Notes: a model not told the origin generated them from the letters alone. Shown: positions 1 through 64,000, counted from the stretch's first letter. The stretch: DNA of 64,000 nucleotides from Phycisphaerae bacterium (GCA_035275405.1 DATEMU010000003.1:930001-994000), one strand, 5' to 3'. A program made the numbers and translations.

Positions 1-2
1 AG

Positions 3-443
3 CTGCTGCTCCACCATCCCCTCGTCACCTGGACACCTGACACAGCGCCGCCCGACTTCGACCGCCTGGCCTACACCTTGGAGGTTCGCTGGAAGGCGCC
101 GGCGGTCCCTACGCACATCGTCATTGCGTCGCGAGCGGCCGGGAACTGGATGGGCGGCTCCGGGGGCCGACTGCCGCGGCGCAGCGAGGTCAGCCATGAC
201 CTGACGCTCGCGCGGTTATACTTGTCGTGGCGGGTTCGCGCCGCCCGCGCCGGCGGGAGGTGGATCTCCGAGGCCTCATTGCGGCAGGAGGGATTCGGCG
301 ACGATGACCGGCTCCCGGACGCCATTGTCGAAGAAGACGGGCGGCGCCGCGTCATTGAGTTAGGCGGCGTGTATGGCGCCGCAAAACTACGCGACTTTCA
401 CGAATTCTGCGTTGAGCACGAGTGGCCCTATGAACTTTGGTAA
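3..443 (+). CDS. Partial ORF at window edge, mobile-element protein of unknown function
   Basis: The reading frame is open from the window edge to a stop at 441-443, so the gene probably starts further left; a TTG at 78 is the first possible internal start. The visible part contains a conserved-looking segment ending PDAIV...VIELGG, followed by a C-terminal FHEFC...PYELW. The PD...E-x-G spacing faintly recalls PD-(D/E)XK or replication-relaxation-type proteins, but no catalytic motif can be assigned. Its stop overlaps the next gene by 14 bases, and a coupling-type ATPase follows, so a role in element transfer or replication is inferred from context only. Confidence 0.5.
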   Translation: MLLHHPLVTWTPDTAPPDFDRLAYTLEVRWKAPAVPTHIVIASRAAGNWMGGSGGRLPRRSEVSHDLTLARLYLSWRVRAARAGGRWISEASLRQEGFGDDDRLPDAIVEEDGRRRVIELGGVYGAAKLRDFHEFCVEHEWPYELW

Positions 444-1134
444 GCTGAGCGAACGCCAGCGGCAGGTGGTCGGGCACATTGCTCGATACCGCTTCACCTT
501 CCAGGAGGTCCTTTCCTGTCTCTTCTACGAGGGGGCGGACCCGCAAAAGGAACTCGACGATCTGCGCAGCGACGGCGTCATCGTTGCCCGCAAGTTTTGC
601 AAGGGCAATCGCAGCGCCTATCAATTGCAACCCAAGGCCGCCGATGCGTTGGGGATGAAACGACGAGCCGATACCCTGGGCTCGGCGGCCCTGCCGACCC
701 ACCTGGCCATTTTCAGCTTCTGTCTTCTGCTTGGCCGTCCCCGCATACGCTTGGAGGATAAGGAACTCGCGTCGCTCTTTGAGGACCGTCCGCCCGGCGG
801 ACGTTACCACTGCCTGGAGCGGAGTAGCCGGGCGAAGCGGGTCTACCACGTGTATGTTCCCGGCGATGGCACGAAGCCCAGTGACGTGGTCGCCGCCACC
901 CGCCAGCACATCGCCGAGGTCATCCAGGTCCCGGGCCTCTTGCCGTGGCTGGCCAATCGCGTGTACTACCACGCCATCCTCGTGGACTCGAACGAAAGGC
1001 AGGACAAGATCAAGACTGCGATCGACCGCGCCACCTTTGACGACCGGATCTTACTTCGCGAAGTCGCCCCCATCCGCGTCCAATGCGTGCCCGGTTTCAG
1101 CAACCTGGAGGAGTCGCTTCATGCCCTGGCCTAG
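430..1134 (+). CDS. Winged-helix-like mobile-element protein (replication-relaxation-like)
   Basis: A 234-residue protein starting at ATG 430, inside the end of the upstream gene. An in-frame start at 373 would add 19 unconvincing residues. The N-terminal ~75 residues have the pattern of a winged helix (LSERQRQVVGHIARYRFTF, then a turn and a basic recognition region), like the N-termini of plasmid replication-relaxation family proteins. The rest is mixed alpha/beta with no recognised catalytic motif. Its stop at 1134 lies just beyond the start of the coupling ATPase (1121), a 14-base overlap indicating translational coupling. Family membership is a judgement from pattern, not from a search. 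Confidence 0.5.
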   Translation: MNFGKLSERQRQVVGHIARYRFTFQEVLSCLFYEGADPQKELDDLRSDGVIVARKFCKGNRSAYQLQPKAADALGMKRRADTLGSAALPTHLAIFSFCLLLGRPRIRLEDKELASLFEDRPPGGRYHCLERSSRAKRVYHVYVPGDGTKPSDVVAATRQHIAEVIQVPGLLPWLANRVYYHAILVDSNERQDKIKTAIDRATFDDRILLREVAPIRVQCVPGFSNLEESLHALA

Positions 1135-3277
1135 GAAACCCAAAACCCTCGACCTTTCGGCCTTTGAGAAATATCTGGCCGAACAGCCCCAGTCCAACCT
1201 GCCGGCCACGCTTGATGCCCATGGGCCGGCCCTCGTTTGGAATCGTCCGTTGGATATTCAACTGGCCCGCTTCGATGTGGAAGGCATGTGGCGGCGAATC
1301 GGTGACCGGGCCTGGGACATCCTCCAACACCGGAGGATGAGTGACATCTTCCCTGGCGAGCCGCCCTGCGAGTTTCGACGATACCTCGACATCCTCAGGC
1401 GCTCCTCGGCGAAGTTCCGCGAGGAGATCTTCGTCGGACTCCGTCACCCCAGCTACGAGCCGATCCTGGTCCCGCGCTTCGTCTTCAAGAACCACTCCTA
1501 TGTGCTCGGCGGCTCGGGATCGGGGAAGACCACGCACGCGATGGCCCAGATCCTCCTCCAGCTCGCCGAGGAGTACACGGATTCCAAGAACCGGACTCAT
1601 CCGAGGCCGCCGATCTTCATCATGGACCTCAAGCAGACCGGCGACCGATACCTGCGCTCCCTGGCGCGGCAGATCGCCGACGAGCGCGGCCAGGAGTTGA
1701 GATTCTTCTCCGTGGACCCGGAGTACGAGAGCCTCCGCTTCGATCCGTTCTATTGCCTCCGTCACGTTACCTACCCGCTCAAGCGGACGGAGTTCTTCCT
1801 GAAGGCCCTGTCCATGATTTACCCGGAAGGCTACGGGTCTGATTTCTTCACCAAGGAGCAGCGAAGTCAACTTCAGGAGATCCTCTACCACGCCCGGCCG
1901 ACCACGATGGATGAGATGATCGCCTTCATCCGCCACGCCACCCAGGGCAAATCCGGAAACAAGGATGCCCGTGGGCTCTACAGCGCCCTCTCGGCCTTCG
2001 GTTATGCCAAGAACCTCCACACCAATGGCGAACCCTTGGGAGTGGATGAAATCATCGACTTCGACCGATTCTTTGATGGGCAGCAGGTGATCTACTGCCA
2101 TCTGGACTCCCGCGAGCAGCCCCTCCTTTCCGGCGACGTGGGCAAGATGCTCCTCTTCTGTTTGCTGGAGGCCGCGGCCCAGCGCCAGAAGCGCGGCGTG
2201 GCGACGCAGTGCTTCGTGGCCATCGATGAGTTTCACCGGCTGGCGGCCCGCAATATCGTCGAGATGCTCGAAGATGCCCGCGGCGCCGGCGTGGGTTTTG
2301 TCCTCGCCCATCAGTCTTCGAGTTCGCTGAAGACCCGCGATGCCGACCTGTACGGGACGCTCTTCGAGAATTGCAGCTTCAAGCAGTGCCTTACCCTGGA
2401 GGACCCGCGGGTCATCGAACTGTTTCAGACCATCGCCGGCCGCACCGTCGAGTACAAACATGGCGGATCGACCGGGGAATCAGAATCAACGGGGAAGTCA
2501 TCTTCGTTCTCCACCTCGCAGGGATCGTCGGGCGGGGTATCGACCTCTTCGACCATGGCAATCCTCGGCGGCCCCGACACCCGCTCGATCAGCGATTCCT
2601 CCAGCAATTCGACGGGAACGTCGACGGGGACGAACGAGTCCCGCGGAAAGACCGAGACGAAATCGTGGGAGGAAGAGAAGATCCCCGGGTTGACGCCGGA
2701 GATGATCGCCGCGGTCAACGACACCAATCTGCTTTCCCTCATGCACATCAAGGGGACCGGCGGCCGATGCCTCACGCCGACGGGAGGAATACCGCTCCTC
2801 GTCCAGGGGCTCTATCCTTTCACGGAAGAGATGGCCGCGGAAATGACGTCGGAGTCCTGGCCGACCCGGACCCTCTCCGACCCGGAGTGGTATTACGAAG
2901 AGGCGCGCCCCAGCATCCCGAAGGCCACCGCCGGGCGAACGAAGTCCCGCTCTTCGCCCGGCTCGAAGAAATCTCTGTCCGCCGGTACACCGGGCCGTTC
3001 ATCCGGCTTCGCGGGGGCCAACGAGGCGGACCAGCGCGGCCTGGAGGCGAGGATCAGGGACTTGGCCGAGCGGCTCGCCCCTGAAATGCTCGAAGAGTCC
3101 ATGGACTTGCTCCGTTTCGCACGGCACTATCACATTTCGGTAGCGGACGTCATTGCGGCCGGGGCGAGCATCGGTTTGGACCTGTCCGGGCGGCGGGGCA
3201 GCCTCACTCCGGGTGAGGTTCGTCGACTCAAGCGGGCAATCCTGTTCGGCCCCTCCGCCGACCCTCCGACGCCGTAA
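1121..3277 (+). CDS. TraD/TraG-type coupling ATPase (T4CP-like)
   Basis: A 718-residue P-loop ATPase. ATG 1121 is preferred over in-frame codons from 731 because the earlier stretch is a shadow of the upstream gene. Walker A (GGSGSGKTT) lies near residue 130 and Walker B with IDEFH near residue 367, followed by GFVLAHQSS, as in TraD/TraG/TraM-recognition ATPases that recruit DNA to a conjugation pore. No N-terminal transmembrane helices are seen, so it would be a soluble or membrane-recruited form. Residues ~445-525 form a Ser/Thr/Gly-rich linker, then a conserved tail. A strong hairpin terminator follows 3 bases after the stop, ending the transfer operon. Confidence 0.82.
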   Translation: MPWPRKPKTLDLSAFEKYLAEQPQSNLPATLDAHGPALVWNRPLDIQLARFDVEGMWRRIGDRAWDILQHRRMSDIFPGEPPCEFRRYLDILRRSSAKFREEIFVGLRHPSYEPILVPRFVFKNHSYVLGGSGSGKTTHAMAQILLQLAEEYTDSKNRTHPRPPIFIMDLKQTGDRYLRSLARQIADERGQELRFFSVDPEYESLRFDPFYCLRHVTYPLKRTEFFLKALSMIYPEGYGSDFFTKEQRSQLQEILYHARPTTMDEMIAFIRHATQGKSGNKDARGLYSALSAFGYAKNLHTNGEPLGVDEIIDFDRFFDGQQVIYCHLDSREQPLLSGDVGKMLLFCLLEAAAQRQKRGVATQCFVAIDEFHRLAARNIVEMLEDARGAGVGFVLAHQSSSSLKTRDADLYGTLFENCSFKQCLTLEDPRVIELFQTIAGRTVEYKHGGSTGESESTGKSSSFSTSQGSSGGVSTSSTMAILGGPDTRSISDSSSNSTGTSTGTNESRGKTETKSWEEEKIPGLTPEMIAAVNDTNLLSLMHIKGTGGRCLTPTGGIPLLVQGLYPFTEEMAAEMTSESWPTRTLSDPEWYYEEARPSIPKATAGRTKSRSSPGSKKSLSAGTPGRSSGFAGANEADQRGLEARIRDLAERLAPEMLEESMDLLRFARHYHISVADVIAAGASIGLDLSGRRGSLTPGEVRRLKRAILFGPSADPPTP

Positions 3278-3279
3278 AA

Positions 3280-3315
3280 GACAACGGGTCCCAAACAGGA
3301 CCCGTTGTCAATTTC
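3280..3315 (+). terminator. Hairpin terminator after the coupling ATPase
   Basis: A perfect 12-bp inverted repeat (3280-3291 with 3298-3309, loop CAAACA) starts 3 bases after the ATPase stop and is followed by AATTTCT. The U-tract is weak, but the stem is strong. Confidence 0.7.
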
Positions 3316-3414
3316 TGCGTGCGGCCCGGTGTTGTCCAATCGTTCCGGGTGGGGGCTCCAGCGGTTCCATGTTTTTTGGTGGTCTGGACCGCTTTAGAGG
3401 GCACGCTAAAAGTA

Positions 3415-3445
3415 ATTCCAAACAATGTTAGCGATCTTGCTAACA
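3415..3445 (+). promoter_or_regulatory. Operator copy 1 (TGTTAGC-N6-GCTAACA) with possible promoter
   Basis: A perfect 7-bp inverted repeat with a 6-bp spacer lies at 3426-3445, about 52 bases upstream of the small membrane protein at 3498. The right half-site GCTAAC sits where a -10 would be if TTCCAA (3416-3421) served as a weak -35 at 17-bp spacing. The same palindrome occurs at 23935-23954 and 25167-25186, next to the repressor and excisionase genes. Confidence 0.65.
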
Positions 3446-3497
3446 GGTGTCAAGTCGGTACTTGCTGGGGCGGGCCGGAACGTGCTATCGTCGAGCG

Positions 3498-3644
3498 ATG
3501 GAAACCAAAAAAACAATTCGCGCCGTTTGGCGCACCTTGTTCGGGGAGCCCTTCAGCCCGGAACTTCCGTGGAGTGCCCGGATTCAACTCATGATCTTCG
3601 GGGGAGGCCTGGGGCTTTTACTAGGCCTGGCTTCGCTGCCGTAA
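3498..3644 (+). CDS. Small single-pass membrane protein
   Basis: A 48-residue ORF from ATG 3498; an in-frame GTG/ATG start further upstream is possible. The N-terminus is basic (METKKTIRAVWRTLFG) and residues ~29-47 form one hydrophobic glycine-rich helix (IQLMIFGGGLGLLLGLASL). It lies directly downstream of operator copy 1, so it is probably controlled by the element repressor. No function can be assigned. Possible roles for a membrane peptide in an integrated element include entry exclusion or immunity, but nothing in the sequence favours either. Confidence 0.5.
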   Translation: METKKTIRAVWRTLFGEPFSPELPWSARIQLMIFGGGLGLLLGLASLP

Positions 3645-3648
3645 AAAA

Positions 3649-3680
3649 AGTGAGAGGCCGTTTTTTAGGCGACCTCTCTA
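3649..3680. terminator. Bidirectional hairpin between convergent small genes
   Basis: GAGAGG (3652-3657) pairs with CCTCTC (3673-3678), with inner GCC/GGC pairing. Read on the minus strand it is followed by a run of seven T, making a good rho-independent terminator for the minus-strand gene ending at 3684. The plus-strand gene ends at 3644. Confidence 0.6.
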
Positions 3681-3683
3681 GCG

Positions 3684-3986
3684 TCAGAACATGTGTGAAA
3701 GGTAATAGACTGCGCGCACAAGTGCGAGCACTATTACCGTGGCGACGACGGCCCAGAATCGACCTTTCCAGACGTTCGATCGTTCGAGGACAATGATTGC
3801 CTCTCGAAGTTTCTCGCCCGATTCGTGAAAGAAGATGGTGTAACCCGTCTCTTCCAGGAATAAGGGTCTGTCCAGGTCCGGCGAAATGATCGTGACGCTA
3901 CCGACCGATCGCCATTCCGGCGTCTTGCCTGCTCTTTGGTGGAAAATGCGGGACTTTCGTTCCGCGATTTTTTCTTCTTGGTCCAT
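3684..3986 (-). CDS. Small C-tail-anchored membrane protein
   Basis: A 100-residue protein. The start at 3986 is chosen because it follows AGGAGGT with 5-base spacing; the frame remains open upstream to 4148 without such a site. The first ~75 residues are charged and mixed alpha/beta, and residues ~78-97 form one transmembrane helix (FWAVVATVIVLALVRAVYYL). The topology suggests a cytoplasmic domain anchored by its C-terminus. A partial inverted repeat (GGTACGGTGG...CCGCACC) just upstream of the Shine-Dalgarno could be an operator. No family was recognised. It converges on the small membrane protein at 3498. Confidence 0.6.
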   Translation of the reverse strand: MDQEEKIAERKSRIFHQRAGKTPEWRSVGSVTIISPDLDRPLFLEETGYTIFFHESGEKLREAIIVLERSNVWKGRFWAVVATVIVLALVRAVYYLSHMF

Positions 3987-4341
3987 ATGGTACCTCCTGT
4001 TTTGGTACGGTGGAATTACCGCACCATAATTGGAAGCCCGGTGATGGACCCCGCCAAAAAGCAACCCGCGGATTTTTCGATCCGAGCGGGCATCAGGATC
4101 GTCGCGTGTTCGAGCGGCGAACGCATCGCACGCACCCCAACATCGCAAATCCTCAGCATTTTTTAGAGCCCTGAGGAACGGCTAGAAAAAACTCTGCCCT
4201 GATTATATCCACCACGCCACCCGGAGTGGGGACTTGCCGCAAAAAAATCTGGCGGTAAAACATTAGGCGGAGCCACAGCCGACGGCCGGGGCCGCTCTAG
4301 GGGTTGCCGAGGCGTTCCAAGCTTCGTGAACACGGACGGTT

Positions 4342-5391
4342 ATGTACCAAACACTCTTCGAGAGGTTGGGTGTCACGCCGGAAGCCTCCGACCAGGAGGT
4401 GAAGGAGGCCTTTGACGGCTGGTTCGCCCGCTGCAATGGCGACCTGGACCGAATTCCTTGCGATGTGCGAGATGCTCACGGGTTTCTGGCCAATGCAAAC
4501 AATCGCGCCTGTTATCGTGAGCTGCTGGAGGCCTGCGAACACGACCTGGTACTCATCTTTCCTCGTGAAAAACATCGAAGCCTCGGGCAGTTGTGTGATC
4601 ACACCGAAATCGTAGCCTATCGCCATCCGTACCGAGAGAACACGTTTCGTTTTCGACGGCCGGATCAGCCCGAGCCGAAGTGGCACCAGGGGACGGTCGA
4701 ACGGCCCATCGTCATCCGGGATGATTCATCACCCCTGAGACGATTTGTGACGTTTCAGGTGTTTCGGAGGGCGACACCCCTTCAGAAGGCGGGCTTTGCC
4801 TTCCTTTACGCCATCCTCATCGTGGCCATCATCGGCGGCGTGGAATGGGCCATTAAGGGGCGAGACAACAGCCGCTTCGCCGCCGTCGCCGTTGGCCCGA
4901 GTCCTCTCGCCATTGAGCAGGCCCGGCGCCGCGCCCTTGAACAGTCGATTCTCGCCAAGCATCAGGAGGCCTCGAAGATATTCAAGTCGCTGGACGATAG
5001 GACGGCTCGCCTTCGAAGTGATTTCAAGCAGGTTGTCGGGCTTGAGTGGGAGTTGGCTGACACCAGCGGCGTGCAAAAGCCCCGCGCCTTGGACTTGGCG
5101 CTCATTCGCGAGCAGTCCGTGCGAGAAGCATGGGCCGACCTGATCGCTTCGCGAATCCCATCTCCCGAAATCGATTCACGTCGCCAGGTCGTCGAGGCCA
5201 TCGGTCAAGCTGTGGCATCGGGGACCTTCCGCGCCGAAGATGAAGACAAGCTCAGAAAAATCATCGAGTGGGGGCAGGGGAGGGAACAGATCATGCAGTC
5301 TCAGCCCCTCAACCTTGAGCACATTGAAGTCATGCTCGCCGCCGAGGAGTTCAGACTGGCCGGCGACAAAAAAGAAAGGAGTTCGCCCTAG
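4342..5391 (+). CDS. Membrane-anchored J-domain-like protein without HPD
   Basis: A 349-residue protein. Residues ~1-65 follow the helical pattern of a J domain (YQTLFERLGVTPEASDQEV, helix II, then a helix ending RACYRELLE), but the HPD tripeptide needed to stimulate Hsp70 is absent; the corresponding loop reads RCNGDLDR. One transmembrane helix lies at ~149-171 and the remaining ~175 residues are highly charged and probably coiled-coil. This suggests a cytoplasmic J-like head tethered to the membrane with an exported or cytoplasmic rod. The next gene starts immediately after its stop, indicating an operon with an exported coiled-coil partner. Function unknown. Confidence 0.6.
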   Translation: MYQTLFERLGVTPEASDQEVKEAFDGWFARCNGDLDRIPCDVRDAHGFLANANNRACYRELLEACEHDLVLIFPREKHRSLGQLCDHTEIVAYRHPYRENTFRFRRPDQPEPKWHQGTVERPIVIRDDSSPLRRFVTFQVFRRATPLQKAGFAFLYAILIVAIIGGVEWAIKGRDNSRFAAVAVGPSPLAIEQARRRALEQSILAKHQEASKIFKSLDDRTARLRSDFKQVVGLEWELADTSGVQKPRALDLALIREQSVREAWADLIASRIPSPEIDSRRQVVEAIGQAVASGTFRAEDEDKLRKIIEWGQGREQIMQSQPLNLEHIEVMLAAEEFRLAGDKKERSSP

Positions 5392-6735
5392 ATGTTGAAC
5401 CGCATCACCTACATTCAGCGCGCGCCGGTCGCCTTGCTAGCGGCCTGCGGCCTCCTGTTCGCGTTTGCACGACCGACATCGGCTCAAAGCACCGATGCAA
5501 TCGACAAGTCCGAAGTCGAAGCCCGCAAGGCCGAACGTGAGCGCAGGTACAAAGAGATTGCAGACGCCCAAACTCGACAGGAGGTCGAGGACTTTTCGGC
5601 ATCCATAAAGGAGACCTGCGAGTTACTGGCACGGCTGGAGACGAAGTCTACCGCATTGCGCGATCGCCTTCAAGCGCTGCTCACGGATGACGACGGCAAG
5701 CGACTGGCGCAGGACGATATTTCGTATCACGCCTACCTCGATCTGAGGGACCAGCCGATCGCTTCTATTCGTGAGATCCAAAGTCGAAGGAAAAACATGG
5801 ATTCGATTCTCGATGGACTTCAGGCCGAATTGAAAAGGTTGAACGTCGGATGGGTTCCTAGCCCAAGGCTTCGTCAGGAAATGGACGAGAATAGTACTTG
5901 GGCGAAGAGCCGACTGGACCAACTTGAACGACAGGAATCGCGGCTGGCGGCCATCCTCTTTCGGGCTCCAAAGGAGTTAGACCCCGTCAAGGCAGTGACT
6001 CTTGAACAGAAGATCCGTCAGGAGGAGGCACACCAGGTTGAGTCGTGGGCGCAGGCCCTCATCAGAGGGGAGGCGGCGGCCAAGTCGGAGTCCGAGAAGA
6101 CAATCTTTGATGCCGCCCGCGCTGCCGGCCTAGAGCGCGGGAATGAAGAGGCCAATCAAATACGCGAAGCGAGGCGCGCCGAATTGGCCGCGCTGCGAGC
6201 CGAGTTCGAGGCTGAGATCAAGCGACGCGACGCCGAGTCCCAACGCCTGCTCGCTGAAGCCAATAGAATACATGCGGACGAGATTGCGCAGCTGCGCCGC
6301 GAATTGAAAATCGCCTCGGCCAAACGTCAGGCAGAGGATGTCCGCGCTGAGATCGAGAAGCAAGACGTCCTTAACGCCGCCGACCACGAAAAAAAGAAGC
6401 AGCGTTGTCATGCTGCGGAAGTCAAGCAACTCCTTGCGCCATTTCTGGCGGAGGGCTACACGCAACCGGGGTCCGTCGAACAACAATATAACAAATTGCC
6501 CATTTCGTATTCGAAGCTTGTTTCTTCTGGCGCACTGAATCCCGACCGCCACGGTCTTTGTCAACTCCTCGGGGTGGTAACGTGGAAAGGGGACAAGGTT
6601 CGCCCACGTTGGAAAATGTCTGGTCGAAACTTCGAGCAATTGAGCCCAGAAGAAATTGAGCGGACCAAGAAAGTTCAACAACTTTTGATTGAGCTTGGTC
6701 CGACGCTGGTTGAGGAAAAACTGCTATCACCATAA
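5392..6735 (+). CDS. Exported coiled-coil protein with small C-terminal domain
   Basis: A 447-residue protein whose ATG directly abuts the upstream stop. Residues 1-32 form a signal peptide ending ARPTSAQS. Residues ~40-340 are Glu/Arg/Ala-rich heptad-like helices typical of a long coiled coil, and the last ~60 residues form a compact domain (VTWKGDKVRPRW ... ELGPTLVEE). No enzyme motif is seen. With the upstream J-like membrane protein it looks like an envelope-spanning pair. A second diverged copy of the C-terminal domain continues in the same frame right after the stop (6736-6903). The family was not recognised. Confidence 0.6.
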   Translation: MLNRITYIQRAPVALLAACGLLFAFARPTSAQSTDAIDKSEVEARKAERERRYKEIADAQTRQEVEDFSASIKETCELLARLETKSTALRDRLQALLTDDDGKRLAQDDISYHAYLDLRDQPIASIREIQSRRKNMDSILDGLQAELKRLNVGWVPSPRLRQEMDENSTWAKSRLDQLERQESRLAAILFRAPKELDPVKAVTLEQKIRQEEAHQVESWAQALIRGEAAAKSESEKTIFDAARAAGLERGNEEANQIREARRAELAALRAEFEAEIKRRDAESQRLLAEANRIHADEIAQLRRELKIASAKRQAEDVRAEIEKQDVLNAADHEKKKQRCHAAEVKQLLAPFLAEGYTQPGSVEQQYNKLPISYSKLVSSGALNPDRHGLCQLLGVVTWKGDKVRPRWKMSGRNFEQLSPEEIERTKKVQQLLIELGPTLVEEKLLSP

Positions 6736-6903
6736 TTGAACATTGTCGCCACCTGGAAGGGCGACAAGGTTCGGCCACGGCGGTCGGTTTCTCAAATCTC
6801 TAACGGGCTCTCGCCGGACGACATCGAAATGGTCAAGAAAGCGCTGTCGCTCTTGATAAAATTGGGGCCGACGATGGTCGAGATTGGGATGCTTCAGCCG
6901 TGA
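6736..6903 (+). pseudogene. Duplicate C-terminal domain of the upstream coiled-coil gene
   Basis: Immediately after the TAA at 6733-6735, in the same frame, 55 sense codons run from TTG 6736 to TGA 6901-6903. They encode a diverged copy of the preceding gene's last ~54 residues: both contain TWKGDKVRPR, then LSP(E/D)(E/D)IE..KK, then LGPT(L/M)VE, and both end in a P followed by a stop. It is either the remnant of a second paralogous gene whose 5' part was lost, or a domain reached only by readthrough. Confidence 0.6.
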
Positions 6904-7225
6904 GCCCCCTTATCGGATGCTTGCGGCCGACACCTGCTTGCGTCCGCGCGGATTTCAGTTTCTGATGCTGCCACGCCTTTGACAACGTAACGGCCGCGCC
7001 GGACATCCCTGTCCGTCACGTCCGCCACCCAGGTGCTTCGGCGGTAGAATGAGGAACCCTCTGACTCGGAGCCTTACCGGCAGGTGAGGGGAGGAACGGA
7101 ACGCGGAAGGCAGCCCGTCGAGCCGGCCATCGCGCGGGTCCCGGCCGCGGGTGAGGACCCGACGACGACGGCCTTAGACGGCAGTAGCACAGTGTGGTAT
7201 CCAATTCGGATGATGAGGACTTTCA
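6904..7225. other. Non-coding gap before qatA
   Basis: These 322 bases contain no convincing ORF. A TTGACA occurs near 6979 but lacks a -10 at proper spacing, and TAGAAT near 7045 lacks a -35. The qatABCD promoter is presumably here but cannot be placed confidently. Confidence 0.4.
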
Positions 7226-9160
7226 ATGTGGTCAGATAATGAAACAGCAGTTGATCTTTTGGGATTTCAGCACCTCGTCGCCGGTGTAAACTCTATCGCC
7301 TGCAACGACAGTCTCCTGCCGGCCACCATCGGAGTTTTTGGGGATTGGGGAAGCGGTAAGTCGAGCCTTTTGCAAATTGCTACAAGTGTCCTTAAGAAAG
7401 ACGACAACAACCTTGTACTCTCATTCAACGGGTGGCTCTTTGAGGACTACGGCGACGCAAAAGCCGCCTTAATGGGAAATATTCTCGACGCCCTTGCTGA
7501 AGACAAGACTCTTACCGCAGATGCAAAGGCCCTTGCCGTAAAACTGTTAAGGCGCGTCAATTGGTGGAGAGTGGTGGGAGCGGCAGCTAAGGCAGGGATC
7601 GGGCTTGCCGCGGGCGGGCCGGCTGGCCTTGCCCTCATAGCCGGTGGTGATATCGCCGCAATTGGCAAAGACCTCTTGAAAAAAGGAGATGAGCTTAAGG
7701 AAGAAGATCTGACCAAGTACCTGAAGGAGAGTCCCGATCACGAAGAGCGGCGATCGATACGCGAATTTCGCGAGGATTTTGCCAAACTTCTCGGAAAAAC
7801 AAAACATAAGCGGCTTATAGTCGTTATAGATGATCTCGACCGGTGCCTGCCGGACACAATCATCGCGACACTTGAGGCAATCAAACTGTTTCTCTTTGTC
7901 GAGCACACGGCATTCATCGTGGGAGCAGATGAGCGGCTTGTGCAATACGCTGTGCGTCAACGATTCCCCGAATTGCCCGGCGAACGATCGGAAGTCGGGC
8001 GAGATTATCTAGAAAAGCTAATTCAGTTTCCAATCCGAGTACCCCCGTTGGGGCGAGTGGAAACCGAGCGATACATAAGCTTGCTCTTTGCGGAACGTGC
8101 GGATCTTGAAGCAAAAGACCTTGAGTCACTGAGAGATGGGGCGATCAAGTGTGATCCCACATCGCTGCACGGACTGAGATTCAATCAAGACGTTGCCGCC
8201 AAGGTCTTTACCACCATCCCCGAGAAGTATCAGGCGGACTTGTCTCTTGCAGAACGAATCGCTCCGATCCTCGCCAGCGAAACGCTAGGTAATCCGCGTC
8301 AATGCAAACGATTTCTAAACATGTTGAGCATCCGACTCGCTATGGCAGACTCACGTGGTGTGAAGACCCTCCAGCCCCGGATTCTCGCGAAGCTAATGCT
8401 GCTTGAGTACTACAGGAACGAGTCATTTCGCCAACTTGCCGCCGTTCAGGCGGAGGAAGAAGGCAAACCATCAGCGATCGCACGTGCCGAGAAGCAACAC
8501 CGTCTGCCGGCAGGAGAGGCTAAGGCGCCGCCACCAACTGTGAAGAGCACTTCGGCAAAAGGAGCGAAGTCCGACGATGATGCAGTAGAAAAGGTGGACG
8601 TGGTCGAAGATCTGCCGCTATGGCTGCTTGACTCCTGGGTGACAAAATGGATTGCGATGGAACCCGCTTTGGCAGATGAGGACCTACGGCCGTACTTCTA
8701 TTTCTCTCGTGATTCTCTTGGCGTAATCGGAATCGCCATCCAACGTATGAGTCCCGCGGCCCAAGAGGCATTCAGAATGCTGATGAGCGACAGCGATGCC
8801 GAGAGGCGTAATGGTCTCAAGCGGGCCGCAAGTCTTTCGCCCGCTGATGCGAGCGCAGTCTTCGAGGGTCTCGCAGAACGAGTTCGGATGGAAGACGACT
8901 TCAATGACGACAACGCGGTATTCCCGAGAATAATTGACTGGACAAAATCGCGACCCGAAATCGCTGGTCAACTAGCCGCACTCCTCGCGAGTTTTCCGCA
9001 TGATCGGATTCCAGTAGCGACCCCGCTAAAGCTTGTGCCGCTTAACACCGGCGGAGCGGAGTCGCCCATAGGCAAACTCTTCGCTGTCTGGTCCGCAAGT
9101 TCCACAGGCAGACTCAAAGCTGCAACGGAAACAGCCATGAAGCGACAACAGGGTCGGTGA
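7226..9160 (+). CDS. qatA: QatA: KAP-family P-loop ATPase of the Qat defence system
   Basis: A 644-residue KAP-family NTPase. Walker A (GDWGSGKSS) lies near residues 38-46 and Walker B (LIVVIDDLDRC) near 195-205. An Ala/Gly-rich hydrophobic insert (VVGAAAKAGIGLAAGG...) sits between them, as is typical of KAP ATPases with a membrane-associated loop. The ATG is preceded by GATGAGGA. It heads a four-gene set with a small protein, a QueC-like protein and a TatD-like nuclease, exactly the QatABCD composition known to protect against phages. Within the set QatA is expected to be the ATP-driven component; its mechanism is not known from the sequence. Confidence 0.9.
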   Translation: MWSDNETAVDLLGFQHLVAGVNSIACNDSLLPATIGVFGDWGSGKSSLLQIATSVLKKDDNNLVLSFNGWLFEDYGDAKAALMGNILDALAEDKTLTADAKALAVKLLRRVNWWRVVGAAAKAGIGLAAGGPAGLALIAGGDIAAIGKDLLKKGDELKEEDLTKYLKESPDHEERRSIREFREDFAKLLGKTKHKRLIVVIDDLDRCLPDTIIATLEAIKLFLFVEHTAFIVGADERLVQYAVRQRFPELPGERSEVGRDYLEKLIQFPIRVPPLGRVETERYISLLFAERADLEAKDLESLRDGAIKCDPTSLHGLRFNQDVAAKVFTTIPEKYQADLSLAERIAPILASETLGNPRQCKRFLNMLSIRLAMADSRGVKTLQPRILAKLMLLEYYRNESFRQLAAVQAEEEGKPSAIARAEKQHRLPAGEAKAPPPTVKSTSAKGAKSDDDAVEKVDVVEDLPLWLLDSWVTKWIAMEPALADEDLRPYFYFSRDSLGVIGIAIQRMSPAAQEAFRMLMSDSDAERRNGLKRAASLSPADASAVFEGLAERVRMEDDFNDDNAVFPRIIDWTKSRPEIAGQLAALLASFPHDRIPVATPLKLVPLNTGGAESPIGKLFAVWSASSTGRLKAATETAMKRQQGR

Positions 9161-9166
9161 TCGGAT

Positions 9167-10075
9167 ATGGGAACGCAAGGTTCATACGGAGGTCCGGCTG
9201 ACGTAACACCGCTGCTTCCGGCGTGGGCTGTTTCTCCACCACTTCAAGTCCCTCAAGTGCCTGAACAGCCATTGGTTCCATCCGATGCTGGCCCGCTCCT
9301 ACCTGAAGCGCCAGTCACAGGGCCGTTGGACCCGGCCGATGCAGGGGCAGTGCCGCCGCCGAACAATCCCATCGCTCCACAACCCAACATTCCTCGCGGT
9401 TCTTGGTCCGGTGCAAAGAGCAGTTTTTCGCGAGCTGTTTCCTCAGGTACGCGGCAAGGATTCCGACGTGCAGCGAAGTCCTACACGCGAGCAGGTGGTG
9501 GATCTGGAAGAGCCGCAGGAGCGTCCCGCGGAGGAAACCGGTCCACTGTCTTACTGGGAAACTTCCTCGCTTCCGCGGCGACTCGTGGGCTGCAAGCGAC
9601 CCTTCGAGGCTTGGGTCTTCAAGCAGTTGTTGGCCGCGACGTAAATGAGGTACTTGCAGCGATCGCTGGCATTCTTGCACCGGATGGTGCGACAAAGGAA
9701 GAAGCAGCCGCACGAGATGCAATTAGTGAAACACTCCAGAATCTATTTGAACGGTTCATGGATGAGGGACGAGATCTAACGGCCCTTGAGAATATGACTC
9801 GGGAGGACATTGCCGCTGCAATTGAGACTTGCATCGGTTCATATATTTACAACCGCTGGCTTGGCGATCTTGGTATCAAGATCGAAGAGCACGCCATCAC
9901 TGCAACAGAAGCCGTTCGCTTGGAACGAGAAATGCGAGAATTCGTCCGCGAAACTGTACGGCTTGATATGAGCCGGGTCGATGTTCTGACTCTCGATTGG
10001 CAGAGCCAAGCTGGGCAACTATTCGTGGACAATATCTATCGTGATGCATATTCGCTTTTCGGGGGTGAAGCATGA
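9167..10075 (+). CDS. qatB: QatB: Qat defence system protein B
   Basis: A 302-residue protein starting 6 bases after qatA. The first ~80 residues are Pro/Ala-rich and probably disordered, followed by a basic Gly/Ser/Arg stretch (~80-125). The remainder is alpha-helical and acidic (FERFMDEGRDLTALENMT...). There are no catalytic motifs or membrane segments. The assignment rests on position between the KAP ATPase and the QueC-like gene and on matching the size of QatB proteins. Its stop overlaps the qatC ATG by 4 bases (ATGA), so B and C are translationally coupled. Confidence 0.82.
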   Translation: MGTQGSYGGPADVTPLLPAWAVSPPLQVPQVPEQPLVPSDAGPLLPEAPVTGPLDPADAGAVPPPNNPIAPQPNIPRGSWSGAKSSFSRAVSSGTRQGFRRAAKSYTRAGGGSGRAAGASRGGNRSTVLLGNFLASAATRGLQATLRGLGLQAVVGRDVNEVLAAIAGILAPDGATKEEAAARDAISETLQNLFERFMDEGRDLTALENMTREDIAAAIETCIGSYIYNRWLGDLGIKIEEHAITATEAVRLEREMREFVRETVRLDMSRVDVLTLDWQSQAGQLFVDNIYRDAYSLFGGEA

Positions 10076-11379
10076 CGTGGCATGTCATTGTTCGCATCGG
10101 CACCGGCGACGCCTTCTTTCCGACCATGGGCCAGCATGACCCACGTCTTGTCGTTGTTTTTGAGGACGCAACGAACAGACGGTATGTCAACAACAATGTT
10201 CTAGACCGCATTCGCCAAGAACTCGGTCAGGAACCATCGCCGGTCGTTACGGACTTACTTCATGTTGCGATGGCTATCTATTCGGCCGACCTGAGAGTGA
10301 ACAGGAAACACGGCACAGACCGCTGGTCTCGCGACTTCATGTTGCACTTGCCTGTTTCAGACGTGGCGATGTGGACACCTGTTACCACGATTCTTTCTCG
10401 GATGCTTCATTTTCTTACCGGCGATGATTGGAAAGTTTCGTTTCGTCAACGAATTCTCCATTTGACGCCCGAAGTCCAAGCTGTTCAACCAAGAAACATA
10501 GACGTAGTGAGTTTGTTTTCCGGCGGTCTCGATTCGCTGGTTGGCGCAATTGACTTGCTGGCGAGTCGCCAACGAGTCGCACTCGTCGGCCATCATGGAG
10601 CCGGAATGGCGAACGCCGTCCAGACGGCGGTCTTCGACGTTCTGCAACGGCGGTTCACGACAAACGCAATGCCGTTCATGTTCTACGTGCAGCCTCCACG
10701 TTCCGACGCAGATGACGGCGAGCCCACCATGCGATCTCGCTCAATTCTGTTTCTCTCGCTCGGAGTCGCCATCGCCAAGACTGTCGGCAACGGCGTTCCT
10801 CTCGTTGTCTCCGAAAACGGACTCATATCGTTGAATGTGCCGCTCACCAGGTCACGGACGGGAAGTTCAAGCACTCGCACGACGCATCCGCACTTTCTTG
10901 CGCTCTTTCGACAACTCGCGACCACATTAGATCTCGCCGTTCCGATTCGCACGCCCTATCGTTTTCAAACAAAAGGGGAGATGTTACGAAACTGTACATC
11001 ACAAGATGCCTTACGCGACGCCGCGATTCACTCTATGTCCTGCTCCCATCCGGAAGCTGGACGCTATCGAGGCCACTCACCGGGCCAACACTGCGGATAT
11101 TGTGTGCCATGTATTATCCGGCGCGCCTCGCTTCACGCCGCCCAACTACCGCAAAGCGCATACGTTATTGACGTAACGCAAAATCCACCAGATCCAAAGA
11201 CGAAGACAGGAAGCGACTTTCGTGCTTTTCAGATGGCACTCGAACGACTTCGACACGTTCGGGACAGTAGATTCCTCTTCGACGTTTTGGCCACAGGGCC
11301 AATTCCACCGGAGGACGCTTCAGAGTTTGCGGGCGTATATCGCAGAGGGATGGAAGAGGTGAGGGCGTTACTTGAATAG
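10072..11379 (+). CDS. qatC: QatC: QueC-like PP-loop protein of the Qat system
   Basis: A 435-residue protein with an adenine-nucleotide alpha-hydrolase PP-loop (SLFSGGLDSLVGA, near residue 146) and a C-terminal Cys cluster (C-SHPEAG ... CGYCVPC) matching the zinc site of QueC, the 7-cyano-7-deazaguanine synthase. It is much longer than housekeeping QueC (~230 residues), with an extra N-terminal region of ~140 residues, and sits between qatB and qatD, so the Qat role is assigned rather than queuosine synthesis. A deazaguanine-like modification chemistry is plausible for the family but not shown here. Confidence 0.9.
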   Translation: MTWHVIVRIGTGDAFFPTMGQHDPRLVVVFEDATNRRYVNNNVLDRIRQELGQEPSPVVTDLLHVAMAIYSADLRVNRKHGTDRWSRDFMLHLPVSDVAMWTPVTTILSRMLHFLTGDDWKVSFRQRILHLTPEVQAVQPRNIDVVSLFSGGLDSLVGAIDLLASRQRVALVGHHGAGMANAVQTAVFDVLQRRFTTNAMPFMFYVQPPRSDADDGEPTMRSRSILFLSLGVAIAKTVGNGVPLVVSENGLISLNVPLTRSRTGSSSTRTTHPHFLALFRQLATTLDLAVPIRTPYRFQTKGEMLRNCTSQDALRDAAIHSMSCSHPEAGRYRGHSPGQHCGYCVPCIIRRASLHAAQLPQSAYVIDVTQNPPDPKTKTGSDFRAFQMALERLRHVRDSRFLFDVLATGPIPPEDASEFAGVYRRGMEEVRALLE

Positions 11380-11392
11380 GGAGAGCAAGCCA

Positions 11393-12154
11393 TTGAAGCG
11401 TGACGATGACCGGGCACTGGCGGTCGTTGACGCCCATTGCCATATCGACTTGTTTCCTGACCCCAAAGCGATCGTGAGTCAAGCCGAAGCACTTAGGATA
11501 CACACTATCGCCGTGACAAATGCTCCATCGGTCTTTCATTTCACGCGAGAAATTACGTCCAAGTGCGCATACGTTCACCCCGCCGTCGGTCTGCATCCTG
11601 AACTAGTTCATTCACACCGCCACGAGTTGCCGCAATGCATCCCGCTACTGGAGGGTATCCAGTACGTTGGCGAGATCGGGCTCGATTACACGACCAGTGA
11701 CCAGAATATTCGAGCATTACAGCGAGAAGTGTTTTCTGCCATAGTCGAACGATGTTCTTCCCTTGGCGACAAAGTGTTAACCATTCACTCGCGACGTGCA
11801 GTGCCCGACGTACTTGCGACGCTTGGAACGACGTTCAATGGAAGAAGCATTCTGCACTGGTTCAGCGGTAGCGTACGACAAATGGAGCAGGCTGCGGATG
11901 CCGGCTGCTACTTCTCAGTAAATCCAGCTATGCTTCAGTCTAAGAACGGCATAGCGCTAATACAGGCGATGCCACGAAACCGCGTCATTACTGAAACCGA
12001 TGGCCCTTTTGTAAAAGTCAATGGAAATGCAGCGACACCACCGGACACAGGTCTCGCGATCGTTGGACTTGCAAAAATCTGGCACCTTGCGCCAGCGGAA
12101 GTTCGCAATACCGTTGTCGCCAATCATAGTGCAGTGATTCAGAAACGAGGCTAA
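11393..12154 (+). CDS. qatD: QatD: TatD-like metallonuclease of the Qat system
   Basis: A 253-residue TatD-family metal-dependent hydrolase. The ligands of the amidohydrolase-like site are all visible: DAHCHIDLF (HxH), VGLHPE, VGEIGLDYT (catalytic Glu and Asp), a His in LTIHSRRA and LHWFSG, and Asp in TETDGPF. No ATG is present near the N-terminus; TTG 11393 is chosen because AGGGAGAG precedes it at ~7 bases, while TTG 11372 would overlap qatC by 8 bases. It closes the QatABCD operon, where the nuclease is expected to act on phage or modified nucleic acid. Confidence 0.88.
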   Translation: MKRDDDRALAVVDAHCHIDLFPDPKAIVSQAEALRIHTIAVTNAPSVFHFTREITSKCAYVHPAVGLHPELVHSHRHELPQCIPLLEGIQYVGEIGLDYTTSDQNIRALQREVFSAIVERCSSLGDKVLTIHSRRAVPDVLATLGTTFNGRSILHWFSGSVRQMEQAADAGCYFSVNPAMLQSKNGIALIQAMPRNRVITETDGPFVKVNGNAATPPDTGLAIVGLAKIWHLAPAEVRNTVVANHSAVIQKRG

Positions 12155-12502
12155 CGGGCTGAAGACACTCTGGCCGCTTCGTGAACAGCAATCTGGGGAA
12201 TCCCTGGACCCAGTCACGTGACTGCGAACGAACATCGCCTTGATTCAATGTCGCCGCTGCAAGACGAGAAGCGCGACGTATCCGCCTGCGGCCCAGAGTG
12301 CCGCGTTCGGGTATTGGACCAACGGCGCGACCACGACAAACCCAAACAACAGGTACATAGCCGTTTTTCCTGCCACAAGCTGTCCAAAAAGTCACGTCAT
12401 CCGACGCCGGATTTTGGGCTGGACAGACTCCCCTAACTGACGTACATAAAGGACGTTATGATACGCCGATCGGGCCGGTAGGGGACCCCTGTGAATAACA
12501 CC
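12155..12502. other. Non-coding gap after qatD
   Basis: No supported gene lies here. A 43-codon hydrophobic frame on the minus strand (12376 to 12245, GTG start) is visible but has no good ribosome-binding site. No strong terminator hairpin was seen after qatD. Confidence 0.35.
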
Positions 12503-12533
12503 GTTTGAGTTCGAATCTCGTTTCCCGCCGACT
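12503..12533 (+). other. tRNA 3'-end-like fragment, candidate attachment site
   Basis: The sequence has the form of a T-arm and acceptor 3' half (GAG TTCGAAT CTC followed by TTTCCCGCC), but no matching tRNA 5' half lies upstream. A tyrosine recombinase starts 18 bases later. Such 3'-end fragments are what integrases leave or use as att sites in tRNA genes, so this may be an attL/attR scar of an older insertion nested in the element. Confidence 0.45.
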
Positions 12534-12550
12534 TCATCATCCAAAGGAGC

Positions 12551-13528
12551 ATGACCGACGAAACCGCCCTCACATCACGGAAGCAGCTTGGCCGCATCGG
12601 GCTGGAGTCGCTTCCGTCCATCATCATTCAGGCTGGAGAGCGTGCCGGTCGCCGCTTCATCGAGTTTTTCACTGCGAACATTAGGAACAAAAACACGAGG
12701 CTCGCGTACGCCCGCGCGGTATCTCAATTCTTCGACTGGTGCGACGCCCGTGGGCTTCAGCTTGAGACCATTGAGCCGGTCGTCGTGGCCGCGTATATCG
12801 AGGAGCTTCAGAAGTCGCTCGCGGCGCCGTCAGTCAAACAGAATCTCGCGGCGATCCGCATGCTCTTCGACTGGCTCGTCGTTGGACAGGTTGTCCCGAT
12901 CAATCCGGCCAGTTCCGTCCGTGGCCCCAGGCACGTCGTAAAGCGCGGCAAGACGCCCGTGTTGACCGCCGACCAGGCCCGGAAACTCCTCGACTCCATC
13001 GACACCACCACAATCGTTGGCCTCCGGGACCGTGCTCTCATTGGTGTGATGGTTTATTCATTCGCCCGCGTCGGCGCCGTTGTCGCCATGCGCGTCGAGG
13101 ACTACTTTCAGAGCGGCAAACGCTGGCATGTCCGGCTCCATGAAAAAGGCGGAAAGCGTCACGAGGTGCCGGCCCACCACAACGCCGAGGCGTACCTCGA
13201 CGCCTACATTGAGGCCGCCGGCATCGGCCAGGACAAGAAGAGCCCCCTCTTCCATAGTGTTGACCGCCATCGACGCTTCAGCGAACGCCCCCTGCATCGC
13301 CTCGACGTTCTCCGCATGATAAAACGCCGCGCCAAGGCCGCAGGCTTGCCCCAAACTACTTGTTGTCATACGTTTCGGGCCACCGGGATCACGGCGTACC
13401 TGGAAAACGGCGGCACAATCGAAAAAGCTCAGGCGATTGCGGCCCACGAATCGCCGCGAACGACCAAGCTCTACGATCGGACGAGCGACGAAATCACGCT
13501 TGATGAGGTGGAACGGATCGCTATCTGA
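12551..13528 (+). CDS. Tyrosine recombinase/integrase (XerC/D-like)
   Basis: A 325-residue site-specific recombinase with AAAGGAG just before the ATG. It has an N-terminal SAM-like core-binding domain (~35-120) and a catalytic domain with R173 (SFARVGA), a beta-hairpin Lys region (HEKGGKRHEV), H273-x-x-R276 (CHTFRATG), the AAHESP His motif and the nucleophile Y308 (TKLYDR). All the expected active-site residues are present, so it should be active. It sits beside a tRNA 3'-end fragment and upstream of the AbiE pair, which suggests it mobilised a smaller cargo unit. The main element integrase at 25484 is unrelated in length and N-terminus. Confidence 0.9.
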   Translation: MTDETALTSRKQLGRIGLESLPSIIIQAGERAGRRFIEFFTANIRNKNTRLAYARAVSQFFDWCDARGLQLETIEPVVVAAYIEELQKSLAAPSVKQNLAAIRMLFDWLVVGQVVPINPASSVRGPRHVVKRGKTPVLTADQARKLLDSIDTTTIVGLRDRALIGVMVYSFARVGAVVAMRVEDYFQSGKRWHVRLHEKGGKRHEVPAHHNAEAYLDAYIEAAGIGQDKKSPLFHSVDRHRRFSERPLHRLDVLRMIKRRAKAAGLPQTTCCHTFRATGITAYLENGGTIEKAQAIAAHESPRTTKLYDRTSDEITLDEVERIAI

Positions 13529-13568
13529 CGGGCGATTCGCAGTAGTCTTCGACTGCTTGAAAGCACTA

Positions 13569-13617
13569 TTGACGCGACAGATGAGCACTGTTAAAATGTC
13601 CTTAAAATGAGGACATT
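13569..13617 (+). promoter_or_regulatory. abiE promoter with overlapping inverted-repeat operator
   Basis: TTGACG (13569-13574) and TAAAAT (13592-13597) are separated by 17 bp, a near-consensus sigma-70 promoter. An 8-bp inverted repeat, AATGTCCT (13595-13602) and AGGACATT (13610-13617), overlaps the -10 and the predicted transcription start. AbiEi antitoxins autoregulate by binding inverted repeats at their promoter, so this is the likely operator. Confidence 0.7.
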
Positions 13618-14233
13618 CATGCGTATGGCCAGAAAAAGCTCAAATGCCCTTCGACGCGACATCCATGCCGTAGCTACTTCGCAAGGTGGATATTTCACCA
13701 CGAACCAAGCAGCCCAAATCGGATATGACCGTAGGCGACTTGTCTACCATGTCAAAGCTCGGAACTTCGAACGGGCCGGACACGGCCTATACAGAATCTC
13801 CACTCTCCCGCCCTCCGAAAACGACGACCTGGTACGTCTGTCTCTCTGGAGTCGCGGACGGAATGACAGGCCCCAAGCCGTTGTTTCGCACGAAACCGCC
13901 CTTGGCCTTCACGGCCTCAGTGAACTCATCCCGTCCAAGACCCATCTCTCCGTGCCGAAGAGTTTCCGGAAGAGACCCCCGAAGGGGTGCGTGCTTCACA
14001 AATCTACGCTGACTAAGAATGATTGGAATGAACATGAGGGATTCAAAGTCACCACCCCCCTTCGTACCCTCCTCGACGTTGCCGCGTCGGACACGGTTCC
14101 TCAAGAGCAGCTCGATAAGGCTGTCTCGGAGGCACTGGAGCGCGGACTGATCCGAAAGGCGAAGGTCTTGGACTCCATGCGCGGCCATCCCGCCGAAATG
14201 CGGCTGTCGCGATCACTTCGGAAGAAGCGATAA
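13607..14233 (+). CDS. abiEi: AbiEi-type antitoxin of a type IV toxin-antitoxin pair
   Basis: A 208-residue protein with an N-terminal winged helix (YFTTNQAAQIGYDRRRLVYHV) and the conserved AbiEi middle region (SHETALGLHGLSELIP, HLSVPK, then the TTPLRTLLDVA segment). The family represses its own promoter and counteracts the cognate nucleotidyltransferase toxin without binding it. Three in-frame ATGs exist at 13607, 13619 and 13625. The first lies inside the inverted repeat, a few bases from the predicted transcript start, so translation would be leaderless; the later ones would leave a short leader. The toxin gene follows after 7 bases. Confidence 0.82.
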   Translation: MRTFMRMARKSSNALRRDIHAVATSQGGYFTTNQAAQIGYDRRRLVYHVKARNFERAGHGLYRISTLPPSENDDLVRLSLWSRGRNDRPQAVVSHETALGLHGLSELIPSKTHLSVPKSFRKRPPKGCVLHKSTLTKNDWNEHEGFKVTTPLRTLLDVAASDTVPQEQLDKAVSEALERGLIRKAKVLDSMRGHPAEMRLSRSLRKKR

Positions 14234-14240
14234 TCCCTTC

Positions 14241-15116
14241 ATGGCGAAATCCTTCGGCACGCCCGCAGCTTTCAAACAAGCGCTTGAAGCTCGTCTCAAG
14301 AAGGCTGCCGACGCCCGCGGCGTTCCTGTCAATAGCCTTCGCCTCAAGTTTGTCATCGAGCGCTTGCTTGCGCGGCTCTTCGCCAAGCCGAGTCCGCCGT
14401 GGCTTCTCAAAGGCGGCTACGCCCTCGAACTTCGTTACCGTCCAAAGGCCAGAACCACGACAGACATCGACCTGACCGTAAAGGAAGCGGGTGATGCGGC
14501 CCTTATGCAAAGGCTCGATGCGATTCGCGACGAACTTCAAGATGCCGCCGACGCGGATCTGGGAGACTTTCTGGAGTTTCGTATCGGAGCCTCGTGCGGA
14601 GAACTTCCCGGACCGCCTGAAGGCGGGTCCCGTTTCCCCGTGGAAGCATTGCTCGCGGGCCGCAACTACGGTCGGTTCCATATCGATGTGGGATTTGGTG
14701 ACGCCGTAATCGGCGATCCGGAGATCTTGGCGGGCGACGACTTCCTGAGTTTCGTGGGCATCGCTCCCGCGAAAGCTATCGCTATCCCCCGCGCACAGCA
14801 GTTCGCCGAAAAGCTCCACGCCTACACTTATCCATGGACCGACCGGCCCAACACCAGAACCAAGGACCTCGTGGACATGCTGCTCCTCATCGAAAAAGGG
14901 CTCGCTCCCGACGATGAGCTACGGCGGGCCATTCACGCGACGTTCGACACCAGGAAACGACAAGCGGTCCCGCACGACCTCGTGGTTCCTCCGGATAGTT
15001 GGCAAGAGGACTTCGCCGCGATGGCCAGAGAGGTGGATCTCTCCACGTCAGATATTACTCTCGGATTCAACAATCTCACCGATTTCTGGCGCAAGGTCCG
15101 CAACAAGAATCGCTGA
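14241..15116 (+). CDS. abiEii: AbiEii/AbiGii-family nucleotidyltransferase toxin
   Basis: A 291-residue protein of the DNA polymerase beta-like nucleotidyltransferase fold. The diagnostic motif LLKGGYALELRY...RTTTDIDL lies at ~54-78, with the GG and the D-I-D metal-binding pair, and a downstream His/Asp region (FHIDVGFGDAV) supplies the third acidic residue. Members modify RNA or tRNA with nucleotides and block growth, giving abortive phage infection. It is 7 bases after the antitoxin and surely co-transcribed. Length and motifs are complete. Confidence 0.85.
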   Translation: MAKSFGTPAAFKQALEARLKKAADARGVPVNSLRLKFVIERLLARLFAKPSPPWLLKGGYALELRYRPKARTTTDIDLTVKEAGDAALMQRLDAIRDELQDAADADLGDFLEFRIGASCGELPGPPEGGSRFPVEALLAGRNYGRFHIDVGFGDAVIGDPEILAGDDFLSFVGIAPAKAIAIPRAQQFAEKLHAYTYPWTDRPNTRTKDLVDMLLLIEKGLAPDDELRRAIHATFDTRKRQAVPHDLVVPPDSWQEDFAAMAREVDLSTSDITLGFNNLTDFWRKVRNKNR

Positions 15117-15229
15117 ATCACTTTTGTCTATTTATCGATAGTTCCTTTCGCGGTGCGTAAGCCGGTCGAATGATTGCCCACACCTTCTCCCACGAATCGA
15201 ATTTTTGGTTGAGACCTTGGCAAACCTTA

Positions 15230-15415
15230 CCTTTTGACCGAGGCATCGACTCCGACCCGCAGCCGTTCGGTTCGCCTGACTACGGCAAGGAAGAATTCGT
15301 CGCCGAAATAGCCGCAGCGTTCCTGGCTGAAACAACTGCGGCAGGACAAGAAACTCGTTATTGCCGCCGCCGGAGCCGCTCAGAAGGCGTCTGACTGGAT
15401 TCGCGGCGAGCGAAA
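15230..15415 (+). pseudogene. Remnant of an ArdC-type zincin antirestriction gene
   Basis: Two pieces of the C-terminal zincin domain of ArdC/DUF1738 proteins can be read on the plus strand. One frame encodes FDRGIDSDPQPFGSPDYGKEEFVAEIAAAFLAE (about 15233-15333). A different frame from about 15322 encodes WLKQLRQDKKLVIAAAGAAQ followed by KASDWI. In intact proteins these are separated by ~35-40 residues, which are missing here together with the upstream HELxH region. This points to an internal deletion plus frameshift in a once-functional antirestriction gene, common cargo of conjugative elements. Confidence 0.6.
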
Positions 15416-15416
15416 T

Positions 15417-15527
15417 TCAACCAGGTTCCCAGTCAGCAACGGAAGCGAAACGGCTGGGACCAAGACGAAACTTGGTTGCCAGCCGATTCACTCTCCAAGT
15501 TTTTTGGTGCTCTTGAATGAGGCGCCA
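15417..15527. other. Short non-coding stretch after ArdC remnant
   Basis: About 110 bases up to the end of the minus-strand small gene contain no recognisable feature. They may be part of the decayed ArdC-type gene. Confidence 0.3.
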
Positions 15528-15701
15528 TTAGGGACGGACGACGCCTGTCGAAGGCCCGCTCTTATTCTTCTCCGTCGTGGCGCTCGGAGGCGAGGCCGGC
15601 TTCTTCTCCTCGATCGGCTTCGCGTCCTGGTCCCTCTTTTCGTGTACCTGCGTCTCCGACGCCACTCCCCATCCGTGTTCTGGTCCGCCGCCGTTCGTCA
15701 T
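15528..15701 (-). CDS. Small hydrophilic protein
   Basis: A 57-residue charged, probably disordered protein (MTNGGGPEHGWGVASE...). The start at 15701 is preceded by AAAGGAG with 6-base spacing, a strong ribosome-binding site, and that is the main support for the gene. It overlaps the 3' part of the membrane protein gene on the same strand in another frame; the other gene's tail there looks like a shadow of this one. The function is unknown. Confidence 0.5.
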   Translation of the reverse strand: MTNGGGPEHGWGVASETQVHEKRDQDAKPIEEKKPASPPSATTEKNKSGPSTGVVRP

Positions 15702-16167
15702 GGCTATCTCCTTTTCGTCGGGACTCCGCCGATCGTAAGACCTGCGAGACCCGCTCATAATATTTTCGAAGCGCATCCCGCGACGCCGCGAGAAGAACCG
15801 CTTCGACCATCACAAATCCGAAGTCCGTCCACCCGAATCCGCCGCACCACGGACACCCGCCGGCGAGGCGAACGAGATACCCGAGCCCTACGGCGATGAA
15901 TGTGTTGGCGTTGAATTGGTAATACCGATAGTGGAACTCTACGAGGATGTTGTAGGCCGCCAGATTCGCCTCCAGGATCGAGAAATCCCACTTGGGCGGC
16001 TTGATTCCTGTTCGATGATGCACCGTGTCGACAAGCATCCACCGAAGGGAGCTGACGAGCATTCCAGCGGCTACGGATGCCAGAGTAACGAAGAGAAACC
16101 CGCCCACAGTCGGCTGTCCCTCCGGCACGGCAAGCCACGGCTGAATCGTGGGCACGATCCCACCCAC
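15562..16167 (-). CDS. Membrane protein with damaged or non-standard N-terminus
   Basis: A roughly 200-residue frame with membrane segments (GGFLFVTLASVAAGMLVSSL; TFIAVGLGYLVRLAGG) and a conserved-looking VDTVHHRTGIKPPKWDFS motif between them. GTG 16167 is the only standard start, yet the same frame upstream to 16212 encodes a clear transmembrane stretch, LVIAYLVPGFITVV, before an in-frame stop at 16228-16230. An ATG at 16267 in another frame could supply the true N-terminus if there is a one-base shift near 16212-16230. The last ~45 codons look like a shadow of the small gene ending at 15528, so the real product may end earlier. Function unknown. Confidence 0.5.
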   Translation of the reverse strand: MGGIVPTIQPWLAVPEGQPTVGGFLFVTLASVAAGMLVSSLRWMLVDTVHHRTGIKPPKWDFSILEANLAAYNILVEFHYRYYQFNANTFIAVGLGYLVRLAGGCPWCGGFGWTDFGFVMVEAVLLAASRDALRKYYERVSQVLRSAESRRKGDSHDERRRTRTRMGSGVGDAGTRKEGPGREADRGEEAGLASERHDGEE

Positions 16168-16364
16168 GGCAACGACAGTAATGAAGCCTGGAACCAGGTA
16201 TGCGATGACCAGCCCAAAATTCCGGGCCTAAAGCTCTCCCACCGACTATCCAAATGAAACCGAGCATCACGCAGCCTCGCACAGCGCTCCCGCAATCGCC
16301 CACCGGTCATATTATTGCCTGAATCCAAACGGGTTTCAAGTCCGGCCGCCATCATGCTGTCGAC

Positions 16365-16607
16365 ATGCCGACAAAGCCCCAGCACGCTCGACGCTATCGC
16401 ACAGTCCCTAATCTGATTCGTGAACTACGTGTGGAAGCCGGGCTAACGCAACGCGCGCTCGGCAAACGGCTAAGTCTTCCGCAATCATGGGTTTACAAGT
16501 GTGAAACCGGCATCCGCCGTATGGACATCGCTGAATTCTGCGATTGGTGCAAGGCCTGCGGTATTGAGCCGGTCATCGGTCTTCGCCGATTCCTGCGCAC
16601 CGATTGA
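16365..16607 (+). CDS. XRE-family helix-turn-helix regulator
   Basis: An 80-residue protein consisting essentially of one Cro/CI-type helix-turn-helix. The recognition region reads LRVEAGLTQRALGKRLSLPQ, followed by WVYKCETGIRRMDIAEF. It has no oligomerisation or effector domain, so it resembles small accessory repressors or antitoxin-like regulators. The last ~120 bases overlap the 3' end of the minus-strand gene ending at 16485. No toxin-like partner was identified next to it. Confidence 0.75.
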   Translation: MPTKPQHARRYRTVPNLIRELRVEAGLTQRALGKRLSLPQSWVYKCETGIRRMDIAEFCDWCKACGIEPVIGLRRFLRTD

Positions 16608-17315
16608 ATCGCCACCGCTACCTGGCCCGTCGCCGATCTCGCTTCCAGCTTCGGCGTGCCCTGACCCCGAACAAGCTTCACGGAATGGCCGCACGACCCG
16701 GCGCCGAAGCTGGAGCGCCGAGACGGGCACCGCTTCGAATTCTGCCGCTACCCTGACCCGATTAACCGCCCGCAGCAGGTTCAGATACTGTCGCCGCACG
16801 GGGGCGTACGCCTCGAAGCGGATGTGTCGAAACTCACCAATCAGGTTCTCCACCGATCGATGGCAGGCAATGTTCAGCAGGTGTGCCTTTAGGCTTCGGT
16901 ACGTCTCCGGATGGATGCGCACCGAGGGATGCCACCGTCGGTCGACGCCCCGCCGGTAGCCGATGCTGTAGCCGCCGAAGCGGATCGCGTCGCGGCGGAC
17001 ATCCTTGTGCTTCGGCTCATCCTGAAAAAAGCGATGCTCCCCGCGCGATGCGATGAGCACAAAGAAGCGGTCATGCCGGATGTAATGGACATTGGCCAGG
17101 CCGGCCCGTTTGCGCCTCGCCCTTGCCCACTTGGAAAGCCCCGCCTCATATTGCTCCAAGAGTTTCTCGTCCACATATTGCGGATCCTTCCGCTCCGGGA
17201 TGACACCCGTCACGTAGAACCAATAGCCATGCCCGATGTAGCTCACGGCAAGCTGCTGGACAAAGCCCTCCACCGAGGCCGTCTCCCACCTATACACCAC
17301 ACCACGGCGTACCAC
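16485..17315 (-). CDS. Conserved mobile-element protein of unknown function
   Basis: A 276-residue protein starting at GTG 17315. The first ~210 residues look strongly coding (VQQLAVSYIGHGYWFYVTG, KWARARRKRAGLANVHYIRH, RFFVLIASRGEHRFF), with a basic, aromatic-rich core resembling hypothetical proteins that travel with plasmid-type cargo; a nucleic-acid role is only a guess. The last ~45 residues are encoded opposite the XRE gene and are low-complexity, so the functional domain probably ends near residue 215. No catalytic motif was recognised. The downstream small gene at 17418 lies on the same strand, 102 bases upstream of this start. Confidence 0.62.
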   Translation of the reverse strand: MVRRGVVYRWETASVEGFVQQLAVSYIGHGYWFYVTGVIPERKDPQYVDEKLLEQYEAGLSKWARARRKRAGLANVHYIRHDRFFVLIASRGEHRFFQDEPKHKDVRRDAIRFGGYSIGYRRGVDRRWHPSVRIHPETYRSLKAHLLNIACHRSVENLIGEFRHIRFEAYAPVRRQYLNLLRAVNRVRVAAEFEAVPVSALQLRRRVVRPFREACSGSGHAEAGSEIGDGPGSGGDSIGAQESAKTDDRLNTAGLAPIAEFSDVHTADAGFTLVNP

Positions 17316-17417
17316 GCACGGCGGTGCTACTCAAATCGTCTAAGGTTCAAAGAGATAGGGATTGTTTGCTGGCACAATCCCCCAAAGCCCTTCTCAACCT
17401 TTCTGCGCCCGTGTTCC

Positions 17418-17630
17418 TCATGGGTTCTGAAACCGCAAGAGCGCCTTCAAATCCTCTTCCGTAGGCTCGCGGCCCAAACCCTCGCGATACCGTTCCACAA
17501 TGCCCATTCGCACGTGGTCCGGCAGATCGCTTGGCTTCTCAAACCGAATGCCTACGGCCTCTAACTCATCCAGGTAATCGAGCGCCGGATCCCCGAGGAC
17601 CCCGCCCTCGCCCGAACGCCACCAACCCAT
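17418..17630 (-). CDS. Small acidic protein
   Basis: A 70-residue protein. The start at 17630 follows GGGAGGTG with 7-base spacing, an excellent ribosome-binding site; codons upstream to 17666 are unlikely to be used. The sequence is helical and acidic (ALDYLDELEAVGIRFEK, then REGLGREPTEEDLKALL) with no known motif. It lies upstream of the 276-residue protein on the same strand and may be its operon partner. Confidence 0.55.
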   Translation of the reverse strand: MGWWRSGEGGVLGDPALDYLDELEAVGIRFEKPSDLPDHVRMGIVERYREGLGREPTEEDLKALLRFQNP

Positions 17631-17980
17631 TCGTAAACACCTCCCTTCAGCTTTGCTGAAAAACACTTGTTATCATCCAACCAACCTTTGCATCACCTCC
17701 TCGCTGCCGTCGCGCATCCGGGCGCGCCGTCTGTATTCCAGATCGGCCCCCGCCCAATACATACACGTAGCGCAGCAAAAACCTCCGGCGAATCCTGGAT
17801 ACACCTCCAGTGTTCGCCGTCATTCCGCCATCAAAAGACGACTCACGTCCCCGTGAGACCTCTTTCGATCGCAGCATCGTCCTTCCCAGGAACCGGCCGG
17901 CGGGCAGGCGCAAAAGCGCCTGCCGCGCCGACCGCACGCTTCAAGATGGATATGACCCGTCACCGCTTTCGTTGTCGTCT
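17631..17980. other. Gap between small gene and group II intron remnants
   Basis: No supported gene. If the group II intron 5' part begins at 18592 on the minus strand, its domain IV reverse transcriptase would be expected here, but neither frame shows reverse-transcriptase motifs such as YADD. Confidence 0.4.
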
Positions 17981-17989
17981 ATCCCCGGC

Positions 17990-18592
17990 ACCACCCGTAA
18001 GGACACGAACGGCGCACCACTGCCTTGCAGTGCATCCGCTCCGCTCCCGCGGACTTCTACTTGCGGCACTCTCCCAGACTACGGCCTTTGAATCATCCGC
18101 CTGACTTGGCGGACACCGGGCACCACCCCGGCAGCCACAGTCCTTCCCCGGTTATTGATAGTCGTTGCACAATCGGTCACGTCGGTAGGGCCGGTTAAGG
18201 CCCGGTCCGGCAGCGTATGTCCGAGGCTCCCGCCTCGGCATAGTTTCCATCCGCAAAAGCACGGATGATTTCGAGGTCCAGAATACAGAAGCTGACCCCT
18301 ACCCTTCGCTGCGGGATATTTTCCTGTTCGGCACCGTCTCCGATTGCACTGACCGGCAAGGGCTTGACGCCCCTTTCATCGTTGAGCTGTTCACCAATCG
18401 GGCTTATCAAGGCGGCTCTCGCCGCTCACCCGAATGCCGAGCGTTGTCATCGCCCGGTTCCGCGTGTCGCCACGCGGAAGCTCCCGACGCCGGCAAGCGT
18501 TGAACGAACCTGACGGGATTTGCACCCGAGTTGCCTTGCGGCTTTGGTCCGGACCCCGCTGGGGGATTTGATTCGCAAATTGCGGATCGCAC
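17990..18592 (-). mobile_element. Possible group II intron 5' ribozyme part (domains I-III), no ORF
   Basis: On the minus strand GTGCGA at 18592, matching the GUGYG intron 5' consensus, follows a strong GC hairpin (18609-18626) by 16 bases, as in class C introns that insert after terminator hairpins. The next ~600 bases contain group II-like stretches, for example GGTGCAAATCCCGTC and GGTGAACAGCTCAACGATGAAAGGGGCGTC. A reverse-transcriptase ORF and a following domain V are missing. This is recognised by pattern only and needs a covariance-model search. Confidence 0.4.
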
Positions 18593-18608
18593 CCCTTCGA
18601 CCATCACG

Positions 18609-18626
18609 GCCTGCCCGAAGGCAGGC
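18609..18626 (-). terminator. GC hairpin next to group II intron remnant
   Basis: Perfect 7-bp stem (GCCTGCC / GGCAGGC) with a 4-base loop. There is no T-run, so it is either a weak terminator or the hairpin recognised by class C group II introns. Confidence 0.45.
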
Positions 18627-18689
18627 ATGTCCCGGTCGCCCGATTTCCAGTTGCACTATGGGATAGAACTACAGGATTACTTCTTCGAA

Positions 18690-18758
18690 CTACATCGAAG
18701 GGATTACTCTGTAGAGCCTCCCTCGAACCGGACGAGCGCCTCGCGGCGCATCCGGCTC
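18690..18758 (-). mobile_element. Group II intron domain V-VI remnant
   Basis: On the minus strand 18758-18725 forms an exact 34-nt domain V: an 8-bp lower stem containing the AGC catalytic triad (GAGCCGGA / TCCGGTTC), a 2-nt bulge, a 5-bp upper stem (GCGCC/GGCGC) and a GCGA tetraloop. A domain VI-like hairpin (GAGGGA...TCCCTTC with an unpaired A region) follows. No reverse-transcriptase ORF lies upstream; the methyltransferase-helicase gene ends only 241 bases away. This is therefore a 3' intron fragment. Confidence 0.75.
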
Positions 18759-18998
18759 TACGGGTCGTGGACCTTGACGGCTGGTGAAGCGCGTCCCCTT
18801 AGCCTGATTGGTGGTCAGGTTTACCGGGCGGTCCACGCCCATCTTAAAGCGTCAGATACGCGGTTCGCGTTCCTGACAGCAGCGAAATTGGTAATCTCGC
18901 TAAGAGCCACCATAGCGCAGTCACAAATGCAAATCATCATTCATTACAACGCTTATTGAAACCATCCAGAGCAACACGCACCGCCAAACTCAAAGCCA
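18759..18998. other. Non-coding tail between intron remnant and helicase gene
   Basis: About 240 bases without an ORF. By position they would be the remains of intron domain IV upstream of domain V. Confidence 0.35.
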
Positions 18999-21900
18999 CT
19001 AATCCTCGTCTCGCGCTCCACCAATCGGCTCTTCCGCCGCCGTGATATCGCGGACCGCCCGGCGATGTACGAGTAGCTCTGCAATCACCGCAGGCGCATC
19101 CTCCAGGACCGCGAACCACCGCCGCTTGTGGTGGATGATCTCTTCGGCGAGGCCGTAGCGGCGAAGTTCCTCGCGGTTGGCGGGTATCCCGTTCAGCACC
19201 AGCTCCACGACTTCATCGCCGACGATCCACGCCGTCGTGAGCTGCCAGCCGTTGTCCAATTCGATGACCGAGCCTCCGGACAGCAGGTCGAGGATCTCCT
19301 GCGGCGAGGCCTCGCCCAGCGGCGTCCCGATTCCCAATCTCTGCTTGACGCTGGGTACGTCCGAGGCGACAAGGTTGAGGCCGACCAAGGCTCGACCATC
19401 CGCAAGAATCGCCCGCGCAATCTTGACGCTCTGGATGCCGGAGGAACCCACGATCTTGTCGTAGATCGGAAAGATGGCCCCGCTGAGGATGTAGAACCGT
19501 TTCAACTCCGTCGCCGGCGTTCTCGCATACTCGTCATCCCACCACCGCCGGGCCTCCTGCAAGTCCACCATCTCGTACTTGTCGCCCAATTCAAAGCGGT
19601 TCACTCCGTGGCGCGGCCCCTTGACCGACCCCAGGAGCACCTCGTCCGGACGCGTCTCGAAATGCGGTGCGACTGAATAGACGTACCCGCTATTTCGATT
19701 GCGGCAAAAGCCCTCAGCGGCCCGCGTTGCGCGCGCTTCCTCAAAGGTATAGCGTTCGACATCCACCTCGCCCTCCAATTCGTGGAGGGTCGTCCGTGCC
19801 CCCGATGCTGGGTCCACGAAGAGCGTCTGCGGCTCGGCGAGGCTCTGGAGGTTCCGCGCCCGGATCTCTTCCACGCCGAAATCAAACGCCCCAGCTCGCT
19901 GCGCTGCCTCGACGGCCCGCAGATAGCCCTCATAGAACAGTTCGAAGAATCGGTTCTGTTTCTCGACGTGGAGCACCATGATGCGATTCAGGAACTGCTC
20001 GACATTGCTCGCCACACTGTCGCGGACCGCGGTCTTCTCCTTGTTCAGGACGCCCATGCGTTCCAGTTCACGCATCCCGATGCCGGCATCGACGTGTTCG
20101 TTCAACTGGACCTGTCGATACAGCCGCGTGAGCGCCGCCTTCCCATAGGCGTCAGTGACATCTTCCGGCCGGAACAGGTCGCCCGAGAGCGAGTGACGCT
20201 CCCCCTTGGTCAAGGCTCCGAGCGCAGCGAGTCGTTTGGACACCGCGTTGACCAGTCGCTTTTGGCCCGCCAGGTCCAGGAGCGCCAAGCGGATGACCGG
20301 CGCTGAGACTTGGTTCGAGCGATGGACGCGCCCAAACGCCTGCATCTGCTGGTCGGCTGACCACGAGAGCTGGAAGGCGTAGAAGACCCGGCGCTGCTGA
20401 TTCTTCGCTGCCATGTCGGCATGGACGCTGATGCCGGTCGCCCCCGCGCCGGAGAGCACTGCCAGGCGCTTGCGGCCGGCCTGGAACTGCCTCGTTTCAT
20501 ACTCGTTCAACTGTCGGCGGTGGACGCCCTGGAGTTTTCGGCGGACGTAGCGGCCGTTCTCCCAGCGATGGGTGCGGCCACTGATCTCTGCGACCCGCTC
20601 GACGCCAAAATGACCAATCAGCGCATCCATCGGGTTGTGCGGGAAGTCCAAGTCGGCCACTTTGTCGAGCAGCTCCTTCTGACGCCGGAGGTTTTCGCGG
20701 TTGATCTCCGGATTGCCGGCGGCATCGAGGACCCGGACGCTGATGACGTTGCCGGTCTTGGGGTCGGTCTCCTCCCGGTACTGATAGATCGGGAACTGCT
20801 TCTCGATGAGCTGGACGATCATCTCCCGCGGCGTGGCATCCAGTTCGCTGAGTTCGACGCCTTGGGCGCGGGCATCCCGCACCTTGCGGTCGGCTTGCGC
20901 TTCGCCCGTGTTGAACAAGCTTATAACGACCGAACGCCCGGCGGCCAGATCCTTCTCAATCTCCGGGACCACGTCCGGCAGGGTGTAGGCCATCATGAGT
21001 TGCAGGAAGAAGCGCTGCTGGGCGGAATAGAATTGGGCGTAACGGCCTCCGCTGCGTTTTTGGCAGGCGTTCTCCTCGCCCGCCTCGAACGCAATCAGGA
21101 GTTCCATCCACAGGTCGGCGATCTCGTCGTACTGCACCCGCTCCGCCTCGCTCAGGCGGTGCAACACCGGCTCATATTCCACGGCGCTGTCGGGGACCAT
21201 GCTGCCGTTGGCACCATAGGTGGGACCGTAGCTGATCGTGCGGGCCAGGTAGGTGCCGACGGATTTCAGGTCGCGGCAGAGCATCTCCATCGCCGCCACG
21301 CCGCCACGCTCCATGGCCACGAGGAATGCCGAGAAGTCGGCAAAGGGAGCGCCGTCACCCCAGAGCCCCAGCCGCTCGTAAGGGGCCATGTGGCGGGCCT
21401 CCGTTGCGCCCGTGGCGCTGAAATATCGCACCCGCGCGAGTGGGAACTCCCGTTGTAGGGCGATCCCCATGTTGCCGCGCAGCGTGCCCTCATCGGTCGT
21501 CGCCCTGCCGCCATGCGGCGTGACCGCCGCGTTCTTCATCAAGTGGGCCTCGTCGAAGGCGATGACGCCTTCAAAGTCGGGACCGAGCCAGTCGATTAAC
21601 TGTCTGTACCGCGGCCGCTCGCCGTCGAAGTCAGAGCTGAGCATCGTGTAGGTGGTAAAGAGGATGCCGGACTCCGCCGTAATGAACTCATTCGGTTTGA
21701 AGCGGGCCTGATGGATGATGGAGAGCGGTACGCCGACGGCGTCGCGGTCGCGCTCCGCGTCGGCGCAGAGCTGGTGGGACGCGGAGATATGGACATGCTT
21801 GCATCGTCCCTGTTGAAGCTGGTCGAGGATGAAGGCATAGACCTCGCGGCCCTTGCCGATGCCCGTGCCGTCGCCGTTCCAATGTCCCTTCCGCGATCCA

Positions 21901-23630
21901 TCGGGCAGCAGCACCTCTGTAGCCTGCCCGGCATAGACGACATCTTCCAGTTGCAGATCCGAAATCCGTCCCTCGATGATCACTTCGCTCGGGATGTGAT
22001 GGCGGTAGGCAGCGTCCGGCGGCTCGACCGAGGCCATGGCCGTCGATTCAACAACATGGGCCGGATGAGGCTGCGACCCGCGAACAATGGCCTTTTGCAC
22101 TCGGTATTCAGAAAAGACCGTCCCGGCCTGGATGCGAAGTGCCTGGGACTGCGCGCCGCTTTCGAGCTGGCCTACTTCATGCCCAGCCGGTCCAGCGTCG
22201 CCAGGAGCAGGTTCGCCGCCCAGCAGCGCATCGCTTCCGGTTCGGTCGGCATCGCCGCCTGCTCGCGTTCCAGTTCCCGCGTCAGCATCCGCGACAACAC
22301 CTCCGGCCGCTCCAGCAGGAGCCGGTTCCAGGTGTGCCACTGATCCGTTGTCACCGGCTCGTCCGTTGTCGGCGTAAGGCCCCCGGCTCCGTCCTCCAGG
22401 AGACAGGCCACCAGTTCCAGCAGCGGGTCGGCGTTGGGTTCCGTTTCCCGATGGAACATCACCCGCATGGCCGCCATTGCCTCTTCTCTGAGCGCGTTCG
22501 AGAACTCGCCCGCGGATGTCCTCCTGCGATAACGCCTTGAGTTGTTCATATGCCTCCTCCAGTGCTAGACCGCTACCGGTGATGATCTCCGATTCGCTTC
22601 GCGTCGGGCCGTCACGCTCGATGACGATGATCTGGTTGTCAAAGGTCGTCCCAAACTTGCCGTAAACCGTGCCATCAATGCCGATGTTCGCCCGGACGCG
22701 ATAGCGCCCTTCAATGTCGGCCCACCATCCGCGAAACGCCGGACGGTCCAGGGCCATGCCGCCCCCGACGATGGCCACCAATCTCCCGCCGGGGTTCAAG
22801 CGCAAGAGGGCCTGTTCCACGTGTCGGGCAGCGAACTGTGTGCTGTGACCGCGAACACGGCCGCCGGTCGCCGAGAAGGGCGGGTTCATCACGATCACGT
22901 CATAGAACTTGTCGGCGGGCAAGAGGTTGTCGAGCCGTTCGGCGTCGACGCTCGTCGGCTCGAATCCTTGCAGTGAAAGCAGGTTCTTGCGGCGTTCGTC
23001 GATTTCGTTGGTGTCCACGTCGGCGCCGGCGAGCCGAGCCAGCACGGCGATGTTGCCGGTCCCGGCGCTCGGTTCGAGCGCCGTCATGCCCGAACACAGC
23101 GCAGCGGCCTTCACCACGAGCAAGCCTTCCGCCGGCGGCGTGCTGAATTGCTGGAACTCAATTTGCGTCTCGTCTCGCCGCGTCTGCCTGGGCATCCGGT
23201 CCTGCAAGGCGAGCAACACCTTCAACGAGCTGGGAACATCGTCGAAATCCACGCCCAGGCGGTTGAGATAGATGTTCATCCCCGCTTCGGCCGCGTCGTA
23301 GGCGTCGCGGGCATGTCCCGCGGTGCTTCCGAACACTTCTCGGGACAGCCGTTCAATGGCGGGGTTGTCGAACGACATCGATGGATCGGCTTCGAGCATC
23401 GCGGCAAACCGCAACGCGAAATCAAGCACTGGAGTTAGAGCTTCGGGGGCTTTCTCCGCCCCCAAATTGCCTGTCCGAATTTCGGTCGATAAGGGCGGAG
23501 ACTCGCTCGCCCCGACCAAGCCGTTGCTGGCAACGGTCGAACCGTTCGATTCGAAGTCCAAAAGGAGCTGCCCGCCGCCCTGATTGGCGGGCGTGGACCT
23601 TGACCGCTGCCCTTGCCCCACTCTCAACAC
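18999..23630 (-). CDS. N6-adenine methyltransferase fused to strawberry-notch helicase
   Basis: A giant protein of ~1540 residues. The frame is open to 23843, but the first ~70 codons there are Arg-rich and shadow-like, so GTG 23630 is proposed. The N-terminal part is a class I methyltransferase with motif I (LEPSAGTGN, ~184) and motif IV NPPF (~248), an adenine-N6-type pair. The C-terminal part is an SF2 helicase of the strawberry-notch type: Walker A GDGTGIGKGRE (~586), FDEAH (~691), and the SNO C-terminal helicase signature SGAGATGISVHAD with FGRVHRSNQ (~1097). Such methylase-helicase giants are common on conjugative elements and plasmids and are thought to modify and remodel element DNA against host restriction. 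Residues between the two halves (22172-22549) look out of frame and coincide with a separate ORF. Confidence 0.82.
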   Translation of the reverse strand: MLRVGQGQRSRSTPANQGGGQLLLDFESNGSTVASNGLVGASESPPLSTEIRTGNLGAEKAPEALTPVLDFALRFAAMLEADPSMSFDNPAIERLSREVFGSTAGHARDAYDAAEAGMNIYLNRLGVDFDDVPSSLKVLLALQDRMPRQTRRDETQIEFQQFSTPPAEGLLVVKAAALCSGMTALEPSAGTGNIAVLARLAGADVDTNEIDERRKNLLSLQGFEPTSVDAERLDNLLPADKFYDVIVMNPPFSATGGRVRGHSTQFAARHVEQALLRLNPGGRLVAIVGGGMALDRPAFRGWWADIEGRYRVRANIGIDGTVYGKFGTTFDNQIIVIERDGPTRSESEIITGSGLALEEAYEQLKALSQEDIRGRVLERAQRRGNGGHAGDVPSGNGTQRRPAAGTGGLSPGGRSRGPYADNGRAGDNGSVAHLEPAPAGAAGGVVADADAGTGTRAGGDADRTGSDALLGGEPAPGDAGPAGHEVGQLESGAQSQALRIQAGTVFSEYRVQKAIVRGSQPHPAHVVESTAMASVEPPDAAYRHHIPSEVIIEGRISDLQLEDVVYAGQATEVLLPDGSRKGHWNGDGTGIGKGREVYAFILDQLQQGRCKHVHISASHQLCADAERDRDAVGVPLSIIHQARFKPNEFITAESGILFTTYTMLSSDFDGERPRYRQLIDWLGPDFEGVIAFDEAHLMKNAAVTPHGGRATTDEGTLRGNMGIALQREFPLARVRYFSATGATEARHMAPYERLGLWGDGAPFADFSAFLVAMERGGVAAMEMLCRDLKSVGTYLARTISYGPTYGANGSMVPDSAVEYEPVLHRLSEAERVQYDEIADLWMELLIAFEAGEENACQKRSGGRYAQFYSAQQRFFLQLMMAYTLPDVVPEIEKDLAAGRSVVISLFNTGEAQADRKVRDARAQGVELSELDATPREMIVQLIEKQFPIYQYREETDPKTGNVISVRVLDAAGNPEINRENLRRQKELLDKVADLDFPHNPMDALIGHFGVERVAEISGRTHRWENGRYVRRKLQGVHRRQLNEYETRQFQAGRKRLAVLSGAGATGISVHADMAAKNQQRRVFYAFQLSWSADQQMQAFGRVHRSNQVSAPVIRLALLDLAGQKRLVNAVSKRLAALGALTKGERHSLSGDLFRPEDVTDAYGKAALTRLYRQVQLNEHVDAGIGMRELERMGVLNKEKTAVRDSVASNVEQFLNRIMVLHVEKQNRFFELFYEGYLRAVEAAQRAGAFDFGVEEIRARNLQSLAEPQTLFVDPASGARTTLHELEGEVDVERYTFEEARATRAAEGFCRNRNSGYVYSVAPHFETRPDEVLLGSVKGPRHGVNRFELGDKYEMVDLQEARRWWDDEYARTPATELKRFYILSGAIFPIYDKIVGSSGIQSVKIARAILADGRALVGLNLVASDVPSVKQRLGIGTPLGEASPQEILDLLSGGSVIELDNGWQLTTAWIVGDEVVELVLNGIPANREELRRYGLAEEIIHHKRRWFAVLEDAPAVIAELLVHRRAVRDITAAEEPIGGARDED
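22172..22549 (-). CDS. 125-residue ORF overlapping the methyltransferase-helicase in another frame
   Basis: This frame encodes a balanced, helical protein (ALREEAMAAMRVMFHRE, LLELVACLLEDG, WHTWNRLLLERPEVLS). In the same interval the giant ORF reads as Gly/Ala/Pro/Arg-rich low-complexity sequence. ATG 22549 is preceded by GGAGG at 6 bases. So either an independent small gene is embedded here, or the giant gene carries two compensating frameshifts and this segment is its true linker. No family was recognised. The amino-acid composition strongly favours this frame as the coding one. Confidence 0.55.
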   Translation of the reverse strand: MNNSRRYRRRTSAGEFSNALREEAMAAMRVMFHRETEPNADPLLELVACLLEDGAGGLTPTTDEPVTTDQWHTWNRLLLERPEVLSRMLTRELEREQAAMPTEPEAMRCWAANLLLATLDRLGMK

Positions 23631-23914
23631 ATCCCCATCCGATTGATGATTCGTCTCGGTATGCGTTATGGAGTGGATCGCGGCCCGCGTGCCCTTGCTT
23701 TCCGCCCGACGGCTGAGTCGGGCGGTTCGCTCGCCCCGTCGGGACCACTCCGGTCCGCGCTCGTAAGGATGGAGGTTTGGCGGCCGATCGCTCCGCTCTC
23801 TCGGCCGGTTCTGCTTGGAACCCCCGCACGCCGCCGGTTCCAAGCCTCCCCCGCCCCCTTTTTCCCCTCCGCATGGGGCGGCGGAGAGTCTTCGAGAAAA
23901 TCCGGAGAAGCCGC
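23631..23914. other. Divergent intergenic region before the repressor
   Basis: About 280 GC-rich bases between the proposed methyltransferase start and the repressor promoter. An Arg-rich in-frame extension of the giant ORF (to 23843) runs through it but looks non-coding. Confidence 0.35.
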
Positions 23915-23954
23915 TTGACGGGGCCAGATTCGGGTGTTAGCATATTAGCGAACA
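23915..23954 (+). promoter_or_regulatory. Repressor promoter with operator copy 2
   Basis: TTGACG (23915-23920), a 17-bp spacer and TAGCAT (23938-23943) form a sigma-70-type promoter. The palindrome TGTTAGC-ATATTA-GCGAACA (23935-23954), one mismatch from operator copies 1 and 3, covers the -10 and transcript start, so the XRE repressor just downstream probably represses itself here. Confidence 0.7.
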
Positions 23955-23969
23955 GTGAGGCCCGCCCCG

Positions 23970-24359
23970 ATGCCCCGAAAAAATCAATCTTCCGTCCCCC
24001 AGGAAATCGGCGATGTCCTCAGAGCCCGCCGCACCGACGTGCTCCAGAAGGGACTCCGGGAAATGGCCAAGCTCTTGGGCATCACGCCGCCGCACCTGAC
24101 GGACATCGAGAAGGGCCGGCGAAGACCCTCCGACGACCTGCTCCTCCGAATCAGCCGGCAATACGACATCCCCGAGGCCGACCTGCGGTCCGGTTGGAAT
24201 CGGGCAGCCACAATTGTCGAACAGATTGCTACACAAGACCCGCTGGCCGCCGAGAAGGTCCCCGAACTGCTTCGCAAGGCCCGGGGGCTCTCCTCCTCCT
24301 CCCAATGGGATGACCTGATCAAATACGCGGCCCAGATATCCAAACGGAAGCCCAAGTAA
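23970..24359 (+). CDS. XRE-family repressor (ImmR-like)
   Basis: A 129-residue regulator from ATG 23970; an in-frame GTG at 23955 abuts the operator and is less likely. Residues ~10-70 are a Cro/CI helix-turn-helix (LREMAKLLGITPPHLTDIEKG, with the recognition helix ITPPHLTDIEKG), followed by a helical tail likely for dimerisation. The next gene encodes an ImmA/IrrE-type protease 14 bases downstream, the arrangement of the ImmR/ImmA switch of ICEBs1, where protease cleavage of the repressor induces excision and transfer. Its own promoter carries the palindrome also found before the excisionase and a small membrane gene. Confidence 0.8.
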   Translation: MPRKNQSSVPQEIGDVLRARRTDVLQKGLREMAKLLGITPPHLTDIEKGRRRPSDDLLLRISRQYDIPEADLRSGWNRAATIVEQIATQDPLAAEKVPELLRKARGLSSSSQWDDLIKYAAQISKRKPK

Positions 24360-24373
24360 CGGAGCGTTGCGAC

Positions 24374-25147
24374 ATGCCCGCGCCAGCATTTGGAAAGATA
24401 TTCGAGCCCAAGCCCGGACTTCTCCGGACAGACCGCGCCGCGTGGAATTGCATTGAGCGGTGCTGCGCGAAGCTCGGCTTGCAGGAGGTCCCCGCCCCCA
24501 TCCCCGTCGAACTATGGATCGAGTCGGCCCTAGACATCCGCTTCGGCGTCGCGGATTTGACATACATCGGCGAGGACGTGCTCGGGGCGGCCTTTGTCCG
24601 CGACCGCGAGATCCTCGTGTCCGACCGGATCACGCACGAGGGTTGCTTTCGCTTTACCTGCGCCCATGAACTGGGTCACCTGCTTCTACATCGCCAGCAC
24701 GCCGAGGTCTTTCACGAAACCCTGGAACTTCCCTACCTCGAAGCGACTCGCCTGGAGCGGCAGGCGGATTGCTTCGCCGCGGCCTTCCTGATGTCCATTC
24801 CCACCCTGGAGCGAGAATTGATCGGGATCTGCCAGGCGGAGGAACTTGATACCGACTATTGCCTGACCGAGCTGATGATGCCCACGGTCCGGTCCGAGTG
24901 GCTTTGGCGGACGATTTTTCTCCCAGCGATGATGAAGCGCTTCGGGGTGTCCAAGACGGCAGCCATCATTCGCTGCCGTGATTTGCGTCTCCTCTCGCAC
25001 CCGACGCGCGAGTTCATGCCCATCCGTTTCGGTGGCGTCCTGCGCGAACGTGCTACCGCCCCGGAGCTTCAGTGGATGCGTATCGAGGATGGACGTCCGG
25101 TTGTCGTGCGTACAAGTTCTGGTGCGGACTTATACAGACACAGGTGA
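24374..25147 (+). CDS. ImmA/IrrE-family zinc peptidase (anti-repressor)
   Basis: A 257-residue metallopeptidase with the zinc motif H98-E-L-G-H102 (AHELGHLLLH) and a downstream third-ligand region (LERQADCFAAAFLM), as in the ImmA/IrrE family (Peptidase_M78). The partner repressor lies 14 bases upstream. By analogy with ICEBs1 and phage systems, the enzyme cleaves that repressor after DNA damage or a quorum cue and switches on the element. Its C-terminal ~90 residues are basic and may sense the signal; they were not assigned to a domain. Confidence 0.85.
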   Translation: MPAPAFGKIFEPKPGLLRTDRAAWNCIERCCAKLGLQEVPAPIPVELWIESALDIRFGVADLTYIGEDVLGAAFVRDREILVSDRITHEGCFRFTCAHELGHLLLHRQHAEVFHETLELPYLEATRLERQADCFAAAFLMSIPTLERELIGICQAEELDTDYCLTELMMPTVRSEWLWRTIFLPAMMKRFGVSKTAAIIRCRDLRLLSHPTREFMPIRFGGVLRERATAPELQWMRIEDGRPVVVRTSSGADLYRHR

Positions 25148-25156
25148 GCCATTTTT

Positions 25157-25186
25157 TTGAACGAGTTGTTAGCAAGTGTGCTAACG
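25157..25186 (+). promoter_or_regulatory. Excisionase promoter with operator copy 3
   Basis: TTGAAC (25157-25162), a 17-bp spacer and GCTAAC (25180-25185) form a candidate promoter whose -10 is the right half-site of TGTTAGC-AAGTGT-GCTAACG (25167-25186). Repressor binding would block transcription of the excisionase and integrase. Confidence 0.65.
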
Positions 25187-25203
25187 AGTGGACAGCCGAT
25201 CCT

Positions 25204-25449
25204 ATGGATGCCGCGCAACATGCCGCACTCGCCACCAGTCAGCGTCTCGCGATTACGGCGGACGAAGTGGCGGAACTCCTCGGTATCAGCCGCGCCCACC
25301 TGTGGAAGCTCCACAGCAGCGGCAGATTGCCCCGCCCTATCCGGCTGGGTCGCGCTGTCCGCTGGAGTGTGAGCGAAATCCAGGCGTGGCTCGCGGCTGG
25401 CGCCCCGCCGCGTGAGCGCTGGGAAACCGTGCGATCCACTTCGCGATAG
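25204..25449 (+). CDS. AlpA/MerR-like helix-turn-helix protein, probable excisionase
   Basis: An 81-residue protein from ATG 25204, the first start after the operator. The core ITADEVAELLGISRAHLWKL, then LPRPIRLGRAVRWSVSEIQAWL, is the classic AlpA/excisionase-type winged helix with the conserved R-x-x-RW segment before the last helix. Such proteins bind att-flanking DNA or activate the integrase gene and steer recombination towards excision. The integrase begins 34 bases downstream on the same strand, so the two are probably one operon controlled by operator copy 3. Confidence 0.82.
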   Translation: MDAAQHAALATSQRLAITADEVAELLGISRAHLWKLHSSGRLPRPIRLGRAVRWSVSEIQAWLAAGAPPRERWETVRSTSR

Positions 25450-25483
25450 CGGATCGCTATGATCGGGAAAGGAGGTTGTGAGC

Positions 25484-27004
25484 ATGCGTCTCTTCAGAAC
25501 GACCTACCGGGACCGGGAAGCCCGTGTTCGGCAAGCCTCCAAGTGGTACGTGGAATTCCGAGACCATCGAGATGTCACACGCCGACTCCCCGGCTTCGCC
25601 AGCCGAAAGGCTACGGAGGAACTTGCGCGGAACCTCGAACGGCTCATCGCATTCAGGAGTGCCACCGGTGGCCAGCTCGATCCAGCCCTACGCAAATGGC
25701 TCACTGACCTGCCCCGCTCCACGGCGACAAGGCTTGTGGAAATAGGCCTGGTAGATGCCGGCGACGTTGCGGTGAGCGTTGCGCTCACAGAGCATCGAAG
25801 GGACTTCGTGGAAGCACTTCGAGTCAAGGGCGTAACCGCGAAACATGTCTGCCTCATCTCGACCCGCCTCGATCGCATCCTCGATGGCTGCGGCTTTCGC
25901 TACTGGTCAGATATCAGTGGAAGCCGCGTCATGCGCTTCTTGAGTGACTTACGATCCGACCGCAAGACCGATGACGGAGAAACTGTGAAGGGCATCAGTC
26001 CGCAGACGTTCAATTTTTACCTCCAAGCGGTAAAACAGTTTTGCAGTTGGGCCGCGAGGGAGCGAAGGATCGATCAATCGCCAGTTGCGGTCCTGAGACC
26101 CCTCAATGTGAAGATCGACCGGCGCCATGATCGGCGTGCCCTTGAGCCGAAGGAACTCCGAACCCTCATAGACACAACAAACTCGGGGCCGAAGCGGTTC
26201 GGTATGACAGGGGCTGAGCGAGCGCTACTTTACCGCTTTGCTTCCGAGACCGGGCTGCGCGCCGGCGAGATTCGGAGTCTTCGCAAGCGGTCGTTCGACC
26301 TGCAAGGAAATCCGCCCACAGTGACCGTTGAGGCGGCCTACAGCAAACGACGCCGGGCAGACACGCTGCCGCTTCGGATTGATACGGCCGAGATGCTGAG
26401 GAATGAGATCTCAAGTCGCACCGATGATGCTCCAGCCTTTCGCCTTCCTTCCGAACACAACATGGCTGACATGCTCCGGGCCGATCTTGTTGACGGCGGG
26501 ATCGAATGCAAAGACGATGCCGGCCGGGTCGTGGACTTCCACGCCCTTCGGCACACCTTCATCACCAACCTTGCTCGCGGAGGCGTTCACCCCAAGCTCG
26601 CCCAGGACCTCGCACGGCACAGCGACATCAATCTCACGCTATCCCGATACTCCCACACGGTCATCGGAGAACAGGCGACCGCCCTCAAGGCATTGCCGGA
26701 TCTCTCGCGTGCCGAGAGCACATCACGACGCAAGACCGGCACCGACGACTCGTCCATCTCGACGCTGCCAACCCCAGCAAGAACGCCCGACCTTGTCTTG
26801 GCGTTTTGCTTGGCGCTTTTCGGCGGGCGCGGGCAGAATTCGGTAGACTCCGGTGGACTGAAAGACGCAATTGGCGTCCCGATCGCAACGCCTTTAGAAT
26901 TAGGAAGAAGCGTTGAAAACACCTGTGTTTGCAAGGCTGTTTTCACGCATAGCGCCCGTAGCTCAGCTGGACAGAGCAACGGTTTCCTAAACCGTAGGTC
27001 GTAG
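25484..27004 (+). CDS. Tyrosine integrase of the element
   Basis: A 506-residue integrase. ATG 25484 is chosen over GTG 25478 because AAAGGAGG ends 8 bases before it. It has an N-terminal arm-binding-like region, a core-binding domain (~100-190) and a catalytic domain with R259 (TGLRAGEIRSL), H353-x-x-R356 (FHALRHTFI), the LARHSD motif and nucleophile Y389 (SRYSH). About 115 residues follow the catalytic Tyr. The final ~18 codons lie inside tRNA-Arg, giving the tell-tale translated-tRNA ending SSAGQSNGFLNRRS; the TAG stop is in the tRNA T-arm. This ties the enzyme to that tRNA as its attachment site. Confidence 0.9.
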   Translation: MRLFRTTYRDREARVRQASKWYVEFRDHRDVTRRLPGFASRKATEELARNLERLIAFRSATGGQLDPALRKWLTDLPRSTATRLVEIGLVDAGDVAVSVALTEHRRDFVEALRVKGVTAKHVCLISTRLDRILDGCGFRYWSDISGSRVMRFLSDLRSDRKTDDGETVKGISPQTFNFYLQAVKQFCSWAARERRIDQSPVAVLRPLNVKIDRRHDRRALEPKELRTLIDTTNSGPKRFGMTGAERALLYRFASETGLRAGEIRSLRKRSFDLQGNPPTVTVEAAYSKRRRADTLPLRIDTAEMLRNEISSRTDDAPAFRLPSEHNMADMLRADLVDGGIECKDDAGRVVDFHALRHTFITNLARGGVHPKLAQDLARHSDINLTLSRYSHTVIGEQATALKALPDLSRAESTSRRKTGTDDSSISTLPTPARTPDLVLAFCLALFGGRGQNSVDSGGLKDAIGVPIATPLELGRSVENTCVCKAVFTHSARSSAGQSNGFLNRRS

Positions 27005-27025
27005 GTTCAAATCCTATCGGGCGCG
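26952..27025 (+). tRNA. tRNA-Arg (anticodon CCT)
   Basis: A complete cloverleaf: acceptor GCGCCCG / CGGGCGC, D-arm GCTC...GAGC, anticodon stem ACGGT/ACCGT with loop TTCCTAA (anticodon CCT, reads AGG), T-arm GTAGG-TTCAAAT-CCTAT with a G-T pair, discriminator G. CCA is not encoded. The integrase ORF overlaps its first ~53 bases. It marks the right boundary of the mobile element. Confidence 0.93.
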
Positions 27026-27055
27026 GTTCAAGATCGTCCACGCGGAGGAAGGGAA

Positions 27056-28195
27056 ATGACCATGCACGAATCCGTCAGGGACATTGTCGGCATCTACGAC
27101 GCCTCGGCTTCGCTGGCGCGAGCCTACACGATTCCCGCGCCGTGGTATGTCGATCCGCGCATCGACGCGCAGGAGCGCGCCGCCGTGTTCGGGCGCACGT
27201 GGCAATATGTTGGTCGCGTGGATCAGCTCGCCGCACCGGGGAGCTTTATCACCGCCGATGTCGCCGGGGAGCCGATTGTCATTGTTCGCGGGGCCGACAA
27301 CACCTTGCGGGCTTTTTTCAACGTCTGTCGCCACCACGCTGCGCTGGTGGCCTGCGAACCGGCGGGGGCATGCAGCGTTTTGCAGTGTCCCTATCACGGC
27401 TGGACGTATGGCTTGGATGGGGCGCTCAAGGGGATGCCGGAGTTTGAGGGCGTCGAGAACTTCGCGAAGAGTGACAACGGACTTGTGCCGGTTCGCGTGG
27501 AAACATGGGAGAACTTCGTTTTTGTGAATCTCTCTGATAAGGGCGGGCGAAAAGGGCCGCACGACGGGGGGTCGCTGACGGAGTATCTCGGCGACGCGGT
27601 GGATCGAATCGCGCCGCTGGGCCTGTCCAAGCTGCACTTTTTCGAGCGGCGGAGCTATGCGCTGAACTGCAACTGGAAGGTGTACGTCGACAACTACCTC
27701 GACGGCGGCTACCACGTGCCGCACCTGCACAAAAGCCTGAGCACGGTGCTGGAATATAAGGATTATTTGATCGAAAACGGCCCGCGGTATTGCCTCCAAT
27801 GGAGTCCGATGAAGACGGGCAAGGACGCCGCGACGGCCGCCGTTCGCAAGGGTGACATGGCGTACTACTACTGGTTCTATCCGAACTTCATGCTGAATTG
27901 GTACGAGGGAGTCATGGATACGAACCTCGTCCTGCCGCTCGGCATCGACAAGTGCCTGGTCGTCTTCGATTTCTACTTCGACCAGGTGGCCGGCGACGCC
28001 GAGACGCGCAACCGCCAGAGCATCGCCGTCGCCGAGCGCGTCCAGCAGGAGGACGTGGATATCTGCGAATCCGTGCAGCGCGGCCTGACGAGCCGGGCGT
28101 ACGTCGCCGGGCGGCTCAGCGTCCGCCGCGAGGCGGGGGAGCATCTGTTCCACCGCTTATTACATGCGGACCTTTCCGCGGCTGATCGCGGTTGA
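27056..28195 (+). CDS. Rieske non-heme iron oxygenase, alpha subunit-type
   Basis: A 379-residue aromatic ring-hydroxylating-type oxygenase starting 30 bases after tRNA-Arg, with GGAGG 7 bases before the ATG. The Rieske 2Fe-2S ligands are C91-x-H93 (NVCRHHA) and C111-x2-H114 (CPYHGW). The mononuclear iron site has H220 and H225 in GGYHVPHLH. The C-terminal GLTSRAYVAGRLSVRREAG segment is typical of choline/carnitine or phenoxybenzoate-like Rieske monooxygenases, so a quaternary-amine or aromatic substrate is possible but unproven. No reductase or ferredoxin gene lies next to it. A hairpin terminator follows. Confidence 0.9.
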   Translation: MTMHESVRDIVGIYDASASLARAYTIPAPWYVDPRIDAQERAAVFGRTWQYVGRVDQLAAPGSFITADVAGEPIVIVRGADNTLRAFFNVCRHHAALVACEPAGACSVLQCPYHGWTYGLDGALKGMPEFEGVENFAKSDNGLVPVRVETWENFVFVNLSDKGGRKGPHDGGSLTEYLGDAVDRIAPLGLSKLHFFERRSYALNCNWKVYVDNYLDGGYHVPHLHKSLSTVLEYKDYLIENGPRYCLQWSPMKTGKDAATAAVRKGDMAYYYWFYPNFMLNWYEGVMDTNLVLPLGIDKCLVVFDFYFDQVAGDAETRNRQSIAVAERVQQEDVDICESVQRGLTSRAYVAGRLSVRREAGEHLFHRLLHADLSAADRG

Positions 28196-28225
28196 AGCGG
28201 GGCTTGCGTTCGCGAAAAAAAAGAA

Positions 28226-28262
28226 GGCCGCCATGCAACGTGACATGGCGGCCCCATTTTTC
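28226..28262. terminator. Bidirectional rho-independent terminator
   Basis: A perfect 10-bp stem GGCCGCCATG (28226-28235) / CATGGCGGCC (28244-28253), with an A-run on the left and CCATTTTT on the right, serves the Rieske gene on the plus strand and the Cys-rich lipoprotein on the minus strand. Confidence 0.9.
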
Positions 28263-28287
28263 AAATAGGGGAGTGGCAGAGCGCGAC

Positions 28288-28494
28288 CTACTTCTGTCCG
28301 CCGCACTGCTTCTCGCCGCCGCATTTCTTTTCCCCGCCGCATTTCTTCTCGCCACCGCACTTCTTTTCGCAGCAGGCGCCCTGCTGCTTCTCGGCGCAGC
28401 CGCTGGCGGTCGCGGCGACCAGCGCGCTGCCGCCGACCAAGGCGGCTACGGCCGTAGCTTTGATTCCGTTAAACGCGAGCTTCTTGAGGGTCAT
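28288..28494 (-). CDS. Small Cys-rich repeat lipoprotein, possible metal-binding RiPP-like peptide
   Basis: A 68-residue exported peptide with AAAGGAC before its ATG. The N-terminal hydrophobic segment ends in a lipobox-like TASGC, and the mature part is KQQGACCEKKCGGEKKCGGE and onward: four tandem K(K/Q)CGG(E/Q) hexapeptides. Regular Gly-Cys repeats of this kind resemble the cores of HvfA/bufferin-type copper-binding peptides, which are modified by MbnBC-like enzymes. No such modifying genes lie within this window, so an unmodified thiol metal sink is equally possible. Confidence 0.75.
   Translation of the reverse strand: MTLKKLAFNGIKATAVAALVGGSALVAATASGCAEKQQGACCEKKCGGEKKCGGEKKCGGEKQCGGQK
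28302..28379 (-). repeat. Tandem 18-bp coding repeats (KCGGEK) in the Cys-rich lipoprotein
   Basis: About four 18-bp units (plus strand form close to TTCTCGCCGCCGCATTTC and variants) encode Lys-Cys-Gly-Gly-Glu-Lys. The unit boundaries are approximate. Repeat number may vary by slippage. Confidence 0.7.
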
Positions 28495-28784
28495 TCGTTC
28501 GTCCTTTCAATGTGGGGCGTTTGTCGCCCGGGGTTTTGGGCTGATGCCCATTCAGGTCCCATTCCGGTAGGAACCATTTATTTTCGTGATCCGGACCCGG
28601 TGGGGATTATTCCAATAGCTTCGGGAGTGTCAACCACGAGGGGGAGGACCCAATTATCGGCGCTTTTGCCTTGACTAACCCGGGTCCCTTTCCAATACTT
28701 AGTCCAATGGGGGAAGCTGATTTCACCCTACGTGCCGGCCGATTCGGCCGATGAATCTCAAAACTCGCCTCGCCACGAGAACGC
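28495..28784. other. Divergent intergenic region
   Basis: About 290 bases between the divergent lipoprotein and metzincin genes. It holds no ORF and no clear consensus promoter, although it must contain both start regions. Confidence 0.35.
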
Positions 28785-29873
28785 ATGAATATTCGTCATC
28801 GTCCATTCCGTGCGGCAATCCTCAGTTGCCTGGGTGCAATCTGGGCCGTCAGCCTGCCCGGGGGTTGTCCGGCCATGCCCGGCGACGGGATGCCGCCCCC
28901 CGGTCCGATCGGGGGAGATTTCGCGTCGGCGACACTGCTCAAACTGGACGCCGAAGGGAAGGTCAAGCTCGCGTCGGCACTGGCCGGCGAAAAGGTCGAC
29001 GTGTACGACCTGGGGCCGGTGAGCGCCGGGGACCGCGTCATGGTGTCGATCGTTCCCGCTGCGGGCAGCGTGATGGACCCGATCGCGGCATTGTTTGACG
29101 CCAACGAAGAACTTTTTGCCGTCAATGACGATGTCAATTATCCGGCCCAGCTTGATTCGGCGATCGACGACGTGGTTGCGGCGGACAGCCCCCGGTTCTT
29201 CCTGGGGGTCGCCAAATACCAGGACGAAGGCGCGTATGAAGGGACCGTACAGATTCTCCGCGGGCAGGGCGTTCCCGTGCCGCTCGCACAATATGTGTTG
29301 CTGAACTTCGACGGCGGGACCGTCAACATCCCCAGCGAGGGAGGGCCCATCACGGTCGAAGCCTTCAATTCCGCGGATGTCGACCCTGCCTATGCGGGCG
29401 ATACGAACGCGATCAAAGTGAAGATCGCTCAGACGGTCCGGCAGAACTTCCAGCCGTTCAACATTGAGATTGTGACGAGCGACGAGCCGGCGCCGCCGGG
29501 CGATTGCCTCAGCACGATTTTCTTCGGCGGGTCGAACACCCTGAAGTTCGGCGTGGCGGAATCCGTCGATCAGGGCAACCGCGATCGCTGCGACGATGGC
29601 ATCGTCTTTACGAACGACTTCGACGATCCGTTTTTTCCGCAACCCACGACCGAGGGCATCGGCATCGCCATCGGCAATGTAGCGGCTCACGAGGCGGGCC
29701 ATCTCCTCGGCCTCAATCATGTCGCCGACGTTGCGGATGTGATGGACTCGACCGGAACGGCCAGCACGCTGTTGGCGGATCAGGAATTCAAGACCTCGGT
29801 ACTCGTCGGCCAGATCTTCCCGATTGGCAAGCAGAATGGCCCGGCCATTCTGCGCCGCGTCCTGCCGCCGTAG
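28785..29873 (+). CDS. Exported metzincin-type zinc protease (lipoprotein)
   Basis: A 362-residue protein with an N-terminal signal ending in a lipobox-like SLPGGC (~Cys 28). The C-terminal third has the zinc motif H302-E-A-G-H-L-L-G-L-N-H, followed by VMDS as the Met-turn, the full metzincin signature. Residues ~60-165 form a beta-rich region (DVYDLGPVSAGDRVMVSI...) like a pre-peptidase C-terminal domain. An outer-membrane or periplasmic endopeptidase is likely. It is monocistronic, with a strong terminator downstream. The substrate is unknown. Confidence 0.85.
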   Translation: MNIRHRPFRAAILSCLGAIWAVSLPGGCPAMPGDGMPPPGPIGGDFASATLLKLDAEGKVKLASALAGEKVDVYDLGPVSAGDRVMVSIVPAAGSVMDPIAALFDANEELFAVNDDVNYPAQLDSAIDDVVAADSPRFFLGVAKYQDEGAYEGTVQILRGQGVPVPLAQYVLLNFDGGTVNIPSEGGPITVEAFNSADVDPAYAGDTNAIKVKIAQTVRQNFQPFNIEIVTSDEPAPPGDCLSTIFFGGSNTLKFGVAESVDQGNRDRCDDGIVFTNDFDDPFFPQPTTEGIGIAIGNVAAHEAGHLLGLNHVADVADVMDSTGTASTLLADQEFKTSVLVGQIFPIGKQNGPAILRRVLPP

Positions 29874-29902
29874 TACGGTTTTCAAGATTCAGAACCAAAA
29901 GA

Positions 29903-29933
29903 AAAGCCCCGACCGACCGGCCGGGGCTTTTTT
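29903..29933 (+). terminator. Rho-independent terminator after the metzincin gene
   Basis: AAAGCCCCG pairs with CGGGGCTTT around ACCGACCGGC, followed by a T-run (GGGGCTTTTTT). The symmetric A-run makes it usable from both strands. Confidence 0.93.
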
Positions 29934-29957
29934 GATGTTGATGATCCGTTGACGCTC

Positions 29958-30347
29958 TTATTTCGTCGTGCACGGGGCGCTTCCTGCACAGCACTTGGAG
30001 CAGCTCGCGCAGCCCTTCACGCGGCAGAGTTTTTGCGTCTTGTCCTTGTGCGTCAGGTCGAGGCAGTCGCCGGAAACCTTCGCTCCGTATTCGCGCATCT
30101 CATCCTTCATGCACAGCGTCAGCTTGTCGCCGACCATCTTATAACAGCCGGAGATGGCGTGGGATTTGCCGCTGCCATAGTCGGCGTTGGCCGTGAAGGT
30201 GCCGTCATGGCAGAAGGTGACCGCGGCGATGGGGTTGTCGGGGCTCGCCGCGCCGCTGCCGCACCAGGTGCCGCAGACCGGACTCGCGCAGCCGGCGGAA
30301 ATGAGGGCGAACAGGGCCAAGGACAGTAAGGTTGCACACACACGCAT
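29958..30347 (-). CDS. Cys-rich lipoprotein next to complex I genes
   Basis: A 129-residue protein. The start at 30347 follows GGAGAT with 5-base spacing. The signal peptide ends in a good lipobox (LISAGC) and the mature part has ~13 cysteines, including the clusters CGTWCGSG near its start and KGCASCSKCCAG near the C-terminus. The middle (TFCHDGTFTANADYG, then YKMVGDKLTLCM) resembles the beta-rich lipocalin-like fold of small stress lipoproteins. A metal-binding or disulfide-stabilised periplasmic role is inferred. It lies 83 bases downstream of nuoN on the same strand and may share its transcript. Confidence 0.72.
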   Translation of the reverse strand: MRVCATLLSLALFALISAGCASPVCGTWCGSGAASPDNPIAAVTFCHDGTFTANADYGSGKSHAISGCYKMVGDKLTLCMKDEMREYGAKVSGDCLDLTHKDKTQKLCRVKGCASCSKCCAGSAPCTTK

Positions 30348-30430
30348 GTTGAATCTCCATGTCGACAATGAATTGCGACCCGAAAGGGGTTCGCTCGGCA
30401 CGCGATTCTGCGACAAACCGACAAGGGTTG

Positions 30431-32050
30431 TCAAGGACCGCGGACGTTTGTGATCACGGCGCTATCCGCCGTGGGCTCGGGGACAGGGCTTTGCCCGGCG
30501 AGAATACGCACATTTGCCGCGGCGATCCCGGCGCGCCGGGACTGGTCGAAGAGCAGCCCGGGCCGCCAGAACGCCGCCAGAATAAAGGTGGCGCACACCA
30601 CCATCGCAAGGCGGAGGGCGGGACACGCCGAGGGCTGCAGCGGAGCGTGCTCGGCGGCGGGCTTTCGCACATAGCATGCGCCGACGATTCGAAGGTAATA
30701 GGCGGCTGCCACGGCCGAGTTGAGCACACCCACCAGTACCAGAAGGATCATCGCGGCCTGTCGCTCGGTCCCGGCGGACGCCGACAGGGCGGCGCTGAAG
30801 ACGTAGAGTTTGCCGAAAAACCCGCCGGTCGGAGGCAGACCCATGAGGCTGAGCACACAGATGGCCAGGGCCAGGCAGGCCCAGGGATGTCGCGCGGCCG
30901 TCCCGGCGAGATCGTCCAGCGAATCGGCGGAGTCTTCTTCATCGTCCGCGCCAGGCTTGCGGAAATACGACAGGCAGGCGAATGCGCCGAGGTTCATTAC
31001 ACCGTAGACCGTCATGTAGAAAATGAGTGCGCCGATGCCGCTGGAAAGGGGGGATGACGCGGTGCCGTCCGTCCCACCGGGTCCCGCCAGCAGCCCCACC
31101 AGCATGTAGCCCGAGTGCGCGATGCTGGAGTAGGCCAGCATCCGTTTGACGCTGTGTTGCATGAGGGCGAGCGTGTTTCCGACGGTCATCGTCGCGGCGG
31201 CCATTGCCCAGAGCAGCCAGAACATCGCATCGTTGAATTCCCAACCGCGCAGCGACATCAGGCGAATCAGGGCGAGCAGGCCGGCGAACTTGGGGACGAA
31301 GCCGAGCAGACCGGTGACGGGCGAGGCGGCGCCCTGATAAACGTCCGCGACGTAGAAGTGCAGCGGAACCGCGGCGATTTTGAACGCCAGACCGGCGATG
31401 GCCAGCAGGACGCCCAGCGTGACGAGCCGGTCGGCGGCATTGGAGGGCAGGGCGAGGTGCGCGGCGATCGACGTTGGGGCGGAGGCGGTTGAGAAAAGCT
31501 GCGTCGTGCCCGACGTGCCGTACAGGAATGAGAAGCCGTAAAGCGTCAGGGCGGCGGCGAGGGCGCCGAGGAAGAAGTACTTGCCGGTCGCTTCCTGCGC
31601 GCGAATGTCGCGGCGGGAGAGGCCGACGAGGATGTACGTCGGTACGCTGACGAGTTCCAGCGCGAGGAAGAGAAGGATGAGATCGTTCGCGGCGGTCACC
31701 AGCATGACGCCCGCGAGCGAAAAGAGAATGAGCGCATGGAATTCGCCACGTTCGGCGGCTTCGGGGACATGGCGTGCGGCCAACAGGATGACGAGGCCGA
31801 CGGAGAGCGTCGCCATGCGGGCATACGACGCCAGTGCGTCGATGTTGAGCGAAGCGACCGGACCGGTGTCAGCAGGCCTCCAAGTGGCCCAGAAGGCGAC
31901 GATAAGCGTGAGGATCGCCAGGTGCGAGGAGCCGTTGGAGGCCGATCGCTGACCGCCGAGTCCGAGGAGCAGCACCAGCGATGCGCCGATGACGAGGATC
32001 AGTTCCGGCAGGAGGGCGGCGATCAGGGGGTGGAGGGAGTCGGAGGTCAT
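30431..32050 (-). CDS. nuoN: NADH-quinone oxidoreductase subunit N
   Basis: A 539-residue polytopic antiporter-like subunit of respiratory complex I. It has ~14 hydrophobic helices and the Mrp-type core with a conserved glutamate/lysine pattern (LELVSVPTYILVGL, AYSSIAHSGYMLVG). It forms part of the proton-pumping membrane arm. The start ATG at 32050 overlaps the end of nuoM by 4 bases, indicating translational coupling. It is the last gene of the nuo cluster; the Cys-rich lipoprotein follows. Confidence 0.95.
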   Translation of the reverse strand: MTSDSLHPLIAALLPELILVIGASLVLLLGLGGQRSASNGSSHLAILTLIVAFWATWRPADTGPVASLNIDALASYARMATLSVGLVILLAARHVPEAAERGEFHALILFSLAGVMLVTAANDLILLFLALELVSVPTYILVGLSRRDIRAQEATGKYFFLGALAAALTLYGFSFLYGTSGTTQLFSTASAPTSIAAHLALPSNAADRLVTLGVLLAIAGLAFKIAAVPLHFYVADVYQGAASPVTGLLGFVPKFAGLLALIRLMSLRGWEFNDAMFWLLWAMAAATMTVGNTLALMQHSVKRMLAYSSIAHSGYMLVGLLAGPGGTDGTASSPLSSGIGALIFYMTVYGVMNLGAFACLSYFRKPGADDEEDSADSLDDLAGTAARHPWACLALAICVLSLMGLPPTGGFFGKLYVFSAALSASAGTERQAAMILLVLVGVLNSAVAAAYYLRIVGACYVRKPAAEHAPLQPSACPALRLAMVVCATFILAAFWRPGLLFDQSRRAGIAAANVRILAGQSPVPEPTADSAVITNVRGP

Positions 32051-33777
32051 GGTGCAGCTTCCGCTATAGGGTGGGCTTCGCCCGCCGAGCCGTCTGCGGT
32101 TGGATCCAAGTCGGCGTGTAAAGCACGCCCTACGGGACGCCTATGGCCTTCTGCCAACATTTTGCCGGTTGGAATCGACTCAACGTGGGCCAGCACGTTC
32201 TTTTGCAACGAAGGCTCCATGATGTCGATCGTCGATTTGGGATAGACGCCGAGCAATAGACAGCCGAGCGCGAGAGGCGCCAGGATCGCGACTTCGCGGC
32301 GGTTGAGGTCTTGCGACAGTCCCGTCGATGCATCAAAGCCGTGGCCGGGTTCCTTCACGGGACCGAAGAGGACGCGACCCGCCATGTGCAGCATGTAAAT
32401 CGCGCCGAGGAGGATGCCCGTAGCGGCAGGTACGGCGAACCAGATACCCAACGGTCCGGCACCACCATTTGCAGATGCTTGTCCCGAGGTGAACGTGCCG
32501 AGCAGGACGAGGAACTCGCTGACAAAGCCGTTGAGCCCCGGCAGGCCGATGCTGGACATGGTGAAGACGATCAGGAAGAAGGCCATGATCGGCATCTGCC
32601 GGGCAAGCCCGCCAATTTTGGCCATTTCGCGAGTGTGGTAACGCTCATAGATCATGCCGACGATGAGGAAGAGCGCGCCCGTCGAGAGCCCGTGATTGAT
32701 CATGTACAGCAGCGAACCGGTCAGGCCGGCCATCTTGAGGCTGAACATGCCGAGGAGGCAGAAGCCCAAGTGTGAGACGGAGGAGTAGGCGACGAGCTTC
32801 TTCACGTCGGTTTGCACCCAGGCGGCGACGGCGCCGTAGATGATGCCGAGTACGGCGAGCGTGCCGACGACCGGTGCGAGTTCGATCGAGGCGGCCGGAA
32901 GCATGGGCAGGCTCAGCCGCAGAAAGCCGTAGGTTCCGAGTTTGAGAAGGATGGCGGCGAGGATGACGGAGCCGGCGGTAGGGGCCTCGGTATGGGCCAA
33001 GGGCAGCCAGGTGTGCATCGGGAAGAGCGGGACCTTGATAGCGAACCCGGCGAAGAAGGCGAGGAAGAGCCACCATTGCGTGGAACCCGGGAGATGGCCA
33101 TCGGCCGCGAGTTGATAGAGTCGATCGAGTTCGAAGGAGAATTCGTGAGTACCCGCCGCGCCGAGCGCCACACTGGAAGCCTTCCATCCCAGGTAGAGAA
33201 CGGCGGCGAAGGTCAACATGCTGCCGGACAATGTGTAAATGAAGAACATGTCGGCGGCCTTCTGGCGTTGTGGACCGCCCCAGATGCCGATCAGGAAGTA
33301 CAGCGGGATCAGCGTGAACTCGAAGAATACGTAGAAAAGGAGGAGGTCGCGGGCGCAGAAGACGCCGAGCATCGCCCCGTGGAGCAGGAGCATCAGTGCG
33401 TAATACTCGCGATGCCGATCCTTAATTCCGCTGAAGCTGCCCCAGATTGCCAGAGGCGTGAGCAGGGCGGTCAGGAGCATGAGCGGGAGACTGATTCCAT
33501 CAACACCGACGTAGTATTGCACGCGGACCGGCGTGGATTCATTTCCTCCCATGACCCAATCGGCGCGCTCAACGAACCGGTAGCCACCGGGTTCGGTGGA
33601 CGACGATGGGAAAAGGTACATCCACTTGGCGCAGGCCGCGAATACGAGCGTCGCCAGGGCGATGCCGAGCGCAAAGCGACGGATCGTCGCGGGGCTCCAT
33701 GCCGTGCGCGTGAATAGCAACGCCGCCCCGGCGATGGGCAGAAAGATGATGATCGAAAGTATGCGATCCGTTATCAC
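32047..33777 (-). CDS. nuoM: NADH-quinone oxidoreductase subunit M
   Basis: A 576-residue antiporter-like membrane subunit. GTG 33777 is chosen because it overlaps the nuoL stop (GTGA) and begins directly with the first helix (ILSIIIFLPIAGAALLF); the frame upstream of it is nuoL shadow. Conserved features include FFEFTLIPLYFLIGIWG with the key Glu, and VAYSSVSHLGFCLLG. The C-terminal ~50 residues beyond the last helix are polar and longer than usual (SIPTGKMLAEGHRRPVG...). Confidence 0.94.
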   Translation of the reverse strand: MITDRILSIIIFLPIAGAALLFTRTAWSPATIRRFALGIALATLVFAACAKWMYLFPSSSTEPGGYRFVERADWVMGGNESTPVRVQYYVGVDGISLPLMLLTALLTPLAIWGSFSGIKDRHREYYALMLLLHGAMLGVFCARDLLLFYVFFEFTLIPLYFLIGIWGGPQRQKAADMFFIYTLSGSMLTFAAVLYLGWKASSVALGAAGTHEFSFELDRLYQLAADGHLPGSTQWWLFLAFFAGFAIKVPLFPMHTWLPLAHTEAPTAGSVILAAILLKLGTYGFLRLSLPMLPAASIELAPVVGTLAVLGIIYGAVAAWVQTDVKKLVAYSSVSHLGFCLLGMFSLKMAGLTGSLLYMINHGLSTGALFLIVGMIYERYHTREMAKIGGLARQMPIMAFFLIVFTMSSIGLPGLNGFVSEFLVLLGTFTSGQASANGGAGPLGIWFAVPAATGILLGAIYMLHMAGRVLFGPVKEPGHGFDASTGLSQDLNRREVAILAPLALGCLLLGVYPKSTIDIMEPSLQKNVLAHVESIPTGKMLAEGHRRPVGRALHADLDPTADGSAGEAHPIAEAAP

Positions 33778-35759
33778 GTCGCCACCAGCATCCACCACAG
33801 GATGATCAAGACGCCCGCCGTCATTCCCAGCGCATAACCCTGCAACGCTCCCTGCTGCCAGCGCTTGAGTCCATAGCCGATCGCCCGCGGGACCGCGGAG
33901 ATGAACCACAGAATTCCGTTGATGAAGAAGCGATCCAGGCCGTAGCAGAACTCGCCGAACCAGCGAAGCGGCCGAACAAGGACCGTGTCGTACAGCTCAT
34001 CCACGTAATACTTGTTGTAAAGCAGCCGGTAGGCCGGCTCGAAGGCCAGCGCGATGGCCATCGGGATCGTCGGGCGGCGGCGATAAAAGAACCACGCCGT
34101 AAAAATGCCCCAGACAGCAATGCCGGCGGAGGCATACATCAGCCAATGGCTCTCGTGACCGGCAGCGGGCGTTTCAGCGTGCGGTTGGGGCAGCACGGAT
34201 GAGAGAAATTGATGGAAACGGCCGTGCGGTTCAAAGACGCCGAGAAACCCGCCGCCCTGGATCGTTACGCCGGCGTAACCCGCGAAGACCGCGCCGATCG
34301 CGAGCAGCAGGAGCGGTGCGGTCATCCACGGGCCGGATTCATGGGCGTGCTCGACGCCGTGCGGAAGGCGCTCTTTGCCGTGAAAGGCGAGGAAGATCAT
34401 GCGGAAGGTGTAGAACGCCGTGAGCCACGCGGTGACGATGGCGACGCCGCCGAGCCAGGGCATGGTACTGCCCAGCGCCGCGTGGACGATTTCATCCTTG
34501 CTCCAGAAGCCGGCGAGAAGCGGGAATCCAGAAAGTGCAAGCCCGCCAATCCAGAATGTGGTAGCGGTGATGGGCAATGCCCGGGCCAGTCCGCCGAAGC
34601 GGCGGATGTCGATCGTGCCTGCCATGGCGTGCATGACGCTGCCCGCGCCGAGGAAGAGGAGGGCTTTGAAAAAGGCGTGCGTGTAGAGGTGGAAGATGGC
34701 AGAGTCAAACGCGCCGACGCCCAGGCCGAGAAACATGTAGCCCAATTGGCTGAGCGTCGAGTACGCGAGGATCCGCTTCATGTCGAATTGCGTGAGGGCG
34801 ATCGTCGCGGCGAAGATCGCGGTGACCGCCCCGATCGTGGCGACGATCCACATGGCGTATGCGCTGGCGGCGAAAATCACGTTGCAGCGGGCGACCATGT
34901 ACACGCCGGCAGTGACCATCGTGGCGGCGTGGATCAGGGCGCTGACGGGCGTGGGGCCTTCCATCGCGTCGGGGAGCCACACATGCAGCGGGAGTTGGGC
35001 GCTCTTGCCGACCGCGCCGCAAAAGAGCAGCAGGGCGATCGTCGTAATCCGCGAGGGGTCAAGTTCCGCGCCGCCCGCGGCTTTCATCTGACGGACCATG
35101 TTGAACACGGTCTCGTAGTCGAGGGACCTGAAGGTGTAATAGATCAGGAAGATGCCCAAACCGAAGCCGAAATCGCCGATGCGGTTGACTAGAAAGGCCT
35201 TCTTGGCCGCGGCGGCGGCGGACGGGCGCTGATAGTAGAAGCCGATGAGCAAATAGCTCGACAGACCGACCAGTTCCCACCCCAGGTATAGAAGGAGGAA
35301 ATTACCCGCCAACACCAGCATGCACATGGAAAAGACGAAAATCGCCAGGAAGGCGAAAAACCGCTCGTAGCCGCGCTCGGGGTGGCCGTGGTGATCGCGC
35401 ATGTAACCGACCGAGTACATCACGACGAGGAGCGAGACCGCGAGGACCACGATCAGCATCGTGCAGGTCAGCGGGTCGACGCGGAAAGAGACGTCCAGCC
35501 AATTCCCCGCGCCCGCGCTCATCCAGTGATAGAGGCTGAAAGACTTGGTCAAGACGGACGCGCCCGGTGCACAAACGCGTTCGCCCAGCAGCCAGGTGTT
35601 CCCGGTCAGCCGCGCGGCGGCCACGAGTGCGGCGGCGACGGGGAGGATGACCAGCCAATGCGAACGACCGCGCAGCCCGCGCAGGCCAACAAGCCCAACG
35701 AGGATCGCCCCGGCGAGAGGAAGGAGGGGGATGAGTACAGCCAGCGTCTTAGCGTCCAA
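33774..35759 (-). CDS. nuoL: NADH-quinone oxidoreductase subunit L
   Basis: A 661-residue antiporter-like subunit with the long C-terminal lateral-helix region expected of NuoL. Conserved core motifs are visible: LGWELVGLSSYLLIGF, KSAQLPLHVWLPDAMEGPTP, and AYSTLSQLGYMFLGLG. It forms the distal proton channel of complex I. It starts 28 bases after the nuoK stop and overlaps nuoM by 4 bases. Full length. Confidence 0.95.
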   Translation of the reverse strand: MDAKTLAVLIPLLPLAGAILVGLVGLRGLRGRSHWLVILPVAAALVAAARLTGNTWLLGERVCAPGASVLTKSFSLYHWMSAGAGNWLDVSFRVDPLTCTMLIVVLAVSLLVVMYSVGYMRDHHGHPERGYERFFAFLAIFVFSMCMLVLAGNFLLLYLGWELVGLSSYLLIGFYYQRPSAAAAAKKAFLVNRIGDFGFGLGIFLIYYTFRSLDYETVFNMVRQMKAAGGAELDPSRITTIALLLFCGAVGKSAQLPLHVWLPDAMEGPTPVSALIHAATMVTAGVYMVARCNVIFAASAYAMWIVATIGAVTAIFAATIALTQFDMKRILAYSTLSQLGYMFLGLGVGAFDSAIFHLYTHAFFKALLFLGAGSVMHAMAGTIDIRRFGGLARALPITATTFWIGGLALSGFPLLAGFWSKDEIVHAALGSTMPWLGGVAIVTAWLTAFYTFRMIFLAFHGKERLPHGVEHAHESGPWMTAPLLLLAIGAVFAGYAGVTIQGGGFLGVFEPHGRFHQFLSSVLPQPHAETPAAGHESHWLMYASAGIAVWGIFTAWFFYRRRPTIPMAIALAFEPAYRLLYNKYYVDELYDTVLVRPLRWFGEFCYGLDRFFINGILWFISAVPRAIGYGLKRWQQGALQGYALGMTAGVLIILWWMLVAT

Positions 35760-35787
35760 AGGAGTCTTCCACTTTAGCCGTTGCGGA

Positions 35788-36090
35788 TCACCCGCGCATG
35801 ATCCGCCAACTCTCGGCGTCGAGCGTTCCGCGCCGCCGATAGAGCATTACCACGATCGCCAAACCCAGCCCCGCCTCGACGGCGGCGATGACCAGAACGA
35901 AGAGACCGAAGGCCTGGCCCTGGAGATTGCCATGCGCCAGGCCCATGCCAACGAGGTTCATCAGGACGCCCTGAAACATCACTTCCGTGCAGAGGAACAT
36001 GATGATCAAGTTTCGGCGCGTGAGGAAACCGACGAGCCCCAGCCCGAAGAGGGCAGCGCCGAGAACCATGAGTGCGGTCGTTTGAGCCAT
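35788..36090 (-). CDS. nuoK: NADH-quinone oxidoreductase subunit K
   Basis: A 100-residue three-helix membrane subunit (MVLGAALFGLGLVGFLTRRN, IMFLCTEVMFQGVLMNLV, then VLVIAAVEAGLGLAIVVMLY), with the conserved glutamates in the second and third helices that line the proton path. Its length is typical. It starts 13 bases after the end of nuoJ. Confidence 0.95.
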   Translation of the reverse strand: MAQTTALMVLGAALFGLGLVGFLTRRNLIIMFLCTEVMFQGVLMNLVGMGLAHGNLQGQAFGLFVLVIAAVEAGLGLAIVVMLYRRRGTLDAESWRIMRG

Positions 36091-36103
36091 CCGTGCCAGT
36101 TTC

Positions 36104-36871
36104 CTAATACGGCGTTACGTGCCGGCCGATCTCGCCGGGCGGCAGCATCTCTTCTTCGTGTTCGCCGCGGGGCAGCTTCTTCCGGGCAATGGCGATCGCG
36201 CCGATCATGGCGACCATCAGCAGGACGCCGGCCAGTTCGACGCTGACGGCAAAATCCGTGAGCAACACCCGGCCGAGCGCGAGCGTGTTGCCATTGGCGG
36301 ACTCGCCGACGGAAACGCCCGCGATGGGTTCCCACTTGCGGCTAACGATGACGCCGGCCAGGGTGCCAACGAGGACAAACCCCGCCAGGACCGCGGCAAG
36401 CGGCTCGCGGGCGTCTTTGTCGTAGTCCAGCGCGGCGGCGAACTGTCCGCCGGTCGTCGGAGACGATTGCTGGGCGAGCATGATGACGAAGACGTAGGTG
36501 ACCAGAATCGCTCCGGCATAAACGATGACCAGCGCGGCGGCGAGGAATTCCGCGCCGACCAGGACCATAAGACCGGCGGTGCTGAGCACGACGAGGACGA
36601 AAAACAGGGCCGAATAGACGGGCCGGGGGTGAGTGACGACGCGGACCGCGCCGCCAAGAGCGAGGAGGGCCAGCAAGCAAAAATAGACATTACGGCCGAA
36701 TTCGCCGAACAGATTGTTAAGCATGAGGATAAAGCCGCCCATCGCTAAGGCTAATACAGTTGTCGCGAGACCTTTGCGGGATCGCTGGCCCTCTCTGGGC
36801 AGCGTCACAAAAATCGCGACGGCTCCGAGGGCGGCGACAGCGTACGCGAGATAGACGAGGGCTTGTTCCAC
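36104..36871 (-). CDS. nuoJ: NADH-quinone oxidoreductase subunit J
   Basis: A 255-residue subunit with five transmembrane helices, including the conserved VGAEFLAAALVIVYAGAILV segment carrying the pi-bulge region of complex I. It has a somewhat long N-terminus and a polar C-terminal tail (EHEEEMLPPGEIGRHV). It lies 18 bases downstream of nuoI. Confidence 0.93.
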   Translation of the reverse strand: MEQALVYLAYAVAALGAVAIFVTLPREGQRSRKGLATTVLALAMGGFILMLNNLFGEFGRNVYFCLLALLALGGAVRVVTHPRPVYSALFFVLVVLSTAGLMVLVGAEFLAAALVIVYAGAILVTYVFVIMLAQQSSPTTGGQFAAALDYDKDAREPLAAVLAGFVLVGTLAGVIVSRKWEPIAGVSVGESANGNTLALGRVLLTDFAVSVELAGVLLMVAMIGAIAIARKKLPRGEHEEEMLPPGEIGRHVTPY

Positions 36872-36889
36872 GAAACTCTGCTACTCCGT

Positions 36890-37438
36890 TCAATACCCCG
36901 TAATCGCCGGGTTCTTCCGCGGCTTATCGTCCTTGGTGCGATCGAAGACCATCAGGAGCTTTTCCTTGTCGAAGATCATCTCCTCGCGGGAGCTGCCAAC
37001 GAGGCTGTATTCCGGCGTCAGCTCGATCGCATCGACCGGGCAGGCCTCTTCGCACATGCCGCAGTAGATGCACCGCAATTCGTCGATGTCGAAGCGGATC
37101 GGGTATTTCTCACGATCCGGCCAGGGGCTGTCGGCGCCTTCGATGTGGATGCAGTGTGCCGGACAGGCCGTCTCACACATAAAGCAGGCGACACACGCCA
37201 CGCGGCCCTGTTCATCGCGATTGAGCCGATGGACGCCGCGATAGTTCTCCTTGCGGAGGATTCGCTTCTGCTCCGGGTATTGCACCACGGTTTGCTCGCG
37301 GAGCTTCTGCTTAAACATATGCCGAAGCGTCGTTTTGAGACCCCCGAAGATCTGCGGCAGGTAGAGCCGCTCGTGCATCGTCAATTCCGGCTGATCGACG
37401 TAAACGATATCGGTGTCCCGCCAACTTGCGCTAGCCAT
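36890..37438 (-). CDS. nuoI: NADH-quinone oxidoreductase subunit I
   Basis: A 182-residue protein with two 4Fe-4S ferredoxin motifs, CVACFMCETACPAHC and CIYCGMCEEACPVDA, carrying clusters N6a and N6b that pass electrons towards quinone in the peripheral arm. Start 37438 (MASASWRDTD) is preferred; the frame extends upstream but only as a shadow of nuoH. Its start overlaps the nuoH stop by 8 bases. Confidence 0.95.
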   Translation of the reverse strand: MASASWRDTDIVYVDQPELTMHERLYLPQIFGGLKTTLRHMFKQKLREQTVVQYPEQKRILRKENYRGVHRLNRDEQGRVACVACFMCETACPAHCIHIEGADSPWPDREKYPIRFDIDELRCIYCGMCEEACPVDAIELTPEYSLVGSSREEMIFDKEKLLMVFDRTKDDKPRKNPAITGY

Positions 37439-38618
37439 GTTGCACCCCCCAACGGGCCCGCGCCGGAAGGCTGAGCTGCCGGCCGGTGATCTGCTTTCCG
37501 CTCGCCGCACCGACGAAGGCCCCGATGAATAGAATCATCACATTTGCTGGGAGGGCGAACCACTGCGGCCAGCCGGCGTAGAGGATTATTCCCTGCACGG
37601 CCACGATCCCCATCGTCATGGGAACCAGACCTTTCCACGCGAGGCGCATGAGCTGATCGAAGCGAAAGCGCGGCAGGGTCCAGCGGACGATCATGTAGAC
37701 GCAGATGACAAGGAAGACTTTGAACGCGGTCACACCCATCCGGCAGCACATGGCCAGGAACGAGCCGTCATTGTTGAGCCAGTCCCAACCGGGAACGAGA
37801 TAGCCGCCAAAAAAGATGGCGACCATAAGGGCGCTGGACGTAATCATGTGTGCGTATTCGGCGAGGAAAAACAAGGCCAGCTTCATCGCGCTGTACTCGG
37901 TGTGGTAGCCGCCGACGAGTTCCTGCTCGGATTCGGCGAGGTCGAAGGGCATGCGATTGGCCTCGGCGAGGGCGGTGGTGAAGAGGATGAACGCGGCGAC
38001 CGGATGGTATACGACCGTCCAAACATGGTTGGCCTGGTAGGTGACCATGTCTTCCAGACGGAGGCAGCCGGTCGTGAGGATGGCAGCGAGGATGGCCATA
38101 CCCATGGGGATTTCGTAGGAGAGCATCTGCGCTGCGGCGCGCATGCCGCCGTAGAAAGAATACTTGTTGTTGCTCGCCCAGCCGCCGAGCACGACCCCAT
38201 ACACGCCGAGCGAGGCGACGGCGACGATGTAGAGCAGGCCGATGTCGATGCTGGCGACCTGGGCCGTCAGGGCCGGGGCGTCAGCCGGCATCCACGACCA
38301 CCGGAAATTGCCGCCCCAGGGGATGACCGCGAAGCCGATGGTGGCGACGACGAAGATCATCCACGGCGCAAAGAGAAAGAGCGCCCGGTCAACGCTCGCC
38401 GGGATGATGTCTTCTTTGAGGAGGAACTTGAGCCCGTCGGCGATGGGCTGAAGCAGGCCGCCGGGGCCGACGCGATTGGGGCCGTAGCGATCCTGAATCC
38501 AGGCGGAGATCTTGCGCTCCAACAGAATCGAATACGCCACGGCGCCCATGATGAGCCCGAAGACAACGAGCATCAGGATAATGCTGAAGTTGAATTGGTC
38601 GCTCAAGAGATTCTTCAT
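37431..38618 (-). CDS. nuoH: NADH-quinone oxidoreductase subunit H
   Basis: A 395-residue, eight-helix membrane subunit that forms the quinone-binding chamber at the junction with the peripheral arm. The family signature RYGPNRVGPGGLLQPIADGLK is clear, as is the acidic loop AEANRMPFDLAESEQELVGG. Full length. It begins 18 bases after the nuoG stop. Confidence 0.96.
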   Translation of the reverse strand: MKNLLSDQFNFSIILMLVVFGLIMGAVAYSILLERKISAWIQDRYGPNRVGPGGLLQPIADGLKFLLKEDIIPASVDRALFLFAPWMIFVVATIGFAVIPWGGNFRWSWMPADAPALTAQVASIDIGLLYIVAVASLGVYGVVLGGWASNNKYSFYGGMRAAAQMLSYEIPMGMAILAAILTTGCLRLEDMVTYQANHVWTVVYHPVAAFILFTTALAEANRMPFDLAESEQELVGGYHTEYSAMKLALFFLAEYAHMITSSALMVAIFFGGYLVPGWDWLNNDGSFLAMCCRMGVTAFKVFLVICVYMIVRWTLPRFRFDQLMRLAWKGLVPMTMGIVAVQGIILYAGWPQWFALPANVMILFIGAFVGAASGKQITGRQLSLPARARWGVQHG

Positions 38619-38636
38619 ATTCCTATCACGGACGCG

Positions 38637-40256
38637 TTAATGCGCGTGCTCGGGTAGCGGAGGCGGAACGTGCAGCGTCGCAAACTCCGGCATCGTTAGG
38701 GACATCATCTCGCGAATCTTGGCGGCATTGTAAATACCCGTCAGCCCGGCCAGCGTGGCGAGGTATTGACCATCGCGCTGGCAGCCCTCCCGCGGGGCTA
38801 TCGCCGCCTCAAACGGCTGGATCTTTCCATCCACATTCATGAACGAACCCGACCGCTCGGCCCAGGAGACGCTGGGCACGACGACCGTGGCGGCTTCCGT
38901 GACGGGGTTGGGGAAGATGTCCTGGGCGAAGATCAGCGGAATCTTCGCGAGGGCCTTGCCCAAGTCCGGCGTGACCCAATCGGTCGGGTCTCCGCCAGTG
39001 ATCCACGCGGCCGCGAAGGCGCCCTCCGCGGCCTTTTTGACGAATTCGTCGAAGCCGCACGTAGCACCGCCCGCCGCCGCAAGGATTTTCTCTATGCCGC
39101 GGCGGTTGGGGCATTTTTCGGCGCGGATAGTAAAACGTACCGGGCGGCCATTCCCCTTGGGGAACTTTTCGTCTTCGCCATGCACGGGAACCGGCCCCAT
39201 TGCAAGCGTTGCCTGTGGCGCGACGTCGCGGATGAACTTCGCCAGCAGCCACGCCTCTTCGCAACTCATCCAGGGCGAGAGCAGCGCGCCCACCTTCGCC
39301 GCGCCGTCGGTCTTGACGGTCTCGGCGAATCGATAACGCGCAATCTCCGGGAGTTGGCTCCAATCGGGCGACTCAGTCTCGGCGCCGCGGCGGACGGTTA
39401 ATCGATTCAGGCGTTTCGGGTCATGGACGTACTTCCAGCCGAATCGGCCCTCGTCGCACATCCACCAGTCGTTGACGCCGGGGTTGTATCGGGGTTTCAG
39501 CCGCCACACGGTGTTTTCATTTTGATGGATTTCGATCGCGCAGCCTGCGGAGCAGTTTGGACAGATGCTCGGCGTCTCCTTGAGGAACCAGACCCGCTGC
39601 TTCATCAGGAAATCTTTGTCGAGCAACGACCCCACGGGGCAGACGTCAACGACATTTCCTTGCAGGGCATTCTCTAACGGGATTCCCGGGAAAACATCGA
39701 TCTCCGCCCGGCTGCCGCGGTTGACGATGCAGAGTTCGTTTGTGCCGGAAACTTCATCGCAAAACCGCACGCATCGGGAGCACATGACGCATCGATCCTG
39801 ATAAAGCAGGGTCTTGCTGCCGACGTCCTTTTTGGGGTTCTTGTTCTTGGCTTCGACCATCCGGCTCGCCGCATCGCCGAACTCCAGGCTGTAATCTTGT
39901 AGGTAGCATTCGCCGGCCTGATCGCAGACGGGACAGTCGAGCGGGTGATTGATCAGGAAATACTCCATACAGGATCGCTGATTCGCGCGCACGGAGTCCG
40001 AATCAAAGCGGACCTCCAGTCCATCCTTAACCGGCGTCTGGCAGCTCGGGAAAAGACGAGGTGCCCAGTCCATTTCCTTGGTTTTGGGGTTCGGCATCTT
40101 CATTTCCATCAGGCAGAGGCGGCAGGACGCCACCACGGTCAGGCCGGGATGGAAACAATAAAAAGGAACGTCCCACCCGGCCTCGATGGCGGCCTGCAAG
40201 ACGGGGATTTTGTCCCTGCAGTCGATGGGTTTACCGTCGATGGTGATCTTGGGCAT
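38637..40256 (-). CDS. nuoG: NADH-quinone oxidoreductase subunit G (short form)
   Basis: A 539-residue molybdopterin-oxidoreductase-like subunit. The start at 40256 (MPKITIDGKPIDC) matches the family N-terminus; the frame upstream is non-coding. It shows the 2Fe-2S ligands (FYCFHPGL...ASCRLC), the His-ligated 4Fe-4S motif HPLDCPVCDQAGECYLQ, a ferredoxin motif CVMCSRCVRFCDE, and the extra C-x2-C-x3-C motif ICPNCSAGCAIE. The catalytic-like domain is much shorter than in E. coli NuoG (~900 residues). It is first of the nuoG-N run; nuoF and nuoE lie 2.5 kb upstream. Confidence 0.95.
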   Translation of the reverse strand: MPKITIDGKPIDCRDKIPVLQAAIEAGWDVPFYCFHPGLTVVASCRLCLMEMKMPNPKTKEMDWAPRLFPSCQTPVKDGLEVRFDSDSVRANQRSCMEYFLINHPLDCPVCDQAGECYLQDYSLEFGDAASRMVEAKNKNPKKDVGSKTLLYQDRCVMCSRCVRFCDEVSGTNELCIVNRGSRAEIDVFPGIPLENALQGNVVDVCPVGSLLDKDFLMKQRVWFLKETPSICPNCSAGCAIEIHQNENTVWRLKPRYNPGVNDWWMCDEGRFGWKYVHDPKRLNRLTVRRGAETESPDWSQLPEIARYRFAETVKTDGAAKVGALLSPWMSCEEAWLLAKFIRDVAPQATLAMGPVPVHGEDEKFPKGNGRPVRFTIRAEKCPNRRGIEKILAAAGGATCGFDEFVKKAAEGAFAAAWITGGDPTDWVTPDLGKALAKIPLIFAQDIFPNPVTEAATVVVPSVSWAERSGSFMNVDGKIQPFEAAIAPREGCQRDGQYLATLAGLTGIYNAAKIREMMSLTMPEFATLHVPPPLPEHAH

Positions 40257-40405
40257 AGGGCCTTTGACAATACCTCGCCGCTCGCGACGGAACGCCGCAG
40301 CGACCGAGATTGTGAAGGTTATCACGAACCTGCCAGAGGTGCAAAACGTGCAGACAAGATTATGCCCCATTGAAATTTAAGAGGTCTGCGGCGATAAACA
40401 AGCTT

Positions 40406-42739
40406 ATGATTTTACGAAGACTTACAGCAGTTGGAATCACGCTGTTGGCATGTTGGGCCGAGCTGGGATGCAGGCCCGGCACTCCTGAACCCGAGCGAAC
40501 GACTACCGCCCCCGCTCCTGTTCGGGAACCAGTGCCGTCGTCATTTCCGGCGGATGCTGAAGTGGTGCCGCTAGACCATCCGACCCCCCAGGTCACTCCG
40601 CGCAACCCCGTCCCTGGAAAAGCACAATCTCCTCCAACGCCTGTCTCCCCAGCGCGAGAGTCCCTTCCTAATCGAGGGCCGTCTCCTTCTTCGGCGACCC
40701 TCGCCGACATGCCCTTTGAAATACCGCAACTCGAACTGGTCGGCTTGCAGCCCGTTGTGAAGGAATCCATTGACGAGGCCATGATAGCCCTGCGCGGCAG
40801 CCCCGCGGACGCCTCCAAGGCCGGCGATCTCGGAATGGTCTTCTTTAACGCCGGTTGCCCCCAGGCGGCGGCCAGCTGTTTCGAATACGCCGCGGGTTTG
40901 GAACCGACGGCGATGCGCTGGCGCTATTACCTGGGCCTCTCGCACGTTGCGGTTTACAACTCGTCGGCCGCCGCGGAGGCGTTCGAGCGCGCGCGGGAAC
41001 TGGATGCGCAATATGCCCCGATCCTGGTGGAATTAGGGGGGCTGCGGCTCAAGTCGGATGTACCGGCGGCTCGCCAACTTTTCCAACAAGCGACAGAGCG
41101 AAACCCCCGGGAGCCTCGGGGGCATTTTGGCCTGGGTGAGTGCGCGCGGTTGCGCGGTGATTTTGCGGCCGCGATTCCCCATTATCAAAAGGCCCTCGAA
41201 CTCTCGCCCACCTATGCGGATGCGCATCAAGCGCTGGCGCAATGTCTGGAGTCGACCGGCAAAAAGACAGAAGCCAGGCGGCATCGCGCCTTTCGGGCCG
41301 TCGGCGGCTCGCAGCCATCGGCCGAGGATCCGCTGCTCGTGGAGTTGCTCAGCCGGGCGACGGCGGGATCGCAATTGATCGACTTGGCGAGGGCCCTCAC
41401 GGAAGCCGGAAAGGTCGCACAAGCCATCGAGACCTTGGAAACCGTCGTGGCCAAGGACGGTTCCGACATGATCGCCCGTGGGGCCCTGGGGCTCCTGCTG
41501 GACTTGACCGGCCAGCAACGCGAGGCCGTTCAACAGTTTCGCGCCATCTTGGAGAAACAACCGAACGACTTTCCGTCGGTGTTGAACCTGGCCAAGGCGC
41601 TGACCGAAGCAGGAGAATACGAGGAAGGGGAACGCTATTACCTGGAGGTGTTGAACAGCGAGCCGCGAAACAGCCGGGCGCTTTCGCTTTTTGGATGGCA
41701 TCTCATGGGCTGCGGTCGGATGGAGGAAGCCGCGAAGTACTTCGAGCGTTGGGTGCAACTCAAGCCGGACGAGCCCGAAAGCCACCTCGCATTGGCGCTC
41801 GCGCTGACCTGCTTGACGCGTTACGAGGCGGCGGCCGATCAATACCGGCGGGCGAATATGCTCAAGATTGGAAAGGAGGACACGTTTGCGCGGTTCTTGT
41901 GGAATCTTGCGGAAGCGCTGATGAGGCAGCAAAGATACATGGCGTCAGGCCGCGAGATCGCATTGACGAGTGTCCGCTCGGTCAGCGCCCTGGCCGACGT
42001 TTTGGATACCAAGCAAATGTCCTCGGAAGCGGCGGCCGCCCGCGCCTTCGATGCCGTCCTGTTGAGAAGGGCCGTCGCTTCGGCGCAAGCCGGTCATTTT
42101 GCGAACGGCCTCGATTACGTGCGCCTGGGTCTCGCTGATGAGGAAAACAAGACAAAGGCCGGGATCATCGAGGAAATAAAGAAGAACGTCGCCGCCAAAC
42201 CGGAGGACATCAACGTTCGGCATCTCCTGGCGATTGTGCTCGTGGATATCGGCGAGCGGTCCGCCGCCAAGGAACACTGGCAGCAGATCATCAAGGTCCA
42301 ACCCAGATTCGTATTGGCGTACATTGCTTTGGCCGTCGAATCGATGTACGAAAATGACTTTGCGCAAGCCCGGGGCAACTTGGAAGCGGGGCTTCAACAC
42401 GAGCCGGATTCTCCCTGGCTGTCCAACGCCCTCGCATGGGTCCTGGCGACGTGTCCCGAAGACGAACATCGGGACGCGGCAGCGGCGCTGCGCTGGGCCC
42501 AAAAAGCCTGCCAGGCGACCGGCAATAAGAACCCCGTATTCCTTGATACGCTGGCGGCGGCTCACGCGGCGACGGGCAACTTTTCCGAGGCGGTCCGCGT
42601 GGAGGGAGAAGCGATCCGGTTCTCCACCGAGATCGGCCAGACCATCTCCATTCCCGTGTACCGCGAGCGCCTGGAGCTTTACGAGAACAAAAAGCCTTAC
42701 GTTCAACGGGGCAAGCGGGAGCTGAACCTGGAAAAATAG
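40406..42739 (+). CDS. TPR-repeat lipoprotein inserted within the nuo cluster
   Basis: A 777-residue protein; ATG 40406 gives a signal peptide with lipobox (CWAELGC), and a TTG at 40370 would add 12 residues. After a Pro-rich linker (~30-110) the rest is built of many tetratricopeptide repeats, e.g. AKYFERWVQLKPDEPESHLA and HYQKALELSPTYADAHQALA. It is a protein-interaction scaffold, probably periplasmic or outer-membrane. It lies on the opposite strand between nuoG and nuoF: its start region diverges from nuoG and its stop is 3 bases from the convergent nuoF stop. A link to complex I assembly is conceivable but untested. Confidence 0.82.
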   Translation: MILRRLTAVGITLLACWAELGCRPGTPEPERTTTAPAPVREPVPSSFPADAEVVPLDHPTPQVTPRNPVPGKAQSPPTPVSPARESLPNRGPSPSSATLADMPFEIPQLELVGLQPVVKESIDEAMIALRGSPADASKAGDLGMVFFNAGCPQAAASCFEYAAGLEPTAMRWRYYLGLSHVAVYNSSAAAEAFERARELDAQYAPILVELGGLRLKSDVPAARQLFQQATERNPREPRGHFGLGECARLRGDFAAAIPHYQKALELSPTYADAHQALAQCLESTGKKTEARRHRAFRAVGGSQPSAEDPLLVELLSRATAGSQLIDLARALTEAGKVAQAIETLETVVAKDGSDMIARGALGLLLDLTGQQREAVQQFRAILEKQPNDFPSVLNLAKALTEAGEYEEGERYYLEVLNSEPRNSRALSLFGWHLMGCGRMEEAAKYFERWVQLKPDEPESHLALALALTCLTRYEAAADQYRRANMLKIGKEDTFARFLWNLAEALMRQQRYMASGREIALTSVRSVSALADVLDTKQMSSEAAAARAFDAVLLRRAVASAQAGHFANGLDYVRLGLADEENKTKAGIIEEIKKNVAAKPEDINVRHLLAIVLVDIGERSAAKEHWQQIIKVQPRFVLAYIALAVESMYENDFAQARGNLEAGLQHEPDSPWLSNALAWVLATCPEDEHRDAAAALRWAQKACQATGNKNPVFLDTLAAAHAATGNFSEAVRVEGEAIRFSTEIGQTISIPVYRERLELYENKKPYVQRGKRELNLEK

Positions 42740-42742
42740 GGA

Positions 42743-44119
42743 TCAGGCGCTCGAAAGCCGGCCCGCCTGTTTTCGGGTCGGCTGGAGAATGGGCAATTCA
42801 TAGGCCGCCGGATTGAGGCGCTTCAGCACGCTGTTGACGCGGCCGGGTTCCTGCCTGCGAATGTGCGTTTCAAACTCGTCGCGGTATTTCTCAACGATGG
42901 TCCGGACCGGAAAGGCCGCGCCGTCCGGTAGACCGCAGATGGACAGGCCGCCCATCATGCCCATGTTCTTCGAGATCTCGAGGAGCAGGTCGAGGTCCCC
43001 GAGGCGGCCGGCGCCCAGTGCGATCCGCAGGGCGATTTTGTACATCCAGTTCGTGCCTTCGCGGCATTGCGTGCACTGACCGCAGCTTTCGTGGGAGTAG
43101 AATCGCGTCACATTCGCGAGAACCTGCCGGATGTCAGCGTCGTGAGGGATGACGATCGCGCCGGCCGTCCCGAGGCCCAGAAGACCGTATTTTCGCACGT
43201 CGTCGAAGTCGAGCTTACAGTCAAGCTCGGCCTCGGTGAGAATCCCCATCGAAAGGCCGCCCGGAATACACCCCTTGATCTTCTTGCCGTCCACCATCCC
43301 TTGGCCGAAATCGTCGCCGAAGATGAGGTCGCGACAGGAGAGTCCGAGGGGGGCTTCAAAGCACCCGGGACGCTTGACCGGTCCGCTCAGCGTGTAGAGC
43401 TTCGGACCGGCCGAGCCTTCCGTTCCGATGGACTTAAACCACTCCGCTCCGCGATTCACGATGTGGGGGACGCAGCACAGCGTCTCGACATTGTTCACAA
43501 CGGTGGGCTTGCGGAAAAGCCCTTCTATCGCGGGAAAGGGCGGCTTGATCCGCGGCCAGCCCCGCTTGCCTTCGAGGCTTTCGATCAGACCGGTCTCCTC
43601 GCCGCAGACATACGCCCCCGCACCGCGGTGGATGTAGCACTCTACGCTGTAAGCGCTGCCGAAGACCTTTTTTCCGAAGAGTCCCGCGGCATAAGCCTCG
43701 TCGAGCGCCTTTTGTAGAATATGAAATTGTTCGTGAAACTCGCCGCGCATGTAGATATACGCCACAGTGGTCTTGGTGGCATAGGAGGCAATCAGTGTTC
43801 CCTCGAGGAGTTGGTGCGGGTCCTCCTCCATCAGCACGCGGTTGCTGAACGTACCCGGCTCGGATTCATCCGCGTTGACGCACAGATAAGTCACCTTTCG
43901 ATCCGGGGGAAGGAACGACCACTTCATGCCCGCGGGAAAGCCGGCCCCGCCGCGGCCCCGCAGGTTCGCTGCTTTGACGCATTCGATCGTCTGTTCCGGC
44001 GTCCACTCCTGGATGACCTTTTGCGCCGCCGCGTAGCCGCCGCGCGAGCGATAGGTCTCGAGCGTGCGGCTATTGGGCACGCCGACATTCTTCATAAGGA
44101 TGGGTTCGTACTTGGGCAT
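42743..44119 (-). CDS. nuoF: NADH-quinone oxidoreductase subunit F
   Basis: A 458-residue NADH-binding subunit. FMN/NADH motifs are clear: GRGGAGFPAGMKWSF, CVNADESEPGTFSNR, and GAGAYVCGEETGLIESLEG. The N3 4Fe-4S ligands are in ESCGQCTQCREGTNWMY, with the fourth Cys downstream in LSICGLPDGAAF. It accepts hydride from NADH at the tip of complex I. Its stop faces the TPR gene. A membrane glycosyltransferase-like gene lies between it and nuoE. Confidence 0.96.
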   Translation of the reverse strand: MPKYEPILMKNVGVPNSRTLETYRSRGGYAAAQKVIQEWTPEQTIECVKAANLRGRGGAGFPAGMKWSFLPPDRKVTYLCVNADESEPGTFSNRVLMEEDPHQLLEGTLIASYATKTTVAYIYMRGEFHEQFHILQKALDEAYAAGLFGKKVFGSAYSVECYIHRGAGAYVCGEETGLIESLEGKRGWPRIKPPFPAIEGLFRKPTVVNNVETLCCVPHIVNRGAEWFKSIGTEGSAGPKLYTLSGPVKRPGCFEAPLGLSCRDLIFGDDFGQGMVDGKKIKGCIPGGLSMGILTEAELDCKLDFDDVRKYGLLGLGTAGAIVIPHDADIRQVLANVTRFYSHESCGQCTQCREGTNWMYKIALRIALGAGRLGDLDLLLEISKNMGMMGGLSICGLPDGAAFPVRTIVEKYRDEFETHIRRQEPGRVNSVLKRLNPAAYELPILQPTRKQAGRLSSA

Positions 44120-44163
44120 ATTGAGATAGAGCCTATCTTTCCATTAGGACCTATTCTCTCTCC

Positions 44164-45474
44164 TCACGCATCCGGAACGATCGCCTGGAAGTAAAGCAGG
44201 GCCCACGCCGTGCAGCCGAGTGTAAACCACGTTCGCCAGCCGCCGCGTGTCTGACCGGCGATAACCGCCAACCAGATCGGGATGAAGTCCAGCGCAAAGC
44301 GGTTGTAGCCGTGCTGGAGGTATCCCGTCGAGTGGTAGCATAAGAGACCCAGCATGACCGGCAAAGTCGCCAGTATGAGCAGCCGCCGCGGGCCGTCGCG
44401 GAACCAGGAGGGGGCCGCCAGAAAGACGAATAGCAACAAGGGCGACGTGATCCAGAGACTGGTGCCCATCTGGTTAGTCTCCGTGATCTTCAGCGAGGTC
44501 AACGTGGGCTCGATGTCCAGTTGCGGCGGTTCGATGTGCATGTAATACGCATTTTCAGGAATGAAGTGGGCTGAAAAAAGGCCGTGCGCCTGGAACCGCT
44601 CTTCGATGCCATCACCCTCGCGGCCGACGTAAATATATTGATACCCGGAGTCCCAGGGCTTCCCAAACTTGAGGTAATTCAGCGTCAGCAGCGGCGCGAC
44701 CATCACCGCCAGACCTGCCAGGCAAAGCATCAGCCGCTTTTTTTGCCACGCCACTGCTATCAGCGGCAGGGCGTAGAGAATCGTCATCTGCCGCGTCCAG
44801 ACCGCGATCGTCAGGCCGATCAAGGACGGCCAGATCCGCCGCCGGCCGAGCATGTCCGCGGCGAAGATGAGCAGCCCGACTTGCGAGAGCACATGATTCG
44901 TCTGGCCGAGATTCCCCGACCCCGCGAAATACAGGTTGGGCAGCAGGGCGGTTCCGCCCATATAGGCGAGGGTCAGGAGTCCCGCCCACGCGCTGTCGCC
45001 GGTCTGTCGTCGGAAAACGATGAAGGAAATAATCGGAACGGGCCAGAAAACCAGGAGAACGTACGGCAAGGCCAGCCACATATCCGTGCGGTCGATGAGG
45101 TAGCGATGCAGCGGGGCCAGGGCGACCGTCAGAAATCCCATGAGCGGTGGAAAAACGTTGTATACTTTTTCGTTTACGAGCGCCGTGTCGTGCATGCGCT
45201 CGCGCAGGAGATCGGGACGCTCCTGGGGAATATCAAGCCGGCCATTCAACCAGGATTCCCCTTCTGCCACGCCGGAATTCGCGGACGCCTGGACTTTCCA
45301 TTGGGACAGGCGGATCTTCGGTCCAAGGGCCAGTTGCAGTCCGGCGAGCGTGAGGAGAAAGCACGCCCACGCGTACCAGCGAGGTTCACGGGAAATCGCG
45401 GATGGGGGAGGGGGACTCTCGGATTGATCCATTGCGTCGACGAGTTGCGGCAAGGTTTGGGAGTCCAACGTCAT
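44164..45474 (-). CDS. Polytopic GT-C-like membrane protein
   Basis: A 436-residue protein with ~10 hydrophobic helices and short charged loops. The layout resembles GT-C/PMT-type membrane glycosyltransferases or dolichyl/undecaprenyl-phosphate mannosyltransferase-like proteins (first loop EGESWLNGRLDIPQ, then AVWTRQMTILYALPLIAV). No defining catalytic motif could be fixed, so the sugar and the acceptor are unknown. ATG 45474 overlaps the nuoE stop by 4 bases, so it is co-translated with nuoE although unrelated to respiration. Confidence is high for a membrane enzyme but low for a specific reaction. Confidence 0.6.
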   Translation of the reverse strand: MTLDSQTLPQLVDAMDQSESPPPPSAISREPRWYAWACFLLTLAGLQLALGPKIRLSQWKVQASANSGVAEGESWLNGRLDIPQERPDLLRERMHDTALVNEKVYNVFPPLMGFLTVALAPLHRYLIDRTDMWLALPYVLLVFWPVPIISFIVFRRQTGDSAWAGLLTLAYMGGTALLPNLYFAGSGNLGQTNHVLSQVGLLIFAADMLGRRRIWPSLIGLTIAVWTRQMTILYALPLIAVAWQKKRLMLCLAGLAVMVAPLLTLNYLKFGKPWDSGYQYIYVGREGDGIEERFQAHGLFSAHFIPENAYYMHIEPPQLDIEPTLTSLKITETNQMGTSLWITSPLLLFVFLAAPSWFRDGPRRLLILATLPVMLGLLCYHSTGYLQHGYNRFALDFIPIWLAVIAGQTRGGWRTWFTLGCTAWALLYFQAIVPDA

Positions 45475-46133
45475 GCTTCTTTCATCTCGCGGACGTCGGA
45501 AGTCTTGCCGATCGAGTGGGTCTCCGCACTCCCCTTGACCTCACCCGCCGCGGAGGCGGTGTTGGTGTCTGGTCGATCAAACAGGGTTGAGCGGGGGACG
45601 GCGATTTCGGCGTTTTTTGAGTCCTTGAGCAGCTTGGGCACGGCGTCGACCTTGACGCACTTGTGCAGCTTCTCGTTGACTAAGAGGCACGGGGCATGAT
45701 CGCACGCCGCCAGACACTCCTCCGTGATTAGGCTGTACTGACCGTCGGTCGTGGTGCCGTGTTCGTCGATCTGGAGTTCGCTTTTCAAGGCGTCGAGGAC
45801 GGCGTCGGCGCCCATCACCTGGCAGGAGAGGCTGCGACATAGGACGATGACCTTCTTGCCCTTGGGGTGGTCCCAGAAATGGGTGTAGAAGCTCAGCGTG
45901 TCGATCACCTGGCTCGGCGGCAGCTCCAGCACCTCGGCGACCTCTATCATCGCCTGATAGCTGACGTGGCCCAGCGCATCCTGCACAACGTGCAGCGCCG
46001 GCAGCAGCGCCGCCCGCTTCGTCTCGTACCGCGGAAAGAACGACCGGATCTTCTCCCGCACCGCCTCGGAGAGAACGGCGGGGGCATGGTCGTCGACAAC
46101 GGGGGTTCGGCGATCGATTGCCTGCCAAGCCAT
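45471..46133 (-). CDS. nuoE: NADH-quinone oxidoreductase subunit E
   Basis: A 220-residue thioredoxin-like subunit holding the N1a 2Fe-2S cluster; ligands in CRSLSCQVMG and ECLAACDHAP match the family spacing (C-x4-C...C-x3-C). The N-terminal helix bundle includes LPALHVVQDALGHVSYQ. It has a longer than usual C-terminal tail of ~55 polar residues with no known role. The GT-C-like gene overlaps its stop. Confidence 0.94.
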   Translation of the reverse strand: MAWQAIDRRTPVVDDHAPAVLSEAVREKIRSFFPRYETKRAALLPALHVVQDALGHVSYQAMIEVAEVLELPPSQVIDTLSFYTHFWDHPKGKKVIVLCRSLSCQVMGADAVLDALKSELQIDEHGTTTDGQYSLITEECLAACDHAPCLLVNEKLHKCVKVDAVPKLLKDSKNAEIAVPRSTLFDRPDTNTASAAGEVKGSAETHSIGKTSDVREMKEA

Positions 46134-46218
46134 GGCAGAGAGTGTAACTTACCCGCGCGTGGCTGGGTAGGTTCGCCTCCCCTCGGACCACACCGGAGTT
46201 CTCGGCGATGCCGGAGGC

Positions 46219-46869
46219 TTAGCGTTCACCTGCCATTTTTTCGACTTCCTGTATCAGCCGCCGCGCGATCACCCGCTTGTCCGCCACGGGCCAGGCCTGC
46301 CATTTCTCCCCGCGCACCAGAAACTCCATGCGGGCATGATCGGCGCCGATCGATGAAGGGCGGTTCAGGACGATGGCATCGCAGGCCTTCCGGCGAAGCT
46401 TCTCCTCGGCATGGCGTCGGGCGGCGTGGTCTTCCAACGCGAAGGCGACGGTGATTCGGCGGCCTTTTCGGCGGCCCAGCGTCGCCGCAATATCGATCGT
46501 GGGGACAAGGGTCAGAGACATCCCCACCTGGCGCTTCGGCATTTTGAGACGCGATCGCTTTTGCGGCCGATAGTCGCAGACCGCAGCCGTAAAGACCGCG
46601 ACATCGGACTTCGCAAAGGCCTTTTTCGCGGCGGCCGCCATCTCCCCGGTGGTTTCGACGTGAACGGTGCGAATGCCGGCCGGGGCCGCGATGGCGACCG
46701 GGCCGCTCACCAGCGTCACTTCGTGTCCCGCCGCGCGGGCTGCGGTAGCAAGGGCATAGCCCATTTTGCCGGAGGAGGGGTTCGAAATGAACCGAACGGA
46801 ATCGAGGTACTCGCGCGTCGGCCCCGCGGTGATCAGGATGCGCAGGCGTTTAGCGGTTCGGCGCGGCAT
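46219..46869 (-). CDS. coaB: Phosphopantothenate-cysteine ligase (stand-alone CoaB)
   Basis: A 216-residue enzyme that joins 4'-phosphopantothenate and cysteine in coenzyme A synthesis. The nucleotide-binding motif ITAGPTREYLDSVRFISN and the SSGKMGYALA loop are conserved, as is the AVCDYRP segment. In most bacteria CoaB is fused to the decarboxylase CoaC, but here the two are separate, overlapping genes (coaC ends 20 bases inside coaB). The size fits the synthetase domain alone. Confidence 0.9.
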   Translation of the reverse strand: MPRRTAKRLRILITAGPTREYLDSVRFISNPSSGKMGYALATAARAAGHEVTLVSGPVAIAAPAGIRTVHVETTGEMAAAAKKAFAKSDVAVFTAAVCDYRPQKRSRLKMPKRQVGMSLTLVPTIDIAATLGRRKGRRITVAFALEDHAARRHAEEKLRRKACDAIVLNRPSSIGADHARMEFLVRGEKWQAWPVADKRVIARRLIQEVEKMAGER

Positions 46870-47491
46870 TTTTGGGGGGGCTGGCTTTCAACAACTCGAT
46901 CGTGCGGGCAAGAATCTCATCCGGCTCGGCCATGCGACCGGACCCGATGGTTCGACAGGCGAGCCAGCCTTCGCCGGGAGGGACGATCCGATAGCCCCGG
47001 GCCGCCAGGGATTTCACATTGTCCTGTACGATCGCGTTTTCCCACATCCGCGTGTTCATCGCCGGCGCCAGCAGTACCGGACAGGCCGCCGACATGACCA
47101 TCGTCGAAACGAGGTCGTCCGCCAGGCCGTGAGCGATCTTGCCGATGATGTTGGCCGTGGCCGGGGCGATGACCATTACGTCGGCCCCCTCGGTCAGGCG
47201 GATGTGCTGTGGGTCGAAGTAAGCGGTCGATTCCCAGGGGCTGGTAAAGACCTGCCGCGCGGTCAGGGCCTCGAACGTCAGCGGGCCGACGAAGTGCTTC
47301 GCCGCGGCGGTCATCGCGACCGTCACGCCCGCGCCGCGCTGCACAAGCGCGGAGACCAGGGCCGCCGTCTTGTACGCGGCAATGCCCCCGCAGACTCCGA
47401 CGACGACCTCGCAGCCGGTCAGTTCATCGGTTCGCGGGGAACTCGCGGAGGTGTCAGGATTTCTTGGCCCGCTCACTGTCGGCCTTCTCAT
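46850..47491 (-). CDS. coaC: Phosphopantothenoylcysteine decarboxylase (stand-alone CoaC)
   Basis: A 213-residue HFCD-type flavoprotein that removes CO2 from phosphopantothenoylcysteine. It has the G-x-x-A-A-Y-K loop (CGGIAAYKTAALVSAL), the PAMNTRMW motif and a catalytic-type HIRL segment. The first ~25 residues overlap the 3' end of rpoZ, and a GTG a few codons in is an alternative start. It is the partner of the separate coaB gene just downstream. Confidence 0.9.
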   Translation of the reverse strand: MRRPTVSGPRNPDTSASSPRTDELTGCEVVVGVCGGIAAYKTAALVSALVQRGAGVTVAMTAAAKHFVGPLTFEALTARQVFTSPWESTAYFDPQHIRLTEGADVMVIAPATANIIGKIAHGLADDLVSTMVMSAACPVLLAPAMNTRMWENAIVQDNVKSLAARGYRIVPPGEGWLACRTIGSGRMAEPDEILARTIELLKASPPKNAAPNR

Positions 47492-47678
47492 CGCCCACGG
47501 CGATCTTGCCTTCCATGATCTCGCGGACGACGATTTCCATGGGCGTCATTTTGCCGGTCGCGATCATCGGCCGGGCGCCGAACATCAGCTCCTTCCAGCG
47601 CTTCTGGATGAGCGCGGTGAGCTTGAACCGCCCGCCGACTTTGTTGATCAGGTCCTCATTCTTCAGGTCGTGAATCAT
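47454..47678 (-). CDS. rpoZ: RNA polymerase omega subunit
   Basis: A 74-residue protein with the omega signature: EDLINKVGGRFKLTALIQKR, then MEIVVREIMEGKI. ATG 47678 is chosen because GGAG lies 11 bases upstream; a TTG three codons earlier sits too close to it. It promotes assembly of RNA polymerase. Its position between gmk and coaC follows the common bacterial gmk-rpoZ-dfp order. Confidence 0.9.
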   Translation of the reverse strand: MIHDLKNEDLINKVGGRFKLTALIQKRWKELMFGARPMIATGKMTPMEIVVREIMEGKIAVGDEKADSERAKKS

Positions 47679-47694
47679 CGTTTTCAAATCTCCG

Positions 47695-48270
47695 TCACAC
47701 GTTCTTGACCAGCTTTGCGTATATCTTATCCACAGTTTCGTTTAAGTCATCATTGATGATGAAATCGTCATAACAGCCGGATTCCATGGCATAGCGGATC
47801 TCGCCGTCGGCCTGGGACAGCCGCTCACGGATCGCCGTCGCATCGTCGGTCCGCCGGCCCTCAATCCGGCGGCGCTGTTCGTCCGACGTCGGCGGCAGGA
47901 GAAAAAAGGTCCTGGCATCGGGCATCTTTCGCCGCACCTGGATGCAGCCTTTTATGTCGATCTCCAGGACAATCACGCGGCCTTGGGCAATCGCGGTCTC
48001 GACCTCCGCCAACGGCGTGCCGTACCAATGACCATAGACCTCCGCCGATTCCAACAGGCCGCCGCTGTCTTTGAGCTTCGCGAACTCCTCCGGGCTGATG
48101 TAATGATAGTCGCGGGCATGTTCTTCGTTGATCCGCCGCTTTCGCGTCGTGACCGACACGCTGAACTCCGCGGGCACTTTTTCGCAGAGCCGCCGGCAGA
48201 CCGTGGACTTGCCCACCCCGCTGGGTCCGCTGACCACCACCACTTGTCCGCGCTTTTTCGATGTCTCCAC
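47695..48270 (-). CDS. gmk: Guanylate kinase
   Basis: A 191-residue kinase converting GMP to GDP. It has the P-loop SGPSGVGKST, the GMP-binding motifs TTRKRR and the YHYISPEEF region, and the lid with GRRTDD. GTG 48270 is preferred because AAGGA lies 6 bases upstream and it avoids deep overlap with the yicC gene; the frame extends upstream only as a shadow. It lies downstream of yicC, an extremely common pairing. Confidence 0.93.
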   Translation of the reverse strand: METSKKRGQVVVVSGPSGVGKSTVCRRLCEKVPAEFSVSVTTRKRRINEEHARDYHYISPEEFAKLKDSGGLLESAEVYGHWYGTPLAEVETAIAQGRVIVLEIDIKGCIQVRRKMPDARTFFLLPPTSDEQRRRIEGRRTDDATAIRERLSQADGEIRYAMESGCYDDFIINDDLNETVDKIYAKLVKNV

Positions 48271-48293
48271 AGGCGTCCTTGCTATTACCAATG

Positions 48294-49175
48294 CTACTCG
48301 ACGTTTTGCACTTGTTCCTTGATGCGGTCGATGGCCGCCTTGATCTCCACCACGTGCCGCGCCAATTGGGCGTCGTTGGCCTTGCTGCCGATCGTATTGG
48401 CCTCGCGAAGCATCTCCTGCGTCAGAAAATCCAGCTTGCGTCCCGCTTCCTCGGATGAGCCGCATAGCTCTCCGAATTGGTCCAGATGGCTGGCCAGCCG
48501 GGAGACTTCCTCGTTGACGTCGCACCGGTCGGCGAAGATGGCCACTTCGCGCGCCAGGGCGTCCTGGTCCAATTCGACGCTGGCCGCGGCGACCAGTTGT
48601 TGAACGCGGGTCTTGAGTCGCCTGTGATATTCCTCTACGACCTGCGGCGCTCGCCGGGCCACTTCCTCAAGCCCCGACCGGATCGCCGCGCACTGCTGTT
48701 CCAGGTCCTTTTGCAGGGCGGCGCCCTCCGCACGGCGCATGACGATCACACGTTCCACCGCCTCGCGGGTCATTTTTTCAACGATGCGATACTGCGCGTC
48801 GAGCACCGCCGGATCGATATCCGCCGGCTCACAGACGCCGGGCACCTCCAGCAGGCCCGCCACGTCGATCTGGATCCCGCTCTGCCCCGCCGTGATCTCG
48901 CGCAATTTGTCCACGTAATGCCTGACCGCCGCCGTGTTGATCTGATAGGCCGACGGCGCGTTCTCGTCCTTGACGCGCAAATTGTACGTCACGCTGCCGC
49001 GGCCCAGCATCGAGCGAAGCAGCCGGTCGATGTCTCCTTCGAAGCGTTGAAAAGTCTCGGGCAGCTTGATCGTCGCCTTGAAGTAACGGTTGTTGAGACT
49101 CCGCACCTCGGCGCGGAAGGCCACCCCGTCGGCTCGCGCCTCCGCCGCTCCAAAACCCGTCATGCTCAAGATCAT
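48294..49175 (-). CDS. yicC: YicC/YloC-family endoribonuclease
   Basis: A 293-residue protein beginning with the family N-terminus MTGFG(A/R) (here MILSMTGFGAAEARADGV, then AEVRSLNNRYF) and ending in the conserved C-terminal domain DFLTQEMLREANTIGSKAND, with acidic metal-binding residues. Members are manganese-dependent RNases acting on small RNAs. Gene order yicC-gmk-rpoZ is conserved in many bacteria. Full length. Confidence 0.92.
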   Translation of the reverse strand: MILSMTGFGAAEARADGVAFRAEVRSLNNRYFKATIKLPETFQRFEGDIDRLLRSMLGRGSVTYNLRVKDENAPSAYQINTAAVRHYVDKLREITAGQSGIQIDVAGLLEVPGVCEPADIDPAVLDAQYRIVEKMTREAVERVIVMRRAEGAALQKDLEQQCAAIRSGLEEVARRAPQVVEEYHRRLKTRVQQLVAAASVELDQDALAREVAIFADRCDVNEEVSRLASHLDQFGELCGSSEEAGRKLDFLTQEMLREANTIGSKANDAQLARHVVEIKAAIDRIKEQVQNVE

Positions 49176-49195
49176 TCAGACGGCTCCGCCCAGTG

Positions 49196-49666
49196 CTACT
49201 TTCCCGCGGGAGCGCTCGTCGGAGTCGTGGAGTCATCCGACGGGATCAATACCGGCTTCACGATGGTGGTGGAGCTGTTTTCGGTCTTCTCCGCCGGCGC
49301 TGGAGCCACCGGAGTGGCGGTCGCAGGACCGACCGGTCCCGGCGCGCCGGGAGGCGGCGGACTCGAAGGGCCGGGGGGCGCCGTGGCGACCGGGGGCGAG
49401 GCGCCGGACTTGGCCGGCTCAAACACATAGTTTCCCATGATGGAGAGCAGCAGGAACAACGCCGTCAGGCTGACGGTCACCCAGGTAAGGAAGTCGCCGG
49501 TTTTGGTACCGAAGGCCGTATGTCCGCCGACGCCGCCAAAGGCCCCGCTGAGACCGGCCCCGCGATTCTTTTGAAGCAGAACCAGTCCGATGAGCAACAG
49601 CGACACCGCCACGAAGGCGATGGTCAACAGGATTCTTCCGAAGGAAGCAACCACAAGAATCGTCAT
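49196..49666 (-). CDS. secG: Preprotein translocase subunit SecG with Pro-rich tail
   Basis: A 156-residue protein. The first ~85 residues are canonical SecG: two transmembrane helices around the loop LLQKNRGAGLSGAFGG...FGTKTGDFL, which assists SecYE in protein export. The remaining ~70 residues form a Pro/Ala/Ser/Thr-rich, probably disordered extension that ordinary SecG lacks; its side of the membrane follows from SecG topology. It overlaps the tpiA stop by 4 bases. Confidence 0.9.
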   Translation of the reverse strand: MTILVVASFGRILLTIAFVAVSLLLIGLVLLQKNRGAGLSGAFGGVGGHTAFGTKTGDFLTWVTVSLTALFLLLSIMGNYVFEPAKSGASPPVATAPPGPSSPPPPGAPGPVGPATATPVAPAPAEKTENSSTTIVKPVLIPSDDSTTPTSAPAGK

Positions 49667-50469
49667 GAGAATCTACCCAGTCCTTTTGCCCTGATGCAGG
49701 CGTCAATGATGGCGGCGAAATCGGTCGCCTTGAGGCTGGCGCCCCCAACGAGGGCCCCATCCACATTGGGGCACTTCATTAACGCCGCCGCGTTATCCGG
49801 TTTGACACTCCCCCCGTATTGTATACGAATTTCCTCGGCCACGCCCCTGCCGAATCGCTCGGCCAGAAGTGTACGGATGTGCAAGTGCGCTTGCTCCGCC
49901 TGGTCGGTCGTGGCGTTTCGGCCGGTCCCGATCGCCCAGACGGGCTCGTAGGCGACGACGAAATTCGCTGAGGCGTCGATGCCGGCGAGGCTCCCGGTGA
50001 TTTGCCGCGTCAGGACGGACTCGGTTTGGCCGGAGTCCCGCTCCTCCAGCGTCTCACCGACGCAGACGATCGGCGTTAATCCGGCCGCCAGAACGGCGCG
50101 GCACTTGGCGGCGATCATTTCATCGGTCTCGCCGTGGATGCGACCGTTCGAATCACGCGGGCCGATCGTATGCCGCCGCTCGCTATGGCCCAGGATGACA
50201 TAGGTGCAGCCGGTCTCCTTCACCATCTTTGCGGAGACTTCGCCGGTAAAGGCCCCTTCGGTCTGCGACCAACAGTTCTGCGCGCCCAATCGGATGGCGG
50301 AATCGGCAATGGCCTTGGCCATCGGAAAAAGATAGATGGATGGCGGACAAACGGCGACATCGATCGGCGGCGCGGCGCCGAGGCGCGTGCGCAATTCGCT
50401 GACCAATGATCGACCCGCTGCCAGATCGAGGTTCATCTTCCAGTTGCCGGCTACAAAAGGGCGTCGCAT
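49663..50469 (-). CDS. tpiA: Triosephosphate isomerase
   Basis: A 268-residue TIM-barrel glycolytic enzyme. The active site is complete: GNWKMN (Lys), GHSERR (His), and the AYEPVWAIGTG catalytic Glu, plus the phosphate-binding IQYGGSVKP near the C-terminus. It is slightly longer than average (~250 residues) because of an insert near SNGRIHGET. It precedes secG, another frequent bacterial pairing. Confidence 0.96.
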   Translation of the reverse strand: MRRPFVAGNWKMNLDLAAGRSLVSELRTRLGAAPPIDVAVCPPSIYLFPMAKAIADSAIRLGAQNCWSQTEGAFTGEVSAKMVKETGCTYVILGHSERRHTIGPRDSNGRIHGETDEMIAAKCRAVLAAGLTPIVCVGETLEERDSGQTESVLTRQITGSLAGIDASANFVVAYEPVWAIGTGRNATTDQAEQAHLHIRTLLAERFGRGVAEEIRIQYGGSVKPDNAAALMKCPNVDGALVGGASLKATDFAAIIDACIRAKGLGRFS

Positions 50470-50497
50470 CTCATCTGCCTTCCACCAAAAGCGGCCG

Positions 50498-51577
50498 TCA
50501 TGCCGCCAGAACTTCCGTCGCCTTGGGATACGACCCCAATACCCGCAGCGTCTGACAATGTCGCCGGGCTTCGTCGAGCGCGATTTTCACGGGCGGATCG
50601 GCCTCATGGCCGTCCAGGTCTACGAAAAAGTTGTAGTTCAGCTCCGCCGTGGCGCTGGGCCGCGACGTAATCATGGTCATATTGATCCCGGCCTTCTGAA
50701 AAACAAGCAACACGTCCACCAGTGCGCCCGCCTGGTGGGCCGTGGTAAACATCAGGCTCGTCCGGTCGCGTCCCGTGGGATTCGGCGGCTGCCCGCCGAG
50801 GACAAAAAAACGCGTTGCGTTATCGGGATGATCCTCAATGTGTTCCGCCAGGATCGCCAGTCCGTGAAAGCGCGCCGCTAGCTTGCTGCCGACCGCCGCC
50901 GCGCGGGGCTGTGAGGCCGCGAGTTCGGCGGCCTTGCTGGTGCTGGGCGCCCCGGCGGTTCGCCCCGACAGCCCGGTCTCGGTCAGCCATCGCTGGCACT
51001 GCGCCAGTGCTTCGGGGCGGGAGTAAACCACTTCGATCTCGTCCTGACGGCACTTGGCCAAGAGGTTGTGATGGATCGCCCGCTGAATCTCGGAACATAT
51101 CCGTACATCGTGCGTGCAAAAGGAATCGAGCGTGTCGAGGACCGCGCCGGCGGTGGAATTCTCCACCGGCACCACGCCGTAATCGACGTGCGCGCGGGTG
51201 ATCTCGTCGAAGACCGCCCCGATATCGCTCAGCGGCTCGTATTCGACGGACGCGCCGAACTTGCCCATCGCGGCCTCGTGGCAATACGAGCCCTCGGGAC
51301 CGAGGTAACCGACGCGAGGCGCCCGCTCCAGGGCGAACGACGCCGACATTAATTCGCGATAAATCGACAAGAGCGAGTCCCGGGACAGAGGGCCCCCGGA
51401 CAAGGCGGTGACCCGATCCAGCACTTCGCGCTCCCGATCGGCGGAAAAAACAGCCGCGCCGGACGCCGTCTTAAGCCGCCCGATCTCGACGGCCGCCCGG
51501 GCCCGCGCGTTGAGGAGCCCGACAATCTCGTCGTCGAGGCGATCGATGCTCTGCCGAAGTTCCTGTAACGTCGCCAT
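50498..51577 (-). CDS. pheA: Chorismate mutase/prephenate dehydratase (P-protein)
   Basis: A 359-residue bifunctional enzyme of phenylalanine synthesis. Start 51577 (MATLQELRQSIDRLDDEIV) fits the AroQ chorismate mutase domain (~1-85), followed by the prephenate dehydratase domain (GYLGPEGSYCHEAA, VPVENSTAGAV, and the catalytic-type NATRFFVL). A C-terminal ACT domain (~280-340) carries TSRPSATAELNYNFFVDLDG for feedback regulation by phenylalanine. The frame upstream of 51577 has no conserved residues. Confidence 0.95.
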   Translation of the reverse strand: MATLQELRQSIDRLDDEIVGLLNARARAAVEIGRLKTASGAAVFSADREREVLDRVTALSGGPLSRDSLLSIYRELMSASFALERAPRVGYLGPEGSYCHEAAMGKFGASVEYEPLSDIGAVFDEITRAHVDYGVVPVENSTAGAVLDTLDSFCTHDVRICSEIQRAIHHNLLAKCRQDEIEVVYSRPEALAQCQRWLTETGLSGRTAGAPSTSKAAELAASQPRAAAVGSKLAARFHGLAILAEHIEDHPDNATRFFVLGGQPPNPTGRDRTSLMFTTAHQAGALVDVLLVFQKAGINMTMITSRPSATAELNYNFFVDLDGHEADPPVKIALDEARRHCQTLRVLGSYPKATEVLAA

Positions 51578-51925
51578 CCGGTGCCGTGTCCGCTGGGGTT
51601 GGGGGAATCTGCCGAAACACGCCATTAGAAGGCATAGCTTCTGTCCTGTCAACGAGTTGTCGTGGCCGCAGGGGTTCAAACCCAGGTCCCGCCGCCACTC
51701 GGAAGGGGACAACGTCACCACCCCAATTTCGGACCATGGCCGGGCAAATTTGATTCGATATCCCATTCTCTCGGACCCACCTTTGGGGATAGAATAGACG
51801 GGCGTAGAGAAGGGGATTTCGCACAACAATCCTCCAGGGGATGCGCCCGCAAAGGTATGAGTTCCCGGCGAATCCGCACTTCGCCGGAAGTGACCCTTAC
51901 TAGAGGTTGAGGAGAGGAATACGCC
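51578..51925. other. Divergent intergenic region between pheA and the secreted cluster
   Basis: About 350 bases with no supported gene. A small palindrome GGGTTCAAACCC at 51672-51683 resembles a tRNA T-arm but lacks the rest of a tRNA. Promoters for both flanks must lie here, but none has a convincing consensus. Confidence 0.4.
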
Positions 51926-54643
51926 ATGATGGTCTTCCCGGAGCGCATCCGCAGATCCCCGGTGGTCTTCTGCGCGGCACTCATCACGGTCGTGTTCGCT
52001 CGATCGGTGCGCGCAGATGATCCGCCAATGGGCGAGATCATTAGCGCGGGCGCAGCGCCATTCACCGAAACACTTGACGACATGATCGCCCGCGATGCGG
52101 CGAACGCGGAGGCACCGCCCGGCGAATCCGCCGGTGATCAGTTCTCAGACCAGTTGATCATCCCCCGGTATCAAGGCAATCCACCCCCAGACTCGGAAAC
52201 TCCCCCTGGATCGCCCGTTGATTCGCCCCCGCAATCGGATCCGGCCCAACTGATTCCACCCCTGCGATTAGCCCCTCCAGCGATTGGCGCGAGTTTCACC
52301 GGCCTTACGTTGCAGGACCAAATTGATAGCTTCGGTTCGGGCATCAGCCCGCCGGAGACGATGGGCGCGATCGGCCCCAATCACTTCGTGGAAATACTCA
52401 GCGGCTCGGTGGCGATCTACACGCGGACGGGCACGCGCCTGTCGCACGTTTCCTCCAACTCGTTCTTCGCCGTGTCCTCGGGCGGAATCAACTATCCGCG
52501 CAATGGGAGTCGTTCTCCACGCATCCTCTTTGATCGCCGAAGCAATCGCTGGTTTGCGTGCATACTCGAAGTCGGCGTGCAAGCTTCCAACAATCAACTC
52601 TTGTTCGCCGTCAGTCGAACCTCGGACCCCACCGGCACATGGGACAAGTACGTCATCCTGATCGGAGAGCCCATCGACGGGCCCATCAGCCATTTCACCT
52701 TCTATCCGACCATGGGCGTCGACGACAACGGCGTTTATTTCGGCGTAACGATCCTTGAAATCCCGGTGGCTACCTTTTTCTCAAAGATCGCGGCCACGCC
52801 CAAGGCGCCGCTGATCGCCATGTCGCCCAGCCTGGGAACCGTCACGCAGTTTTCGGACATCATCGACGTTTATTTGACGCCCCAACCCGCGCACAATCAT
52901 GACATCGTCCCCGCCAATGGGCTGGCCTGGTTCGTCGCCGCATCCGACTCCGCGCTGGCGAATATCCACTATCGTACGTTGATGTGGGTCGCGGGAGCGC
53001 CGGTATTAAGCGGCAACTCCATTCTTAGTACGGCCGCCTATGGCGACCCTGCATTGATGGACGCGCCGGCAAACGGCAGCGCCGTTCCCATCGAAACCGG
53101 TGATGACCGCATGCAGACCGCTGTGATCCGAAACAATCGGCTGTGGACGTGCCGAACGGTCGGACTCAATGGAAGCGGCGGCGCTTCGCCGGTGACTCGA
53201 ACCGGCGCCGAGTGGTACGAATTGAATGTCAGTTCGGCGGCGGCGTCGCTCGTACAGCAGGGTCGCGTTTTTGACAACGCCGCCAACGACCCGCGCTTCT
53301 ACTATTGCCCGTCGATCATGGTCAGCGGGCAGGGTCACGCAAGCATGGGTTTCTCCGGCTCAAAGTCAACGGAATTCGTCGGTGCGTATGCCTGCGGGCG
53401 ACTCGCAACGGATGCCGCGGGGACCATGAGCCCCGTGACGACCATCAAGAACGGCCTTGCGGCCTACCAGATCCTCGATGGCCTGAACCGTAATCGGTGG
53501 GGCGACTACAGCTACACCAGCCTCGACCCCAACGACGACATGAGCATCTGGACGATCCAGGAATTCGCCGCCGCGACGAACATCTGGGGAACCTGGGTCG
53601 CACAGCTTCGTGCTCCGCCGCCGGCGACGCCGGTCAGCACCAACCCACCAGCCCTGGGCGACGTCGCGATGACGACCGACATCATCCTGAATGCTTCGTC
53701 GAGCGCCGGGTCGGGCTTTTTTGATCCCGGTCCCGGCTTTCCCAATCGAATCGCCGTCAGTATCGACGGCTCGGATTTGGTGATTAACAGCGTGACAGTC
53801 AACAGCCCGACCCAGTTGACGCTCAACGTGACCGTTCCCGACAATCCGCTGTTTGGTATTTTTCCCATCACCGTGACCAATCCGGACGGACAGTCCGCGA
53901 CGTCGGCGTCGGGAATACTGGCTGTCCAGTGCGAAGCGGTCTCGCTGGCGATCACGCAGCAACCGGCCGATCATCTGTCCTGCGGCGGCGATACGATCAC
54001 GTTTTCAGTGACGGCCGTTTCCTCCACCCCCCGAACCTATCAATGGCGCAAGAACGGCGAGCCCATCAATAGCGCCACGCAGCCGAGTTACTCCATTGAA
54101 GACTCGGGTATTGACGACGCCGGCCAGTACGACGTGGTCATCACCAGTGATTGCTCGCAAGTAACGTCGCGGAAGGCCTCACTCGTGGTCATTCATCCCT
54201 TTATCGCGGGCAGCCCGGGTGAACTGACGGTAAAAACCTGCACGTTGATTACGTTTAGCGTGGTCCTGGAGGGTTCCCAAATGCTCTCCTACCAATGGCG
54301 AAAAAACGGTGAGCCGCTGGTCAACAGTGACCGCTTGGAAGGCGCCCAGGAAATTACCCTCTCCATTGGTCCGGTTTCCCGGGATGACGCGGGAGTCTAC
54401 GACGTCGTCGTGGAAACGGATTGCGGGGCCATGGTAAGTAATCAGGCCATCCTGGTCGTTCAGGGAAACACGAATCCCGAGGACTGTCCGCAAACGTCGG
54501 CGCAGGGAGTGGAGGAAATCTGCGCGCTGTGCGGGACCAATATGAGCCTTACCCTGACGTTATCGATCGCAGGATGGTGCGCCTGGCGTCGCCGCCACCC
54601 ACGGGGTTCGTCGAAAGCCCCACGCCGCGATCGAGAACCGTAA
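51926..54643 (+). CDS. Large exported Ig-domain protein 1 with Cys-containing sorting-like tail
   Basis: A 905-residue protein starting after GAGGAGAGG. A signal peptide (~1-30, ending VRA) is followed by an acidic/Pro-rich linker and a beta-rich domain of ~430 residues (SPPETMGAIGPNHFVEILSG...RWGDYS) resembling a beta-propeller. Then come an IPT/TIG-like domain (~565-670) and two Ig-like domains (~675-855), each with YQWRKNGE. The C-terminus is tripartite: Cys residues (ICALCGTN), a hydrophobic helix, then WCAWRRRHPRG. That layout is typical of C-terminal sorting signals and is shared with the next two genes. The N-terminal propeller resembles that of the third protein. Confidence 0.75.
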   Translation: MMVFPERIRRSPVVFCAALITVVFARSVRADDPPMGEIISAGAAPFTETLDDMIARDAANAEAPPGESAGDQFSDQLIIPRYQGNPPPDSETPPGSPVDSPPQSDPAQLIPPLRLAPPAIGASFTGLTLQDQIDSFGSGISPPETMGAIGPNHFVEILSGSVAIYTRTGTRLSHVSSNSFFAVSSGGINYPRNGSRSPRILFDRRSNRWFACILEVGVQASNNQLLFAVSRTSDPTGTWDKYVILIGEPIDGPISHFTFYPTMGVDDNGVYFGVTILEIPVATFFSKIAATPKAPLIAMSPSLGTVTQFSDIIDVYLTPQPAHNHDIVPANGLAWFVAASDSALANIHYRTLMWVAGAPVLSGNSILSTAAYGDPALMDAPANGSAVPIETGDDRMQTAVIRNNRLWTCRTVGLNGSGGASPVTRTGAEWYELNVSSAAASLVQQGRVFDNAANDPRFYYCPSIMVSGQGHASMGFSGSKSTEFVGAYACGRLATDAAGTMSPVTTIKNGLAAYQILDGLNRNRWGDYSYTSLDPNDDMSIWTIQEFAAATNIWGTWVAQLRAPPPATPVSTNPPALGDVAMTTDIILNASSSAGSGFFDPGPGFPNRIAVSIDGSDLVINSVTVNSPTQLTLNVTVPDNPLFGIFPITVTNPDGQSATSASGILAVQCEAVSLAITQQPADHLSCGGDTITFSVTAVSSTPRTYQWRKNGEPINSATQPSYSIEDSGIDDAGQYDVVITSDCSQVTSRKASLVVIHPFIAGSPGELTVKTCTLITFSVVLEGSQMLSYQWRKNGEPLVNSDRLEGAQEITLSIGPVSRDDAGVYDVVVETDCGAMVSNQAILVVQGNTNPEDCPQTSAQGVEEICALCGTNMSLTLTLSIAGWCAWRRRHPRGSSKAPRRDREP

Positions 54644-54710
54644 ACTCCCTTGCGAGCCCGAATCAGGTAATATTCGGGCGTGGGATCGCAATGGGGATTG
54701 CTAATTCAGT

Positions 54711-54742
54711 CGGATTTGCTAGAATACGGACCCGTGCGGAAG
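54711..54742 (+). promoter_or_regulatory. Possible promoter before the subtilisin-like gene
   Basis: TTGCTA and TAGAAT, separated by 16 bp, lie in a locally AT-richer stretch about 140 bases upstream of the start at 54876. The match is modest and untested. Confidence 0.3.
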
Positions 54743-54875
54743 GAGTCCCGCGCGACAATCTCTCGGGCGATCCAGGTGAGCCGATCGATTCCCCGGGTGA
54801 TGGGGTTCAAGGGCCGCTTTATGCGTCCTCACGCCGCGCCGCTATTCGCCAATTAACAACGGTAGAGGAGCCGTC

Positions 54876-57800
54876 ATGGAAAGCCGCTGGAGTTCGTGTG
54901 CCTTTGTTGGCATCGCTGTTTTGCTGGCCGCGGTCATTCGATTGCCCGCCGCCGAGCCGGCGCCGGTTGAGCGGTTCGGCAGAGCGGGATCCGTAAAGGT
55001 GAGGATTCCCAGATCCGCCTGGTCCCCGGACCGTCTCAGCGACGATGTTCGCCTCGTCGCGCAATACGACGGCTTCGTCGTGGTCGAAGCTCTGGTCGGA
55101 GCCGTGCCGGCCATCGAGGGCGCACAGATTCTGCACCGCGAGAACCTCGTACTGCTCAACGCCGGCCCGATCGACACGTCACGAAGCGAGGCCCGGCAAC
55201 TGCAACAGCCGCGGGGCGAGTTCGCCGGCCGGCGTCTCCACCTGGTCCAATTCGCCGCGCCCGTTCAGCCGGATTGGTATGCCGAGTTGGAGCAATCCGG
55301 CGCGAGGATCGTCACCTATATTCCGAGTAATACGTATCTGGTACTGGGCAATTCCCAGGAACTCGCGCGGATTCAAGCCTATGCGGACGGCGCCGCCCAA
55401 GTCCAATGGAATGCGGCCTACCTCGATGATTACAAGATTCATCCCGCGGCCCATCCGCAGACCGTCGCCCTCGACACGCCCCCTGGCGTCAACCGAATGT
55501 ATGCACTTCAACTCGTCACGGATCCTGTCGCGAACGCCGATACGTTGGCCGTCGTGGATCGACTCAAGACCGCGCCCATTCGCCAACAGTATGAATTTCT
55601 CGACTATCGAAACATCGTCGTCGAACTTTCCCCCGACGCGGTCCTCGACCTCGCCCGGCAGCCGGACATCGTTTCCATCTATCGTTACGAACCTCCCCGT
55701 AAGAACTGCGAGCGACAAAACCAGATTATTGCCGGGAACCTTACCGGCGCGGCGCCCTCGGGCCCCGGCTATCTCCCCTGGGTGCTATCCAGGGGATTCA
55801 CACAGGCCCAATTCGACGTCTCCAATTTCTCGGTGGACGTGACGGACAGCGGCATCGACAACGCCACCACGTCGCCGAACCACTTCGGTCTGTACGTCAC
55901 CGGGACACCCTCGAACGCCAGCCGCGTTACGTATGCGCGGCTCGTCGGCTCGCCAAACCTGGACAGCACGCTCCAGGGCTGCGACGGTCACGGCAACATC
56001 AACGCCCACATCATTGCCGGATACAGCAACGTCAACGGCTTTCCGTTTCAGGACTCCTTGGGATATCACTACGGCCTGGGCGTGTGCCCGTTTGTGCGGG
56101 TCGGTTCGTCGGTTATTTTTGATCCGAACCTTTTTACATCTCCGAATTACACCACCCTTCAATCGCAGGCCTACGCCAGCGGCGCTCGAATCAGCTCGAA
56201 CAGCTGGGGATATCAGGTCAATCTGGGGGCGTACAATTCCGACGCGCAGACCTATGACGCCCTGGTCCGTGACGCGCAACCGGCCGGGTCCGCCGTGCCG
56301 GCGGCCGGCAACCAGGAAATGGTTATTGTCTTCGCGAACGGCAACCAGGGTTCGGGGGCCCAGACGGTCGGTTCGCCGGCCACCGGCAAGAATGTCATCA
56401 GCGTCGGCGCCGCCGAAAACGTGCAGCCGATGGGGGCGTCGGATACATGCGGCTGGCCCGACTCGGCGGCGAACAACGCCAATGAGATCATCTTTTTTTC
56501 CAGCCGCGGGCCCTGCGCGGACGGCCGGAAGAAGCCGGACATTGTCGCGCCGGGGACCAAGGTCTCCGGCGGAGTCGCCCAGGCGCCCAACCCCGGCCCG
56601 AATGGCACCGCGAATGCGTGCTTCGACGGCGGAGGCGTGTGCGGCGGCGTCGGCAGCCTCTTTTTTCCAAGTGGACAACAGTTCTACACAACGTCGACAG
56701 GCACCAGCCATTCCTGTCCCGCCGTCGCCGGCGGATGCGCGCTCATCCGTCAGTTCTTCATCAATCAGGGCATGCCGGTGCCCAGCCCGGCCATGACCAA
56801 GGCCCTGCTCATCAACTCCGCCCGCTACCTGAACGGCACTGGAGCCGGTGGGAATCTCTGGTCCAACAGCCAGGGCATGGGAGAAATGCATCTCGGAGAG
56901 GCCTTCAATCGGGGAACCGCCACACAGACCATGTTCTATGAGCAGGACACGGTGAATCGGCTGTTTACCGCGTCCGGCCAGTCACACCTGTATGCCGGCG
57001 ATGTCGCCGACGTAACCAAGCCGCTTCGTGTGACGCTGGCCTGGACCGACGCGCCCGGTAGTACCACCGGCGCGGCCCACCGAAACGACCTTGACTTGAC
57101 GGTCACTGTTGGAGGAAACACTTATCTCGGCAACGTATTCACCCTGGCCAACTCCACGACCGGCGGCAGCGCCGATACGCAAAACAATGTGGAGAGCGTA
57201 TTCCTCCCGGCGGGAGTCAGCGGCACGTTGAACGTGACCGTCATCGCCACCAACATTAACTCGAACGGCGTCCCGAATCTGGGAACGGCAACCGATCAGG
57301 ACTATGCGCTCATCCTCGCCAATGTCATGAATTGCGCGCAAATTGCCATCGGCCCGACGGATTTGCCCGACGGCGTTACGGCGACCGCCTACAACCAGAC
57401 GTTGACGGCCCAGGGCGGGACGCCACCCGTGACGTGGTCGGTGGTTTCAGGCGCGTTGCCGACCGGCCTGACCCTCTCCAGCGGCGGTGTCATTTCCGGC
57501 GCGCCGGCATCCGCCGGCGACTTCGACTTCACCATCAGGGCGACCGATGACACGGGATGCACTCAAACGCGGAATTACTCGATCTTCGTTAATTGCCGTA
57601 TCGCGGGAGTGCCCGCCATCACGGCTCAGCCCGCGGACCAGGCGGCGTGCCAGAACGGCGCCGCCGCGTTTTCGGTTGCGGCCCAAAGCCCGACGCCGAT
57701 GACTTTTCAATGGCGGAAGAATGGCGTGGCGATCGGCGGCGCAACGCAATCCACCCTCCAGATCAGCTCGACGAGCGAGGACGATATCGGTGCGTACGAC

Positions 57801-58298
57801 GTCGTCATCCGCAATGAATGTTCGCAGGTCGTTTCGCAATCGGCGTCGCTGAGCATTGTGCAACCCGTTATCGCCGGCAACCCCGGCGAGTTGACCGTCC
57901 AGATGTGTAAGACCATTACCTACAGCATCCTCCCGAGCGGTCAACCTCCGTACACCTATCAGTGGCGAAAGGACGGGACGCCGCTGGTGGACGATGATCG
58001 CTACCATGGAGCGCAGTCCGAAACGCTCTCCATCGGCCCGGTCATCCGCACGGACTCCGGCGCGTATGACGTCTTGGTCACCACGGCCTGTGGAGAATTG
58101 CTGAGCGATGTGGCGGTGTTGGTCGTGCAGGGCACCACAAACCTCAACGATTGTCCGCAACAAGCGTCCCCCGCCAATTCGGGTGGCGTTCCCTGCGCGC
58201 AGGGCGTTTTGGGAATGGGCCTCATGCTCACCGCCTCGATCGTCGGCTGGAGCGCCTGGCGGCGCCGACGTCGATACCGCGAATGGGTCCAGCGGTAA
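54876..58298 (+). CDS. Exported subtilisin-like (S8) protease with Ig domains and sorting-like tail
   Basis: A 1140-residue protein with AGAGGAG before ATG 54876. It has a signal peptide, then a propeptide-like region to ~295. The S8 domain has Asp in VDVTDSGID (~322), His in GCDGHGN (~372) and Ser611 in GTSHSCPAVAG, so it is catalytically complete. It is followed by a jelly-roll-like domain (~675-815), a putative Ig/cadherin-like domain (PVTWSVVSGALPTGL, ~820-905), and two Ig-like domains with FQWRKNG / YQWRKDG. The C-terminus reads PCAQGVLGM, a hydrophobic helix, then WSAWRRRRR. It is probably exported and surface-retained through that tail. Confidence 0.85.
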   Translation: MESRWSSCAFVGIAVLLAAVIRLPAAEPAPVERFGRAGSVKVRIPRSAWSPDRLSDDVRLVAQYDGFVVVEALVGAVPAIEGAQILHRENLVLLNAGPIDTSRSEARQLQQPRGEFAGRRLHLVQFAAPVQPDWYAELEQSGARIVTYIPSNTYLVLGNSQELARIQAYADGAAQVQWNAAYLDDYKIHPAAHPQTVALDTPPGVNRMYALQLVTDPVANADTLAVVDRLKTAPIRQQYEFLDYRNIVVELSPDAVLDLARQPDIVSIYRYEPPRKNCERQNQIIAGNLTGAAPSGPGYLPWVLSRGFTQAQFDVSNFSVDVTDSGIDNATTSPNHFGLYVTGTPSNASRVTYARLVGSPNLDSTLQGCDGHGNINAHIIAGYSNVNGFPFQDSLGYHYGLGVCPFVRVGSSVIFDPNLFTSPNYTTLQSQAYASGARISSNSWGYQVNLGAYNSDAQTYDALVRDAQPAGSAVPAAGNQEMVIVFANGNQGSGAQTVGSPATGKNVISVGAAENVQPMGASDTCGWPDSAANNANEIIFFSSRGPCADGRKKPDIVAPGTKVSGGVAQAPNPGPNGTANACFDGGGVCGGVGSLFFPSGQQFYTTSTGTSHSCPAVAGGCALIRQFFINQGMPVPSPAMTKALLINSARYLNGTGAGGNLWSNSQGMGEMHLGEAFNRGTATQTMFYEQDTVNRLFTASGQSHLYAGDVADVTKPLRVTLAWTDAPGSTTGAAHRNDLDLTVTVGGNTYLGNVFTLANSTTGGSADTQNNVESVFLPAGVSGTLNVTVIATNINSNGVPNLGTATDQDYALILANVMNCAQIAIGPTDLPDGVTATAYNQTLTAQGGTPPVTWSVVSGALPTGLTLSSGGVISGAPASAGDFDFTIRATDDTGCTQTRNYSIFVNCRIAGVPAITAQPADQAACQNGAAAFSVAAQSPTPMTFQWRKNGVAIGGATQSTLQISSTSEDDIGAYDVVIRNECSQVVSQSASLSIVQPVIAGNPGELTVQMCKTITYSILPSGQPPYTYQWRKDGTPLVDDDRYHGAQSETLSIGPVIRTDSGAYDVLVTTACGELLSDVAVLVVQGTTNLNDCPQQASPANSGGVPCAQGVLGMGLMLTASIVGWSAWRRRRRYREWVQR
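57844..58100 (+). repeat. Nucleotide-similar Ig-domain segment, copy 1
   Basis: The last Ig-like domain of the protease gene is closely similar at DNA level to 61550-61790 in the third gene (shared stretches around ATCGCCGGCAA, CCCGGCGAGTTGACCGT and GATCGCTACCATGGA). The more diverged copy in the first gene shows this pair arose more recently or was homogenised by recombination. Confidence 0.7.
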
Positions 58299-58539
58299 GC
58301 GAGAATAGGTTCAAGACCTGTTAACTCCATCTCTCACGCGAGATTCATGAGGGGGAGGGAACGGGATTCTGCCTTGTCCCCCTTCCCGCAGCGTGGCAAA
58401 TAAGTTAGAATGGCTAATCGTGTGGCGGGGTTCCGCACGGCTGACTCTCGGGCGAACGACCGCTTCTGAATGGGTTTTCCCGGGCAAGTTCGTCGCCCAT
58501 CCCCGGCCGCAAATATGAGTCGAGCGGGAGGGCCATCGC

Positions 58540-61500
58540 ATGTTCTCGAAGGGGACCTGTCTTGTTGTGTCGACTTCCGCGTTCTTGGTGATCGCGTGCA
58601 GCCTGGGGGGCGTCGCTTCGGAAGCCGTTGCGACAACGCCGGTACTCAGTGAACCTTGCGTGCCTTCGGGCGGCTCGCAGTGCGGATTCGTTCCGGCTGG
58701 CGCGATCTCGCCGCCGATTTCGGATTCTTCCGGCGATAGTCAGACTCGAGAAGATCCCGATCTTCGTGCCCCTCCTCTGACCAACAGCTTTGAGGGAATC
58801 AACTTCGAAGAAGATGGCGCCAATACCGATTTTCTGCACATACCACCCGATCCGTGCGGGGCTGCCGGTCCAAACCACGTTGTGTCAGTCGTTAATTGCT
58901 CCATTGAGTGGTACACCAAAGATGGCAGCCTTGAGAATAGCCAACGGCTCGGCAGGAATTCGAGTACGGCGGCGGGCAGCTTTTTCGCTCCGGTCGCGCC
59001 GGTCAACAACACTTTTGATCCCAAAGTGATCTACGATCAGTACGACGGCCGCTTTGTGGTGGTTTCACTGGAACGACAGGACTTCGGGGCGGGCAATCCC
59101 TCCAACACGTCGCGCATCCTGGTGGCCGTTTCCGATGACAGCGATCCCAATGGTACATGGCGCGTGTCTGCTATTAATTCAAAAATCAACATAAGTGGTT
59201 CGGATTGCTGGGCCGATTATCCCGGTTTCGCCGTGGATGACAATGCGGTCTATATCACGAATAACATGTTCAGCTTTGGCAACAACGCATTTGGCGGAGC
59301 CCGGCTTTGGATCATTAACAAGACGCCTTTCTACTCCGGGGGGGCGATCGCCTTTACGGTTCACGATCCTCCCGGCGCCAGCGGACAGCAGGCCACGACG
59401 ATGCAGCCGGCGCACATGTTCGGCGCCGCACCGGCGGGCGTCGGTACCTTCCTTGTTCGTTATTCGGGATTCACTGAGGCCTCGATCGAGTCCTTGAGCA
59501 TCATCCGCGTGGATAATCCGCTCGGCGCCGTTTCATTCAACCACGAGTTCGTAGAGGCGGGTGATATCGACAACACTTCCTCCAGTTTTCCCGGCGTCCC
59601 CCAATCCGGAACGAGCACGACCATCGACGGCGGCGACCGGCGGGCGCTCCACGCCGTGTGGCGGAACAACGCCCTTTGGATGACGGCCTGCGTGCTCCCG
59701 CCTTCAGGGGCCGATGCGGGCCAGGTCACTGCTCATTGGTTCAAGGTCGACACGACGACGTTGTCGTCCCTGTCGATCGCCGATCAAGGGAATATCAGCG
59801 GCAACGATGTGGCGGCCAATGCCCACACTTTTTATCCGTCGATTGCAGTGAACGGCAATGGCAATATGGCCGTCGGATTCGCTCTATCGGCGGCAACCAT
59901 ATTCCCGGGCGCGTATTACACGGCGCGCGCGGCGGGCGATGCCGCGGGATCGGTACAGCCGACCGGCACCCTGGCCACAGGATTGGATTTTTATGTACGG
60001 ACTTTCGGCGGCGGCCGGAACCGCTGGGGCGACTACAGTGGAATCTCACTGGATCCCGCGGACGAATTGTCTTTCTGGATTTTCAACGAATACGCCCGGA
60101 CACGATCCCTCTTTCTCGGCGAGGACGGCCGATGGGGCACGCGGTGGGGCCAGGCCCCATTCCCCGAAAGCCGCCCGACCTGCACGATCGGCGCCCCTTC
60201 GCCCAGCGCGGTCTGTTCGGGCGGGACCATCGATTATCCAGTGACCTACGCCAGCGCCAATGGGCTGACCGTTAACTTGTTGGCCAGCAACGTAATCGTG
60301 AACAACATCTCTGGCTCAATCGGCGCCCTCGTTATGGTCCTGAACGGAACGACTGCCACGCCGACGGTAAGAATCACCGCCGCCGGCTCGGGGTCATTTT
60401 CCATTTCGATTGAGCCAGGTCGGGCCATGGACTCGGAGGGCCATACCGACACGGGTGCGACGGCGGGAACCGCCGTGACCGTCGCCGGCCCGCCGACGAC
60501 CGCGAGCGTGGGAACCCCTCAAAACATCTGCACCAATGGCACGTCCGCCGGCTTGGGCGGCAACACGCCCACCACGGGGACCGGCACGTGGTCGATCGTG
60601 ACCAGCGGCTTCACAGGCACCTTTAGCCCGTCGGCCACGACTCCCAATGCGACATTTACGCAGACCGGCGGTGGAACCGGTGACTTCGTGCTCCGCTGGA
60701 CCATTTCCAGCGCACCTTGTCCGCCGTCCATGGCCGATTTGTCAATGACGGCGGTTCCTTCGCCGGTGGCGTCCGTCGGTGGCCCGCAAACGATTTGCAT
60801 GGGGGGAACTACCGCCGGTTTGGGCGGCAACACACCCGTTAGTGGATCGGGTAGCTGGTCTGTAGTAAGCGGTGGAACCGGCATGTTCAGTAACAGCGCG
60901 AATCCTAACGCGACGTTTACCCATACGGGCGGCGTCGGGCCAGTTATCGCCCGCTGGACGGTTAGCGACCCCCCATGCAGTACCGGGGCCAATGTCGTCC
61001 TGACCATTGCCCAGCCACCAACGACAGCCAGCGTCGGGGGACCTCAGACGCTCTGCATTAATGGCACGACCGCCCCCTTGGGAGGCAATCAGCCGACAAT
61101 TGGAACCGGCATGTGGTCCGTGGTGAGCGGCGGTTCGGGAACATTCAGCCCCAACAACACGACCGGAAATGCCACATTCACCCAAATCGGGGGCGTAGGG
61201 TCCGGACTTATTGTCCTTCGCTGGACCATCTCGAACGCCCCCTGCACGGCTTCCGCTGCCGAACTGATCGTGACCGTGAACACCCCGGACCCGCCGACGA
61301 TCACCCTTGAGCCCGAGGATCAAGTCGTGTGCGCGAATGCCCCGGTGACCTTTCAAGTCAGCGCTGCCAGTCCAACACCCGTCACTTACCAATGGCGGAA
61401 GAACGGAGTCGCCATCGCCGGAGCCACCCAAAGTGCGCTGTCGATCAGCGCGGTGAATGAGGATGACGCCGGCTCATACGACGCGATCGTGAGGAATCAA

Positions 61501-61977
61501 TGCTCGCAAACTACTTCAGCGTCGGCATCGCTGGGTGTCTTCGGCGCCAAGATCGCCGGCAATCCCGGCGAGTTGACCGTGGAGAAGTGTAAGACCGTAA
61601 CCTACAGTGTCTTGCCGGAGGGTTTGCCGCCGTACACGTATCAGTGGCGAAGGGATGGCGCGCCGCTGTTGGACGACGATCGCTACCATGGATCTCAAAC
61701 CGAAACACTCTCCATCAGCACGGTCATACGAACCGACTCCGGCGCATACGACGTCGTCGTGACGACCGGATGTGGCGAGTTATTAAGCGATGCAGCCGTG
61801 CTGATCGTTCCAGGAAATACCGACCTCAGCGAGTGCTCGCCCACTGCGACGGGAGGCGAGGCCGGCGGAGCTCCCTGTGCCCAGGGCGTGCTGGGGATGA
61901 GCTTGAGCACGACGTTCTCGATCGTCGGCTGGGGCGCTTGGCGTCGTCGCAAGCGCTCGCTTGATAGTCTATGCTAA
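58540..61977 (+). CDS. Large exported repeat/Ig-domain protein 3 with sorting-like tail
   Basis: A 1145-residue protein after GGGAGGG. Signal peptide, then a ~480-residue N-terminal domain similar to that of protein 1 (DPCGAAGPNHVVSVVNC...NRWGDYSGISLDP), perhaps a beta-propeller. A linker domain (~545-645) precedes three ~85-residue repeats, each with Q(N/T)(I/L)C.(N/G)GT, LGGN.P, GTG.WS(I/V) and RWT(I/V)S..PC, similar to PKD/SprB-type adhesin repeats. Two Ig-like domains (YQWRKNG, YQWRRDG) follow. The tail is PCAQGVLGM, a hydrophobic stretch, then WGAWRRRKR. No enzymatic motif is seen; an adhesin or surface scaffold is likely. Confidence 0.75.
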   Translation: MFSKGTCLVVSTSAFLVIACSLGGVASEAVATTPVLSEPCVPSGGSQCGFVPAGAISPPISDSSGDSQTREDPDLRAPPLTNSFEGINFEEDGANTDFLHIPPDPCGAAGPNHVVSVVNCSIEWYTKDGSLENSQRLGRNSSTAAGSFFAPVAPVNNTFDPKVIYDQYDGRFVVVSLERQDFGAGNPSNTSRILVAVSDDSDPNGTWRVSAINSKINISGSDCWADYPGFAVDDNAVYITNNMFSFGNNAFGGARLWIINKTPFYSGGAIAFTVHDPPGASGQQATTMQPAHMFGAAPAGVGTFLVRYSGFTEASIESLSIIRVDNPLGAVSFNHEFVEAGDIDNTSSSFPGVPQSGTSTTIDGGDRRALHAVWRNNALWMTACVLPPSGADAGQVTAHWFKVDTTTLSSLSIADQGNISGNDVAANAHTFYPSIAVNGNGNMAVGFALSAATIFPGAYYTARAAGDAAGSVQPTGTLATGLDFYVRTFGGGRNRWGDYSGISLDPADELSFWIFNEYARTRSLFLGEDGRWGTRWGQAPFPESRPTCTIGAPSPSAVCSGGTIDYPVTYASANGLTVNLLASNVIVNNISGSIGALVMVLNGTTATPTVRITAAGSGSFSISIEPGRAMDSEGHTDTGATAGTAVTVAGPPTTASVGTPQNICTNGTSAGLGGNTPTTGTGTWSIVTSGFTGTFSPSATTPNATFTQTGGGTGDFVLRWTISSAPCPPSMADLSMTAVPSPVASVGGPQTICMGGTTAGLGGNTPVSGSGSWSVVSGGTGMFSNSANPNATFTHTGGVGPVIARWTVSDPPCSTGANVVLTIAQPPTTASVGGPQTLCINGTTAPLGGNQPTIGTGMWSVVSGGSGTFSPNNTTGNATFTQIGGVGSGLIVLRWTISNAPCTASAAELIVTVNTPDPPTITLEPEDQVVCANAPVTFQVSAASPTPVTYQWRKNGVAIAGATQSALSISAVNEDDAGSYDAIVRNQCSQTTSASASLGVFGAKIAGNPGELTVEKCKTVTYSVLPEGLPPYTYQWRRDGAPLLDDDRYHGSQTETLSISTVIRTDSGAYDVVVTTGCGELLSDAAVLIVPGNTDLSECSPTATGGEAGGAPCAQGVLGMSLSTTFSIVGWGAWRRRKRSLDSLC
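60475..61280 (+). repeat. Three tandem ~85-residue adhesin-like repeats
   Basis: Three units begin near 60490, 60760 and 61020. Each carries GG/GTPQ(N/T)(I/L)C, LGGN, G(T/S)G.WS and ends in LRWTIS or ARWTVS followed by a Pro-Cys. The repeat resembles SprB/PKD-like modules of surface proteins. Confidence 0.7.
61550..61790 (+). repeat. Nucleotide-similar Ig-domain segment, copy 2
   Basis: Counterpart of 57844-58100 in the protease gene; both end just before the sorting-like tail. Confidence 0.7.
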
Positions 61978-62081
61978 AGACTGCGATCGTCTCAGGGTCG
62001 TGGCCGTTTCTCCCGCTATTGCCCGTTGCGCACCTTTGTCGTAGGTTCATTATGCGCGGTGCAGGTTGAGGATGCGGCAGG

Positions 62082-63254
62082 ATGCGAATCGGTTATTTCG
62101 ATTGTTTCAGCGGCGCGGCGGGCGACATGATCCTCGCGGCGCTGGTTTCCGCCGGCCTCGACGAAGCCGCCCTGCGCGCCGAACTCGCCGGGCTCAACCT
62201 GGCCGGCTACGAATTGGAGATCGCAGCCGTGAAGAAGCAGGGTTTCGCGGCGACGCATGTTCGCGTGCGGCTGACCGACCAGCCGGGCCATCGTCATTTG
62301 CACCACATCACGAAAATCATCGACGATTCAGCTCTATTGGGGGCGATTAAGGACCGCGCCAAGCGCGTCTTCACGCGCCTCGCCGAGGCGGAAGCCAAGG
62401 TCCATGGAACGAGCATCGAGAAGGTCCATTTTCACGAAGTCGGCGCGGTCGATGCCATCGTCGACGTCGTCGGGGCGGCCATTGGCGTCGAACGGCTGGG
62501 ACTGACCCGGATCATCTGCTCCCCGATCCCGACCGGCAGCGGCGTGGTACAGTGCGAACATGGAACCATGCCGATCCCCGCGCCAGCCACGGCCGAACTC
62601 TTGCGCGGCGTTCCTCTCGCGGCTTGCGACGAGCCGGGCGAGTTGATAACGCCGACGGGCGCGGCGATTCTTACCACGCTGGCGGACAGCTATGGACCCC
62701 TGCCCGCTATGCGGATCGCACAGATCGGCTATGGCGCGGGAACGCGTGACGGCAAGACCCGGCCCAACATCCTGCGCCTTCTCGTGGGGGAATCCGAGGG
62801 TTCGAGCGACGAGTGCGACGAAGTCGTCCTGTTGGAAACGAATCTCGACGACGCCACGGGAGAGCAGATCGCGCACGCATTCGAGGTCCTCTTCGCCGCC
62901 GGGGCGCTCGATGTCTTCACGATCCCCATTTTCATGAAAAAGGGCCGTCCGGGCGTGCTGCTTTCCGTACTGGCGCCGCTGGAGCGGGCTCCTGCCTGCG
63001 AGGAGGCCTTGTTCCTGCACACCACGACTTTCGGAATCCGGCGGCAGACTTGCTCCCGTACCAAGCTCGCCCGGCAGGTCGAGACCGTCACCACGCGCTT
63101 TGGGCCGATTCGGGTCAAGATAGGTCGCCGCGGCGGACGAATCTTAATAGTGGCCCCGGAGTACGAGGACTGCGCCGCGGCCGCCCGGTCGCACCACGCG
63201 GCCCTGCGCGAAGTTATGTTTGAGGCCGAAACGGCGTGGCGGCGGCAAGCGTAG
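62082..63254 (+). CDS. larC: LarC: nickel insertion protein for the nickel-pincer cofactor
   Basis: A 390-residue LarC. The N-terminal signature YFDCFSGAAGDMILAALV and the metal-binding KVHFHEVGAVDAIVD segment are typical, as is the C-terminal LLETNLDDATGEQIAHAFE with MKKGRPG. The enzyme inserts nickel into the pyridinium-dithiocarboxylate precursor made by LarB and LarE for lactate racemase-type enzymes. larB, larE and larA are not next to it in this window. The His-rich segment GHRHLHHITK is also characteristic. Full length in one frame, so no programmed frameshift is needed here, unlike some larC genes. Confidence 0.93.
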   Translation: MRIGYFDCFSGAAGDMILAALVSAGLDEAALRAELAGLNLAGYELEIAAVKKQGFAATHVRVRLTDQPGHRHLHHITKIIDDSALLGAIKDRAKRVFTRLAEAEAKVHGTSIEKVHFHEVGAVDAIVDVVGAAIGVERLGLTRIICSPIPTGSGVVQCEHGTMPIPAPATAELLRGVPLAACDEPGELITPTGAAILTTLADSYGPLPAMRIAQIGYGAGTRDGKTRPNILRLLVGESEGSSDECDEVVLLETNLDDATGEQIAHAFEVLFAAGALDVFTIPIFMKKGRPGVLLSVLAPLERAPACEEALFLHTTTFGIRRQTCSRTKLARQVETVTTRFGPIRVKIGRRGGRILIVAPEYEDCAAAARSHHAALREVMFEAETAWRRQA

Positions 63255-63297
63255 CGGCCGGCCCCCGTGCCGGCCGTGGAACGCTGGATTCCCACCC

Positions 63298-63891
63298 ATG
63301 TCGCCGAAATTGCTTCTCGCCGCCGACGCCTTCACCCCCAGCACGCGGCAAGTGGCGATCATGGCGCTGCTCGCGGCCACGATTCTCTACGCGTATTGGT
63401 ATTCCCGGCGAAGAATGGCCCGCGCAAAATGGCCGGAGATTCGGAGGACGGAATTGGATTCCGGGGCGTCCAATGCCGCGGCCCGCAACGAACTCGCCAC
63501 CCTCGTAAAACAGCTCGACGACCTCTCGCGCCAGGTGGAAGGCCGCCTGGAAGCCAGGGTCGCTGCTTTGGAGCAATCGATCCACAACGCCGACCAGCGG
63601 ATCGCCGTCCTGCGCACGCTCCTCGTTGCCGCCCAATCCGCCGGTGTCCAAATCGAATCGGGACGTGTCGAAAAGAACCCCGCGTCCTCAAGCCTCAAAC
63701 CTCAAGTCGAAGACTCGACGCGGCGAGCCTCAAGCCTCCTGGACCCCCGCACCCGCCGCATCTACGAACTGGCCGACGCGGGCCGCACGGCCCCGCAGAT
63801 TGCCCAGGAGCTTCAGCAGCGAATCGGCGAAGTCGAACTGATCCTCAATCTGCGCGAGACAGCGCAGCATGCCAACGACCGCGCGGCGTAA
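63298..63891 (+). CDS. Membrane-anchored coiled-coil protein with C-terminal HTH-like domain
   Basis: A 197-residue protein from ATG 63298; the frame upstream overlaps larC and looks non-coding. An N-terminal transmembrane helix (~16-34, VAIMALLAATILYAYWY) is followed by a charged helix with coiled-coil character (NELATLVKQLDDLSRQVEG). The C-terminal ~40 residues (RRIYELADAGRTAPQIAQEL, then IGEVELILNLRE) match the small helical DUF2802/DUF6115-type domain of single-pass proteins often found near flagellar genes. The function is unknown. Confidence 0.7.
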   Translation: MSPKLLLAADAFTPSTRQVAIMALLAATILYAYWYSRRRMARAKWPEIRRTELDSGASNAAARNELATLVKQLDDLSRQVEGRLEARVAALEQSIHNADQRIAVLRTLLVAAQSAGVQIESGRVEKNPASSSLKPQVEDSTRRASSLLDPRTRRIYELADAGRTAPQIAQELQQRIGEVELILNLRETAQHANDRAA

Positions 63892-63924
63892 GCACCGGTG
63901 CCGGATCACTCTCGAAAATGAAGC

Positions 63925-64000
63925 CTAATTCGACAGCCCGCTCTTGTCGGCGCTGGCGGCGGCCTCCTGCCGATGCGCGAGCGTCACGTCGAACGTGCTC
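63925..64000 (-). CDS. C-terminal fragment of a minus-strand gene cut by the window edge
   Basis: The last 24 codons and stop (TAG at 63925-63927) of a frame open to the edge are visible, ending STFDVTLAHRQEAAASADKS and four more residues. It is too short to assign. It converges on the coiled-coil protein gene. Confidence 0.4.
   Translation of the reverse strand, partial: STFDVTLAHRQEAAASADKSGLSN

Follow-up and report, generated by a model that had tools for sequence, protein, structure and literature searches.

MYXO-CTERM is the prototype of the cysteine-containing C-terminal sorting signals. The Myxococcus type always carries a Cys in its signature, whereas GlyGly-CTERM never does (PMC3237569). 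Cleavage of MYXO-CTERM by the CPBP protease MrtX requires this Cys, and the enzyme is described with E-E-x-x-F-R, H and HxxxN residues; MrtX was also co-expressed with a tail fusion in laboratory E. coli, and MrtJ belongs to a one-target cassette (PMC11980579). C-terminal sorting tags reveal the proteins that a bacterium puts on display, and every newly found tag is a pointer to an enzyme. Two further enzymes, MrtS and MrtA, are paired with Cys signals of their own (NCBIfam descriptions).

Architecture of the three proteins

The window, a 64,000-nucleotide stretch of DNA from a Phycisphaerae bacterium, lies on contig C3 (1.18 Mb) of a genome of 5.29 Mb in 19 contigs. Three tandem genes on the plus strand encode proteins with a recognisable signal peptide at the start of each. 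Reading frames and ends are as described in the original prediction, in which a Cys motif, a helix and an Arg cluster close all three exported proteins.

Protein 1 (905 aa, 51926-54643) comprises the signal peptide, an N-terminal domain in common with protein 3, a CoaZ-repeat-like stretch below cut-off, two Ig-like domains (about aa 676-846, 53951-54463; Pfam Ig_3/I-set and PDB matches) and the Cys tail. Protein 2 (1140 aa, 54876-58298) combines its signal peptide with a subtilase (S8) peptidase domain (aa 317-669, 55824-56882; PF00082, E 2.8e-46), He_PIG, two Ig-like domains found by domain search (57606-58130) and the Cys tail. In protein 3 (1145 aa, 58540-61977), the signal peptide is followed by the domain in common with protein 1, internal repeats, two Ig-like domains (61282-61803; Pfam Ig_3/I-set) and the Cys tail. 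The C-termini read EEICALCGTNMSLTLTLSIAGWCAWRRRHPRGSSKAPRRDREP, GVPCAQGVLGMGLMLTASIVGWSAWRRRRRYREWVQR and GAPCAQGVLGMSLSTTFSIVGWGAWRRRKRSLDSLC, respectively.

The tails were assigned by alignment and by the independent-profile test given below. That of protein 1 (EEICALCG...WCAWRRR, 54509-54640) has a degenerate motif with two Cys residues. Proteins 2 (PCAQGVLGM...WSAWRRRRR, 58191-58295) and 3 (PCAQGVLGM...WGAWRRRKR, 61873-61974) share their Cys motif. A pattern of C-A and G-W-x-A-W-R-R-R plus helix is common to all three in the alignment.

The tail had been described as conserved while the N-terminal domains differ, and this description needs correction. The N-terminal parts of proteins 1 and 3 align with each other. 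Furthermore, pairwise alignments and Pfam Ig_3/I-set matches place two Ig-like domains (about 170 aa) directly upstream of the tail in all three proteins, which also have a linker in common. Since the Ig domains are common too, tail likeness among these proteins alone is a weak argument for a sorting signal, and is what would be expected from paralogy of a C-terminal module.

A tail family across the genome

Other proteins of the genome are already matched by a profile of the three window tails and have ends such as ACGTCAPGVFPVAGLLLPACIIGWRLRRRR. After iteration, the profile gives 57 matches at E<=10, and a 37-row version gives 42 at E<=0.001. The proteins bearing these tails are diverse, with SBBP/NHL beta-propellers, TSP3 repeats, a P-domain, DUF7453, subtilase and Ig proteins among them, and some 40 further proteins of the genome carry the tail but no Ig domains. 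Tail genes often stand in tandem runs (contigs C4, C7 and C15). Many unrelated exported proteins per genome with only the tail in common are the mark of a general Cys-containing C-terminal sorting class, and this is the picture found here.

The motif consists of an invariant Cys in C-[AG]-x-G, often as CGxCAxG or CCxxG, followed by one hydrophobic helix and an Arg cluster. Among 91 collected entries, which come from two alignments with some overlapping sequences and were partly gathered by similarity, the Cys lies within the first 12 residues in all 91 and a C[AG]xG-like motif is present in 90.

An independent profile, trained solely on 25 tails from genomes other than this one, was run against 2,044 C-termini from 0.86 Mb of C3. 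It places the window proteins at ranks 1-3 (E 6.6e-8, 3.4e-5 and 6.6e-5), with a mild circularity in that the training relatives were found with a profile holding window tails in 3 of its 37 rows. The next ranks are two Cys tails outside the training set and then, as the first entry unlike the tail, a PEP-CTERM at E 0.036; the best residue-shuffled control reaches E 0.29. The likeness of the window tails exceeds what chance or paralogy would give.

The same 0.86 Mb of C3, chosen regardless of tails, was scanned for proteins combining a signal peptide, a C-terminal helix and an Arg cluster. This returned six PEP-CTERM proteins, five proteins with Cys, three of these being true tails on reading, and three other candidates which look spurious. 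The tail count from the scan covers 0.86 Mb only and its filters are crude: two of the three window proteins were missed.

The case for a tail family beyond the window is strong, and the idea of a tripartite, sorting-type signal gains from the 42 tails on unrelated exported proteins as well as from the order-wide distribution. The two outcomes set against that idea in advance were a tail confined to the three paralogs and an exact match to a known CTERM model; neither holds for the window tails.

Distribution across the order

Of the 89 genomes of the order, 15 contain a match to the 37-row profile at E<=0.001 and 47 a match to a more diverse 33-row profile at E<=0.01; the model has 36 positions, and absence of the tail in a genome cannot be claimed from it. 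The best matches of weak-scoring genomes were read individually and proved to be genuine Cys-helix-Arg C-termini in 16 of 16 cases, e.g. DVCGAGLCGAGVAPLMPLTLMGLVGWRWCRRRR. Because these weak matches come from across the order, the tail is widespread in it. That two large families of the order are tail-negative was considered and rejected, as their weak matches are genuine tails once read.

Other planctomycetes have Ig modules of this type too, mostly closed by dockerin-like repeats, e.g. GDVDGDGDVDLTDLSAFLAMF. Since the tail occurs without Ig domains, and the Ig module occurs elsewhere with a dockerin-like end, the two are separable both ways and the tail is a swappable module. Together, these sequence comparisons show a Cys-helix-Arg C-terminal signal, genome-wide and order-wide, on diverse proteins of exported type with unrelated other domains.

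Search for the processing enzyme

A dedicated sorting enzyme was expected elsewhere in the genome, and none was found. The profile scan of genome and relatives delivered dozens of tails here and many related genomes with them, but singled out no co-occurring protease. The genome encodes ten CPBP-family matches, one exosortase and two rhomboids.

None of the ten CPBP proteins reaches the cut-off of the myxosortase models (MrtX/C/P, Mrt_core). The cognate CPBP myxosortase that goes with MYXO-CTERM is not seen in this genome, and a canonical myxosortase was rejected as the enzyme here because none scores over cut-off. Across the order, the Mrt_core cut-off is passed in one of 89 genomes, and no tail was detected in that genome.

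Reciprocal best hits were used to trace the CPBP groups through seven further genomes with tails. For four of the ten proteins, no reciprocal ortholog turned up in them. Three of the seven lack group E (pepcterm_CAAX), and, one weak match aside, group D does not occur outside the window's family. All seven contain groups A, B and C, and six contain group F, whose absence in G088 is a possible detection miss. Group C is an ABC-permease fusion. The search for the Cys-reading enzyme is in this way narrowed to ten CPBP proteins, with four groups in all or nearly all tail-bearing genomes examined.

Group B (C12:527568-528452) is the leading CPBP candidate. The E-E-x-x-F-R, H and HxxxN residues are present, and among the sub-threshold similarities to MrtJ that of this protein is the highest (53 of 75 bits). 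Two tail genes are found near its gene, the closer one at a distance of 2.7 kb and separated from it by unrelated genes. Group B occurs in 86 of 89 genomes of the order; being order-wide, its distribution fits that of the tail but does not discriminate, and neither supports nor refutes a role as the expected enzyme.

No recurrent protease was found in the tail-gene neighbourhoods. One syntenic locus has a recurring DUF362-like gene beside its tail genes, and in three genomes tail genes have a lipoprotein gene as neighbour.

Alternative explanations

The tail could be a plain anchor: following the positive-inside rule, helix and Arg cluster would keep the protein in the inner membrane, with no sorting enzyme and with the Cys incidental or in a disulphide. 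The anatomy of the tail alone is compatible with this, and so is the outcome of the enzyme search, where the Mrt_core survey, the rhomboids, the gene neighbourhoods and CPBP group B yielded no cognate enzyme. A plain anchor needs no conserved motif, yet the Cys stands beside the helix in each of the 91 entries, partly similarity-collected as they are, and C[AG]xG in 90. In these genomes, moreover, PEP motifs and an exosortase go with the very same design. We consider a plain anchor unlikely.

Processing by a rhombosortase-like rhomboid protease, as for GlyGly-CTERM, has a slim chance. Rhomboids are present in eight of eight tail-bearing genomes tested, but also in 14 of 14 control genomes, so that presence says little. 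One relative's tail reaches 14.8 bits against the GlyGly-CTERM cut-off of 15.5, whereas the GlyGly-CTERM signature is by definition without Cys (PMC3237569). One rhomboid gene adjoins a tail gene in G086; its orthologs occur in seven of seven other genomes tested, which leaves the adjacency in G086 isolated.

The genome's one exosortase is a strong match (C13:70218, 188 bits), and exosortases occur in 87 of the 89 genomes of the order, which would suit an enzyme cutting the tail as a Cys variant of PEP-CTERM. G001 and G002, however, two genomes of the same family that are 93-94% complete, have no PF09721 match and nevertheless contain one and five Cys tails, respectively, all read individually. 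Exosortase is therefore not required and was rejected as the sole processing enzyme. PEP tails, furthermore, exist separately in the window's genome, and the chance that this exosortase cuts the Cys tail is very slim. The putative Cys signal coexists with PEP-CTERM and is independent of exosortase.

Lastly, that the three tails are alike merely by recent duplication of a C-terminal module, made up of the tail and a pair of Ig domains and lacking any signal function, accords with the common Ig domains and linker but is refuted by the first ranks which other genomes' tails alone give them among 2,044 C-termini and by the domain content of the tail hosts (tails without Ig domains on about 40 other proteins, Ig modules without the tail elsewhere), and its probability is negligible.

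A possible Cys-CTERM pathway

We favour, with a probability of about 70%, the reading that the tail belongs, as a planctomycete representative, to the Cys-containing C-terminal sorting signals, of which MYXO-CTERM is the prototype, with lipidation, cleavage and surface attachment inferred. The mechanism is transferred from MYXO-CTERM by analogy. The tail protein would be exported by Sec, and the tail helix would hold it in the inner membrane with the Arg side cytoplasmic. The tail Cys would then be modified, and following the proposal for MYXO-CTERM this would most likely be a lipidation. Cleavage just after the Cys would fall to an intramembrane endopeptidase, for which the CPBP (glutamic, Rce1-like) family is the likeliest source, and would strip off both helix and Arg cluster. 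The mature product, whether an adhesin-like Ig or propeller protein or a subtilase, would be kept on the cell surface through its lipid.

More tentatively, and at somewhat less than even odds, we propose a planctomycete Cys-CTERM pathway without a recognised myxosortase. Its reader would fall outside the myxosortase models known so far, whether it belongs to a diverged CPBP group or is a membrane enzyme of another kind, and the pathway would run parallel to, and independent of, PEP-CTERM and exosortase.

Two tag systems, PEP and Cys, stand side by side in one genome. The tag names about forty surface-protein candidates in a single planctomycete, and more across the order, in a group with an unusual envelope.

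Comparison with known systems

The three window tails score above the cut-off of no NCBIfam CTERM model, and the MYXO-CTERM models do not match them at all. The statement that they match no signal that can be named is not borne out in that form: although they pass no curated model, their kind can be named, since they are MYXO-CTERM-like and some relatives pass TIGR03382 or TIGR03901. Of 33 diverse tails, 12 match TIGR03382 at E<=10. Its cut-off of 15.85 bits is passed by a few relatives' tails (18.3, 19.9, 16.1 and 21.4 bits) and by one tail of this genome (16.5 bits), and one relative's tail reaches 20.0 bits with TIGR03901 (cut-off 20). This is a minority, and most tails of this genome score below the MYXO-CTERM cut-off.

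Among the other models, PEP_CTERM weakly matches three members in A5, the one shown having 15.1 bits against a cut-off of 16. The Cys tails have the tripartite design of PEP-CTERM, with which they coexist in this genome. In contrast to PEP-CTERM, they have no PEP-type motif and are not restricted to exosortase-encoding genomes. With GlyGly-CTERM they have in common a Gly-rich motif, a helix and a basic end, and a single relative's tail falls just below the cut-off of that model; they differ in the Cys found in all collected tails, which the GlyGly-CTERM signature never has (PMC3237569).

JDVT-CTERM, Synerg-CTERM and CGP-CTERM, with the CPBP-type enzymes MrtJ, MrtS and MrtA, are likewise tripartite signals containing Cys. 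Tails here occasionally score with their models, always sub-threshold. The best CPBP candidate resembles both MrtJ (53 bits, cut-off 75) and MrtS (40 bits, cut-off 130). Unlike the one-target cassette of MrtJ (PMC11980579), the system here has many targets per genome.

The closest likeness is to MYXO-CTERM (TIGR03901, TIGR03382; MrtX/MrtC/MrtP). Its tripartite layout recurs here: a short motif that always includes a Cys, then a single helix, then an Arg cluster at the C-terminus, with dozens of such tails per genome on exported proteins. It differs in that the planctomycete motif is typically C-G-x-C-A-[PQ]-G-V, in that the myxosortase models find nothing above cut-off in this genome, and in phylum, Planctomycetota instead of Myxococcota. 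Although not MYXO-CTERM by model membership, the window tails appear, by kind, to be Cys-containing signals of the MYXO-CTERM sort.

Candidate processing enzymes

Among the 89 genomes of the order, a single protein of the CPBP membrane protease family exceeded the cut-off of the myxosortase-core model Mrt_core (locus L135, 116.6 bits; G004, contig C80, 28759-29064). A search of G004 for the Cys tail, the putative MYXO-CTERM-like sorting signal, detected none. An exosortase match was found in 87 of the 89 genomes and was absent from G001 and G002, two Cys-tail-carrying members of one family in which the PEP-CTERM system has apparently been lost.

Genomic context of the tail genes

In the genome of the window, Cys-tail genes encoding TSP3 and beta-propeller proteins form tandem runs at roughly 91-109 kb of contig C4, 275-291 kb of C7 and 80-88 kb of C15, covered by loci L064-L067 and L069; these runs likely mark a site where genes have been duplicated repeatedly. 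In three genomes (L069, L120, L125), tail genes are adjoined by a gene which we take to be DUF362-like, and together these probably constitute a single syntenic locus. In other planctomycetes, Ig modules resembling the ones in the window proteins terminate in dockerin-like repeats (L198 on CP054190.1, L195, L197, L203, L205, L227 and L244).
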